34,546 nucleotides of DNA from a virus, in IMG/VR virus record IMGVR_UViG_3300030041_000050, positions 1 to 34,546 of that record; one strand, given 5' to 3'. The stretch's first letter is position 1, and every line of letters starts with the position of its first letter. Under the pieces are notes generated by a model. It was not told the DNA's origin and ran no database searches. It was given only the letters and a program-made list of their open reading frames with translations. Shown here piece after piece: positions 1-34,546 of the stretch. Both the position numbers and the translations under genes were made by a program.

Positions 1-76
1 CAACCGCTTCAAAGCCCGTCGTGGCTGCGCTGCGATCATCCGTCGTATCCCTTGCGTGACCGGGGAGAGCAAATAG
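1..76 (+). CDS. 3' part of the 34-residue basic microprotein gene (wraps the junction)
   Basis: This is the in-frame C-terminal portion, from codon 11, of the gene that is complete at 34358-34462. The stop TAG is at 74-76. It is partial only because the circular map was opened here. Confidence 0.6.
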   Translation, partial: NRFKARRGCAAIIRRIPCVTGESK

Positions 77-160
77 CATGAAGAGCTACGCAATCGCATT
101 CATCCTCGGTGTGACCGTCTTACACAGCAACTCGATCTTCCAGGCAGACTACAAGCACTA
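1..160. repeat. Left copy of the 160-bp terminal redundancy
   Basis: These bases reappear at 34387-34546 with a single difference (G at 34, T at 34420). The difference is silent (GCG versus GCT, Ala). The copy begins inside a small gene and breaks a second one at the right end. That is what a circular or circularly permuted genome looks like after assembly. A true direct terminal repeat would normally be identical at both ends. Confidence 0.95.
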
Positions 161-212
161 CCCACAGCAGCCACCGGTGACATGCCCTAGCGGAAAGGCA
201 CAATGCTCATGA
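78..212 (+). CDS. 44-residue microprotein with N-terminal hydrophobic segment
   Basis: ATG at 78 lies one base after the preceding stop and is preceded by GGGGAGAG, a good ribosome site. The product starts MKSYAIAFILGVTVL, a lysine followed by a hydrophobic run of about ten residues, so it may be a signal-anchor or a membrane microprotein. The rest is Pro/Gln-rich with two cysteines near the end. Its stop overlaps the next start (ATGA at 209-212). The first part is repeated at the right end of the window. I do not recognise a family; position suggests an early host-interaction peptide. Confidence 0.6.
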   Translation: MKSYAIAFILGVTVLHSNSIFQADYKHYPQQPPVTCPSGKAQCS

Positions 213-457
213 CTATGGCTGCATCAACTGATCAGATCGAGCTTAACCGCGCACGCGCTACAGGACGCCTTGCAGGTACCGTTACAGAGATTCTATGGAG
301 CCTCGACTCTCGCAAAGAGTACCCGGCGATCCTGACAGAAGCAGACCTCGCAGCATTGCGGCAAGCCATCGTTGACTACGACCGGACAACAGCAGAAGCG
401 ACCAAAGCATTCCTCGGATATTCACTGCCGGCGTCACCAATCCAAATACAGCTCTGA
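209..457 (+). CDS. Hypothetical early protein, 82 residues
   Basis: I chose ATG at 209 because it forms an ATGA overlap with the upstream stop, typical of coupling in this phage. In-frame ATGs at 203 and 215 are alternatives, and the purine stretch GGAAAGG at 192-198 could serve 203 or 209. The protein is soluble and predicted helical, with an Arg/Ala-rich start (RARATGRLAG) and a later helix around ADLAALRQAIVDYDR. No family is recognised. The stop TGA at 455-457 overlaps the next ATG at 457. Confidence 0.65.
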   Translation: MTMAASTDQIELNRARATGRLAGTVTEILWSLDSRKEYPAILTEADLAALRQAIVDYDRTTAEATKAFLGYSLPASPIQIQL

Positions 458-612
458 TGAACTACGTTTTACTCGCTTGCTGCATCGTACTCATCTGCTC
501 CAATGTCGTCTCTCTCCTTAGCGGTCGACGACTACTACGCAGCTTGGAGATTGCCAACAAGACGAATCAGTCTCTATTGAGCACCATTAGTAAATACGCG
601 GAGGCACCTTGA
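457..612 (+). CDS. 51-residue single-pass membrane microprotein
   Basis: ATG at 457 overlaps the upstream stop by one base (TGATG). The product begins MNYVLLACCIVLICSNVVSL, one clear transmembrane segment of about 18 residues, followed by a basic stretch (GRRLLR) that would sit on the cytoplasmic side, then a polar tail. It ends in TTGA, where TTG is the next gene's start. The layout (short N-out, one helix, basic C-terminal tail) could suit a membrane modulator or a lysis accessory, but function is unknown. Confidence 0.6.
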   Translation: MNYVLLACCIVLICSNVVSLLSGRRLLRSLEIANKTNQSLLSTISKYAEAP

Positions 613-956
613 ACTTCTACGATAAGCTCAAAGCCAACATCATCCCGCTTGCGGATTGGCGACACATTCCAGGCCAAGAACAAAAGATGTATCGCTTAGC
701 AGCAGCCTATTATCACAATTGTGGCGTCATGGAGGGTGCCACCGTGGAGTTTGGTCACATGGCAAATGGAACTCCACTCCCGGACCGTTTCGGGGTAGTC
801 CCCAAGGCCCCATATAAAACAAGCAGCGGCAGTACGGTGATGGTGACTGAACCGCAAGTGTTGGAATATATCGAGACGGTTTACAATCACACCAAAGCCA
901 CGGTACGCCCCGTGCCGCGCGATTTGACCATGCTAACGTCAAGGCAAGCATCATGA
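609..956 (+). CDS. Hypothetical early protein, 115 residues (TTG start)
   Basis: Translation starts at TTG 609, in a 4-base TTGA overlap with the upstream stop. GCGGAGG at 599-604 provides the ribosome site. The protein is soluble, 115 residues, with an aromatic-rich middle (YRLAAAYYHNCGVMEG) and a C-terminal basic tail. I see no catalytic motif and do not recognise the family. Its stop overlaps the next ATG at 953. Confidence 0.7.
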   Translation: MNFYDKLKANIIPLADWRHIPGQEQKMYRLAAAYYHNCGVMEGATVEFGHMANGTPLPDRFGVVPKAPYKTSSGSTVMVTEPQVLEYIETVYNHTKATVRPVPRDLTMLTSRQAS

Positions 957-1063
957 ACTACGATGAGTGGATGGAAGAGCGATTTTACGCTGCGCACGAC
1001 TCTGATTGCCGATGCAAGGAGTGTCGAAGAGAAGATCCCGACGAGAGCCGCGACGAGCGATAG
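953..1063 (+). CDS. 36-residue charged microprotein with Cys cluster
   Basis: ATG at 953 overlaps the previous stop (ATGA). The product is very charged and contains CRCKEC, three closely spaced cysteines that might bind a metal, though no full zinc site is evident. It is the last gene before the terminator at 1070, which supports it as the end of a transcription unit. No family is recognised. Confidence 0.5.
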   Translation: MNYDEWMEERFYAAHDSDCRCKECRREDPDESRDER

Positions 1064-1069
1064 CATAGG

Positions 1070-1102
1070 AAAAGGCCCGGGGAGCTTACACCCGGGCCTT
1101 TT
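1070..1102 (+). terminator. Intrinsic terminator
   Basis: A perfect 12-bp stem, AAAAGGCCCGGG (1070-1081) with CCCGGGCCTTTT (1091-1102), encloses a 9-base loop and ends in a T run. The stem would also work in reverse. Confidence 0.85.
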
Positions 1103-1168
1103 GTCCATCCATGAGAATCCGCTGAACGAATTGCAAGCTGATACTAACACAGAAGAAGGAGCAGAACA

Positions 1169-1387
1169 ATGACAGCAGCGAGCGAGAGCCCTGAGTATCG
1201 TCGCAACAACACCGCAAAACGACGTGAGAAGGCAATCGCAGAAGGCAAGTGTGCTAGTCTGTGTGGCACGCCTATGAACCCATTGGACATCAATCGCAGT
1301 ACGGGCAGGGCCTATGTCACATGCCAAGAGTGCTGCAAAAAGCAATGGGAATCACGGAAGAAGCACCGAGTTGCCGATATAGAGTAG
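1169..1387 (+). CDS. Small Cys-rich protein, possible zinc finger, 72 residues
   Basis: ATG at 1169 follows AGAAGAAGGAGCAGAACA, a strong ribosome site. The product is highly basic, with cysteines in two groups: C28 and C32 (CASLC), then C52, C55 and C56 (CQECC). This pattern fits a small treble-clef or ribbon zinc site, as in many phage nucleic-acid-binding microproteins. No catalytic HNH histidines are visible, so I do not call a nuclease. It lies after a terminator with no clear promoter of its own, so it may be read through. Confidence 0.65.
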   Translation: MTAASESPEYRRNNTAKRREKAIAEGKCASLCGTPMNPLDINRSTGRAYVTCQECCKKQWESRKKHRVADIE

Positions 1388-1409
1388 GCTACTCTCGAAA
1401 GGAGTCTTT

Positions 1410-1577
1410 ATGTTGCAAGTCTGGGAACTCATCGGCGGTCTATTGGAAGTCATCCACATCTTTATCATCTATAGCTTTGCGATGGTTGGATTAGCGGGTT
1501 TCGTGCTGTTTGGCTTCCATATGATAAAAGACGTGATCAAAGTATTCAACATGCTACGTAATAATAAGCGCGACTAA
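1410..1577 (+). CDS. 55-residue membrane microprotein
   Basis: ATG at 1410 is preceded by GAAAGGAGTCTTT, an excellent ribosome site. The product has an acidic start and then a long hydrophobic region (residues about 14-40) that could be one long or two short transmembrane helices, ending in a basic tail (NMLRNNKRD). The topology resembles small phage holin-like or inner-membrane proteins. A better holin candidate sits in the late operon (12183-12452), so an early membrane role is more likely. Confidence 0.6.
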   Translation: MLQVWELIGGLLEVIHIFIIYSFAMVGLAGFVLFGFHMIKDVIKVFNMLRNNKRD

Positions 1578-1650
1578 CTTCTTCCCTTAACAATTCTCTC
1601 CCGTGCGCGCGTGCGCGCGATAATAACATAAGTATGCTCAAGGAGGCAAC

Positions 1651-2139
1651 ATGCTTGAAATATTATTAACCGCTGCATTTCCACTAGCGGTTGTATCTGG
1701 TGAATGCTACGTAGGATCAATTACCACAGATCAATTTAAGCATTGTGAATGTTTACATATTATGACCGGAAAAACCGTATGCCCAGTAGCAAAGCTAGCA
1801 CGTACACGATTCTTACAATGGGAGAGACGCTTAGCGGCGTATTCGATATGCGAGTTATTGTGTAAGCATAATCCTCATTGCTACGTCATTAAAGACATAC
1901 CGGAATTTATCAATCCGCCGGAATATGCTGATTGGGAATATCGTAATGGTGCTTTTCACTCAGCAGACAATTCGCAGATAATAACTGGCACGTTAATTAA
2001 AAACCCTGATTTCACTCATGTTGCGTATGGAACACGTGAACCTGAAGCGACAAGCAATGGTAATAAATCAGCCACGGCAAAAACAAGTGCCTCTTCTCCC
2101 TCTGCTGCTAGCTATCGTAAGTATAAGCAAAGAAGTTGA
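1651..2139 (+). CDS. AT-rich, cysteine-rich hypothetical protein, 162 residues
   Basis: ATG at 1651 follows CTCAAGGAGGCAAC, a near-perfect ribosome site. The N-terminus (LEILLTAAFPLAVVSG) is hydrophobic but lacks basic residues before it, so a signal peptide is possible and not certain. Eight cysteines lie within the first 80 residues (CECLHIMTGKTVCP, CELLCKHNPHC), then a Ser/Ala/Thr-rich basic tail. The DNA is visibly richer in A+T than its neighbours, with many TTA and AAT codons, a sign of separate origin. No family is recognised. Confidence 0.65.
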   Translation: MLEILLTAAFPLAVVSGECYVGSITTDQFKHCECLHIMTGKTVCPVAKLARTRFLQWERRLAAYSICELLCKHNPHCYVIKDIPEFINPPEYADWEYRNGAFHSADNSQIITGTLIKNPDFTHVAYGTREPEATSNGNKSATAKTSASSPSAASYRKYKQRS

Positions 2140-2198
2140 TGAACACTGAGTTTTTTGCCTCTTCTGCCGATACCATGAACAGGATACTTGCCATTTAA
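2139..2198 (+). CDS. Possible 19-residue coupled peptide
   Basis: ATG at 2139 overlaps the stop of the 162-residue gene (TGATG) and runs to TAA at 2196-2198. AAGAAG upstream could act as a weak ribosome site. The only support is the coupling geometry common in this phage. Confidence 0.2.
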   Translation: MNTEFFASSADTMNRILAI

Positions 2199-2209
2199 GG
2201 AGAGCTTAC

Positions 2210-2503
2210 ATGACACCAGAAGATTACAATTTGGAGCAACAAATGCACGCCGAGATATTACGTAATAATAAGTTATTGAACGATACGAAAGACTTGATCG
2301 AAAGCCATCGCCGCAAATGGGAACATATAACAGGGTATCAAGTGTTTTGTCGGATGGAAGATGTCAAGCCGGCATTCGGTAATTTAGCATTAGCGCAAGC
2401 ACAAGCAATTGCACGGATCCACCGGAGGACCTATGAGCGTAAACATGGCTACCGCAGCCCCGATGGTTATTATGGCTCAGGACACCCCAACGAGGGACGC
2501 TAG
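2210..2503 (+). CDS. Hypothetical early protein, 97 residues
   Basis: ATG at 2210 is preceded by AAGGAGAGCTTAC, a strong ribosome site. The product is helical and charged, with a probable coiled coil in residues 8-38 (EQQMHAEILRNNKLLNDTKD) and a Gly/Tyr-rich basic tail. No motif is recognised. Its 3' end overlaps the start of a 48-residue gene in another frame at 2433. Confidence 0.65.
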   Translation: MTPEDYNLEQQMHAEILRNNKLLNDTKDLIESHRRKWEHITGYQVFCRMEDVKPAFGNLALAQAQAIARIHRRTYERKHGYRSPDGYYGSGHPNEGR

Positions 2504-2579
2504 ACCACGGAGCCGTGGGCACGAAGACCGCCTTGTGTACGAAGGCGCAAGGCCGGGGTTCACCAAACTCATAGCCTAA
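2433..2579 (+). CDS. 48-residue microprotein overlapping the upstream gene
   Basis: ATG at 2433 follows ACCGGAGGACCT, a strong ribosome site inside the upstream gene. The frame stays open for 48 codons to TAA at 2577-2579, just before the terminator at 2595. The 71-base overlap makes it less certain. The product is Met/Ala-rich at the start and basic later. Function unknown. Confidence 0.5.
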   Translation: MSVNMATAAPMVIMAQDTPTRDARPRSRGHEDRLVYEGARPGFTKLIA

Positions 2580-2594
2580 GTCGTGACAGACCGC

Positions 2595-2631
2595 AAAGAG
2601 CCGCTTCGTCGAAAGACCAGGCGGCTTCTTT
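2595..2631 (+). terminator. Intrinsic terminator closing the early rightward operon
   Basis: AAAGAGCCGC (2595-2604) pairs with GCGGCTTCTTT (2621-2631) with a single bulge, giving a GC core and a T-rich end. It separates the early genes from the cassette at 2649. Confidence 0.7.
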
Positions 2632-2648
2632 GTGTCTATTGGTAAGTC

Positions 2649-2677
2649 TTGACTGCATGGCTTCCCCGTGATACTAT
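2649..2677 (+). promoter_or_regulatory. Sigma70-type promoter of the repeat cassette
   Basis: TTGACT (2649-2654), exactly 17 bases, then TACTAT (2672-2677). The upstream extension TAAGTC matches the motif shared with other promoters of this genome (34281, 10117, 33346). Initiation is expected near 2684. It drives the two genes at 2724 and 3008. Confidence 0.75.
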
Positions 2678-2702
2678 CCAGGGCTAGGGAACAACCCTGG
2701 AT
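2676..2702. promoter_or_regulatory. Operator-like inverted repeat at the cassette promoter
   Basis: ATCCAGGG (2676-2683) and CCCTGGAT (2695-2702) are perfect 8-base arms around an 11-base centre. The left arm touches the -10 box and the expected start site lies at its edge. A full RNA hairpin could therefore not form in the transcript, which favours a protein-binding operator. Confidence 0.5.
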
Positions 2703-2723
2703 TCACCGTGAAAGAGAGATCTC

Positions 2724-3011
2724 GTGAAAATTGGCGATCGCGTTCTTGTCCGTACGTATTCCGCAGGCGTGCATTTTGGTACGTTAACGCTCCAAGACGG
2801 CAAGCATGTCGTTTTGAGTGATGCCCGCCGCATCTGGTATTGGACGGGAGCATTTACGCTTTCGAAAATCGCTTTAGATGGTGTTGGAAAAGATTCAAAG
2901 ATCTCGTGCGCTGTCCCCGAGATCACGCTGACCGAAGCCATCGAAATCATTCCTTTGAGTGATACGGCCAATAAGAACCTTACCGAATTCCCCGAGCACG
3001 ATATTAAGTGA
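2724..3011 (+). CDS. DUF6948-like small protein, partner of the dipeptide-repeat gene
   Basis: GTG at 2724 is preceded by AAAGAGAGATCTC. The 95-residue product has the pattern I associate with the DUF6948 family of phage and prophage proteins: VLVRTYSAGVHFGTL at residues 7-21, a VVLSDARRIWYWTGA core at 28-42, then LSKIALDGVG and EITLTEAIEIIPL near 66-78. Function of the family is unknown to me. It looks like a compact mostly beta fold with a conserved aromatic core. Its stop overlaps the GTG of the repeat gene (GTGA at 3008-3011), so the two are translationally coupled. Family name is from memory; the pairing is seen directly. Confidence 0.75.
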   Translation: MKIGDRVLVRTYSAGVHFGTLTLQDGKHVVLSDARRIWYWTGAFTLSKIALDGVGKDSKISCAVPEITLTEAIEIIPLSDTANKNLTEFPEHDIK

Positions 3012-3334
3012 GCAACGGGGCGGATAACGTCGCCCTTTCCCTCGGTCACGACGGCTACGGCTCCGGCTTCGGCTTCGGCTCCGGCTCCGGCTCCGGCGAC
3101 GGCTACGGCGACGGCTTCGGCTCCGGCTCCGGCGACGGCTACGGCGACGGCTTCGGCTTCGGCTACGGCTACGGCTACGGCTCCGGCTACGGCTTCGGCT
3201 TCGGCTTCGGCTACGGCTACGGCGACGGCTCCGGCGACGGCTTCGGCTTCGGCTACGGCTACGGCTACGGCTCCGGCTACGGCTTCGGCTCCGGCGACGG
3301 CTTCGGCTACGGCTTCGGCTTCGGCTACGGCTAA
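3008..3334 (+). CDS. Low-complexity (Y/F/S/D)-G dipeptide-repeat protein
   Basis: GTG at 3008 overlaps the upstream stop by four bases and continues without interruption to TAA at 3332. After a short leader (residues 1-14) all remaining residues form 47 X-G dipeptides: 15 YG, 14 FG, 10 SG and 8 DG. Every Gly is GGC and every X is TAC, TTC, TCC or GAC. The tight coupling to the DUF6948-like gene, the shared promoter and the terminator directly after the stop support it as a real gene. Composition resembles FG/YG/SG low-complexity tails that can self-associate, which is inference. Expression as a protein is unproven; the DNA or RNA repeat may be what matters. Confidence 0.65.
   Translation: MSNGADNVALSLGHDGYGSGFGFGSGSGSGDGYGDGFGSGSGDGYGDGFGFGYGYGYGSGYGFGFGFGYGYGDGSGDGFGFGYGYGYGSGYGFGSGDGFGYGFGFGYG
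3050..3331 (+). repeat. 47-unit GGC-NNC hexanucleotide array
   Basis: Units of NNC-GGC start at 3050 and recur every 6 bases for 282 bases. Variation is confined to the first two bases of the NNC codon, which takes only four values. Larger copies are embedded: units 7-12 (3086-3121) are identical to units 13-18 (3122-3157), and units 17-25 (3146-3199) are identical to units 32-40 (3236-3289). Confidence 0.97.
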
Positions 3335-3351
3335 AGCCTCGCCTTACCAAC

Positions 3352-3385
3352 AAGAAAAGGGCACCGATATTCGGGCCCTTTTCTT
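3352..3385. terminator. Bidirectional intrinsic terminator
   Basis: AAGAAAAGGGC (3352-3362) pairs perfectly with GCCCTTTTCTT (3375-3385). The A and T runs on the outer sides allow it to end both the rightward repeat cassette and the leftward replication operon, whose last gene stops at 3420. A second, AT-rich imperfect hairpin follows at about 3393-3422. Confidence 0.8.
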
Positions 3386-3419
3386 ATATGCCAAGTTAAG
3401 AAAAGGCCGATTCTTTAAC

Positions 3420-3863
3420 TTAAATGCGATATTTGACCGGACAAGTTAAGCCTTTTGACTTGCACTCAGCCCACGTCATCCACGATACATCCACCTCGCA
3501 ACGCTCACCACCGTCGTCCTTGAATGGTTCGACTAAGAATCTCTTGATGCGCGAGTCGTTCGGATACAGAACGCCTTGTAAGCCGTCTAGGATGAGCTTG
3601 GGCACGCCATCCACGTCTGCCCTGATATTGTAATAGCGAAGATGCACAACGGCGTAGAAGGGCTGTTTCCAGCCCGTTAAAGCTGCTTCTTCGTAGGCCA
3701 GGTTATAGACGAGGCTCTGATACGCTCGTGACTCGTTGCTTTTATACATGCGACCCCGGTAGCTGATACCGGCTGATCCTGTGACCTTGACTGCGGTAAG
3801 CCGTGCTTGCATGTTCGCGGTAATGGGCTTGCCGGGGATCTTGACCGTGATAGTCGGGATCAA
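3420..3863 (-). CDS. rusA: RusA-like Holliday junction resolvase
   Basis: The 147-residue product matches the RusA family in length and in its acidic active-site block: RADVDGVPKLILDGL at residues 81-95 followed by LYPNDSRI at 99-106, giving D83, D85, D93 and D103 plus K89. RusA resolves four-way DNA junctions as a dimer, and phage versions clean up recombination intermediates and branched DNA before packaging. The start ATG overlaps the upstream stop (ATGA at 3860-3863). It is the last gene of the leftward replication operon, the usual place for RusA in lambdoid-type phages. Confidence 0.85.
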   Translation of the reverse strand: MIPTITVKIPGKPITANMQARLTAVKVTGSAGISYRGRMYKSNESRAYQSLVYNLAYEEAALTGWKQPFYAVVHLRYYNIRADVDGVPKLILDGLQGVLYPNDSRIKRFLVEPFKDDGGERCEVDVSWMTWAECKSKGLTCPVKYRI

Positions 3864-4291
3864 TTGCTCGGCCTGCGACCGCCTAAGGTGTATCCAATCT
3901 TCTTGGCATCGGCTTCAGGATCACCATGCAAGCGTATCCGGCGCTCGTCAGCCCATTGCTGTTGCTTCTTTGCCTCGATATCTGCCAGTTTGGTCAGACG
4001 GAGGTCTTCCTGGATCTGCCATTGCCAAGGAGTCAGGCCCGCCGCACGAGCAGCACGAGCGCCGCGCCATGTCTTAAGCAAGCCATTGGCCAGAACGGGG
4101 TAATGCATGACAACCTGGCCATACTTGTCAGGGTCGCCAATAAGCACGTGCTCCTCGGCAAGCGCAAAGATCTCATCCCACGCCTGCCACGTCATCGGCT
4201 TGTTCGTCGCAAACACCCGCGACATACCTCGGAAAAACACCATAGGACCGAATTGACGGTCGGTAGCGCGGGCAAAACTAACTAAGCTCAA
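3860..4291 (-). CDS. Replication-region protein of unknown function (TTG start)
   Basis: I place the start at TTG 4291, which gives a TTGA overlap with the upstream stop and has GGAG eight bases before it; the longer reading from 4354 would overlap the previous gene by 67 bases. The 143-residue product has an aromatic N-terminal part (TDRQFGPMVFFRGM), a helical centre, and a charged region (KLADIEAKKQQQWADERRIR) ending in a basic tail. No motif is recognised. Its place between a putative initiator and RusA makes a helicase-loader or replication partner plausible, but this is position only. Confidence 0.65.
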   Translation of the reverse strand: MSLVSFARATDRQFGPMVFFRGMSRVFATNKPMTWQAWDEIFALAEEHVLIGDPDKYGQVVMHYPVLANGLLKTWRGARAARAAGLTPWQWQIQEDLRLTKLADIEAKKQQQWADERRIRLHGDPEADAKKIGYTLGGRRPSN

Positions 4292-5112
4292 GATACTTTC
4301 TCCAGCTGCGATATGATAGGCCATACCGCGTGTAATGGCTTCCTGCCCATGCAATCCCAGTGGTCATCGCCAGCGACCAGATAATCCGCGACCGTAACGG
4401 TCCCGTAACGGCGATCAGCGGCAAGAGTGGTGAGACCCACAACGATCTTGCCAGCAGCAGCAGTGTTCTTTGCCGCGTCCTTAGTACAATTCGCCCAGCG
4501 CCAGGCATGATATCGCGCAAGCTTCAGCGTCTCATCAGCCGTCAATGCAGTGAGTTGAGTCTCATAGACGCCTAGCACCCACTCTCGCATCTGCCGCACC
4601 CATAGCGGCTGCGAAGGGTCGTCCGGCGCGCAACGGTCCACAGCTTCACGGGGCTCCGAAACATCGAACGGAGTATCATGGTCGTCACGCTTACTCGTCT
4701 TACGTTTAGACGTTTTAGGCTGCTCAGGCGTTGGCTCTTGAGCCGGAGGCGATGAGCCAATAGAAGCTTTAGCTTCTAAACTCTTAGTAACTAGTAATAC
4801 CTTAGAGTGCGCGCGCGAACCCAGCTTTTCATCGGGTAGAGGTTGGGTAGCATCTGGGTAAACGTGCTCATTTTGCTGGGTAGCATCTGGGTGAGAGCTG
4901 GGTGCAATCTGGGTAACTTTTTGAGCGAATGCCCGAAGTAGCTCCCTTGCTTCCTTATCGTTGAACCTTGCGCCACACTCTCGGGCAATACGAATAGCCC
5001 CAACAATAGTGGGTCGCCCGTGGCTTTCCATCAAGCGCCAAGAATCAACGAGAATCTGTCGCCAAGTCATTTCGCTCTGCGGCTCCTCCGCTGCGCTACA
5101 CAACTGATGCAT
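4288..5112 (-). CDS. Putative replication protein with iterons in its coding sequence
   Basis: ATG at 5112 is preceded by AGGAGGTGCAC, a strong ribosome site; an earlier ATG at 5169 lacks one. The 274-residue product has an N-terminal helical part (WRQILVDSWRLMESHGRPTI), a Pro/Ser/Lys-rich linker with repeated PDATQ, and a C-terminal helical domain containing LARYHAWRWANC. The PDATQ repeats are the coding shadow of DNA iterons at 4842-4915. Initiator genes with the origin inside their coding sequence are known (lambda O), so I infer an initiator role. I do not recognise the protein fold itself. Confidence 0.5.
   Translation of the reverse strand: MHQLCSAAEEPQSEMTWRQILVDSWRLMESHGRPTIVGAIRIARECGARFNDKEARELLRAFAQKVTQIAPSSHPDATQQNEHVYPDATQPLPDEKLGSRAHSKVLLVTKSLEAKASIGSSPPAQEPTPEQPKTSKRKTSKRDDHDTPFDVSEPREAVDRCAPDDPSQPLWVRQMREWVLGVYETQLTALTADETLKLARYHAWRWANCTKDAAKNTAAAGKIVVGLTTLAADRRYGTVTVADYLVAGDDHWDCMGRKPLHAVWPIISQLEKVS
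4761..4778. repeat. Perfect palindrome beside the iterons
   Basis: TAGAAGCT TT AGCTTCTA forms 8-base arms around two bases, within an AT-rich stretch (about 4760-4806) that could be the unwinding region of the candidate origin. Confidence 0.55.
4842..4915. repeat. Iterons: candidate replication origin
   Basis: Three 19-base direct repeats of the form GCTGGGTAGCATCTGGGTA lie at 4842-4860, 4875-4893 and 4897-4915, with two to four differences between copies. Their starts are 33 and 22 bases apart, near whole helical turns (and whole codons). They lie in the middle of the putative replication gene, next to an AT-rich stretch and a perfect palindrome at 4761. Confidence 0.6.
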
Positions 5113-5210
5113 GTGCACCTCCTGGCCACATAATCGGCAAAGAAGTACGCGACGATGAGCACCGCGCATACAACTGCGGCACAGAAGATGTAAACGTATG
5201 GGTCGGACAT
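5067..5210 (-). CDS. 47-residue single-pass membrane protein
   Basis: ATG at 5210 follows GGGGAGTTTTGCT. The product starts MSDPYVYIFCAAVVCAVLIV, one clear transmembrane helix (about residues 6-27), followed by a basic Cys-containing tail (ARRCTCISCVAQRRSRRAK). It overlaps the start of the putative replication gene by 46 bases and is the first gene of that operon. The C-x-C-x-x-C group could bind metal. Function unknown; a membrane tether near the replication genes is a speculation. Confidence 0.6.
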   Translation of the reverse strand: MSDPYVYIFCAAVVCAVLIVAYFFADYVARRCTCISCVAQRRSRRAK

Positions 5211-5380
5211 AGCAAAACTCCCCGAAGCAATAGCGAAGCTCCAGGGAGTCTGTATGTTAGACGACCATGTAGCTACCGCACCGTACGAATTCGAGTGTGG
5301 GAAATTCGTGGCATCAGTAGCCACACTCTAACGATTCTTCCGGGGGATCAATCCCGGGAGGCCGTCTACATATGCATTAC
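5211..5380 (-). promoter_or_regulatory. Structured leader of the replication operon
   Basis: About 150 bases separate the motif at 5381 from the first gene at 5210 and contain no convincing gene. Read leftward, GAGTGTGG (5328-5321) can pair with CCACACTC (5300-5293), or GTGGC (5324-5320) can pair with GCCAC (5312-5308). The two pairings share bases and exclude each other. A GC-rich imperfect palindrome lies at 5340-5358. This suggests a regulated 5' leader, but no known riboswitch class is recognised. Confidence 0.35.
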
Positions 5381-5396
5381 GATTGAGACTTAAGTC
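5381..5396 (-). promoter_or_regulatory. Variant of the phage promoter motif with a 10-bp palindrome
   Basis: GACTTAAGTC at 5387-5396 is a perfect palindrome. Read leftward, the sequence is CTTAAGTCTCAATC, matching CTTAAGTCTTGACT of other promoters in the left half only. The -35 hexamer is therefore poor and no good -10 lies 17 bases on. It sits just after a terminator and before the replication operon, where a promoter is needed. It may need an activator or be a regulator-binding site. Confidence 0.35.
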
Positions 5397-5422
5397 CCCT
5401 TGCGAGTAAGCGTTGCAACTAC

Positions 5423-5452
5423 AAAAAAAAGACCCCACCGAATGGTGAGGCC
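5423..5452 (-). terminator. Intrinsic terminator of the recombination/accessory operon
   Basis: Read leftward, GGCCTCACC (5452-5444) pairs with GGTGGGGTC (5439-5431), counting two wobble pairs, around a 4-base loop. A run of eight T residues follows (5430-5423). It lies just after the stop of the last gene at 5469. Confidence 0.85.
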
Positions 5453-5468
5453 CTGTTGCTACTTGCGA

Positions 5469-5744
5469 TTAGCCGGCTAGTGCTGCTTTGAGAATACGCT
5501 GCATCCTCATTTCCAGAGATTGGTTGTTGCTTTCCATTTCACGCCACATACCAACCGAAAGGTGAATCATCTCATCCGTAACTTCGGGCTCAGGGGCTTG
5601 CATTGCGATTATTGCGGCGCGAGCTTGCTTGAAATAATCTGCTGGGATACGACCCGTGTGCATACTCTTAGAAGAACTATTACGTTGGATCGCCTCGGCA
5701 ACAATGGTGACCAATGCTTCCGGGATCTCAGGTGTGTCGCTCAT
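5469..5744 (-). CDS. Small accessory protein, distant third member of the duplicated family
   Basis: ATG at 5744 follows CAAGAGGCACA and overlaps the upstream stop (ATGA). The 91-residue product shares the layout of the proteins at 7504 and 6782: an N-terminal helix (VTIVAEAIQRN), an ARAAI segment, EVTDEM in the middle, and a C-terminal ILKAALAG. That suggests a common origin with those two copies. No catalytic motif; function unknown. Confidence 0.7.
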   Translation of the reverse strand: MSDTPEIPEALVTIVAEAIQRNSSSKSMHTGRIPADYFKQARAAIIAMQAPEPEVTDEMIHLSVGMWREMESNNQSLEMRMQRILKAALAG

Positions 5745-5992
5745 TGTGCCTCTTGTTCCGTATATGCCGAGGGCGGCTTTACTGCAATGCGAATAATGTT
5801 GCCAGGTTTATTTACCAAACGATGTGCCATAACTTCGTATCCATCGCGCTCAAGCTGTTGTGTCAGACACTCGATACGAAAGCGCTCGGAACCTGATAAG
5901 TTTAATTGTAGCGTGTCTACATCCATGTATCTTGTCCCGTCAGGCAAATCTACCCAGAGCCCGGGTAGGGCGAGATCCCCCTTGTCGCTCAT
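5741..5992 (-). CDS. Hypothetical accessory protein, 83 residues
   Basis: ATG at 5992 is preceded by CGGAGGCACA and overlaps the upstream stop (ATGA). Its own stop overlaps the next ATG. The product looks like a small alpha/beta protein, with WVDLPDGTRYMDVDTLQL followed by a helix (RIECLTQQLERDGYEV) and a final beta strand. Residues 1-4 (MSDK/MSDT) and the ribosome-site region are nearly the same as in the next gene. Confidence 0.65.
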   Translation of the reverse strand: MSDKGDLALPGLWVDLPDGTRYMDVDTLQLNLSGSERFRIECLTQQLERDGYEVMAHRLVNKPGNIIRIAVKPPSAYTEQEAQ

Positions 5993-6363
5993 TGTGCCTC
6001 CGTATCGGATAGTGCTTTATTAAGCCCGAATGCGCTCACAACTTCCATGCGATCTTTTCCGTTAGGGTGATCCATCCAATAGGTTGGCAGTTTGTAAACG
6101 CTTTCAAGCTTTGCTTCTGATGCGGCGAGTCGCGTAGCATGTTCATCCATAATGCGTTCGTATTCGTTAATCTGCAATTCACGCGCAATATCTTTTTGCT
6201 TGAGCTGCACTCTGAGCTGGGCGATTTCGGCGCGAAACTCTAGATTATCGTGCAGTAGATTGCAAATATCCCGAGTCTCGAATTCTAGGATCCCGTCCCC
6301 AAACTCGGCGATCATGCAATCAAGTCGGACATAATCATCATCGCTGACGCGCTTATTCGACAT
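5989..6363 (-). CDS. Coiled-coil hypothetical protein, 124 residues
   Basis: I chose ATG 6363, which follows GGAGCTATCCT; a longer reading from 6390 overlaps the previous gene more and lacks a ribosome site. The middle of the protein is one long predicted coiled coil (about residues 35-90, including EIAQLRVQLKQKDIARELQ), so it probably oligomerises. The ends are short and polar. Family and function not recognised. Confidence 0.65.
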   Translation of the reverse strand: MSNKRVSDDDYVRLDCMIAEFGDGILEFETRDICNLLHDNLEFRAEIAQLRVQLKQKDIARELQINEYERIMDEHATRLAASEAKLESVYKLPTYWMDHPNGKDRMEVVSAFGLNKALSDTEAQ

Positions 6364-6550
6364 AGGATAGCTCCATTCGGATTGCTTCATGAATCGTAAG
6401 CCCGTCGGATTTGTACATTTCCCATATGCTTCGGGGGGTATCGCGGAATACCGACCAAAACGATTCGATATAATCCTTACCGAAAGAATTACGTGGCTTT
6501 ATTACTTGGCCGCACTTACCGCAAACATCGCTCAAGCGTTTATTCGGCAT
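6353..6550 (-). CDS. Small protein with a CxxC zinc knuckle, 65 residues
   Basis: ATG at 6550 is preceded by AGGAGCGCAAAA. Residues 9-14 read VCGKCG, half of a zinc ribbon, with no second Cys pair, so the site may be completed by a partner or by dimerisation. The remainder is aromatic and charged (YIESFWSVFRDTPRSIWEMY). It overlaps both neighbours by about 11 bases. Function unknown. Confidence 0.65.
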   Translation of the reverse strand: MPNKRLSDVCGKCGQVIKPRNSFGKDYIESFWSVFRDTPRSIWEMYKSDGLTIHEAIRMELSYVE

Positions 6551-6785
6551 TTTTGCGCTCCTGAAGAATGCCATGGATTGTAATGGCTAACAAAGGCGAG
6601 AGATTTTCTCCGCTAAGACGACTCCGCTCTTCAAGCGTAAACGGAGCCTCAAGCCGCGCAATCGTGGCTTGTTGCTGCTCAATTAAATCCGCTGCTTCTA
6701 GCAACATAACGAGAGCATTGTGATAATTTGGGTTAGCCGTATTAGCATCTAGCTGAGCGCAATGACGCATATCTTCAGGCGTCAT
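6540..6785 (-). CDS. Accessory protein B2, paralogue of the 7059-7514 product
   Basis: The product begins MTPED and contains DLIEQQQATIARL at about residues 34-46, both shared with the gene at 7059-7514, and the DNA there carries a 36-base exact repeat. The C-terminal half differs between the copies. ATG at 6785 overlaps the upstream stop (ATGA) and follows GAGGTGAGACAAA. It forms the second half of a duplicated gene pair. The shared segment is a probable coiled coil. Function unknown. Confidence 0.7.
   Translation of the reverse strand: MTPEDMRHCAQLDANTANPNYHNALVMLLEAADLIEQQQATIARLEAPFTLEERSRLSGENLSPLLAITIHGILQERKNAE
6654..6689. repeat. 36-bp exact direct repeat, copy in gene B2
   Basis: Identical to 7377-7412, 723 bases away. 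It encodes the shared DLIEQQQATIAR region on the minus strand and marks a recent duplication. Confidence 0.95.
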
Positions 6786-7072
6786 TTTGTCTCACCTCGC
6801 ATAGCGGCTAGGGCGGCTTGTAAAATATCGCCGACAATATCTAGCGCGTCGCTATGGCAAACATCATCAAAGGTTTCCTCAAGCTTTCGCGCGGCAACTT
6901 CACGCATAGCCCAAGTAACCTCAAACGTTGCATCACTTGCAGCGATAGCGTCCCTGGACGCTTCTTGAATAATTTGCTCAACGGACATACCGACACGCAT
7001 CGCGTTGTAAATCTTAATCGCATGCACATAAAGCATTTCCGCTACGCGCTTCACACGCTCATTGTTCGTCAT
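6782..7072 (-). CDS. Accessory protein A2, paralogue of the 7504-7776 product
   Basis: ATG at 7072 is chosen because the product then begins MTNNERVKRVAEML, aligning with MNYDERVKRVADAIL of the copy at 7504. Shared landmarks are AIAASDAT, EVT and the C-terminal AALAAMRGE. It is 96 residues and predicted helical. The start overlaps the upstream gene by 14 bases and the stop overlaps B2 by ATGA. A longer open frame to 7213 is not used. Function unknown. Confidence 0.7.
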   Translation of the reverse strand: MTNNERVKRVAEMLYVHAIKIYNAMRVGMSVEQIIQEASRDAIAASDATFEVTWAMREVAARKLEETFDDVCHSDALDIVGDILQAALAAMRGETK

Positions 7073-7514
7073 TTTGTTCAATAACCTCACCAATAACAAC
7101 CTTATACTTCGCAAGAGAAACCTCGGGGCAATTTGAGAATGATACCGTGAATTCACTCCCTTCGGATAAACCAGTAAGAGGTATCCCCGTAATGATCCCC
7201 GTTGTTGCAACAAAAGTCGGTTTCTCAGGTTGTTTTATTTGCCCAACGATCGCTTCAACGTCACTGTTGAGGATGTGCATCCCGTTTTTATCTGGGATGG
7301 TGAGAATACACGCCTCATCCCAAGCATACTCCGCGAATGTCTTTTCTTCGGATTCACTCAAGGCTTGAGCCGATAACCGCGCAATCGTGGCTTGTTGCTG
7401 CTCAATTAAATCAGCGGCATCTTTGGCTATTTCGGGATAGTTTTTCATGTTTGAGCAATGATTGTGAATCGCTCGTAAATCCAAGATTAGTTCGGCAGTA
7501 TCCTCAGGCGTCAT
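7059..7514 (-). CDS. Accessory protein B1, 151 residues
   Basis: ATG at 7514 is preceded by GAGGTGAACAAA; a GTG at 7523 lies inside that ribosome site and is unlikely. The N-terminus MTPEDTAELILDLRA and the segment DLIEQQQATIARL are shared with B2 at 6540. Unlike B2 it has a longer beta-rich C-terminal half (GIITGIPLTGLSEGSEFTVS). The copies therefore differ by gain or loss of that domain. Function unknown. Confidence 0.7.
   Translation of the reverse strand: MTPEDTAELILDLRAIHNHCSNMKNYPEIAKDAADLIEQQQATIARLSAQALSESEEKTFAEYAWDEACILTIPDKNGMHILNSDVEAIVGQIKQPEKPTFVATTGIITGIPLTGLSEGSEFTVSFSNCPEVSLAKYKVVIGEVIEQNDEQ
7377..7412. repeat. 36-bp exact direct repeat, copy in gene B1
   Basis: Identical to 6654-6689. 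The flanking DNA also matches at lower identity, including the gene starts. Confidence 0.95.
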
Positions 7515-7776
7515 TTTGTTCACCTCGCAGAGCGGCTAGGGCAGCGTTCATTCCACCAATAATGCAGCAATCAGACAAATCTTTGCAGTAATTGTGCCGC
7601 TCGACAAGATGATATTCAAACGCCTCCACCATCTGCTGCGTAACTTCAAGCGTTGCATCACTTGCAGCAATAGCCGCCCTGGCCATCTTCTCCAATGGGA
7701 AAGCCCCAGGTTCGCAATGCATCAGCTCCCCTAAAATAGCATCGGCTACGCGCTTCACACGCTCATCGTAATTCAC
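7504..7776 (-). CDS. Accessory protein A1, 90 residues (GTG start)
   Basis: GTG at 7776 makes a GTGA overlap with the upstream stop and has GAGGG seven bases before it; the longer open frame to 7821 is not needed. The helical product begins MNYDERVKRVADAIL and ends AALAALRGEQNDA, closely like A2 at 6782. Cysteines (CEPG, YCKDLSDCC) are specific to this copy. It is the first member of the A-B-A-B duplicated block. Confidence 0.7.
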   Translation of the reverse strand: MNYDERVKRVADAILGELMHCEPGAFPLEKMARAAIAASDATLEVTQQMVEAFEYHLVERHNYCKDLSDCCIIGGMNAALAALRGEQNDA

Positions 7777-8192
7777 CGCTTCGCCCTCGCTAGGCGTGCT
7801 GGGCGAATGGATTCGTGCCAATTGATAATCTCTTCGCCGAAGTCAACGTTCGCTGCGCGGCGACTTTCACGCACCAGTTTATTTAGCTGCTCTGCTTCGT
7901 CGAGGGTTAATTCCGCAAGCGGAGCATCTAGCACGTAATCGGCTACAACGTACATTGCGTCACTTACAGCATGCACACTATCTTCGCTAAATTCCAGACT
8001 ATGATACTCTTCGCAATGTTCCATACCAACTCGCACCGCTAAATCACGCAGCGAATTCACAGGCTCAGGCGCAAGGCGTTCCTCGAGTGCGTCAAACAAC
8101 AAGCAGAGGTTATCCGCATTAAAGCGCGCCCGTGCTTCGGTTAATATTGGGCGGATCTTATCGTCGGTGTATTTGCGTTTTGGTTGTTCCAT
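7773..8192 (-). CDS. Hypothetical acidic protein, 139 residues
   Basis: ATG at 8192 has GAAAGAGAG about a dozen bases upstream, a distant ribosome site. The product is helical, acidic in the middle, with a basic C-terminus (IRPARLARAKR). No motif recognised. Its stop overlaps the GTG of the next gene, so the block to 5469 is read as one unit. Confidence 0.7.
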   Translation of the reverse strand: MEQPKRKYTDDKIRPILTEARARFNADNLCLLFDALEERLAPEPVNSLRDLAVRVGMEHCEEYHSLEFSEDSVHAVSDAMYVVADYVLDAPLAELTLDEAEQLNKLVRESRRAANVDFGEEIINWHESIRPARLARAKR

Positions 8193-8210
8193 GTGTGCAA
8201 ATCTCTCTTT

Positions 8211-8360
8211 CTAAATCAGATGTAATACGTAGCGCAGCAATACGAACAATACTAATATTGCAATTACCGGCTGCCACGAGTAACCATAGTACGGGCTGTT
8301 GGGTACAACCCCGCCACCAAATACAACGAGAATGATGATGAGTAGAATGATCAGGTCCAT
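8211..8360 (-). CDS. 49-residue two-helix membrane protein, DUF3309-like
   Basis: ATG at 8360 overlaps the end of the upstream gene and continues to TAG at 8211-8213. The product has two hydrophobic segments (LIILLIIILVVF and VIAILVLFVLL) flanking a short loop with SPYYGYSWQP. That arrangement recalls the small DUF3309-type membrane proteins, which have a Trp-Gly-Tyr loop between two helices. Role unknown. The name is from memory and should be treated as a suggestion. Confidence 0.6.
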   Translation of the reverse strand: MDLIILLIIILVVFGGGVVPNSPYYGYSWQPVIAILVLFVLLRYVLHLI

Positions 8361-9130
8361 GCTTGCGTCCTATCTGCTATCTGCTCTTGCATATGATCTA
8401 AGAGGCGATTCACCGTGTCCCGTTGTGCTTGCGATGGCTTCCACCCAGCAACTGCCTCATCGATACCTACGTCTGATCGTACCCACGCAAGGAACGTCGT
8501 GCCATCCTTACACACCCCAAGAGCAATAGCACGATCTTTCATCTGCCCATTGAGCCGGTTGATCTGCTCTTGGTTCGTATAGCGCGGTTGCGGCGTCTCA
8601 GCGATGGCGTTGCCCATCTCCTCAGCGGGCGTTCCTGAGTAGCCGGCAAGCACCATAATGAATCGCAGCTTCGAACTTATCGCCTTCGCCTGCGCGCGTG
8701 TCTGCGCCATGCTGCGAATAGCAAAGTTCTCTGCTGTCTTCCACCGGCGCTCGTCACGTCCGCATGAAGCCTCACCACGGGCAACAATCTCGCCTTGCAA
8801 GTTCTTGAGCACGCACGCAGCTTCCCAACCATCGGGGTCCTCGGTCTTACGTGTCCACTCGTTCACCGGCGAGAGGTTGAGCATAGACGCAAGGGTGAGC
8901 CATCCCTCAACCTTGACGTGTTCTTTGCCTTGGATGTTCTGAATGAGCTTGCACTTATCGAGCACGTCTTTAAGCGACGTAGCAACCTTTGCAGCTTCGA
9001 TAATGACCTGAGATGGGTCATCGGTGCGGAATAGCCCTAAGGATGCCTTGGCGGGCTCGGGAAGGGCCAATGCGGAGGTCTCTGCATGAACGGTCTCTAC
9101 GAACTCAGCGTCATGGATATCAGGCATCAA
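8351..9130 (-). CDS. Putative single-strand annealing protein (phage recombination)
   Basis: TTG at 9130 lies six bases after GGAGGT and gives a TTGA overlap with the upstream stop; ATG at 9127 is the alternative. The product (259 residues) carries a block I have seen in phage proteins next to exonucleases: KVEGWLTLASMLNL at about 73-86, a GEIVARGEASC strand, then AIRSMAQTRAQAKAISSKLRF and VLAGYSGTPAEEM. Such proteins are suspected annealing proteins of the Rad52/RecT functional class. The neighbour upstream is a Cas4/RecB-like nuclease, the expected partner in a two-component recombination system. Assignment is from context and pattern, not a fold search. Confidence 0.55.
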   Translation of the reverse strand: MMPDIHDAEFVETVHAETSALALPEPAKASLGLFRTDDPSQVIIEAAKVATSLKDVLDKCKLIQNIQGKEHVKVEGWLTLASMLNLSPVNEWTRKTEDPDGWEAACVLKNLQGEIVARGEASCGRDERRWKTAENFAIRSMAQTRAQAKAISSKLRFIMVLAGYSGTPAEEMGNAIAETPQPRYTNQEQINRLNGQMKDRAIALGVCKDGTTFLAWVRSDVGIDEAVAGWKPSQAQRDTVNRLLDHMQEQIADRTQAWT

Positions 9131-10059
9131 AACGGCACCTCCACAGCGTGCTTGGGATTGAGCTTATTGGTGTTCAAGGCGCACTGAAAGTAGTTGCAAT
9201 ACGAATGCATCCACTCTTCAGGGGCTTTGCCCTCTAGTTGACCATCGGCATTTATCGTAGCAAGACCAGCTTCAACAGGGTCAATTCCCGGTGCGGTAAG
9301 CGCAACAATCTCCAATGCACGGTCATGACGCGCCAGCCACTCAGCATCCGCAGGGTCATACCACTCGCCAGCTTTGGGGTATTGCTTGAAGCCATTCAGT
9401 GCACGATCGTGCTGGAATATCGCATATGGCATCGGCTTCTTCTGCCCTGGATGTAGCCGGCGCAGCACATACCCTAGTGCCTGCAATCGATGCGCAACGC
9501 TAGGCTCAGGACGCGGGCCAGGCAAGACCTTCGTCTTGATTGGCAATCCGCGCTTACCAATCTCACCGAGATGCTCCCAGCGCTCGTGCCATTGCGTGGT
9601 CTTTACCTCGATGTAGGCGTACTCTACGGGCTCAGGAAAGATGCCTTCGAGATCATCGTAGGCGGTGCGGATCGGCCCGCAATTGCAAGACCAACCAAAA
9701 ACATCCAAATCCGCCCAATTATTGTGATCGCAGCACATCCGCGCAATCTCAACGTCTAAATGCCCTACAAGGTCCAAACCGTCTGCGAGCACTCCACTGC
9801 GAATAATACGCCAGCCATCACCAGCAAGGCCAGCAGCAAGCATACCGACCACATACTCTTCGTCATGCAACCCCTTCTGCATCAATTGTAATGTTCGCGT
9901 ATCTTTAGGCAACTGCTCGGCACCAGAACGGCGCAACGACACAGCCAAACCACATTGGCCTAAGTCGGATACGTGCGGCGCCTCTTCATCATTACGACGG
10001 TTCGCCTCAAATTGCGCAATTAAACCACGCTCGAAAGCGGCTTCTAAATCGATATTCAC
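9127..10059 (-). CDS. Cas4/RecB-like PD-(D/E)XK exonuclease
   Basis: I set the start at GTG 10059, eight bases after GGAGG, because the first ATG (10095) overlaps the -10 box of the promoter. The 310-residue product shows the nuclease motifs in order: D102 in LVGHLDVEI, E151 and K153 in AYIEVKTTQ, and Q193 in HRLQALGYV. C36 near the N-terminus and C288/C293 near the C-terminus (CNYFQC) resemble the iron-sulphur ligands of Cas4 and AddB. It likely resects DNA ends for the annealing protein encoded next. First gene of the operon. Confidence 0.8.
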   Translation of the reverse strand: MNIDLEAAFERGLIAQFEANRRNDEEAPHVSDLGQCGLAVSLRRSGAEQLPKDTRTLQLMQKGLHDEEYVVGMLAAGLAGDGWRIIRSGVLADGLDLVGHLDVEIARMCCDHNNWADLDVFGWSCNCGPIRTAYDDLEGIFPEPVEYAYIEVKTTQWHERWEHLGEIGKRGLPIKTKVLPGPRPEPSVAHRLQALGYVLRRLHPGQKKPMPYAIFQHDRALNGFKQYPKAGEWYDPADAEWLARHDRALEIVALTAPGIDPVEAGLATINADGQLEGKAPEEWMHSYCNYFQCALNTNKLNPKHAVEVPF

Positions 10060-10093
10060 TTGGTAACCCTCCGGTCTAGGAATGTACTCAGTC

Positions 10094-10122
10094 ATCCTAA
10101 ACTATCGGTTATATCAAGTCAA
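10094..10122 (-). promoter_or_regulatory. Sigma70-type promoter of the recombination operon
   Basis: Read leftward: CTTAAGTC, then TTGACT (10122-10117), 17 bases, and TAGGAT (10099-10094). The expected start of RNA near 10087 lies upstream of the GTG at 10059. The left extension is the best example of the shared motif. Confidence 0.7.
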
Positions 10123-10143
10123 GACTTAAGGGTAAAGATAGAG

Positions 10144-10169
10144 AAAAGCCCCACTCGTGAAAGTGGGGC
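10144..10169 (-). terminator. Intrinsic terminator of the late operon
   Basis: GCCCCACT (10169-10162 read leftward) pairs perfectly with AGTGGGGC (10155-10148) around a 6-base loop, followed by TTTT. It lies just after the last late gene (stop at 10181) and just before the next promoter. Confidence 0.85.
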
Positions 10170-10180
10170 CCTTGGGATAG

Positions 10181-10414
10181 CTACTTCGTGCCGGTTACTA
10201 ATACAACCCAAACCGCAACTCCCGGGCTTGAATCGAGACACATATACATCGTGATCGCGGTACCGTTCACGTACTGCCAAAGCGCACCATCGCACCATTG
10301 CTGTGCGCCATCGGTGGAAGTCCCATTCCAATCGTCGTTGGTTCCGGGAATCGTGCTCATACCTTGACCATAAGGCATGCTGTCGTTAGCAGCTGAATAC
10401 GCAGTTAGATACAT
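10181..10414 (-). CDS. Last gene of the late operon, 77 residues, unknown
   Basis: ATG at 10414 follows GTAGAGGATGAAATAG. The product is small, rich in Gly, Thr and Trp (DDWNGTSTDGAQQWCDG) and beta-like at the end (VAVWVVLVTG). It follows the glycine-rich exported protein by 12 bases. It could be a small tail-fibre accessory or chaperone by position, but no family is recognised. Confidence 0.6.
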   Translation of the reverse strand: MYLTAYSAANDSMPYGQGMSTIPGTNDDWNGTSTDGAQQWCDGALWQYVNGTAITMYMCLDSSPGVAVWVVLVTGTK

Positions 10415-10426
10415 CTATTTCATCCT

Positions 10427-11344
10427 CTACCAAGCGGTGATCTGGCAAATACCAGCGCCACCATTGCCACCAGCTCCGGCAGCACCAGAAGTGGCACTGG
10501 CCCCACCAGCTCCGCTTCCACCATAGCTACCACCGTTACCGCCTGTGAGCGTGCCGGTGCCGGTGCCACCGCCGCCGCCTTTTCCAGCAACTACTGATCC
10601 TGCTAGACCAGAAGCGCCGTTTGTCGTAGCCGGCGTCGAGGTATTATTCCCGTAATAAACATCTGCAGTAATACCACCAGCGCCGCCGTTGCCGGTAATA
10701 GAACCGCCACCGCCACCGCTGCCGCCACCTAGGTTGCCGCTGCCAGCACCGTTACCAGCGTTGCCATTGCCTGATGCACCGGCACCAGCAACGCCAGCAC
10801 CACCAATACCAACACCAAATCCGTTTGTGGCACCACCGGTGCCGCCAGTAGCTGAGCTACCACCGATGCCACCACCTGCTGCTGCTAGTCCGGTGGAAAC
10901 AATCGGTGTGCCATTTGCACTAACCGTGGCAACCCCACCACTACCGCCATTTCCACCGGAGCCTGCGTTTCCAGCCGTTCCACCAGCACCACCAGTCGGG
11001 ACGGAAACAACGATCACACCGGTAGAAATTAAGCTTAAAATTGACGAAAGCGTAAATGTTTGGCTGACATAAGAGCCACCGCCACCGCTACCACCGCCAC
11101 CGAAATTAGCTCCGCTACCACCACCGCCACCGCCACCGCCAGGACCAATACATGTCATGCTTACGTACTGATAATTCAGCGGGATAGTGATCGTCGAGGT
11201 TGTCGTACTGCCAGCAACACTCCCAGCAACAGTCCATACCTCAGGCGCATATGGATTGTAGATGCTAGCTGAAGCCGCGCTCGGCAACGCAAGCGCTAAT
11301 GCAGCACCAATACCGATTCCAAGATGCTTAAGGTGCTTCTGCAT
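10427..11344 (-). CDS. Glycine-rich protein with signal peptide (adhesin-like)
   Basis: ATG at 11344 overlaps the upstream stop (TAATG). Residues 1-26 form a Sec signal peptide: basic MQKHLKH, a hydrophobic core, and an SASA-type cleavage site before SIYNPY. After a short beta region (YQYVSMTCIGPGG) most of residues 72-300 are Gly/Ala/Ser/Asn with GG and GGxG runs and interspersed beta segments. Such Gly-rich lattices occur in phage receptor-binding tips (polyglycine helices). An adhesin is therefore likely, but the signal peptide is unusual for a virion protein. Total 305 residues. Confidence 0.65.
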   Translation of the reverse strand: MQKHLKHLGIGIGAALALALPSAASASIYNPYAPEVWTVAGSVAGSTTTSTITIPLNYQYVSMTCIGPGGGGGGGGSGANFGGGGSGGGGSYVSQTFTLSSILSLISTGVIVVSVPTGGAGGTAGNAGSGGNGGSGGVATVSANGTPIVSTGLAAAGGGIGGSSATGGTGGATNGFGVGIGGAGVAGAGASGNGNAGNGAGSGNLGGGSGGGGGSITGNGGAGGITADVYYGNNTSTPATTNGASGLAGSVVAGKGGGGGTGTGTLTGGNGGSYGGSGAGGASATSGAAGAGGNGGAGICQITAW

Positions 11345-11961
11345 TACCAGACCTCATCGAAGAACGTCTGACCGGTAGTTGCTCCATAGATGCTCACCGC
11401 AGTCGTAGGCGCACCACTAAGCGGGCACTCATAATAGCCATTCGGGGAAAGATACAAGCTAGCTGTACTAGCTGCCGTACCATCGAGGCGGATATACTCA
11501 GGCGCAGTGCTCGTGTTCATAATGTCGCAGCCATGAACAATCGCACCAGCAGTAGCCCAATTCTGAGCCGTTCCACCAGATGTAATGCTGCCAGCTGTAT
11601 CCGTGCGGGCAAATTGCCCTGCTGCAACTGGGAATGGCGATGCGTGCGGACCTGGACCGACCAAGGTCTCGCCATAGGCATCAAGCAGTGCTGGTGCTGC
11701 GGTTGCTGTCGGGAATGGCGTTGGGCTCGGATTGTAATACCCGCCTGAAGCGCCACCGCTACTACCGGAGCAGCCGGTTACGCAATCTACCTGGAGGTTG
11801 AGCGAGCTATCAAGAGCCGCCGGATACGTTTTTCCCGACACGGCCGTTGGAGGAGATCCGCCGTAATACCATCCCTCGGAGACATACCAAGGATCGGCTT
11901 GAGCCAATAGGGGCGCAAATACCGCCGCCGCGAAGGCCAAAAGCCCGAGTCTCTTCATCAT
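11344..11961 (-). CDS. Exported late protein with C-terminal beta domain
   Basis: ATG at 11961 follows AAAGGAGGTCAAAACG, a near-perfect ribosome site. The signal peptide is clear: MMKRLGLLAFAAAVFAPLLA then QA, with cleavage before DPWYV. A Gly/Ser then Pro/Thr-rich linker follows (about 65-95), and the C-terminal part (IRLDGTAAS, SLYLSPNGYYEC, AVSIYGATTG) has the look of small beta-sandwich domains found in phage fibre and decoration proteins. Two cysteine pairs could form disulphides in the periplasm. 205 residues; exact role unknown. Confidence 0.65.
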   Translation of the reverse strand: MMKRLGLLAFAAAVFAPLLAQADPWYVSEGWYYGGSPPTAVSGKTYPAALDSSLNLQVDCVTGCSGSSGGASGGYYNPSPTPFPTATAAPALLDAYGETLVGPGPHASPFPVAAGQFARTDTAGSITSGGTAQNWATAGAIVHGCDIMNTSTAPEYIRLDGTAASTASLYLSPNGYYECPLSGAPTTAVSIYGATTGQTFFDEVW

Positions 11962-12000
11962 CGTTTTGACCTCCTTTGAGCGGGAAAGAGCAGCGAGAAG

Positions 12001-12171
12001 CTACTTAGTGATGGTGACGGTTGTCGCTGCAATCGAGACGGTGATGCCTTCGACTTCGAACGTTTCCGCCGGTACCGGGATGGCGACAGGTTGACCGGCA
12101 ATGAATGCCTCCACCTTGGGTATGTATGCGATAAAGTCGGTTACAAGGTTAAGCGTTGTCGGTGTTGCCAT
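12001..12171 (-). CDS. 56-residue late protein, unknown
   Basis: ATG at 12171 follows AGTAGGAGCACACATC, directly after the holin stop. The open frame runs back to 12477, but the longer reading would overlap the holin gene completely and has no matching character. The product is hydrophobic and beta-rich (LVTDFIAYIPKVEAFIAGQP, then VEGITVSIAATTVTITK). No family recognised. Confidence 0.6.
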   Translation of the reverse strand: MATPTTLNLVTDFIAYIPKVEAFIAGQPVAIPVPAETFEVEGITVSIAATTVTITK

Positions 12172-12182
12172 GATGTGTGCTC

Positions 12183-12452
12183 CTACTTCTTCACTTGAGG
12201 TGCTGGTGGAACTTGGGGCACTTCCGAGGAGTTGCTGAAGCTCTCTTCGATCAGATGCAATACACTGCTTGCAAATGCCACCAAGAACGCTGTGCTCGCA
12301 GCTGCCAAAGCGGCTTTGGAATTCGGAGCACCGTCCTTCATGAACATTTGCTCCTGCAACACTGATAACCCCGTCGTGCTTGCGGCCACGAAGGCTAAGA
12401 CGAACATGCGACCACCACGGAAGAGGGCGCTGCGGATTGCCGTCTTGTTCAT
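12183..12452 (-). CDS. Putative holin
   Basis: ATG at 12452 is preceded by CAGGAGCAGCAGGCA. The 89-residue product has a basic start (KTAIRSALFRGGR), two transmembrane segments (about 16-34 and 46-66), and a polar, Pro-rich C-terminus ending in KK. Size and two-helix topology fit a class II type holin, which makes the inner-membrane lesion that releases the endolysin. It lies right after the transglycosylase-like gene. No start for a dual antiholin is obvious. Confidence 0.65.
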   Translation of the reverse strand: MNKTAIRSALFRGGRMFVLAFVAASTTGLSVLQEQMFMKDGAPNSKAALAAASTAFLVAFASSVLHLIEESFSNSSEVPQVPPAPQVKK

Positions 12453-12489
12453 TGCCTGCTGCTCCTGGGTTCATCATACCACTACGAGC

Positions 12490-12972
12490 CTAACTGACGG
12501 CGTGACCGCTATGTAATGCTAGGTAGTTAGCAAGTACATCACTGGCATAATCGTTGCCTGTGGTACACGCATCGAAGTCGTTCTGACTCACGTGCGCATT
12601 CCAAGCAGCACCAAGACCAGCGTTGAACGAAGCGGCGATTCCCTTGATTAACGCATCACCTTCTAAGCCTTGTTCCACGAGCCAATCCATCGCCGGCTTA
12701 ATGAAATGCGCAATCGCGTACGCCGTGTTTGCGCTAGGATCTGCCCAATCAGACGGCCATGAAGACGTCAATTGGAATAAACCATGACCGCCATCGGCGC
12801 TGACCACTGAAGCTGCATCCCACGACCCTGCACGCTGACCCCGTAGAGTTTCACGGTTCGCAATCGCATAGCAAAGCAGTGCCGAAACGTTGGCGTCATC
12901 TGCTGCTTTCTGGATGATCTCTGCGTAAATAAGCTGCGTCGGAATCTTGCCGGAATCTATACCGTGGATCAT
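12490..12972 (-). CDS. Lytic transglycosylase-like muralytic enzyme (endolysin candidate)
   Basis: ATG at 12972 follows TGAGGCATT. The 160-residue product has the lysozyme/SLT landmarks in order: E41 in YAIANRETLRG as catalytic acid, GGHGLFQLTSSW at 61-72, and AASFNAGLGAAWN at 113-125. It cleaves the glycan chain of peptidoglycan. It has no signal peptide, so it either crosses the membrane through the holin or acts as part of the virion. Its place between ejection genes and the holin fits either, with endolysin preferred. Confidence 0.75.
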   Translation of the reverse strand: MIHGIDSGKIPTQLIYAEIIQKAADDANVSALLCYAIANRETLRGQRAGSWDAASVVSADGGHGLFQLTSSWPSDWADPSANTAYAIAHFIKPAMDWLVEQGLEGDALIKGIAASFNAGLGAAWNAHVSQNDFDACTTGNDYASDVLANYLALHSGHAVS

Positions 12973-12978
12973 AATGCC

Positions 12979-15531
12979 TCACTGTTGCGGTGGGGTAACA
13001 ACTAAGCCTTGACGGATAAGCTCACGCACGGCTTTGTGTCGGGGTGTTTCTGACTTGCTAAAGTGACCGCCGCCGATAACGGCTGGAGCACGCAACCATA
13101 ATGGCATGGGTTTAGCACTGCGCTGCGCCTGTTCTTTTGGCTTCAATGGCTGCTTCACGATATCAAGCAACCCACCACCAGGGACATATGACTTGATAAT
13201 GTCTCCTGTGCCACGTTGCTTGGAATCCTCACCCATTGCCGTATACGTGCCCTTAACGCTTGGGCTCGACCAATAGCGCCCAGGCTCAAAAGCAAAGTTC
13301 GCCACACGGCTTGAGAAGCCACCTGGATCAAGATCGACCCCATACTCAGGCTCGAAGTAATCTTGGTTAATATCGGACGTAGCACGAGCGTAGTTCTTGA
13401 GCGAAGCACGGCCCTTTTGACTGGAGATTGAGTTCACCGCACCACGAGGAACGGTAGAAGTCACCCAGCTCGCAAACGGTGCCCCGGTACGGCTAACGTC
13501 CTTCGTGAACTGTGATTGCTCATCAGGGTTGCCGAAGGCTTTTCGCACCTCGTGGGCCGCGTCAGGGCCTGATAAGCCAGCCTTGCGAGCCTTGTGGAAC
13601 ATTACTGTGGCTTGGCCTTCGTGAATCTTCGTGAGCACATTCTGCTGCGCGTTATAGGCACGTGCTACAGGGTTCTTCTGCACTTCATGGGAGCCATAAC
13701 CATGAACCGGCATAGCGCCATGGAGACGTGCTTCTTCCGCCTCTTTAAGCGCTTGAGGGTCGCCAGCTATTTGACGAGCAGCATGAGCCGCACCCTCCGC
13801 AGAGGCGCTCCAACCACCGAACTTACCACCGACGCCCATCTGTTGATTCAGGTTCGATACGTGAGGGACGATGTTCGCGAATAAGCTCGTACGGAATGGC
13901 TTAGCGACGTTCTGCTGCAGCCAACTCGGTTCTTGGATGACCTTCTCACCAAACATGCGATCATGAAGTGCTTCCGGCATCTCCGGGATAGCGCCAGAAT
14001 GACCAGGGAAGATGCCCTCGGGGATGGCTTCATCCGTAACAGGCGCTCCGGGCTTCAGGAATTTTGCACGCTTTGCCGCTGTTTGCACCATCTCTTGTTG
14101 TTGCTGCGCCAGAGTCTGCTCATACTTAGCTTTACGCTTCAGCGCAGGTGCCGGGTTGTTCGTTTTTGGGTTGCGTGTTGCGTTTGGGTGAAGCGCAAAG
14201 AATTCGTCAGGCTCATCTTCTGCCATCGAATGCTGAATAATCGCATCATGCCCATGCTTCTTAGCCAGTTCAGCCCCGATCCGATCAGCCGCTGCCCACT
14301 TGCCTTCTAAACCGCGTACACCCTCAACTGCCTTATCATCGAGGCCTAAATCCGTGAGAACATGCTGCTCCATCCGTCGCTTGGGCTCGGAGAATGACGA
14401 GCTTAAAGCACGATCTTGAACGCGCTCAATTAAGGGCGATGTCGGCGAGGGCGCTTTCTTCTCTAACGCAGCACCAAGCATCGCGCCACCAGCAGGCTTA
14501 TACCTGAAGCCACGAGCCTCTGCTTGCGCTTTACGCTCTTCTTTCGAAGCAAGATTCTGCTCGGGAAGATAACGGCGACCCCAATCGTCCTTCACGAGAT
14601 TCGCCGTTGGCAACTTCGCATCTTCAGCACTAGGCTTAAATCCACGAGAAAGCAGCGACTTGCGCACATTCGCATCGCCTTCACGCCAAAGCATAGGGTC
14701 GGTTAAATGCTTGTTAAGCTTGTGAAGCGTCAGCCGGTCTTGCATTGGCAATTGCATCGCCACATGATGATTGCGAATATCACGGCCAGTGAGCTTCATC
14801 TGCGTTAGCGTATTGTGAAGATGCTCCAACTCTGGCCGCATGCCCTCAATGATATGGGAGTATTCAGCTTCACGCGCTTTCGAAAGTACGCGCTGGCCAG
14901 CTTCATGCGAGCGCACAACATTCAAGCCGCTTTGCTGCATCCCCTGAAGCGGGCGCCCTGAAGCGGTGAAGTAATTCTTAGCGCTCTGAGCAGTGCTAGC
15001 AGCCTTTTCACGTACTGGAGCAGGCAAAGCTTTAGCAAGCTTCTCAATCGTTTTCCCCGCTTTGGAAAACTTCCCAACACGCTTCAAAAGCGATATTACA
15101 TCTAAGCCAGGAACATACGTTGCTGGGTCAAGCAAGCTCTGGACGGCATAATCAAAAACGGCCTGTTCAGGACCGTTTAGTGTATCTTTATTCCAATCAT
15201 CACCAAACAGTGCAGTGCCGACACGATTCTCGACACGATGCGTCTGCTCAATGTCACCTTCTGGGTCGGTCACAGAGCGCCCAACACGAGCGGGTAGTCC
15301 CTTAAAATTGCCAGCAGTGAGAGCATCAGCGGCACCCATCCCTGCGCGCTCACTTGTCCCAAGGGTCGCCATCGTGCCATTCACAAGCGGGTTCTGGCCT
15401 ATCCACTCCATCGCATCGTCAACGTTGCGCTTGCCCTGCGCTGCAGCTTTCCATGCCGGCGTGCGCGAGACTTGATGATACAGACGATCCAACTCTGCTT
15501 GGGCTTGATGCCAATTATGCTGATTTGTCAT
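12979..15531 (-). CDS. Large internal virion / ejection protein
   Basis: ATG at 15531 overlaps the upstream stop (ATGA). At 850 residues it is the largest protein. It is mostly helical and charged, without membrane segments, and ends the set of four ejection-type genes, as in other podoviruses where three or more internal proteins are delivered into the cell. Residues about 414-450 (IGAELAKKHGHDAIIQHSMA, then EFFALHP) recall the C-terminal strand pair of ADP-ribosyltransferase-like domains, but the N-terminal motifs are not evident. Function inferred from position and size. Confidence 0.65.
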   Translation of the reverse strand: MTNQHNWHQAQAELDRLYHQVSRTPAWKAAAQGKRNVDDAMEWIGQNPLVNGTMATLGTSERAGMGAADALTAGNFKGLPARVGRSVTDPEGDIEQTHRVENRVGTALFGDDWNKDTLNGPEQAVFDYAVQSLLDPATYVPGLDVISLLKRVGKFSKAGKTIEKLAKALPAPVREKAASTAQSAKNYFTASGRPLQGMQQSGLNVVRSHEAGQRVLSKAREAEYSHIIEGMRPELEHLHNTLTQMKLTGRDIRNHHVAMQLPMQDRLTLHKLNKHLTDPMLWREGDANVRKSLLSRGFKPSAEDAKLPTANLVKDDWGRRYLPEQNLASKEERKAQAEARGFRYKPAGGAMLGAALEKKAPSPTSPLIERVQDRALSSSFSEPKRRMEQHVLTDLGLDDKAVEGVRGLEGKWAAADRIGAELAKKHGHDAIIQHSMAEDEPDEFFALHPNATRNPKTNNPAPALKRKAKYEQTLAQQQQEMVQTAAKRAKFLKPGAPVTDEAIPEGIFPGHSGAIPEMPEALHDRMFGEKVIQEPSWLQQNVAKPFRTSLFANIVPHVSNLNQQMGVGGKFGGWSASAEGAAHAARQIAGDPQALKEAEEARLHGAMPVHGYGSHEVQKNPVARAYNAQQNVLTKIHEGQATVMFHKARKAGLSGPDAAHEVRKAFGNPDEQSQFTKDVSRTGAPFASWVTSTVPRGAVNSISSQKGRASLKNYARATSDINQDYFEPEYGVDLDPGGFSSRVANFAFEPGRYWSSPSVKGTYTAMGEDSKQRGTGDIIKSYVPGGGLLDIVKQPLKPKEQAQRSAKPMPLWLRAPAVIGGGHFSKSETPRHKAVRELIRQGLVVTPPQQ

Positions 15532-16544
15532 TTGTTCGCCTGCGCAGCGTCAATGATGAGCTGCTGCGCCTGCTCTGGTGCTAAGCCATCAGCATTCGTC
15601 AAGGAAGCCTTGATAGACGTAGGAGACTCACCATCATTAAGACGCTTCTGAACTGATTGCTGATACATGGCGGCGTCCATGGCACTCAAGTGGCGAACAG
15701 ATCCACCAGTAGCGGCTTTAGGCTGCGCATGACGCAAAGCTGCTAGAGCAACTGCCTTCTGCTCTGGCTTTAGCTTCTTATCACCTTGGATCAAGATCTC
15801 AGCATGATGTGGCGGGATCGAGCCTTCTTTTACCTGAGTGATAAGATTCGACACATTATCATCAAGGCCAACGCCCTCAAGCCCCTCACGGAATCCCTGA
15901 TATTGCCCGCGCTGATCCAAGCCCTGTTGCTGCAACCCAATGCGCTGCTCGCCTAAACTATCGGCATTATTCGCACGAGTAAGTTCAATCTCAAGCTTTT
16001 GTGGGATTGCCTTAGTCTCTGCTTGCTTAAACGCAACATTCGCAGCGACTTGATCCGCGTAGGCCTTTGTACGAGCAGACTTACCATACTCATCATCAAG
16101 GCTCTTGAGGAAGTCCATCGTGACCTTGGATGCGCCAACCTTCGACGCATTCTGTAATGCTCCAAAGATCCAGGCATCAAAGCCATCGCCTTTGGGGAAT
16201 TGCTGGCCTGAAAACCACTTCGCGAATGCCTTATCACCCATATTGCCCTGGGTTGTAGCATCATCTTGAAGCTTTAATGATTTGGTATTCTCATCAGTCG
16301 CAGCAATGGTTGAGGTGTTTTTGCGTTTCTCTTCGCCAAACTTATCAACATCAAGCCCATATTGCTTTTGAGCCAGTTGAGCGTTCTGCTGCTGTAACCC
16401 AAGCGTTGCCGCTTGTTGCGCATTCTCAAGTTGCTGCTGCTTGAGATCACGCTGAACTTTGGCCTTTTCTTGCTGCCCCTGGAGATATGCTGCAGCAAAG
16501 CCAACACCTGATGCTAAGGGGCTCTCAACGTCATAAGGAGGCAT
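15528..16544 (-). CDS. Putative internal virion / ejection protein, 338 residues
   Basis: ATG at 16544 overlaps the upstream stop (TAATG). An Ala/Gly-rich hydrophobic start is followed by a long Gln-rich coiled coil (about residues 25-75, with QQEKAKVQRDLKQQQLENAQ) and a helical remainder. The composition and the position between the Gln-rich proteins and the 850-residue protein match podovirus ejection proteins that build a conduit across the periplasm. Confidence 0.6.
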   Translation of the reverse strand: MPPYDVESPLASGVGFAAAYLQGQQEKAKVQRDLKQQQLENAQQAATLGLQQQNAQLAQKQYGLDVDKFGEEKRKNTSTIAATDENTKSLKLQDDATTQGNMGDKAFAKWFSGQQFPKGDGFDAWIFGALQNASKVGASKVTMDFLKSLDDEYGKSARTKAYADQVAANVAFKQAETKAIPQKLEIELTRANNADSLGEQRIGLQQQGLDQRGQYQGFREGLEGVGLDDNVSNLITQVKEGSIPPHHAEILIQGDKKLKPEQKAVALAALRHAQPKAATGGSVRHLSAMDAAMYQQSVQKRLNDGESPTSIKASLTNADGLAPEQAQQLIIDAAQANK

Positions 16545-17647
16545 TATGCTGGGTAACTCCCGATGTCAGTGCCTTGCTGCGAGGAATCAGTGCCGTAATA
16601 ACTTGGGGAAGAACTGCCGCTAGAACTCGATCCGAGGGAAGATCCTAAGTTGCTAAACGCATTCGCCGCTCCGGATTGCACTGGGAAGTTATTCGCAACC
16701 GAGCCTGCGAGATTCTGGCTTCCCGTCATCTGCGATCCAGCAAGGTCTGCCTGTCCGGTATAACCAGCTGTGTTCATACTCTGGAAGTTGTTCAGGTTCG
16801 TGTTGTACGCATTCTGCAGCGCCGTTGCATACGCACCATTCGCATCATTCGCAGCAGTTGCGTTGTACTGATTCGCGTTATACATATTCGAGAGGTTCTG
16901 CCCGGTCATCGTGTTCATGGCACTTTGATTGGCCAAGCCCGTCTGCTGATTCAAGCCTGCCTGCGTATTATAAAGACCAAGCTGATTGGCTTGCCCATTC
17001 TGAAGCACACCGGCATTCTGCGAATTAAGACTCAGCTGATTCTGCTGCCCACCTGAGATGAGCGATGCCAATGATTGACCAAGCCCAGAGGTGAGCTGCC
17101 CCTGAAGCTGGTTCTGCGCCGTTACCGCAGCACCGCCGTTAATGCCCATTGAAGCTAGCTGGCTATTGAGGTTCGCTGTTGACTGTGCCGCAGCTGGCTG
17201 ATACGCGGCCATAAGCTGTTGCTCTGCCGCTTGAGGACCAACTTGACCAGCAAGATTTCCACCGGATAGCTGCTGCAATTGCCCAAGCGTATTCTGCCCG
17301 CTAAATTGGTTGACGAGGTTTTGATTAACGCCCTGACCGAGCTGCGCCGCTTGAGCAGTGGTGGCTTGCCCTTGCGTGGGCGTGCTTAAATACGACGGCT
17401 GTAATGGGTTTGCCGTCTGAGCACCAGTGTAGTTCGCGTTAATGTTCGTGCTATACGGATCTAAGGACCCGGCAGAACTGTTATACTGTGGCCCTCCAGG
17501 ATTCATATAGTCGTAAATCTGCTGCTGTTGAGGATTGAGCGAAGTTTGCGCTTGTTGAGCTGCTAGTTGCTGCTGATTCTGCTGAATACCAGCAGAAATG
17601 CTAGCAGCCAAATAGTCAGGGTCACTAGACACCCCAGGAACCGACAT
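16544..17647 (-). CDS. Asn/Gln-rich putative ejection protein, 367 residues
   Basis: ATG at 17647 overlaps the upstream stop (TGATG) and follows AAGGTGGCAAGCTG. The protein is extremely rich in Gln, Asn, Ala, Gly and Ser with few charged residues. It contains repeated turns such as GLYNTQAGLNQQTGLANQS and a C-terminal Ser run. Such sequences are helical but flexible and are found in internal proteins that must unfold to leave the capsid. No enzyme motif. Confidence 0.6.
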   Translation of the reverse strand: MSVPGVSSDPDYLAASISAGIQQNQQQLAAQQAQTSLNPQQQQIYDYMNPGGPQYNSSAGSLDPYSTNINANYTGAQTANPLQPSYLSTPTQGQATTAQAAQLGQGVNQNLVNQFSGQNTLGQLQQLSGGNLAGQVGPQAAEQQLMAAYQPAAAQSTANLNSQLASMGINGGAAVTAQNQLQGQLTSGLGQSLASLISGGQQNQLSLNSQNAGVLQNGQANQLGLYNTQAGLNQQTGLANQSAMNTMTGQNLSNMYNANQYNATAANDANGAYATALQNAYNTNLNNFQSMNTAGYTGQADLAGSQMTGSQNLAGSVANNFPVQSGAANAFSNLGSSLGSSSSGSSSPSYYGTDSSQQGTDIGSYPA

Positions 17648-18168
17648 CAGCTTGCCACCTTATTGCCACCGAAGTAATTCTGCAAGTACGTCAAGGGCAC
17701 GCCCATACTAGGCGATGATGTCTGCTGACCACCTGGCATCGCTTGACCTTGCTGAGGGGCCTGCTGCCCAAACATGCCACCTAGATTTTGCGCTGGAGCC
17801 TGTTGCTGCTGAGGCATTACCTGGCGCATCTGCTGCCCTTGACCGCCGCCATGGCCTACCGGAGAGCCATTCGAGCCAATCTGCCCGCCACCAATCGAAC
17901 CACCGGGAGCAGCAAGCGCCTGAGGCTGCTGAATGCCTTGCCAAGTCTGTGCTGGGTTAGGGTTCTGATTCAGATACTGCTGGTATTGCTGCATCATGTT
18001 CATGTAAGCAGAAAGCTGCTGAGAACTGGCTAACTGACCGGAACTCTTGAGGATGCTCGCGGCATTGTTTTGTGCATTCGTTTGGGCGGCTGCATTAGCA
18101 GCACTCTGATCGCTACTACCGATTATACTTGCTACAGCACCAATCGCTGGAATGATGAAATTTGCCAC
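17647..18168 (-). CDS. Gln-rich putative ejection protein, 173 residues (GTG start)
   Basis: GTG at 18168 follows AGGAGGTCGTTT, a strong ribosome site. The N-terminus (NFIIPAIGAVASIIG) is a hydrophobic Ala/Gly-rich segment as seen in podovirus ejection proteins that insert into membranes. The rest is Gln/Gly/Pro-rich. The gene begins the ejection block after a clear start signal and a short gap behind the tail genes. Confidence 0.6.
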   Translation of the reverse strand: MANFIIPAIGAVASIIGSSDQSAANAAAQTNAQNNAASILKSSGQLASSQQLSAYMNMMQQYQQYLNQNPNPAQTWQGIQQPQALAAPGGSIGGGQIGSNGSPVGHGGGQGQQMRQVMPQQQQAPAQNLGGMFGQQAPQQGQAMPGGQQTSSPSMGVPLTYLQNYFGGNKVAS

Positions 18169-18192
18169 AAACGACCTCCTACTACGAGTTTA

Positions 18193-18480
18193 TCACACGA
18201 TCCAGATCGTGAATGTGCCGGTGTTGTTGAACTGAAGATTCGCCGTGGTGATCGTCCATGCTGTTGCGGTACGAGCCCAATTCACATACGCCGTCCCAGG
18301 ATCGAGGATCAGCACGAAGCTGGGGATACGTCCCAAGTTGTGCTTGATTGACACGCCTGTATTAGCGGCCCCAACGGTGACGATCCTAATAATGCCCCGC
18401 CCCATAGGAAGACCATCCGTAATCGTTTGCGGTACGAGAAACGGTATGAGGCTCGCAGTGTTCCCAAGCTCATTACTCAC
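18193..18480 (-). CDS. Small tail-fibre-like beta protein, 95 residues
   Basis: GTG at 18480 gives an 8-base overlap with the upstream stop; the open frame extends to 18624 but that part lies inside the upstream gene. The start lacks a good ribosome site, so coupling is assumed. The C-terminal part (VSIKHNLGRIPSFVLILDPG then WTITTANLQF and TIWIV) has the HNLGRIP pattern of small phage tail beta-sandwich domains. It probably forms part of the fibre or a receptor-binding tip. Confidence 0.55.
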   Translation of the reverse strand: MSNELGNTASLIPFLVPQTITDGLPMGRGIIRIVTVGAANTGVSIKHNLGRIPSFVLILDPGTAYVNWARTATAWTITTANLQFNNTGTFTIWIV

Positions 18481-19414
18481 CCAGCGCAATCCATGAGATA
18501 TACGCAGGCGTATTGATACCTGTACTTGATGGGTTGCAAATTTGAATCGCAAAACCCGTTGCGTTACTCGATAATACGTATGCCGTACTATATTCGCCAC
18601 GCCCTGAAATGACATTAGGAACAAGCGTGATGGTTGGCGTAGCAGAGAACGCTTTTGTAAATGTGACGTTATACCCGGTCACACACGTTGTGGCGGATAT
18701 GCCAATACTTGAGACAGCCAAATCACCATGTTCAAAATGCGTATCCGTTGAACCAGATGCACTTTGGGCATCAAACGGTAAAGTATAAGTTGTTCCAGAT
18801 ACCGTTTGATTCATCGTGCCGGCCAAAGTCGTGAAGGAACCATTTGCGGCAACGGCGGCACGAATGCCCATATCACCGCCATAATCAATGGCGACCGTGC
18901 CATATCCTGGGTTAGCGGTAATGAGCGCGTTGTTACCGGTAATGCCAGCTACGGCCAGGCTATTACTCGCACCAATGCCGCCTGTAGTATAGCCGCCAGC
19001 ACTGGTACCCCACAGAAGGCCGCTCTGCACGGCGGTTCCAGATACGCCAGCCATGAATGGTGTCCCGGAGCTTGTGCTCGTGACCGTACCGCTGGCGTTT
19101 AGCGTAGTCGTAGTCAGACCATTAGAGAATGTGTAATTCTGACTGCCGCCAAACGTCGCTTGCGCTCCGGTTGTGGGAATCACTTGACTGGCGTAAATCC
19201 CGGATGTGCCTATATTGTTGTAATCAATATTATTCCCGCAGCTTTGTAAATTGCTGAAATTGTTATTGACCTGAGCTGCTACCGCAGAAGTCCCAGCAGT
19301 AAAAGTGTATGGGATGGTACACGTCGTCGCCGATGCAGGGCGCGACATGAACCACATCAGCGCAATCATCCATGGAATAACAGTCAGTAGGCTATAGCGT
19401 TTGATTTGATGCAC
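18473..19414 (-). CDS. Putative tail fibre protein with signal peptide
   Basis: GTG at 19414 lies seven bases after GGGAG. This start gives a Sec-type N-terminus: HQIKRY, a hydrophobic core (SLLTVIPWMIALMWFM), and an ASA cleavage site before TTCTIPY. Residues after that read TAGTSAVAAQVNNNFSNL, a pattern often seen at the start of phage fibre and collar-type proteins. The remainder is Thr/Ser/Gly-rich and beta-like, ending in a compact domain (FSATPTITLVPN, AYISWIALGE). 313 residues. The signal peptide is unexpected for a cytoplasmically assembled virion part. Confidence 0.6.
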   Translation of the reverse strand: MHQIKRYSLLTVIPWMIALMWFMSRPASATTCTIPYTFTAGTSAVAAQVNNNFSNLQSCGNNIDYNNIGTSGIYASQVIPTTGAQATFGGSQNYTFSNGLTTTTLNASGTVTSTSSGTPFMAGVSGTAVQSGLLWGTSAGGYTTGGIGASNSLAVAGITGNNALITANPGYGTVAIDYGGDMGIRAAVAANGSFTTLAGTMNQTVSGTTYTLPFDAQSASGSTDTHFEHGDLAVSSIGISATTCVTGYNVTFTKAFSATPTITLVPNVISGRGEYSTAYVLSSNATGFAIQICNPSSTGINTPAYISWIALGE

Positions 19415-21158
19415 GTAATGGCTCCCAAGCAGCGACTTCAACGTAGTAACCGATTACAACCCACCCATTGGTGGAAGACTCAGAGAAGCCAATTTGGGCG
19501 TTGTTCGCTACCGCTGGCGCTTGCGTATCTAAGGCGAGAAATGCATACGGCTGGTTAGCATTGCCTTGGCCTGACCATTGCAACTGCCCCCAATCGGTGC
19601 CCCAAGTCGTTGCTGTTCCAACCGATGCTGTAATCTGTCCAGATGTACCGGATGTACGCCCACCGAGACTACCGCCGCCATACCAGAGTGCTTGAAACGT
19701 CAGCGAACCATTGTAAATGCCTGATGCTAAATGCCCGAATAGGCTTAAGACAAGCCACACTTTCGACACTGTTTTCGGGCGCAGCGCCCCATCTGCCGCC
19801 CAAATATCTTCAAAGAAATCAGACTTGCCTGTAAATAACGATGTAATAGGATTGCCATACCCGGTAGTTCCCGGGACAGCATCAGAGAATCCATAACCAA
19901 ACTTACTAACACGATCAAGACTCGCATCGACCCAAACGAAATTCCCATCATCTCCAGGGCCGCGCAGAGGTGCCGCGCCGCCAACATACATCCCCTGGAT
20001 CTCTCCAGTGGTTGGTTTTTGATTCTCATCTAATTGCCGGAAATTAAACCAAATGCCAGTATCGTTCGAATACGCACTTGATCCACTGGTAAACCAAATA
20101 AGATACTTGCCACTTTGACGAACCGCTACTGCTGTTTGGTTATTCGCAATAATCGCCGGATAACCAACCATGGTGGAGTCGAAATACGTGTTAATAGCAG
20201 TAGAGATTAATTCTGGTGGCTCGCCATTTAACGCAACAGTATATACACCGTCAATGCCAAGGAACACACCAAAGCCGTCGAAACGAACGATGCTACGAGG
20301 AGAAAGGCAACCAACCGACGCTGATATGATCGACGGATAAAAGATTGTCGCTCCATAAAGCGACGTGAAGGTAAAGGCATAAATACAGGCCTCTTTGAAG
20401 ATAATAATGCCAATTTCTAATGTTAATAAGCCGGTAATATTTCCGCCATTAACACCATCATTCAGTCCGACAAAATAAGGGATATACCCGGTAGCGTTCC
20501 CTGGAGACGTTAACGCTGCTGGAACGGTAAAGTTGTTCGGGTAATCAGGATTGCTGACATACACCGCAGACATCGCGGTAGGCTCGCCAGAATATAACAA
20601 ATAGTTCGAATATGTTGTCACATACGCCGGTGTAATGGTCGCACTAGCAGTAAGGTTCAACGGGACCTGGGCACTGGTCAATGACGTTGCAGCAGCAATG
20701 TTAAAGCCCGGTCCTTGCCATACCCAAGGCGTATCGACACCATTAACAATAAAAAGACAATTGGTCGCCGTGTTCGGCTCGTACATCTGCGCGGCTTGTA
20801 TCGGCCCCGCACCTGACGCCATCGATCCTATCGACGTCCACGTTGCATCAGAAGCCTTTGCCGCGTAAAGTTTATTGCCGTCCACCTGGACAATAACATA
20901 GGTTTGATTGTTGAAACGAGCTGTAGCAATGCCCGAACCAACACCGCCGCCACCTGTAGCAGCAGCAGTGATAAATGAATTCGAACCTGGGCGCTTCGAT
21001 ATCGAACGGCCATAGGCATACCAACAATTAACCGATTGTGAAAGTTGATTGCGCTTAATCGCATGGTCATCATCTGATGTATTTAACCCCCCGCCAAGAT
21101 CGTTATAGGGAACAATACGAGGCCCAGGTGGAAACGCAGATGTAGCTCTAGGGCCCAT
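19392..21158 (-). CDS. Tail nozzle / stabilisation protein (beta-propeller type)
   Basis: I prefer ATG 21158, five bases after the adaptor stop; TTG 21188 would overlap the adaptor gene. The N-terminal YNDLGGGLNTSDDDHAI and NQLSQSVNCW, followed by repeated beta segments (TYVIVQVDGNKLYAA, CLFIVNGVDTPWVW, KYLIWFTSGSS), match the nozzle proteins of short-tailed phages, which sit below the adaptor and close the tail tube. About 588 residues is in the normal range. Directly follows the adaptor gene, as expected. Confidence 0.65.
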   Translation of the reverse strand: MGPRATSAFPPGPRIVPYNDLGGGLNTSDDDHAIKRNQLSQSVNCWYAYGRSISKRPGSNSFITAAATGGGGVGSGIATARFNNQTYVIVQVDGNKLYAAKASDATWTSIGSMASGAGPIQAAQMYEPNTATNCLFIVNGVDTPWVWQGPGFNIAAATSLTSAQVPLNLTASATITPAYVTTYSNYLLYSGEPTAMSAVYVSNPDYPNNFTVPAALTSPGNATGYIPYFVGLNDGVNGGNITGLLTLEIGIIIFKEACIYAFTFTSLYGATIFYPSIISASVGCLSPRSIVRFDGFGVFLGIDGVYTVALNGEPPELISTAINTYFDSTMVGYPAIIANNQTAVAVRQSGKYLIWFTSGSSAYSNDTGIWFNFRQLDENQKPTTGEIQGMYVGGAAPLRGPGDDGNFVWVDASLDRVSKFGYGFSDAVPGTTGYGNPITSLFTGKSDFFEDIWAADGALRPKTVSKVWLVLSLFGHLASGIYNGSLTFQALWYGGGSLGGRTSGTSGQITASVGTATTWGTDWGQLQWSGQGNANQPYAFLALDTQAPAVANNAQIGFSESSTNGWVVIGYYVEVAAWEPLRASNQTL

Positions 21159-21163
21159 GCCAC

Positions 21164-22297
21164 TCAAGGGTAGAACCCAATCGAACAACGGGCAACATCG
21201 CCATCGATAATGCGCTGACTCTCACCGGAAGAACCATGCGACCATTGCTCACGGATCCGCTGAGCTTCTTCCATCCGAGCTTCTCGCGCTGTTTTCTGCA
21301 TGCCAAACTCGCTGGCAACAGGCCAGATAATCTCCATTGCGCCATGAAGCACCAAGTCGCGGCAATCATCAGGCAATGGCACGACATCGGTCTGATTAAC
21401 CAACAGCGGCTGTCCCGTACCGGTAGTCATCGCCGGGACATAGTGGAGCGTTACCAAGTCCCCGGTTGAGGCGGGACCTGGGAAGAACTCGATGCTTGTA
21501 CGGCTTGGGATGAGACTGACAAGATTCGGCTCGGTACCAAAGCTGAACTGCTTGAGATAACCGCCACCGGTTGCTTGGCTGAAATCTTCCCAGCTTACAA
21601 GGCGAATCCCAGCAAGCTCATCTCGACGGTACACTTGCCCTTGCGGTTGATATTGGAGCCGGCGCAGCTCCATCAAGTTTGGATTCGTTGCTGTGCCACC
21701 GGTAAACGTAGCCCCTGAAGTCGTTACTGTCACCGAACTTGTATTCGATGCTACGGTAAACGTTAGGGCATTGCCAGCGAGACCATTGACCGCTGAAGTC
21801 AGAACAACGCCATTGACGCTATTAATCGCAGGCGATACGAGCGTGATCGTTCCAGCCGTGTAGAGCGTGGAGGCGTTGAGGGCGCTGATGATGTGCGAGA
21901 CCATCTGCGCGATGCTCGTATCGGCCGAAGTCATCGTGTAGACCACGGGCGTTCCAGCAACCGTAATGGTAACGGTCTTTCCCGTTACCGGTGTACCAGC
22001 GAAACTCATTGTCGCTTGTGCCACACTGCCCATGGGGATCGGGTAGGCATACACCTGTGACATCGTTGCAAAAGTGTACGTGTATTCTACCAATCCCGTG
22101 TAGCGCAGATCGCTAATAGCTTTCTGCGCTGAACGGTTTATTGCCGCATCGATCAGGCCTTGGCTAAAGCGTGGGATGCCCTGAACGCTTGTCCACACCG
22201 GGTATGTTGAAGTCCCCACCCCATAATTGGCCGGTGGGTTCTGACTGCCTAAATTGGCAAGGCAATCATTCTCAATATCACCCAGTGTGAACGGCAA
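21164..22297 (-). CDS. Head-tail adaptor with an inserted Ig-like domain (TTG start)
   Basis: TTG at 22297 follows AAGTAGGAGATGCC. The N-terminal helices (FTLGDIENDCLANLGS, FSQGLIDAAINRSAQKAISD) and the C-terminal VVPLPDDCRDLVLHGAMEI and EEAQRIREQWSHGSSGE fit connector adaptors that dock on the portal. Residues about 106-204 form a separate beta domain (TVTITVAGTPVVYTMTSADT to ATFTGGTATN). It is homologous to residues 224-320 of the protein at 23245 and is inserted within the adaptor fold. 377 residues. Confidence 0.65.
   Translation of the reverse strand: MPFTLGDIENDCLANLGSQNPPANYGVGTSTYPVWTSVQGIPRFSQGLIDAAINRSAQKAISDLRYTGLVEYTYTFATMSQVYAYPIPMGSVAQATMSFAGTPVTGKTVTITVAGTPVVYTMTSADTSIAQMVSHIISALNASTLYTAGTITLVSPAINSVNGVVLTSAVNGLAGNALTFTVASNTSSVTVTTSGATFTGGTATNPNLMELRRLQYQPQGQVYRRDELAGIRLVSWEDFSQATGGGYLKQFSFGTEPNLVSLIPSRTSIEFFPGPASTGDLVTLHYVPAMTTGTGQPLLVNQTDVVPLPDDCRDLVLHGAMEIIWPVASEFGMQKTAREARMEEAQRIREQWSHGSSGESQRIIDGDVARCSIGFYP
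21686..21982 (-). repeat. Shared beta domain, copy in the adaptor
   Basis: Encodes residues 106-204 of the adaptor; partner of the domain encoded at 23407-23697. The flanking adaptor sequences (ending FAG and resuming NPNLMELRRL) read as one interrupted fold. Confidence 0.7.
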
Positions 22298-22305
22298 GGC
22301 ATCTC

Positions 22306-22509
22306 CTACTTAAAGAATTGACGAAGCGCATCGCCTGAGCGATCAACCTGTTTGCACTCGCTGGTCGGGACATGAGTACGCTCACCAATCGCCGAGGCTC
22401 CAGCACCCTTGAACATGGGCGCGTCAATCATCTCGGTAACCGATTGATACTCAATCCCGCCTTTTTTAGGGGTTGGATTTTGGTAGACGGCTTGTTCTTC
22501 TCTTGGCAT
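22306..22509 (-). CDS. Small structural-region protein, 67 residues
   Basis: ATG at 22509 follows GCGAGCTAATC, just after the upstream stop. The product is polar and Pro/Gly-rich with no evident domain. Position between capsid-region and connector genes suggests a head completion or virion-associated role, without further support. Confidence 0.6.
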   Translation of the reverse strand: MPREEQAVYQNPTPKKGGIEYQSVTEMIDAPMFKGAGASAIGERTHVPTSECKQVDRSGDALRQFFK

Positions 22510-22511
22510 GA

Positions 22512-23240
22512 TTAGCTCGCTTTCGCAACGCGAGGTGTTTTCGCATCAGCTTGCGCCATTAAAAGCTTGACCTGCTCGGCAACCATCGCGCTCAACTGAT
22601 CGGTGGTAACAATTATCTGGGTTGGGGCGATGTGCTCAGAACCAGCGCCTTCAAGCCCGATATTGATGCAGTCTTGCTCCCATTTGAAATGCTCCCATGG
22701 GCGATACGCAGCGTGCGTGGTACGGCGTAAAGCCGAGTCAAGCTGCTCAATCATGACATGAGGAACATCTGGAGGACCAACATTGCGTAATGAACGCCAA
22801 TGATTGGGGATATTACGATCGCGGGGTTCTTTCTTGAAGCCACGCCATACGGTAGCGATTCGACGCTTCTCAGCAGCATAGGTCCGCTCAACAGTAATGC
22901 CAGCGGCTTCGCCTGGAAGAAGCGTCCAATCGCCAAAGTAATGCATCGCCACATAATCAGGGACCACAACCTGGCGCATGTCCTCATCGGTCCACGCAAG
23001 GTCGTAGGTGATCGGCTTGCCAGGAAGATACCTTGGAGGCTGACCACCGGCATTCATCGACGCGAGACGCGCAGAAACCGGGATAGCTTCCGAAATGCCA
23101 TCAACACCATCAGCGACATAACCGCCATTGATGAGACGCGCCGGCTCCGTCCCGTAACGAAGGGCAAGGACGCGTTCGCCTTCCCCAAGTCCGTTAAAGT
23201 AAGGCTTCTCTAAGGTAATCCTGACAAATCGATCTGCCAT
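22512..23240 (-). CDS. Structural-region hypothetical protein, 242 residues
   Basis: ATG at 23240 follows GTAGGAGCATAAGCAG. The N-terminal half is mixed alpha/beta (DRFVRITLEKPYFNG, LALRYGTEPARL), the middle is aromatic and charged (PYRPWEHFKWEQDC-like), and a helix ends the protein (SAMVAEQVKLLMAQADAK). I do not recognise a family. In related gene orders this slot is taken by minor virion or head-completion proteins. Confidence 0.6.
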   Translation of the reverse strand: MADRFVRITLEKPYFNGLGEGERVLALRYGTEPARLINGGYVADGVDGISEAIPVSARLASMNAGGQPPRYLPGKPITYDLAWTDEDMRQVVVPDYVAMHYFGDWTLLPGEAAGITVERTYAAEKRRIATVWRGFKKEPRDRNIPNHWRSLRNVGPPDVPHVMIEQLDSALRRTTHAAYRPWEHFKWEQDCINIGLEGAGSEHIAPTQIIVTTDQLSAMVAEQVKLLMAQADAKTPRVAKAS

Positions 23241-23244
23241 CTGC

Positions 23245-24366
23245 TTATGCTCCTACGATAGCTACGTCAACAAGAACGGTGTCAATATTGAACCCGCCGG
23301 TTGCCGCTGGTACTGGGATGATTGATCCGCCGCTGACGAGGTTCTGTCCGATGACAATCGCGCCAATGGTGTGCGTGTATTGGAATGTCGCCGTGACCGT
23401 GCCGTATGTTCCATTGGCAAAGGTCGCAGCAGAAACCGCCACGGTGTAATTGCCGGTAGATGACGAAGTAGCCGCAAGCGTAATGCTGTTGTTGCCCGTA
23501 CCACCGGTCAGTGCAGTGAAGTACACGACACCACTGACAGCAACCGCCGGAGCAATGACCGCGCCGGATCCGTTCACGATTGCCGATGCGTTGATCGCAG
23601 CAGCGACATGGGTTCCCACAAGCGTTGCGGTGGTATCACCAGAAACGGTGGTATACGTCGCCGCTACGCCCCCAATGGTAACGGTGATAACCGTACCAGC
23701 AGCAGCAGAGACAACCGTAGGCGTGAACGTGCCGTTGGCCTTGACTTGAGCCGTTACAGCAGAAGGCGTTACCGCTTCCTGAATGCTGTTATTGCCATAG
23801 TCAAGCGTGATTGCCGTAGAGGTTGTAATGCCATCAGTGTTCATGACACTGACCGTCTGCGAGCCCGTTGCCGTTACAGCCGTCTGCAAAGCAGTTGCGA
23901 TCTGATACCCCGTGACGTATCCAATCATCGCACCGATGGTGTATGTCTGAATCGTCGGGATGTCGTAGCTGGCGGCACCCGTTGCGGCTGAGAAGCCAAC
24001 GAGGGAACCGACCGTGATGGCCGTTCCGCCGTTAAGCGCACCGACGCGCACCGGGGTTACACCCTGGCGAACGAGGCCGAGACCAACAGAAGCGCTTGCA
24101 CCAGAGGCGTTGGTTACGGCAGTACCACGGTAGACACCAGCGACAAAGCCTGACGAGGCACTTGTCGGCAGTACGCCTTGATCGCCATTGGAGTATTGCG
24201 GATACGTGTCATTGCGCCCAACAACTTGAAGCAGGTTGCGCTTGAAGCATGCGCCTGGGAAAACCTGATTGCCCGAGGTGAGGCTGTAGCGAATGGGGAT
24301 AATGCTGCGGAAGCTATCCGCTCCGGGACCATCGGTGATAATACCCGGGGTTGCGCCAAATGCCAT
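23245..24366 (-). CDS. Putative head decoration protein with Ig-like domain
   Basis: ATG at 24366 overlaps the upstream stop (TAATG), with GGAGGT eight bases before it. The 373-residue product is rich in Ala, Thr, Val and Gly and mostly beta. An N-terminal part (DSFRSIIPIRYSL, NDTYPQYSNGDQG) is followed by repeats of small beta domains. Residues about 224-320 (TVITVTIGGVAATYTTVSGD to AATFANGT) are homologous to the insert of the adaptor at 21164. Lying two genes after the major capsid gene, it is likely a capsid surface or fibre protein. Confidence 0.6.
   Translation of the reverse strand: MAFGATPGIITDGPGADSFRSIIPIRYSLTSGNQVFPGACFKRNLLQVVGRNDTYPQYSNGDQGVLPTSASSGFVAGVYRGTAVTNASGASASVGLGLVRQGVTPVRVGALNGGTAITVGSLVGFSAATGAASYDIPTIQTYTIGAMIGYVTGYQIATALQTAVTATGSQTVSVMNTDGITTSTAITLDYGNNSIQEAVTPSAVTAQVKANGTFTPTVVSAAAGTVITVTIGGVAATYTTVSGDTTATLVGTHVAAAINASAIVNGSGAVIAPAVAVSGVVYFTALTGGTGNNSITLAATSSSTGNYTVAVSAATFANGTYGTVTATFQYTHTIGAIVIGQNLVSGGSIIPVPAATGGFNIDTVLVDVAIVGA
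23407..23697 (-). repeat. Shared beta domain, copy in the decoration protein
   Basis: Encodes residues 224-320. It aligns along its length with the domain encoded at 21686-21982: T-V-T-I start, YT..S.DT, A.NAS, GVV..TA..G..GN, and S.ATF..GT. Confidence 0.7.
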
Positions 24367-24617
24367 TAGTCTTTACCTCCAAGGCCAAAAGCGCCAAGAG
24401 GGTTTGACTTCTTGGAAGAGCCGCCCTTAATCGGGAAAGTGTCCGAGCCATACTCTTTGTTATAACCACGAGCTGTTAGGGAAGGCATACCGCTGGTGAT
24501 GCCTTTAGAGAAAGCTTCGACCGGCGTTACGATGTTGCCACCGGTAACGCTGTATGCTGGCATTGATGTGGAATGCGAGCTATCTTGCTTATGTTGTCCT
24601 ACGCGATGACTAGCCAT
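24366..24617 (-). CDS. Small protein after the capsid gene, 83 residues
   Basis: ATG at 24617 follows CAGGGGGCGTAAAC. The product is basic and polar, with Ser/Gly/Lys-rich ends (KGGSSKKSNPLGAFGLGGKD) and no predicted membrane segment. Its stop overlaps the next ATG (TAATG). Possibly a minor head protein. No family recognised. Confidence 0.6.
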   Translation of the reverse strand: MASHRVGQHKQDSSHSTSMPAYSVTGGNIVTPVEAFSKGITSGMPSLTARGYNKEYGSDTFPIKGGSSKKSNPLGAFGLGGKD

Positions 24618-24619
24618 GT

Positions 24620-25645
24620 TTACGCCCCCTGAATGTATAGATTGAAGTGGGATGACGGCTTCAGGACGGTGAGGTTAAGACGTGCGAAGATGCGGCAGAA
24701 AACCGTTGCGTTGTTCTGCGCTGCAATCCAATCGGTGGTCGCGAACTTGGCTTTCGGATTCAGGATCAGCTTGATGAACGAGCTATTCAAGCCGAGGAAC
24801 TGACCGAAGCTATTGCTACCAGAGATCGTGAACGTCGTAGGGGTCGCAACGCCGGTTGGCATGTAATTGTCGATAAACACGGGGTTGCCGTTGAATATCA
24901 GGTCATTACCACCAGCCGCACGAGCCATCTCAGGTTGGATGTATGCATCTTGCGGGGTGAGCGATTCAATCAACTGACCGAATGCCAGTGGACCCGTGAA
25001 GTACGCATCAGGGCGCTGACCGTCGATACTGGCTTGAATATCAATCGCATGGATCGTATTGAGCAAGTTCGCCGTTGAAGCTACCTGATAGTTGACCTGA
25101 GACTTCCAATAATTGCCAACCTGATTACGCGAGATCTGCGCATAAGTTGGAAGCACTGTACCGTCATCGATAGCGCCGGCAAGACCATCAACGCCCTTCG
25201 GATCGATGTTCTGCGTGTTATTGATTAAGTCGATAGCGATCTTGCGCACGAGCGACATTTTGGTAATGTCGAGCTGCGCTTCTACGATAGAGCTGATCTG
25301 CTCTGGCGACCCCTCGTTGTCGAGAATGTCGTTAATCGGAAGCACGAGCGCATCAGCATAGCTCTTCCAGCCTAAAGCGGCACGGTAGAGATTACTGTTC
25401 ATCGATTGAATCGGCAGTGGATCATCACCGTCGAACGTTACCGTGTTCGGTGAAAGACCGAAGTTATTGTTCCACGTGAGCGCAGCACCACCGCGCTTAT
25501 CGTCAACGAGACCCTTTTGCATCAGGTACTGCGTTAGGCGAATGGACTTGATGACGTGGTCGATGATGACTTCGCTGATTACCGCTTCCCGCGTTAAGAC
25601 TTGAAGCGGATTAGTAAAGTCATACGACGACGAGAAGTTTGGCAT
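24620..25645 (-). CDS. Major capsid protein
   Basis: ATG at 25645 follows GTAGGGGACGATAG. The 341-residue product has the composition and segment order of HK97-fold capsid proteins: a long N-terminal helix region (LTREAVISEVIIDHVIKSIR), a spine-helix region (PEQISSIVEAQLDITKMSLV), and late P-domain strands (NDLIFNGNPVFIDNYMP, FCRIFARLNLTVLKPS). It directly follows the scaffold gene, the usual order. The fold itself is inferred. Confidence 0.75.
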   Translation of the reverse strand: MPNFSSSYDFTNPLQVLTREAVISEVIIDHVIKSIRLTQYLMQKGLVDDKRGGAALTWNNNFGLSPNTVTFDGDDPLPIQSMNSNLYRAALGWKSYADALVLPINDILDNEGSPEQISSIVEAQLDITKMSLVRKIAIDLINNTQNIDPKGVDGLAGAIDDGTVLPTYAQISRNQVGNYWKSQVNYQVASTANLLNTIHAIDIQASIDGQRPDAYFTGPLAFGQLIESLTPQDAYIQPEMARAAGGNDLIFNGNPVFIDNYMPTGVATPTTFTISGSNSFGQFLGLNSSFIKLILNPKAKFATTDWIAAQNNATVFCRIFARLNLTVLKPSSHFNLYIQGA

Positions 25646-25655
25646 CTATCGTCCC

Positions 25656-26357
25656 CTACGATTTGCCAGCACGAAGCTGGTCAGTTAACGCCCCATGAAA
25701 GTCGCTTTTCCAGCGATCTTTATTTGTGCTAGCTGAAGGGACCCCAGGCGTTGAAGCATCCCCACGCAACGCGACCGTTGGTGGCTTGTTGCCTGCCGCT
25801 GGTGATGAAAAGCCCTTGACCGTGTTGTACGCCTCTTCGAGACCTACAAAGCGGCCGGAGCGTTTAGCCATGGTATCTGCCGTTTCAGCTAAGAAAACCA
25901 ACTTCTCGTGATCGAGACCGTGGTCTCGTTTGAGCCGCTGGGCAACAACATGTTGCTCCTCGTTAAAGCGCTGAATCGTGGCATTATTCTGCTCAATCTC
26001 ACGCTGCCGCTGACTTTTGACATACGAGACAACTTCGCGCATATCGTCATCAGCAGGCATGGTTTGAGTCGCTGGCTGAAGCTCTTGCTTGCCCTTTTTG
26101 TAATAATCGCGAGACGTCTTATAGAAATTGCGCATCTCCTCATCAGATGCAATCTCTTCGATTTCATCACGATAAGGCTTGAGGCGCTCTAATTCTGCTG
26201 CCGCTTGCCGTGCGAAACGATCAAGCTGCATGACTTCTTCACGGGTATACTGAGGGTAGTCATCACTCTGCGCCGCTGGGTCAACCGCTGGTTCTGCAAC
26301 AGAACTAGCCGCTTGAGCTGCGGTGGGATCAAGGATGGACTCGACCTGATTAGACAC
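25656..26357 (-). CDS. Scaffolding protein (GTG start)
   Basis: GTG at 26357 follows GGAGAAACCGAA. The 233-residue product is acidic at the start, then a long charged helical region (AELERLKPYRDEIEEIAS, VSYVKSQRQREIEQ) and a basic helical C-terminus (DRWKSDFHGALTDQL) that would bind the capsid protein. This is the standard build of phage scaffolds, which guide procapsid assembly and then leave. The next gene encodes the capsid protein. Confidence 0.7.
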   Translation of the reverse strand: MSNQVESILDPTAAQAASSVAEPAVDPAAQSDDYPQYTREEVMQLDRFARQAAAELERLKPYRDEIEEIASDEEMRNFYKTSRDYYKKGKQELQPATQTMPADDDMREVVSYVKSQRQREIEQNNATIQRFNEEQHVVAQRLKRDHGLDHEKLVFLAETADTMAKRSGRFVGLEEAYNTVKGFSSPAAGNKPPTVALRGDASTPGVPSASTNKDRWKSDFHGALTDQLRAGKS

Positions 26358-26398
26358 TTCGGTTTCTCCGTTAGCGCAGAGTGTGAACTAGGGTTAAG

Positions 26399-26428
26399 CC
26401 ACTGTTAGCTTTTAAAAACTAACGGTGG
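26399..26428. other. Hairpin at the end of the basic-peptide gene
   Basis: CCACTGTTAG (26399-26408) and CTAACGGTGG (26419-26428) form a 10-base stem with one wobble pair. It covers the stop codon of the 19-residue gene and has no T run, so it may be a processing or mRNA-stability element upstream of the scaffold gene. Confidence 0.5.
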
Positions 26429-26478
26429 TGCTTACGGGACTCTTTACGAGCCTTTTTACTGCGACCATGACGCTTCAT
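26419..26478 (-). CDS. 19-residue highly basic peptide
   Basis: ATG at 26478 is preceded by AATAAGGAGAACTGTCT, an excellent ribosome site, and runs to TAG at 26419. The product, MKRHGRSKKARKESRKHHR, has 13 basic residues of 19 and one acidic. It stands alone in the gap between the Gly/Pro-rich gene and the scaffold gene. The strong start and complete frame favour a real gene. A role in binding nucleic acid or the acidic scaffold is possible. Confidence 0.6.
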   Translation of the reverse strand: MKRHGRSKKARKESRKHHR

Positions 26479-26496
26479 AGACAGTTCTCCTTATTG

Positions 26497-26967
26497 TTAA
26501 CCTGGCAAGGGGCCAGGCGACACCCCCGGCATGGCTGGGGTCGGACTGCCGAGAGCACCGCCTTGCGGTGGTGTCATGGGCATCCCGGGCATACCAAGAC
26601 CTGGAGCCGTTGGAGGCGCTCCGCCTAATCCCGCACTCCCAGCGCCTGCCATGGGGAGGGGGACGATGGTTTGGATCCCTACTTCAAGGGCATCCGTGGG
26701 GCTCACACCATTAAGCATGCGATCAATAACGCCACGCATCATATGCAAGACGTCTGCTTTCGCATCTGGGGGGCCCTCATCGTATGGCTCAAGCGCCATC
26801 TCCAGCGCGCGCCGAACACGATTTAAGTCTTCAAGACTCTTATAATGAGGATCACGACGCTCGTTTTGTGTCGCGGGATTAGCTGGCGCAGATTGCCCCG
26901 CAATCGCTGCCTTCAGGTTCTGTCCGCCCTTGGGCGGCATCTGCATCCCCGGAGGTTTTCCAGCCAA
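26497..26967 (-). CDS. Gly/Pro-rich structural-region protein, 156 residues (TTG start)
   Basis: TTG at 26967 is preceded by GACGAGGATCTAT. The N- and C-terminal parts are Pro/Gly/Met-rich and disordered (GLGMPGMPMTPPQGG). The centre (about 40-95) is helical, with SLEDLNRVRRALEMAL and VLHMMRGVIDRML. It lies between the portal region and the scaffold. I do not recognise it; a head assembly accessory is likely by position. Confidence 0.6.
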   Translation of the reverse strand: MAGKPPGMQMPPKGGQNLKAAIAGQSAPANPATQNERRDPHYKSLEDLNRVRRALEMALEPYDEGPPDAKADVLHMMRGVIDRMLNGVSPTDALEVGIQTIVPLPMAGAGSAGLGGAPPTAPGLGMPGMPMTPPQGGALGSPTPAMPGVSPGPLPG

Positions 26968-27057
26968 AATAGATCCTCGTCTATAATGCTGGCTCCGTTG
27001 TTCGGATGCCGCGTGTACCTAAATGTATACCAAGTTTATACGATCATAGCACAAAGT
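26968..27057 (-). promoter_or_regulatory. AT-rich gap ahead of the Gly/Pro-rich gene
   Basis: This 90-base gap is one of the few spaces in the late operon. Read leftward it contains TATGAT, TATAAA and TATACA hexamers, but none has a good -35 box at the right spacing. A weak internal promoter is possible. Confidence 0.2.
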
Positions 27058-27255
27058 CTATGATTTGAATGTTTCGCGCTTCTCGGCAGTAGTAGCAGTG
27101 CCTGCTTGAAATGATATTGTAACGGTCCCAAAGATCGGACGCTCGCGGCCTATAAGGCGAACGAGCGCACGCGTTACGTCTGGTGCGGCCATGCGAAGTG
27201 CTGCGACAGCTTCGTTAAAGTCATGCTCGGAATCAATGTGGCTTGCTTGTTGCAT
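27058..27255 (-). CDS. Small protein after the portal gene, 65 residues
   Basis: ATG at 27255 follows AAAGGAGGCAAAAAGA, a near-perfect ribosome site inside the end of the portal gene (23-base overlap). The product has a helical N-terminal half (SEHDFNEAVAALRMAAPDV) and a beta-like C-terminal half. Function unknown. The strong start signal is the main support. Confidence 0.65.
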   Translation of the reverse strand: MQQASHIDSEHDFNEAVAALRMAAPDVTRALVRLIGRERPIFGTVTISFQAGTATTAEKRETFKS

Positions 27256-29134
27256 TCTTTTTGCCTCCTTTAGAACCGAGGTTTTGACGTGTGCGAGGCG
27301 GTGGTGCCGGGTTCATCGCGGGGTTTTGCGTCTCCATACGCTTCTTCATGATCTGCCAATCCTCGATTCCGAGGTTCTGCCAGACACTGACCTTATCGCG
27401 GAAACCTTGCTGGAACTCTTCGATGACACGCGCGCGCTTGCTTGATTCATTCCATGCCAACGTTGAACCAGTAACAACATGGAATGTAAAGGATCCGACA
27501 AGTTCTGGAGATGCTGCCCGCTCCCACGTGAGATTGCCATCATGGTCTTCCACTCGGACGGCGTGATCTTCCGTGTAATACCTTTGTGCGTACCACGCGA
27601 CCTTGGACATGAGCCGGCCGATCCACTCTTCGAATCTTTGGGTGCACTCGACGATGCGGCTTCCTCCGATTTCCGCCAGCATGTCATAACCCTGAGCCGA
27701 ATCAACTCGGCCAGCCGACTCTCCTTGCATGACGCCCGTCGCACCGATAATACGCTCCATCAGAGAGATGATGAAGTTGAGCCATTCAAACCAGCTTTGG
27801 CTTACTTGGGGAAACTCCAACGCCGCCAAGCCATCTTGAGTTGGACCAACATCGATAACCTCGCCAGGTGATATGACGAGGTTGTTCTTCTGTATGTTAC
27901 TGGAGCTTGTTTTCTTAAATGCCCGAAAAGCACTGAAACGCAGGTTGTCGAGCATTGTCGATGCGGAAATATTGACGGTGGCTTGCAGATCTTCTGTTTC
28001 AAGGATGCACCCCTTATGCCACGGGCCTTCAAGTGAAAGCTGATCGCCTAGTAACTCATAGGGATGCGGCGCGTCAAAGGCATCATCATCGATCAACTTA
28101 TTATCAGGGAATAACGTCACCGTCTTGCGGTAAAACGGATACTTCGGCACAAGCTTCGTCTCGAAGATCTCTTCGGTTTCAATCTCCCAAGCCGGCTCGC
28201 CCAAAATATCATCCCAATCGGATGTCTGCTTGAATTTCGGGGCACCCTTATCGTTGGTTGCGATGCGCTTCTCAGGCTTGCCATAGCCATCGACCTTTTG
28301 AACTTCACGTTCTACCAAGCTACGATCTCGGTAGAAGACTTCTCGGATCTCTACTGAGTCATCAGCCGCAGCAGCAGAAACCGAACGGCCAGTGAAGGCA
28401 GTGATGACGGGCCTTCCGTTGACGATGGCTCCTCCAGCAGAAGACGTTTCCACGCCTCCGGCTGGTTTGTAAGGACTAACGGCTGGAGAATCATTCCCTG
28501 ATACTCCGACAACGGTGTTCCCTGGGTATCCGGCATCGCGTATCTTCTCCGCAGCTTCAGGGTACATTTTCATTGCACGAGTGCGCGGCATCCAGGCACG
28601 ATCACCAATGAACTCCATGCGATCAACGTTGTCTGTTCGCGGGTCCAGGATTAACCGATAGCCGGGGATTATGTCTGTAGTGACGTCCCCAATGCCGCCT
28701 TTGAGATCGGGGTCCCAATATGTCTTCGACGCTACAGTTCGCATCGTGTTGCACATGCGCAAAGCGTTACGCGATTTTACCATCATACGATCGGCTCGCC
28801 AGTATGACTGCAACACTGTGCGCATCTTGTGCGCAGCGTCAATATCTCCGGCGTCCTCTGGCTGCACCACCGGTATCGGCATCTGCTTCGTCATAATGGC
28901 GATCTTATGATCGACTAATGACTTGGCGACATTGAACACCAAAGCAGCGCGATTCTTCGGCATTGGAACATTCCAATGTCGGCCATAATAGATATTGGCA
29001 CCTAGGCGATCTGAGCGGCGACGGGCCTCTTCCTCAACATCGGCAAGTCGAACCATCTCTCCGACTTTCCTAAGGAGCTTGGTCTCGAATTCATCCCGCG
29101 CTTGATCGGGGTGTCTAACCGAACCTGAGGCCAC
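27233..29134 (-). CDS. Portal protein (GTG start)
   Basis: GTG at 29134 overlaps the end of the upstream gene by 20 bases, with GGCGGAAC upstream. The 633-residue product has the features of podovirus portals: an N-terminal ARRRSDRLGANIYYGRHW with nearby NVPMPKNRAALVFNVAKSLV, a wing region with repeated EFIGDRAWMPRTRAMKMYP-type segments, and a C-terminal part (WFEWLNFIISLMERIIGATG, VMQGESAGRVDSAQG) typical of the stem and crown. It forms the dodecameric DNA entry ring. It sits downstream of the large terminase, as usual. Confidence 0.8.
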   Translation of the reverse strand: MASGSVRHPDQARDEFETKLLRKVGEMVRLADVEEEARRRSDRLGANIYYGRHWNVPMPKNRAALVFNVAKSLVDHKIAIMTKQMPIPVVQPEDAGDIDAAHKMRTVLQSYWRADRMMVKSRNALRMCNTMRTVASKTYWDPDLKGGIGDVTTDIIPGYRLILDPRTDNVDRMEFIGDRAWMPRTRAMKMYPEAAEKIRDAGYPGNTVVGVSGNDSPAVSPYKPAGGVETSSAGGAIVNGRPVITAFTGRSVSAAAADDSVEIREVFYRDRSLVEREVQKVDGYGKPEKRIATNDKGAPKFKQTSDWDDILGEPAWEIETEEIFETKLVPKYPFYRKTVTLFPDNKLIDDDAFDAPHPYELLGDQLSLEGPWHKGCILETEDLQATVNISASTMLDNLRFSAFRAFKKTSSSNIQKNNLVISPGEVIDVGPTQDGLAALEFPQVSQSWFEWLNFIISLMERIIGATGVMQGESAGRVDSAQGYDMLAEIGGSRIVECTQRFEEWIGRLMSKVAWYAQRYYTEDHAVRVEDHDGNLTWERAASPELVGSFTFHVVTGSTLAWNESSKRARVIEEFQQGFRDKVSVWQNLGIEDWQIMKKRMETQNPAMNPAPPPRTRQNLGSKGGKKNATSKPH

Positions 29135-29528
29135 GTTCCGCCATCTTTCTGCTTATCTCACCCTTGAGGTCAGTTTTCGGCTCTGGGTTCACTGCGTGTG
29201 GATCAAGTCTTTCCCCGCCATGCTTGACGTGTTGCGAATAGCGCTTCAGTGTATCCCATTGCTTGGGCATTTCGCTTGGACTTAGAAACTCGATCCCGCG
29301 CTCACGTTCAATGCGTCTCTCTTCGGTTCTGCTGGAAGCATACGGCAACCCGGTAACGGGGCTTTTCCGCTCGCCACGCATGTGACGTCGATCTTCGGTG
29401 TGGTGGGGGAGATAGTACACCCGCTTGCCCACACAGCTATCAGACATAAGATGAGTATCTGGAACAGAAGCCATCGGGGATTCGATTGTTTCTTCATCAT
29501 GCTCACATTCGAATTGGTAATAGGCCAC
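29115..29528 (-). CDS. Hypothetical protein between terminase and portal, 137 residues
   Basis: GTG at 29528 overlaps the terminase stop by one base (TAGTG) and has GGAGG nine bases upstream. The product has C8 (FECEH) near the start and C32 (SDSCVG), too few for a clear zinc ribbon, then a very charged middle (SSRTEERRIERERG) and a basic helical end. No family recognised. Coupling with both neighbours suggests a packaging or head role. Confidence 0.65.
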   Translation of the reverse strand: MAYYQFECEHDEETIESPMASVPDTHLMSDSCVGKRVYYLPHHTEDRRHMRGERKSPVTGLPYASSRTEERRIERERGIEFLSPSEMPKQWDTLKRYSQHVKHGGERLDPHAVNPEPKTDLKGEISRKMAERGLRFG

Positions 29529-31624
29529 TAGAAGATGCCTCCAAAAGCTCCTCGTATCGGGTTCATACTTAGATCATACACTGCGTTGTCACCTAATGCT
29601 TCTGCCATTGCGTCAGGGAGCGTCTTTGATTTGCGCTCTTCTACTTCTGGGCTTGAGTTTATCCCAAGGTCGAATGCGCTAGGAATAAGGTTGTGCCGCT
29701 TCTTTGTAAGCTCCGATAGATAGCGGGGCGATTGCGCGACGGCCTTAAGAGCAAGTGCCATAGCCATGACTCGATCGTCGTGCTTCGCACCACTGCCCTT
29801 GTACCGGGGGTTCCCTCGACTGGTAAGTCCCTCATATTCGAACGTGCTCATTTCACTACGCAGCTCACGTGAGGCAATCATAAAGAAGCGCTCACGGATC
29901 AATGTGGTAAAGTTGCTCATAAGAATTGGCTTATTCTGCTCGCTTGTCAACCAGCCGAATTTGTGTTTCTTTAAGCCAATTTCGTCGAACTTCTCTTCAC
30001 GGGCTATGTTCCCATAGTGCCAATCATTGAGGGCACGTTTGAGGAGAGTTGACCCGATCTCGTTTACTTCTGGTAACCATAGCGCTCGGAAATACCAGCG
30101 CAGAAGGGCCACAGTTTGATCGCAGAAATTCTCCACCCCCTCTTGGTGCACCACGAGTTCAGCCGCTTGCTGCGCGCACGTTACGCAGACGATTTGTGTC
30201 ACCGCATTATCATGGAGATCACCAGGATCCGAGCCGGCTGCATAGATATGTCCGGGCGTTGGCGGCTCCCATACCTTAAGATTGCCCCTCCGATTCGGGA
30301 TGAATATCGGACGCTTAGTGGTGGGCGGTTGCATTTCGTAAAACGGGTTGCCGAGACGCTCAAACTCCATATCGCCTAAAGCATAATCTCCCTTAGGCCA
30401 CGAGTTAACTCTGCAATTATCGCGGCCTAAGGTTTCCATTTCGGATATGCAACTTCCGAGGTAGCGCATATCATCTCGGAATATTGATTTGCTCTCATAA
30501 AGCAAAAAGCATGACTCATCATCGCTTGGATATTCCATATTGAAGGCCATTTCGGAATCTTCAATATCTCCGGCTTTGGCTTTAATTTCCAAATTGCGCC
30601 AATACATTTGCGCTTTGGAAACAGGCTTACCATCGTATTTATTTACGCGCTCTTTACTCAGTTCTTTTTGAATTCTCTTTTCATCTCGTGACATGTTCCA
30701 GTCAGCAGGCGGCTCAACGGAGTATAAGTCATCTGCGATAAACCATGGAAGAAATATTGCTTTCCATTCCGTATCGCCACTCTTAGCGACCCGCCAGAAG
30801 TCATAGAAATGATTCTGCCCATTAGGGGTACTCTCAACAATAACCGAGCACTCTTTGCGTGCCGGAGAACCAATAGGTGGAAGCTGGGGCATAAGGGCGT
30901 CGTTGAGCGCTTGCGGATCTTCATAGAAAGCATATTCCGATTCGAGTATATGCTTCGTACGCTCACCACGAACCTCAACATTCTTTGACGTATAGGTAGA
31001 GATTTGCGCACGCCATTCTTGGCCATTGCGCTTGGAGAAGTGCAGCTCTTTCTTGGGTACACGAGCCGTGCGGCTCTTCTCACGTAGCTCTGGCTTAATC
31101 TCTGGTAAGTCAGGCAGCTCATCGTAGAATAAGCCTAGCGTACGGACGAGCGTACCGGCGAGCTTTGCGTCGTGAGCAATAATGGTTGTGCTGATATCTC
31201 GCTCACGCCATGCATGCCATTCATGCTTACCAAGCACAAAGGTTGAAACCCCAAGCTGTCGAGCTTTAAGGAAGATGACCATGAGCGGTAGGCCATCGGC
31301 GAGCATTTGCGCAAGAATATTCCATGCATGCTGTTGCGCATTATTAAATATGAATGGGTGAATACGAGAAACAGTTTTATTATATACGCGTAATAAACAT
31401 GCTGCAAATGTGGGGTAATCTTCTTCGCAAATACTAATTAAGCGGCAATAATCTTTATAATTGTTCTTGCGTATTGCCGACCACCACTCGCGTGATAACC
31501 CATCCCAATTCGGTGAGAAGTCGCGCTTTGCGGGGTTGCGTCTCCCGGGGAGAACCTTATGGCCTGTACGCTCAATAATGCGTAAGGCTTCAGGATCTAT
31601 CTGCTTGCGGGTAAAGTCAAGCAT
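29528..31624 (-). CDS. terL: Terminase large subunit (ATPase and nuclease)
   Basis: The 698-residue product has both terminase domains. ATPase: Walker A KARQLGVST at 120-128, Walker B-like HILESEYAF at 225-233, and the coupling motif ESTPNG at 264-269. Nuclease (RNase H fold): AAGSDPGD at 462-469 with the first metal-binding Asp, and KHDDRVMAMA at 614-623 with the last. It pumps DNA into the procapsid through the portal and cuts the concatemer. The start (ATG 31624) overlaps the upstream gene by 8 bases. The acidic pair of Walker B reads SE, a variation seen in other terminases. Confidence 0.9.
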   Translation of the reverse strand: MLDFTRKQIDPEALRIIERTGHKVLPGRRNPAKRDFSPNWDGLSREWWSAIRKNNYKDYCRLISICEEDYPTFAACLLRVYNKTVSRIHPFIFNNAQQHAWNILAQMLADGLPLMVIFLKARQLGVSTFVLGKHEWHAWRERDISTTIIAHDAKLAGTLVRTLGLFYDELPDLPEIKPELREKSRTARVPKKELHFSKRNGQEWRAQISTYTSKNVEVRGERTKHILESEYAFYEDPQALNDALMPQLPPIGSPARKECSVIVESTPNGQNHFYDFWRVAKSGDTEWKAIFLPWFIADDLYSVEPPADWNMSRDEKRIQKELSKERVNKYDGKPVSKAQMYWRNLEIKAKAGDIEDSEMAFNMEYPSDDESCFLLYESKSIFRDDMRYLGSCISEMETLGRDNCRVNSWPKGDYALGDMEFERLGNPFYEMQPPTTKRPIFIPNRRGNLKVWEPPTPGHIYAAGSDPGDLHDNAVTQIVCVTCAQQAAELVVHQEGVENFCDQTVALLRWYFRALWLPEVNEIGSTLLKRALNDWHYGNIAREEKFDEIGLKKHKFGWLTSEQNKPILMSNFTTLIRERFFMIASRELRSEMSTFEYEGLTSRGNPRYKGSGAKHDDRVMAMALALKAVAQSPRYLSELTKKRHNLIPSAFDLGINSSPEVEERKSKTLPDAMAEALGDNAVYDLSMNPIRGAFGGIF

Positions 31625-31805
31625 TTAGGTGGCGTTTAATGCGCCTACGCCTTGCTGTTGCGCAACGTTTCTCTGGGATAAACAAAACCCAACCATATTT
31701 AGGGAGCAAGTTTACAACCGTAATAGTTTCTTTACGTTGATCCCAGGGGAACACCGTAAAATACTGATCAGGGTTACATACCATTTCCATCCACGTTGGA
31801 TTCAT
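31617..31805 (-). CDS. Small basic protein upstream of terL, 62 residues
   Basis: ATG at 31805 gives an ATGA overlap with the upstream stop; the frame is open to 31826 but that start is inside the previous gene without benefit. The product has aromatic N-terminal residues (FTVFPWDQRKETITV, YGWVLFIPEK) and a strongly basic end (RRRRIKRHLNA). It overlaps terL by 8 bases. Possibly a DNA-binding packaging accessory; no family recognised. Confidence 0.6.
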   Translation of the reverse strand: MNPTWMEMVCNPDQYFTVFPWDQRKETITVVNLLPKYGWVLFIPEKRCATARRRRIKRHLNA

Positions 31806-32152
31806 GGCTTCTCTACGCTCATCCAAGGTGTCATATCATCCCGAGGTGCCATAGGATCATAGAACCCAGCAGGCACGTGCTCCGTCATCTCAGACACGGC
31901 ACGCGCTAACACATCAGGGTCTATCGAGCGCTCTGGTGTCTCATCAGGATCTGCGCTACGCTGCCACCAGTCATCACGTGATACTTCTTCATCTGCGGTT
32001 TGCGTTGGTACAGCGCAGGGCTCATAATTATGGCCATCCCCGCCATAATTCCCATCCCGCTCAGAAACTCGATATAATGCATGGATCAACCCTTCAGCAA
32101 AGCCCGCGCATGCGCTACGAACAACTTCCTGTAGCTTGTCATCATTCATCAT
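31802..32152 (-). CDS. Hypothetical acidic protein, 116 residues
   Basis: ATG at 32152 follows GGGGGAAACAG and overlaps the end of the upstream gene; an earlier GTG is at 32173. The product is acidic, with a helical start (DDKLQEVVRSACAGFAEGLI) and a Pro/Asp/Glu-rich rest (DPDETPERSIDPDVLARAV). No motif. It may be a packaging or early head gene by position. Confidence 0.6.
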   Translation of the reverse strand: MMNDDKLQEVVRSACAGFAEGLIHALYRVSERDGNYGGDGHNYEPCAVPTQTADEEVSRDDWWQRSADPDETPERSIDPDVLARAVSEMTEHVPAGFYDPMAPRDDMTPWMSVEKP

Positions 32153-32711
32153 CTGTTTCCCCCTCATCCACATACTCTAACGGTGATATCCGATCCATGT
32201 CTTCTTCTGTAGGACGAGGGATGCGATACTCACCAGCAGTCAAGGTACGGGCACGGGTAGGCGGTGGCCCCTCGCGACGTAATGATTGCGCTGCTTGCTC
32301 ACCATCTAAGTTCACGTTCACATTGCGGCTATCCACACGAATTCGCTTCTCAGGCCCACCAATAACGAGCTGCTCGTAATCCTTGAGCGCCTGATAGTTC
32401 GGCCTGTCCTGAATCTGCTGGATCTTGCCATTGCCATCCATAACCTTGCGTTTGAAGCCTCGGATATGCTGGATGTGTAATGACAACGCCTCTGCCGGAG
32501 TAAAGCCGGAAACCTCAAAAAACGCCTCGCCAAGAGCAAGCTTAATATCCGGCTGCCGAAGCTTTTGATTGACTTTCTTGACAATAGCATTCGTATTCCA
32601 ATCCTCAAGACTGGGCCAAACAGCTTCGGCGATCTCGCGCTTCTCAGATGCTGTTTGAGGAACGCCCTTTTCCTTAATCAGATCTACAAAGAACTCGTCC
32701 TTCCTACGCAC
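32142..32711 (-). CDS. Putative terminase small subunit (GTG start)
   Basis: GTG at 32711 follows AAGAGGTATGCGCCT. The 189-residue product has an N-terminal helical region with a possible helix-turn-helix (SEKREIAEAVWPSLEDW, NAIVKKVNQKLRQPD), a central helical part (EALSLHIQHIRGFKRK), and a beta-like end (EKRIRVDSRNVNVNLDG). This build and the position just before terL fit a small terminase that recognises the packaging site. No signature sequence is strong enough to be sure. Confidence 0.45.
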   Translation of the reverse strand: MRRKDEFFVDLIKEKGVPQTASEKREIAEAVWPSLEDWNTNAIVKKVNQKLRQPDIKLALGEAFFEVSGFTPAEALSLHIQHIRGFKRKVMDGNGKIQQIQDRPNYQALKDYEQLVIGGPEKRIRVDSRNVNVNLDGEQAAQSLRREGPPPTRARTLTAGEYRIPRPTEEDMDRISPLEYVDEGETDDE

Positions 32712-32769
32712 AGGCGCATACCTCTTGATTGCAGCGTGAGGAACAAAGCATACCAGTTTCAGGTGCTAC

Positions 32770-33063
32770 TCAGCATTCAGGATCACCACCACCGGAGCCC
32801 CCAGAGGCGTGATCGTGATTTCGACGCGCGGATATGTCCGCGATCTTATGAATCATGCGCTCCGTGCGCGCGAGCATCCAAAGCGAATTCGTTAGCGAGA
32901 CGTCACCGCTCACATACTGATCGAGGAATTCCGTCTGGTCATTTTCGGGGTTATTGTAGGTGAAAATGACCAGCATATTCGTGTCTGCCGGCAGCGCGCG
33001 GATCTTCTCGATCAGCTTCTCGCGGTCGACGATCGCGGTAAGCTCGCGCTCGAAATCAGCCAT
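32770..33063 (-). CDS. Hypothetical late protein, 97 residues
   Basis: ATG at 33063; upstream GGTGAACGAGG is a poor ribosome site. The product has an N-terminal helix (FERELTAIVDREKLIEKIRA), then a beta strand pair (TNMLVIFTYNN), and an Asp/His/Gly-rich tail (HDHASGGSGGGDPEC). Second gene of the late operon. No family recognised. Confidence 0.6.
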   Translation of the reverse strand: MADFERELTAIVDREKLIEKIRALPADTNMLVIFTYNNPENDQTEFLDQYVSGDVSLTNSLWMLARTERMIHKIADISARRNHDHASGGSGGGDPEC

Positions 33064-33087
33064 CCTCGTTCACCACAACCAACACAA

Positions 33088-33327
33088 TCACTCATCAACT
33101 TCATGGGCCTTGCGGCGCTCAGCATTGATCGCAGACAATTCACGCAACGCAGCACGCTGAATCGCAAGACGGATACGGTTCGATTCAGGAGCGTACGCAC
33201 CAAGTGGGTACTCGCAGGTCTCAGCAAAACGCAATTCATCTTTGCGCACAGCGCTATACACACGGATCGTATGCGTGCTGCAAAGAGCTAGTAACGTATC
33301 AAGATCAAGTTCGTGTTGTTCACTCAT
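33088..33327 (-). CDS. First gene of the late operon, 79 residues
   Basis: ATG at 33327 is preceded by AGAGTGGTGAGT; GTG 33336 is an alternative. The product is helical, with DTLLALCSTHTIRVYSAVRK near the start and a basic helical end (ALRELSAINAERRKAHEVDE). The candidate promoter at 33323 overlaps this start, so either the promoter is placed differently or translation begins on an almost leaderless message. Function unknown. Confidence 0.6.
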   Translation of the reverse strand: MSEQHELDLDTLLALCSTHTIRVYSAVRKDELRFAETCEYPLGAYAPESNRIRLAIQRAALRELSAINAERRKAHEVDE

Positions 33328-33351
33328 ACTCACCACTCTACACTAACGCAA
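33323..33351 (-). promoter_or_regulatory. Candidate promoter of the late operon
   Basis: Read leftward: CTTAAGTC then TTGCGT (33351-33346), 17 bases, TATGAG (33328-33323). The upstream part matches the other promoters exactly. The -10 overlaps the ATG of the first gene, which weakens the call. Confidence 0.4.
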
Positions 33352-33360
33352 GACTTAAGG

Positions 33361-34056
33361 CAACCAAGACACACCAGTGAGAATTACACTCCCTGTACCA
33401 CACAAAACGTCAGCAAGATGTGGCACAAAACGTGACGAAGGCTCCGCAGTCATCCCAGCAAGGTTTGCTCGCTTACAGCAACGCCTAGTGTAACTCACTC
33501 GTACCTCGCTCGTAGTTCTAATCACCTGACCAGCAAAGCTACCAAGCAAACTATTTTTCCAAATTTTCTATCAGGGCACAACTGCTGTGCATGGTGGGTG
33601 GCCAAACTTCGAAGGGGCCGACCATGACCTAAGCCGTACGGCATGACAGACGAGGAGAGACGTGGTAGCACGATACCAGTGCTTTTAGTTCACTGGGTGG
33701 CTTCCGCTCGTGTGGTTGTGGTGTGTTGCGTGTAGAGCTGCGAGCCTTCGTTGCGTTGCAACTGCGTCTCTGTAAGGTAGTGTAGTGAACCCCTACCCCT
33801 TTGTTGTGTGTTGCCACGCTGACGCTACCCTGAGCGCTGAGATGGTGGTCAACCTGATAGTGTCAGCCGTGCTTGCTGCCCACTCTACCCGACTGACTCG
33901 GATAGGGACTGCGTTACTTCGCTTGCTGTGTTCTGCGCTGCTGTTGGTGCGTTGTCCTTGCTGTGGCATATGAATGAGACAGTTGCCGGCTATGTGTCTC
34001 GCATCTAGCATGCCCTTAGCGCGCGTTTGTCTTGACCTCGAATGCTATGATACCCA
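33361..34056. other. About 700 bases without a convincing gene
   Basis: Open frames here are short and have poor start signals. The best is 33785-33973 on the plus strand, 62 residues, GTG start, hydrophobic C-terminal half. From about 33590 to 33970 the plus strand is rich in G and T. Elements seen: CACAAAACGT twice (33401-33410, 33424-33433); an AT-rich patch at 33548-33573; an imperfect hairpin CATGGT..GGCC / GGCC..ACCATG (33590-33626); and a perfect hairpin CCAGTG / CACTGG (33676-33696). This could hold packaging or regulatory sites, or an unrecognised RNA. Confidence 0.4.
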
Positions 34057-34058
34057 CG

Positions 34059-34150
34059 AGTTGCGTGGCTGAGGAAAGGCGAGGCTGGTGCACCGGTCGA
34101 TCCAGGGGAATACCTTGGATCATCTGCGGGTTTGAATCCCGCCGCAACTC
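34059..34150 (+). ncRNA. tRNA-like element without a recognisable anticodon arm
   Basis: AGTTGCG (34059-34065) pairs perfectly with CGCAACT (34143-34149) as a 7-bp acceptor stem. A T-arm GCGGG-TTTGAAT-CCCGC (34126-34142) is intact, and a D-arm-like GCTGAGGAAAGGC follows the acceptor. The middle 45 bases form other pairings (GATCCAGG with CCTTGGATC at 34099-34121) and no standard 5-bp, 7-base anticodon arm. CCA is not encoded at the proper place. Total 92 bases, class II size. It may be a decayed Ser/Leu-like tRNA or a tRNA mimic. Confidence 0.5.
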
Positions 34151-34156
34151 CACTGC

Positions 34157-34231
34157 GGTGACGGTAGCCTAGTGGTAAGGCATCCGCCTGTGAAGCGGAC
34201 GACCTGGGTTCAACTCCCAGTCGTCACCCCA
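34157..34231 (+). tRNA. tRNA-His (anticodon GTG)
   Basis: A complete cloverleaf: an extra G at 34157 (the histidine -1 residue) opposite C73, acceptor GTGACGG / TCGTCAC with one wobble, D-arm GCC...GGC, anticodon stem TCCGC / GCGGA with loop CTGTGAA (anticodon GTG), T-arm CTGGG-TTCAACT-CCCAG, and encoded CCA at 34229-34231. G-1 and C73 are the identity marks of bacterial tRNA-His. It lies seven bases after the tRNA-like element. Confidence 0.95.
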
Positions 34232-34280
34232 TTGCGACTCAACTCTCGCTCGTCTTAGCCGATCATCTACATGGCACGTC

Positions 34281-34309
34281 TTGACTAATAGACTGATACA
34301 TGAGATACT
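34281..34309 (+). promoter_or_regulatory. Sigma70-type promoter of the early rightward operon
   Basis: TTGACT (34281-34286), 17 bases, GATACT (34304-34309), preceded by GTC, the end of the shared motif. Initiation near 34316 would precede the first gene at 34358. Confidence 0.65.
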
Positions 34310-34357
34310 GAGTGAGTCGGAGCACGGACGCTTCGCCTTCTGAAAGAGAGCTTACAC

Positions 34358-34462
34358 ATGAACCGCAACATCATCAATAGCCTGCTCAACCGCTTCAAAG
34401 CCCGTCGTGGCTGCGCTGCTATCATCCGTCGTATCCCTTGCGTGACCGGGGAGAGCAAATAG
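34358..34462 (+). CDS. 34-residue basic microprotein, first early gene
   Basis: ATG at 34358 follows TGAAAGAGAGCTTACAC. The product starts MNRNIINSLLNRFKARRG and is a basic amphipathic helix candidate with two cysteines. It is the first gene after the promoter at 34281, a place where phages often put host-takeover peptides. Codons 11 onward are repeated at bases 1-76, with one silent change. No family recognised. Confidence 0.6.
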   Translation: MNRNIINSLLNRFKARRGCAAIIRRIPCVTGESK

Positions 34463-34546
34463 CATGAAGAGCTACGCAATCGCATTCATCCTCGGTGTGA
34501 CCGTCTTACACAGCAACTCGATCTTCCAGGCAGACTACAAGCACTA
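34387..34546. repeat. Right copy of the 160-bp terminal redundancy
   Basis: This is the partner of bases 1-160, at a constant offset of 34386. Joining the copies restores one intact 34-residue gene and one intact 44-residue gene, giving a circular map of about 34386 bp. Confidence 0.95.
34464..34546 (+). CDS. 5' part of the 44-residue microprotein gene (cut by the window end)
   Basis: This is the same gene as the complete copy at 78-212. ATG at 34464 follows GGGGAGAG, and the window ends after codon 27. Confidence 0.6.
   Translation, partial: MKSYAIAFILGVTVLHSNSIFQADYKH

Follow-up and report, generated by a model that had tools for sequence, protein, structure and literature searches.

What do two small overlapping genes do together when the first encodes a protein of a family known mainly by number and the second little more than glycine in alternation with a few other residues? 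The question was raised by the window, the complete 34.5-kb virus record (34,546 nucleotides) analyzed here, in which the portal, terminase, and major head genes lie on the minus strand. The pair, gene 1 and gene 2, is encoded on the plus strand, preceded by a run of small genes in the same orientation and followed by a RusA-like gene on the minus strand (Table 1), the latter being the sole neighbor of the pair within the window that was recognized by Pfam.

Table 1. Features of the two-gene locus and its flanks, in coordinates of the window.
Feature	Position	Strand	Basis
Upstream hairpin, terminator-like	about 2592–2634	+	RNA fold −26.9 kcal/mol, z −5.5, 0/200 shuffles as stable
Sigma-70-like promoter TTGACT-17-TACTAT, TG before second hexamer	2649–2677	+	Consensus match only
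Inverted repeat ATCCAGGG / CCCTGGAT, overlapping the −10	2676–2683 / 2695–2702	+	Sequence; RNA fold −12.1 kcal/mol, z −2.9
Gene 1, DUF6948 protein, 95 aa, GTG start, predicted Sm/LSm-type small beta-barrel	2724–3011	+	Pfam, AlphaFold2, Foldseek, VIA-align
Gene 1/gene 2 overlap GTGA	3008–3011	+	Gene 2 GTG overlaps gene 1 TGA
Gene 2, Gly-X repeat protein, 108 aa, GTG start; X = Tyr/Phe/Ser/Asp	3008–3334	+	ORF, tandem repeat, codon uniformity
Hairpin AAGAAAAGGGC..GCCCTTTTCTT, bidirectional-terminator-like, between cassette and RusA-like gene	3352–3385		RNA fold −22.2 kcal/mol, z −5.2
RusA-like gene, convergent with cassette	3420–3863	−	Pfam RusA, E 9e-8

A sequence-only reading of this DNA had described the pair as two genes overlapping as GTGA, which was seen, and as flanked by a terminator, a promoter with an operator-like repeat, and a bidirectional terminator. 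Matches to all of these elements were present, and we treat them as candidates from consensus or folding matches only. The promoter-like site was the single such match between positions 2400 and 3600, where shuffled sequences led to an expectation of 0.3 in 1.2 kb, giving it modest statistical support. The inverted repeat is a possible operator or 5′-UTR hairpin. The downstream hairpin has A/T-rich arms that would serve both strands, with its T run inside the stem; a terminator scan gave no score to either hairpin. An antisense Arg-Ser open reading frame (2895–3353, minus strand) was rejected as a gene, as it mirrors the repeat. Elsewhere in the window, a second glycine-rich protein of 305 aa (10427–11344, minus strand) was Gly-Gly-Ser-rich with a signal-peptide-like start; it is probably located among the structural genes and is of another kind than the Gly-X chain.

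Gene 1 matched Pfam PF22253 (DUF6948) over residues 5–85 of its 95 with an E value of 8e-31 and 106.5 bits, above the curated cut-off of 27 bits, and DUF6948 relatives were counted at 124 loci elsewhere, in agreement with the earlier description of the first protein as DUF6948-like and recurrent in phages. DUF6948 is referred to here as family A, and relatives outside Pfam, which no Pfam model recognizes, as families B and C (sequence example for B/C: IVVLDRGFVYVGDV...NAKNIRRWGTTKGLGELV...GTVRAP). Profile comparison with hhalign connected A to B (E 1.8e-6, probability 90) and B to C (E 8e-16), the direct A–C comparison alone being weak (E 0.0018, probability 15). Additionally, the DUF6948 hits in BFVD included a protein from Rheinheimera Barba (TM 0.68) with 104 aa, as many as the Barba member of family B has. 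Judged by these profiles, the three families share ancestry and constitute one superfamily of partners. When PDB sequences were searched using the A2 profile, nothing meaningful was returned, and phage records yielded no match to a DUF6948 query of the L035 type.

The co-occurrence of the two genes was assessed from both directions. DUF6948 relatives were taken from IMG/VR contigs, phage records, and bacterial and archaeal genome contigs, and the 600 bases after each DUF6948 stop codon were read, counting only loci with at least 150 bases downstream (n = 124). Some contigs were near duplicates, and 111 DUF6948 sequences were left once close copies had been removed. That Gly-X arrays should follow DUF6948 homologues was the test proposed in the sequence-only reading, and the outcome was positive: a Gly-X gene was located immediately downstream in 113 of the 124 loci (75/77 on viral contigs, 5/7 in phage records, and 33/40 on genome contigs). 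Family B, sampled by protein and independently of arrays, was followed by an array in 69 of 71 loci. The reverse search with the array pattern returned 120 viral contigs, 23 of which did not carry true arrays; among the true arrays with room upstream, 71 of 79 had a partner (49 of family A, 15 of family B, and 7 of family C). The 41 arrays out of 120 that lacked a partner according to the first HMM had appeared to be counter-evidence, but most of them have family B or C upstream. The family-A loci, 1.2 Mb in all, contained no more than 8 arrays at other positions. This consistent co-occurrence indicates that a DUF6948-type gene and a Gly-X gene almost certainly form one working unit that has not been described.

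The 11 DUF6948 loci without an array (about 9%) imply that gene 1 can exist without gene 2. Six of these were from Bacteroidota or Sulfurovum genomes (L253, L254, L258, L259, L261, and L266) and possibly represent a clade that lost the chain or uses another partner. Phage and contig records showed that the pair recurs across very diverse phages and host phyla. Cultured phages carrying it included Rhodobacter phage RcapNL, Iodobacter phage PhiPLPE, Rheinheimera phage Barba, Vibrio phage IKEMa6-1, Pectobacterium phages, and Chlorobiaceae phage CV-1-33, with 115 records of Rheinheimera Barba phages matching the partner. Two unusual arrangements were observed: two tandem DUF6948 genes 0.7 kb apart with a Gly-X array between them (L209; record G038, 19171–19425 and 19869–20123), and a Gly-X-type array upstream rather than downstream of DUF6948, suggesting a rearranged order (L143 1506; MW202478.1). 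Genomes of Neisseria gonorrhoeae and N. sicca (L370, L262, L264) carried DUF6948–Gly-X pairs with Asn-rich arrays; in gonococcal strains the arrays differed while the DUF6948 protein was constant, and the pair occupied three places in each gonococcal record. Plasmid matches were few (3 records), and two of these, the 2.17-Mb N. gonorrhoeae records NZ_CP119142.1 and NZ_CP119140.1, are listed as plasmids and apparently are chromosomes.

Among arrays with an identifiable start, the Gly-X start was upstream of the partner's stop codon in 94 of 112 family-A and 60 of 68 family-B loci; in family A an offset of −13 dominated (51 loci), and the −4 of the window was common to 11. An in-frame ATG was available to the Gly-X frame in 98 of 106 arrays and to the two alternative frames in 35 and 8, which indicates that the Gly-X reading is the selected frame; in arrays spelled with GGC, the common units make no stop codon in the other plus-strand frames. 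The leaders that precede the arrays differed between the families: the motif [LVI]T[LVI][DN]G was present in 45 of 68 family-B leaders, in 32 DNA spellings, and in none of the 112 of family A. The first two leader residues are partly set by the overlapping stop codon and the remainder is not. Such family-specific leaders suggest partner-specific docking.

Gene 2 consisted of a short leader and then a pure (G-X)n array up to the stop codon, confirming by open reading frame and tandem repeat the earlier view that the second protein is pure low complexity. Tandem Repeats Finder resolved positions 3051–3333 as 47 copies of a 6-mer or as 6.7 copies of a 42-mer, the latter period (87% match) hinting at block duplication. 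Codon usage was nearly invariant: TAC for 15 of 15 Tyr, TTC for 14 of 14 Phe, TCC for 11 of 11 TCN Ser, GAC for 8 of 9 Asp, and GGC for 47 of 49 Gly, compared to 41, 64, 11 (of all Ser), 31, and 38%, respectively, in the large genes of the window. Because of this uniformity, the repeat of gene 2 is not a chance one. Across 106 arrays, X was 34% Ser, 28% Tyr, and 24% Asp (together 86%), with 4% Asn and 3% Phe; Lys and Arg together made up 0.8%, and 105 of the 106 arrays were net acidic, with a mean of −0.12 charge per residue. Pfam and PHROGs matches of the Gly-X protein (TrAA12, KRTAP) were of low complexity and below the cut-off and were rejected. An RTX/beta-roll repeat was rejected as well: the GGxGxDxUx nonapeptide was absent, the dipeptide period was strict, Gly-Gly was rare, and the unit order was variable.

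Variation within arrays was concentrated at the sites that determine the amino acid. Variability amounted to 0.19 bits at the third base of Gly and 0.13 bits at that of X vs. 0.94 and 0.93 bits at positions 1 and 2 of X, and codon entropies of Gly, Tyr, and Asp were 0.14, 0.03, and 0.07 bits in the arrays compared to 1.85, 0.90, and 0.96 bits in long open reading frames of the same loci. Spelling nevertheless differed between the 106 arrays (GGCnnC in 53, GGCnnT in 31, GGGnnC in 9, and GGTnnC in 7). Since silent sites are uniform while the mixture of Tyr, Ser, and Asp is kept, the arrays look young and homogenized at the DNA level, and the pattern points to selection on the composition of the chain. 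Third positions were uniform across the Tyr, Ser, and Asp units of each array and differed between arrays; simple slippage models fail to explain such silent uniformity in combination with diverse X residues.

Comparison of closely related phages showed that the Gly-X chains evolve at a much higher rate than the sequence around them. The Pectobacterium phages Ymer and Amona were identical over 1000 bases upstream and 700 bases downstream, while their arrays differed by 12 of approximately 30 units; Taid and Ymer were one base apart in the DUF6948 gene and 16 units apart in the array. Array lengths in the Pectobacterium phages differed by multiples of 6 bases, the shortest being 159 and the longest 267, with silent changes in only about 9 of about 262 units. 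In Barba phages, a single-unit gain and single Tyr/Asn swaps were found. Short-read assembly of repeats could have contributed to differences between arrays.

The earlier reading held the first protein to be recurrent and uncharacterized; its recurrence is evident from the loci above, and for its character there is now a structural clue. An AlphaFold2 model of DUF6948 built from 112 aligned sequences (pLDDT 97) had strands at residues 6–11, 16–25, 28–39, 64–69, and 72–77, and the PDB matches listed by Foldseek were nearly all Sm, LSm, or archaeal SmAP chains (E about 1e-3). VIA-align superposed it on Lsm 6ppq_A (Z 8.3, 1.8 Å over 63 residues), archaeal Sm 1i8f_C (Z 8.1, 1.4 Å over 61 residues), and 3by7 (Z 7.3), a Z of about 8 being near the level at which the small-barrel arrangement alone can explain a match. 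Family B, modeled separately from its own 63 sequences (pLDDT 92), again matched mostly Sm/LSm proteins in Foldseek, and its best VIA match among those listed was the Sm-like protein 3by7 (Z 8.5 over 70 residues). As the two models were made separately and both were of Sm type, DUF6948 likely is an Sm-type five-stranded small beta-barrel, as a prediction. Profile similarity to LSM was not significant: Pfam LSM gave no hit for DUF6948, hhalign against 23 archaeal LSM sequences gave E values of 0.24 (DUF6948) and 0.57 (family B), Sm1/Sm2 sequence motifs were not found in DUF6948, and by inspection the canonical Sm RNA-pocket residues were not conserved in the A2 consensus. We therefore call DUF6948 Sm-like by its predicted fold and claim no membership of the LSM family. 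The structure 3by7, the closest solved one to family B among the matches listed and also matched by DUF6948, had an identity of 16–17%; its PDB title describes a protein from an uncultured source that is structurally similar to Sm/LSm-like RNA-binding proteins, and we take it to be of putative cyanophage origin.

The genomic neighborhood connected the pair to recombination genes. Among 105 neighbor proteins within 4.5 kb of the pair at 14 or so viral loci, RecT led the Pfam families (6), ahead of AAA_25 (4), YqaJ (3), and HNH (3), with DnaB, a single ERF, and a single SSB also present; PHROGs identified RecT/Bet-like annealing proteins and RecE-like exonucleases. In whole records, RecT or ERF was recognized in 13 of the 35 contigs of family A and in 8 of the 33 of family B, and 18 of these 21 recognized genes were within 4 kb of the pair vs. 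3.9 expected for random placement; in family A, all 13 were on the strand of the pair by their listed coordinates. Because phage genomes are modular, this proximity shows membership of an early recombination/replication block rather than direct function. The description of the pair as a self-contained cassette applied to Pectobacterium phages, where it is isolated between opposite-strand genes for a tail fibre and a membrane-associated protein, but not in general, since in Chlorobiaceae phage CV-1-33 it lies inside a run of same-strand genes.

The explanation that we favor, tentatively and at somewhat less than an even chance for the whole, is that the two genes constitute a phage module for handling single-stranded nucleic acid, with an Sm-fold binder and a tail supplied in trans. 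The protein made by gene 1 and its relatives would be a small beta-barrel of Sm fold with affinity for single-stranded DNA or RNA, and it would probably assemble into a ring or some other oligomer. Gene 2, translated by coupling from the same message, would provide a disordered, acidic, aromatic glycine-rich chain that joins the Sm-fold protein via its short leader. In trans, this chain would take the role that in cis belongs to the C-terminal tail of Hfq, which is acidic and in some cases rich in glycine, and to the glycine-rich linker and acidic tip of SSB, competing with nucleic acid and thereby making binding reversible; further, it may confer multivalent stickiness and recruit partners. 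The module would work early in infection, beside the phage annealing recombinase and exonuclease. If only chain length, Gly periodicity, and Tyr/Ser/Asp composition matter, 6-bp units of the array may freely be gained, lost, or exchanged. Tail physics of the Hfq/SSB kind acting in trans would explain the tight coupling, the conservation of composition without order, and the place beside annealing recombinases. A more specific version, in which the Sm-fold protein and a hypervariable, composition-selected polymer form a condensate or coat on single-stranded phage DNA at sites of recombination or replication, is in our estimate doubtful.

Known systems offer partial precedents. In Escherichia coli Hfq, the acidic tail and nucleic acid are competitors for binding to the Sm ring (PMC5606850), and in Acinetobacter Hfq, GGFGGQ repeats and an acidic tip matter for function (PMC11617691). 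The phage pair resembles Hfq in combining an Sm-type core, here a predicted one, with a disordered glycine-rich and/or acidic low-complexity chain, which in Acinetobacter is also a tandem repeat. Unlike in Hfq, where the acidic chain is part of the same polypeptide, the phage chain is separated by the stop codon of gene 1 and encoded by an overlapping gene of its own, is strictly Gly-X, is rich in Tyr and Ser beside Asp, and is hypervariable; its core lacks significant LSM sequence similarity, and its genomic link is to recombination genes rather than sRNA regulation. SSB likewise unites a small beta-barrel nucleic-acid binder with a disordered Gly-rich chain and acidic tip and acts with recombination proteins, and its glycine-rich linker regions tune condensation (PMC12143593); however, its fold is of the OB type and its tail is in cis, whereas DUF6948 is Sm-like by model and its binding is inferred. 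Borg aaTR are fast-evolving tandem repeats that yield disordered protein, some of them on Borg Sm proteins (PMC9879509). Those repeats are perfect, of varied units, and placed inside many unrelated proteins (N-terminally in Sm proteins), whereas the phage Gly-X array has one unit type, one partner superfamily, and a separate gene in tailed phages.

Other readings of the pair were weighed against this module. Hypervariability between near-identical phages, acidic chains, and the placement of small early-region genes in a cassette that has promoter-like and terminator-like signals to itself would also suit counter-defense or host takeover. In that case, the Sm-fold protein or the chain would block a nuclease or sensor of the host by imitating nucleic acid or acting as a decoy for it, and the array would track the host target. 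Yet the same few units vary in order and number, creating no new surfaces, and conservation across very diverse phages and host phyla is unusual for a defense-specific inhibitor; we consider this role unlikely. A toxin–antitoxin-like or chaperone–client pair, in which the upstream protein keeps an aggregation-prone, harmful Gly-X chain soluble or neutral, would account for the partner-first order of overlapping genes, the family-specific leaders, and the occurrence of gene 1 alone in some loci while gene 2 alone is rare. It appears quite unlikely, given that no maintenance role is evident in phages, that plasmid matches are so few, and that Gly/Ser/Asp-rich chains are usually soluble.

The nearly uniform codon choice and the turnover by whole 6-bp units raise the question of whether the DNA array itself is kept as a recombination or regulatory site for the neighboring annealing recombinase, with the protein as a by-product. 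This is very unlikely in our view: Gly-X persists through differences in spelling between arrays, the reading frame is maintained, and the transition products His, Cys, and Pro are rare while the transversion-linked Tyr, Ser, and Asp dominate. Alternating glycine is also a feature of silk and other structural proteins, and in one record the product is named lamprin, which could be taken to indicate a silk-like or adhesive polymer associated with the virion or envelope. That annotation (MW202613.1, L274 2725–3039) is a low-complexity misannotation; moreover, most loci examined adjoin recombination/replication genes rather than head or tail genes, the Pectobacterium phages being the exception, and no signal-peptide-like leader was evident, which makes a structural polymer highly improbable.

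The open-access library searched, which most subscription papers fall outside of, contained no mention of DUF6948 or of GYGYGDG and no description of the Gly-X gene or of the pair, and a broader open-access search on phage low-complexity proteins gave nothing relevant. As a working idea, the proposed module varies the theme of a tailed Sm/Hfq or SSB protein; what is new to us is a gene pair in which the hypervariable tail is encoded separately. It turns an orphan DUF6948 and an overlooked low-complexity neighbor into one testable two-gene system across many bacterial phyla, and it links an Sm-type fold to phage recombination, a link of which we know no description. If the tail does act in trans, the pair would constitute a natural experiment on the requirements of a disordered tail, and the sister alleles of Ymer and Amona, in which the partners are the same but the units are ordered differently, allow the contributions of order and composition to be asked directly. 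If the condensate or coat is real, the early module of tailed phages would commonly include this pair as a component that has so far gone without a name.
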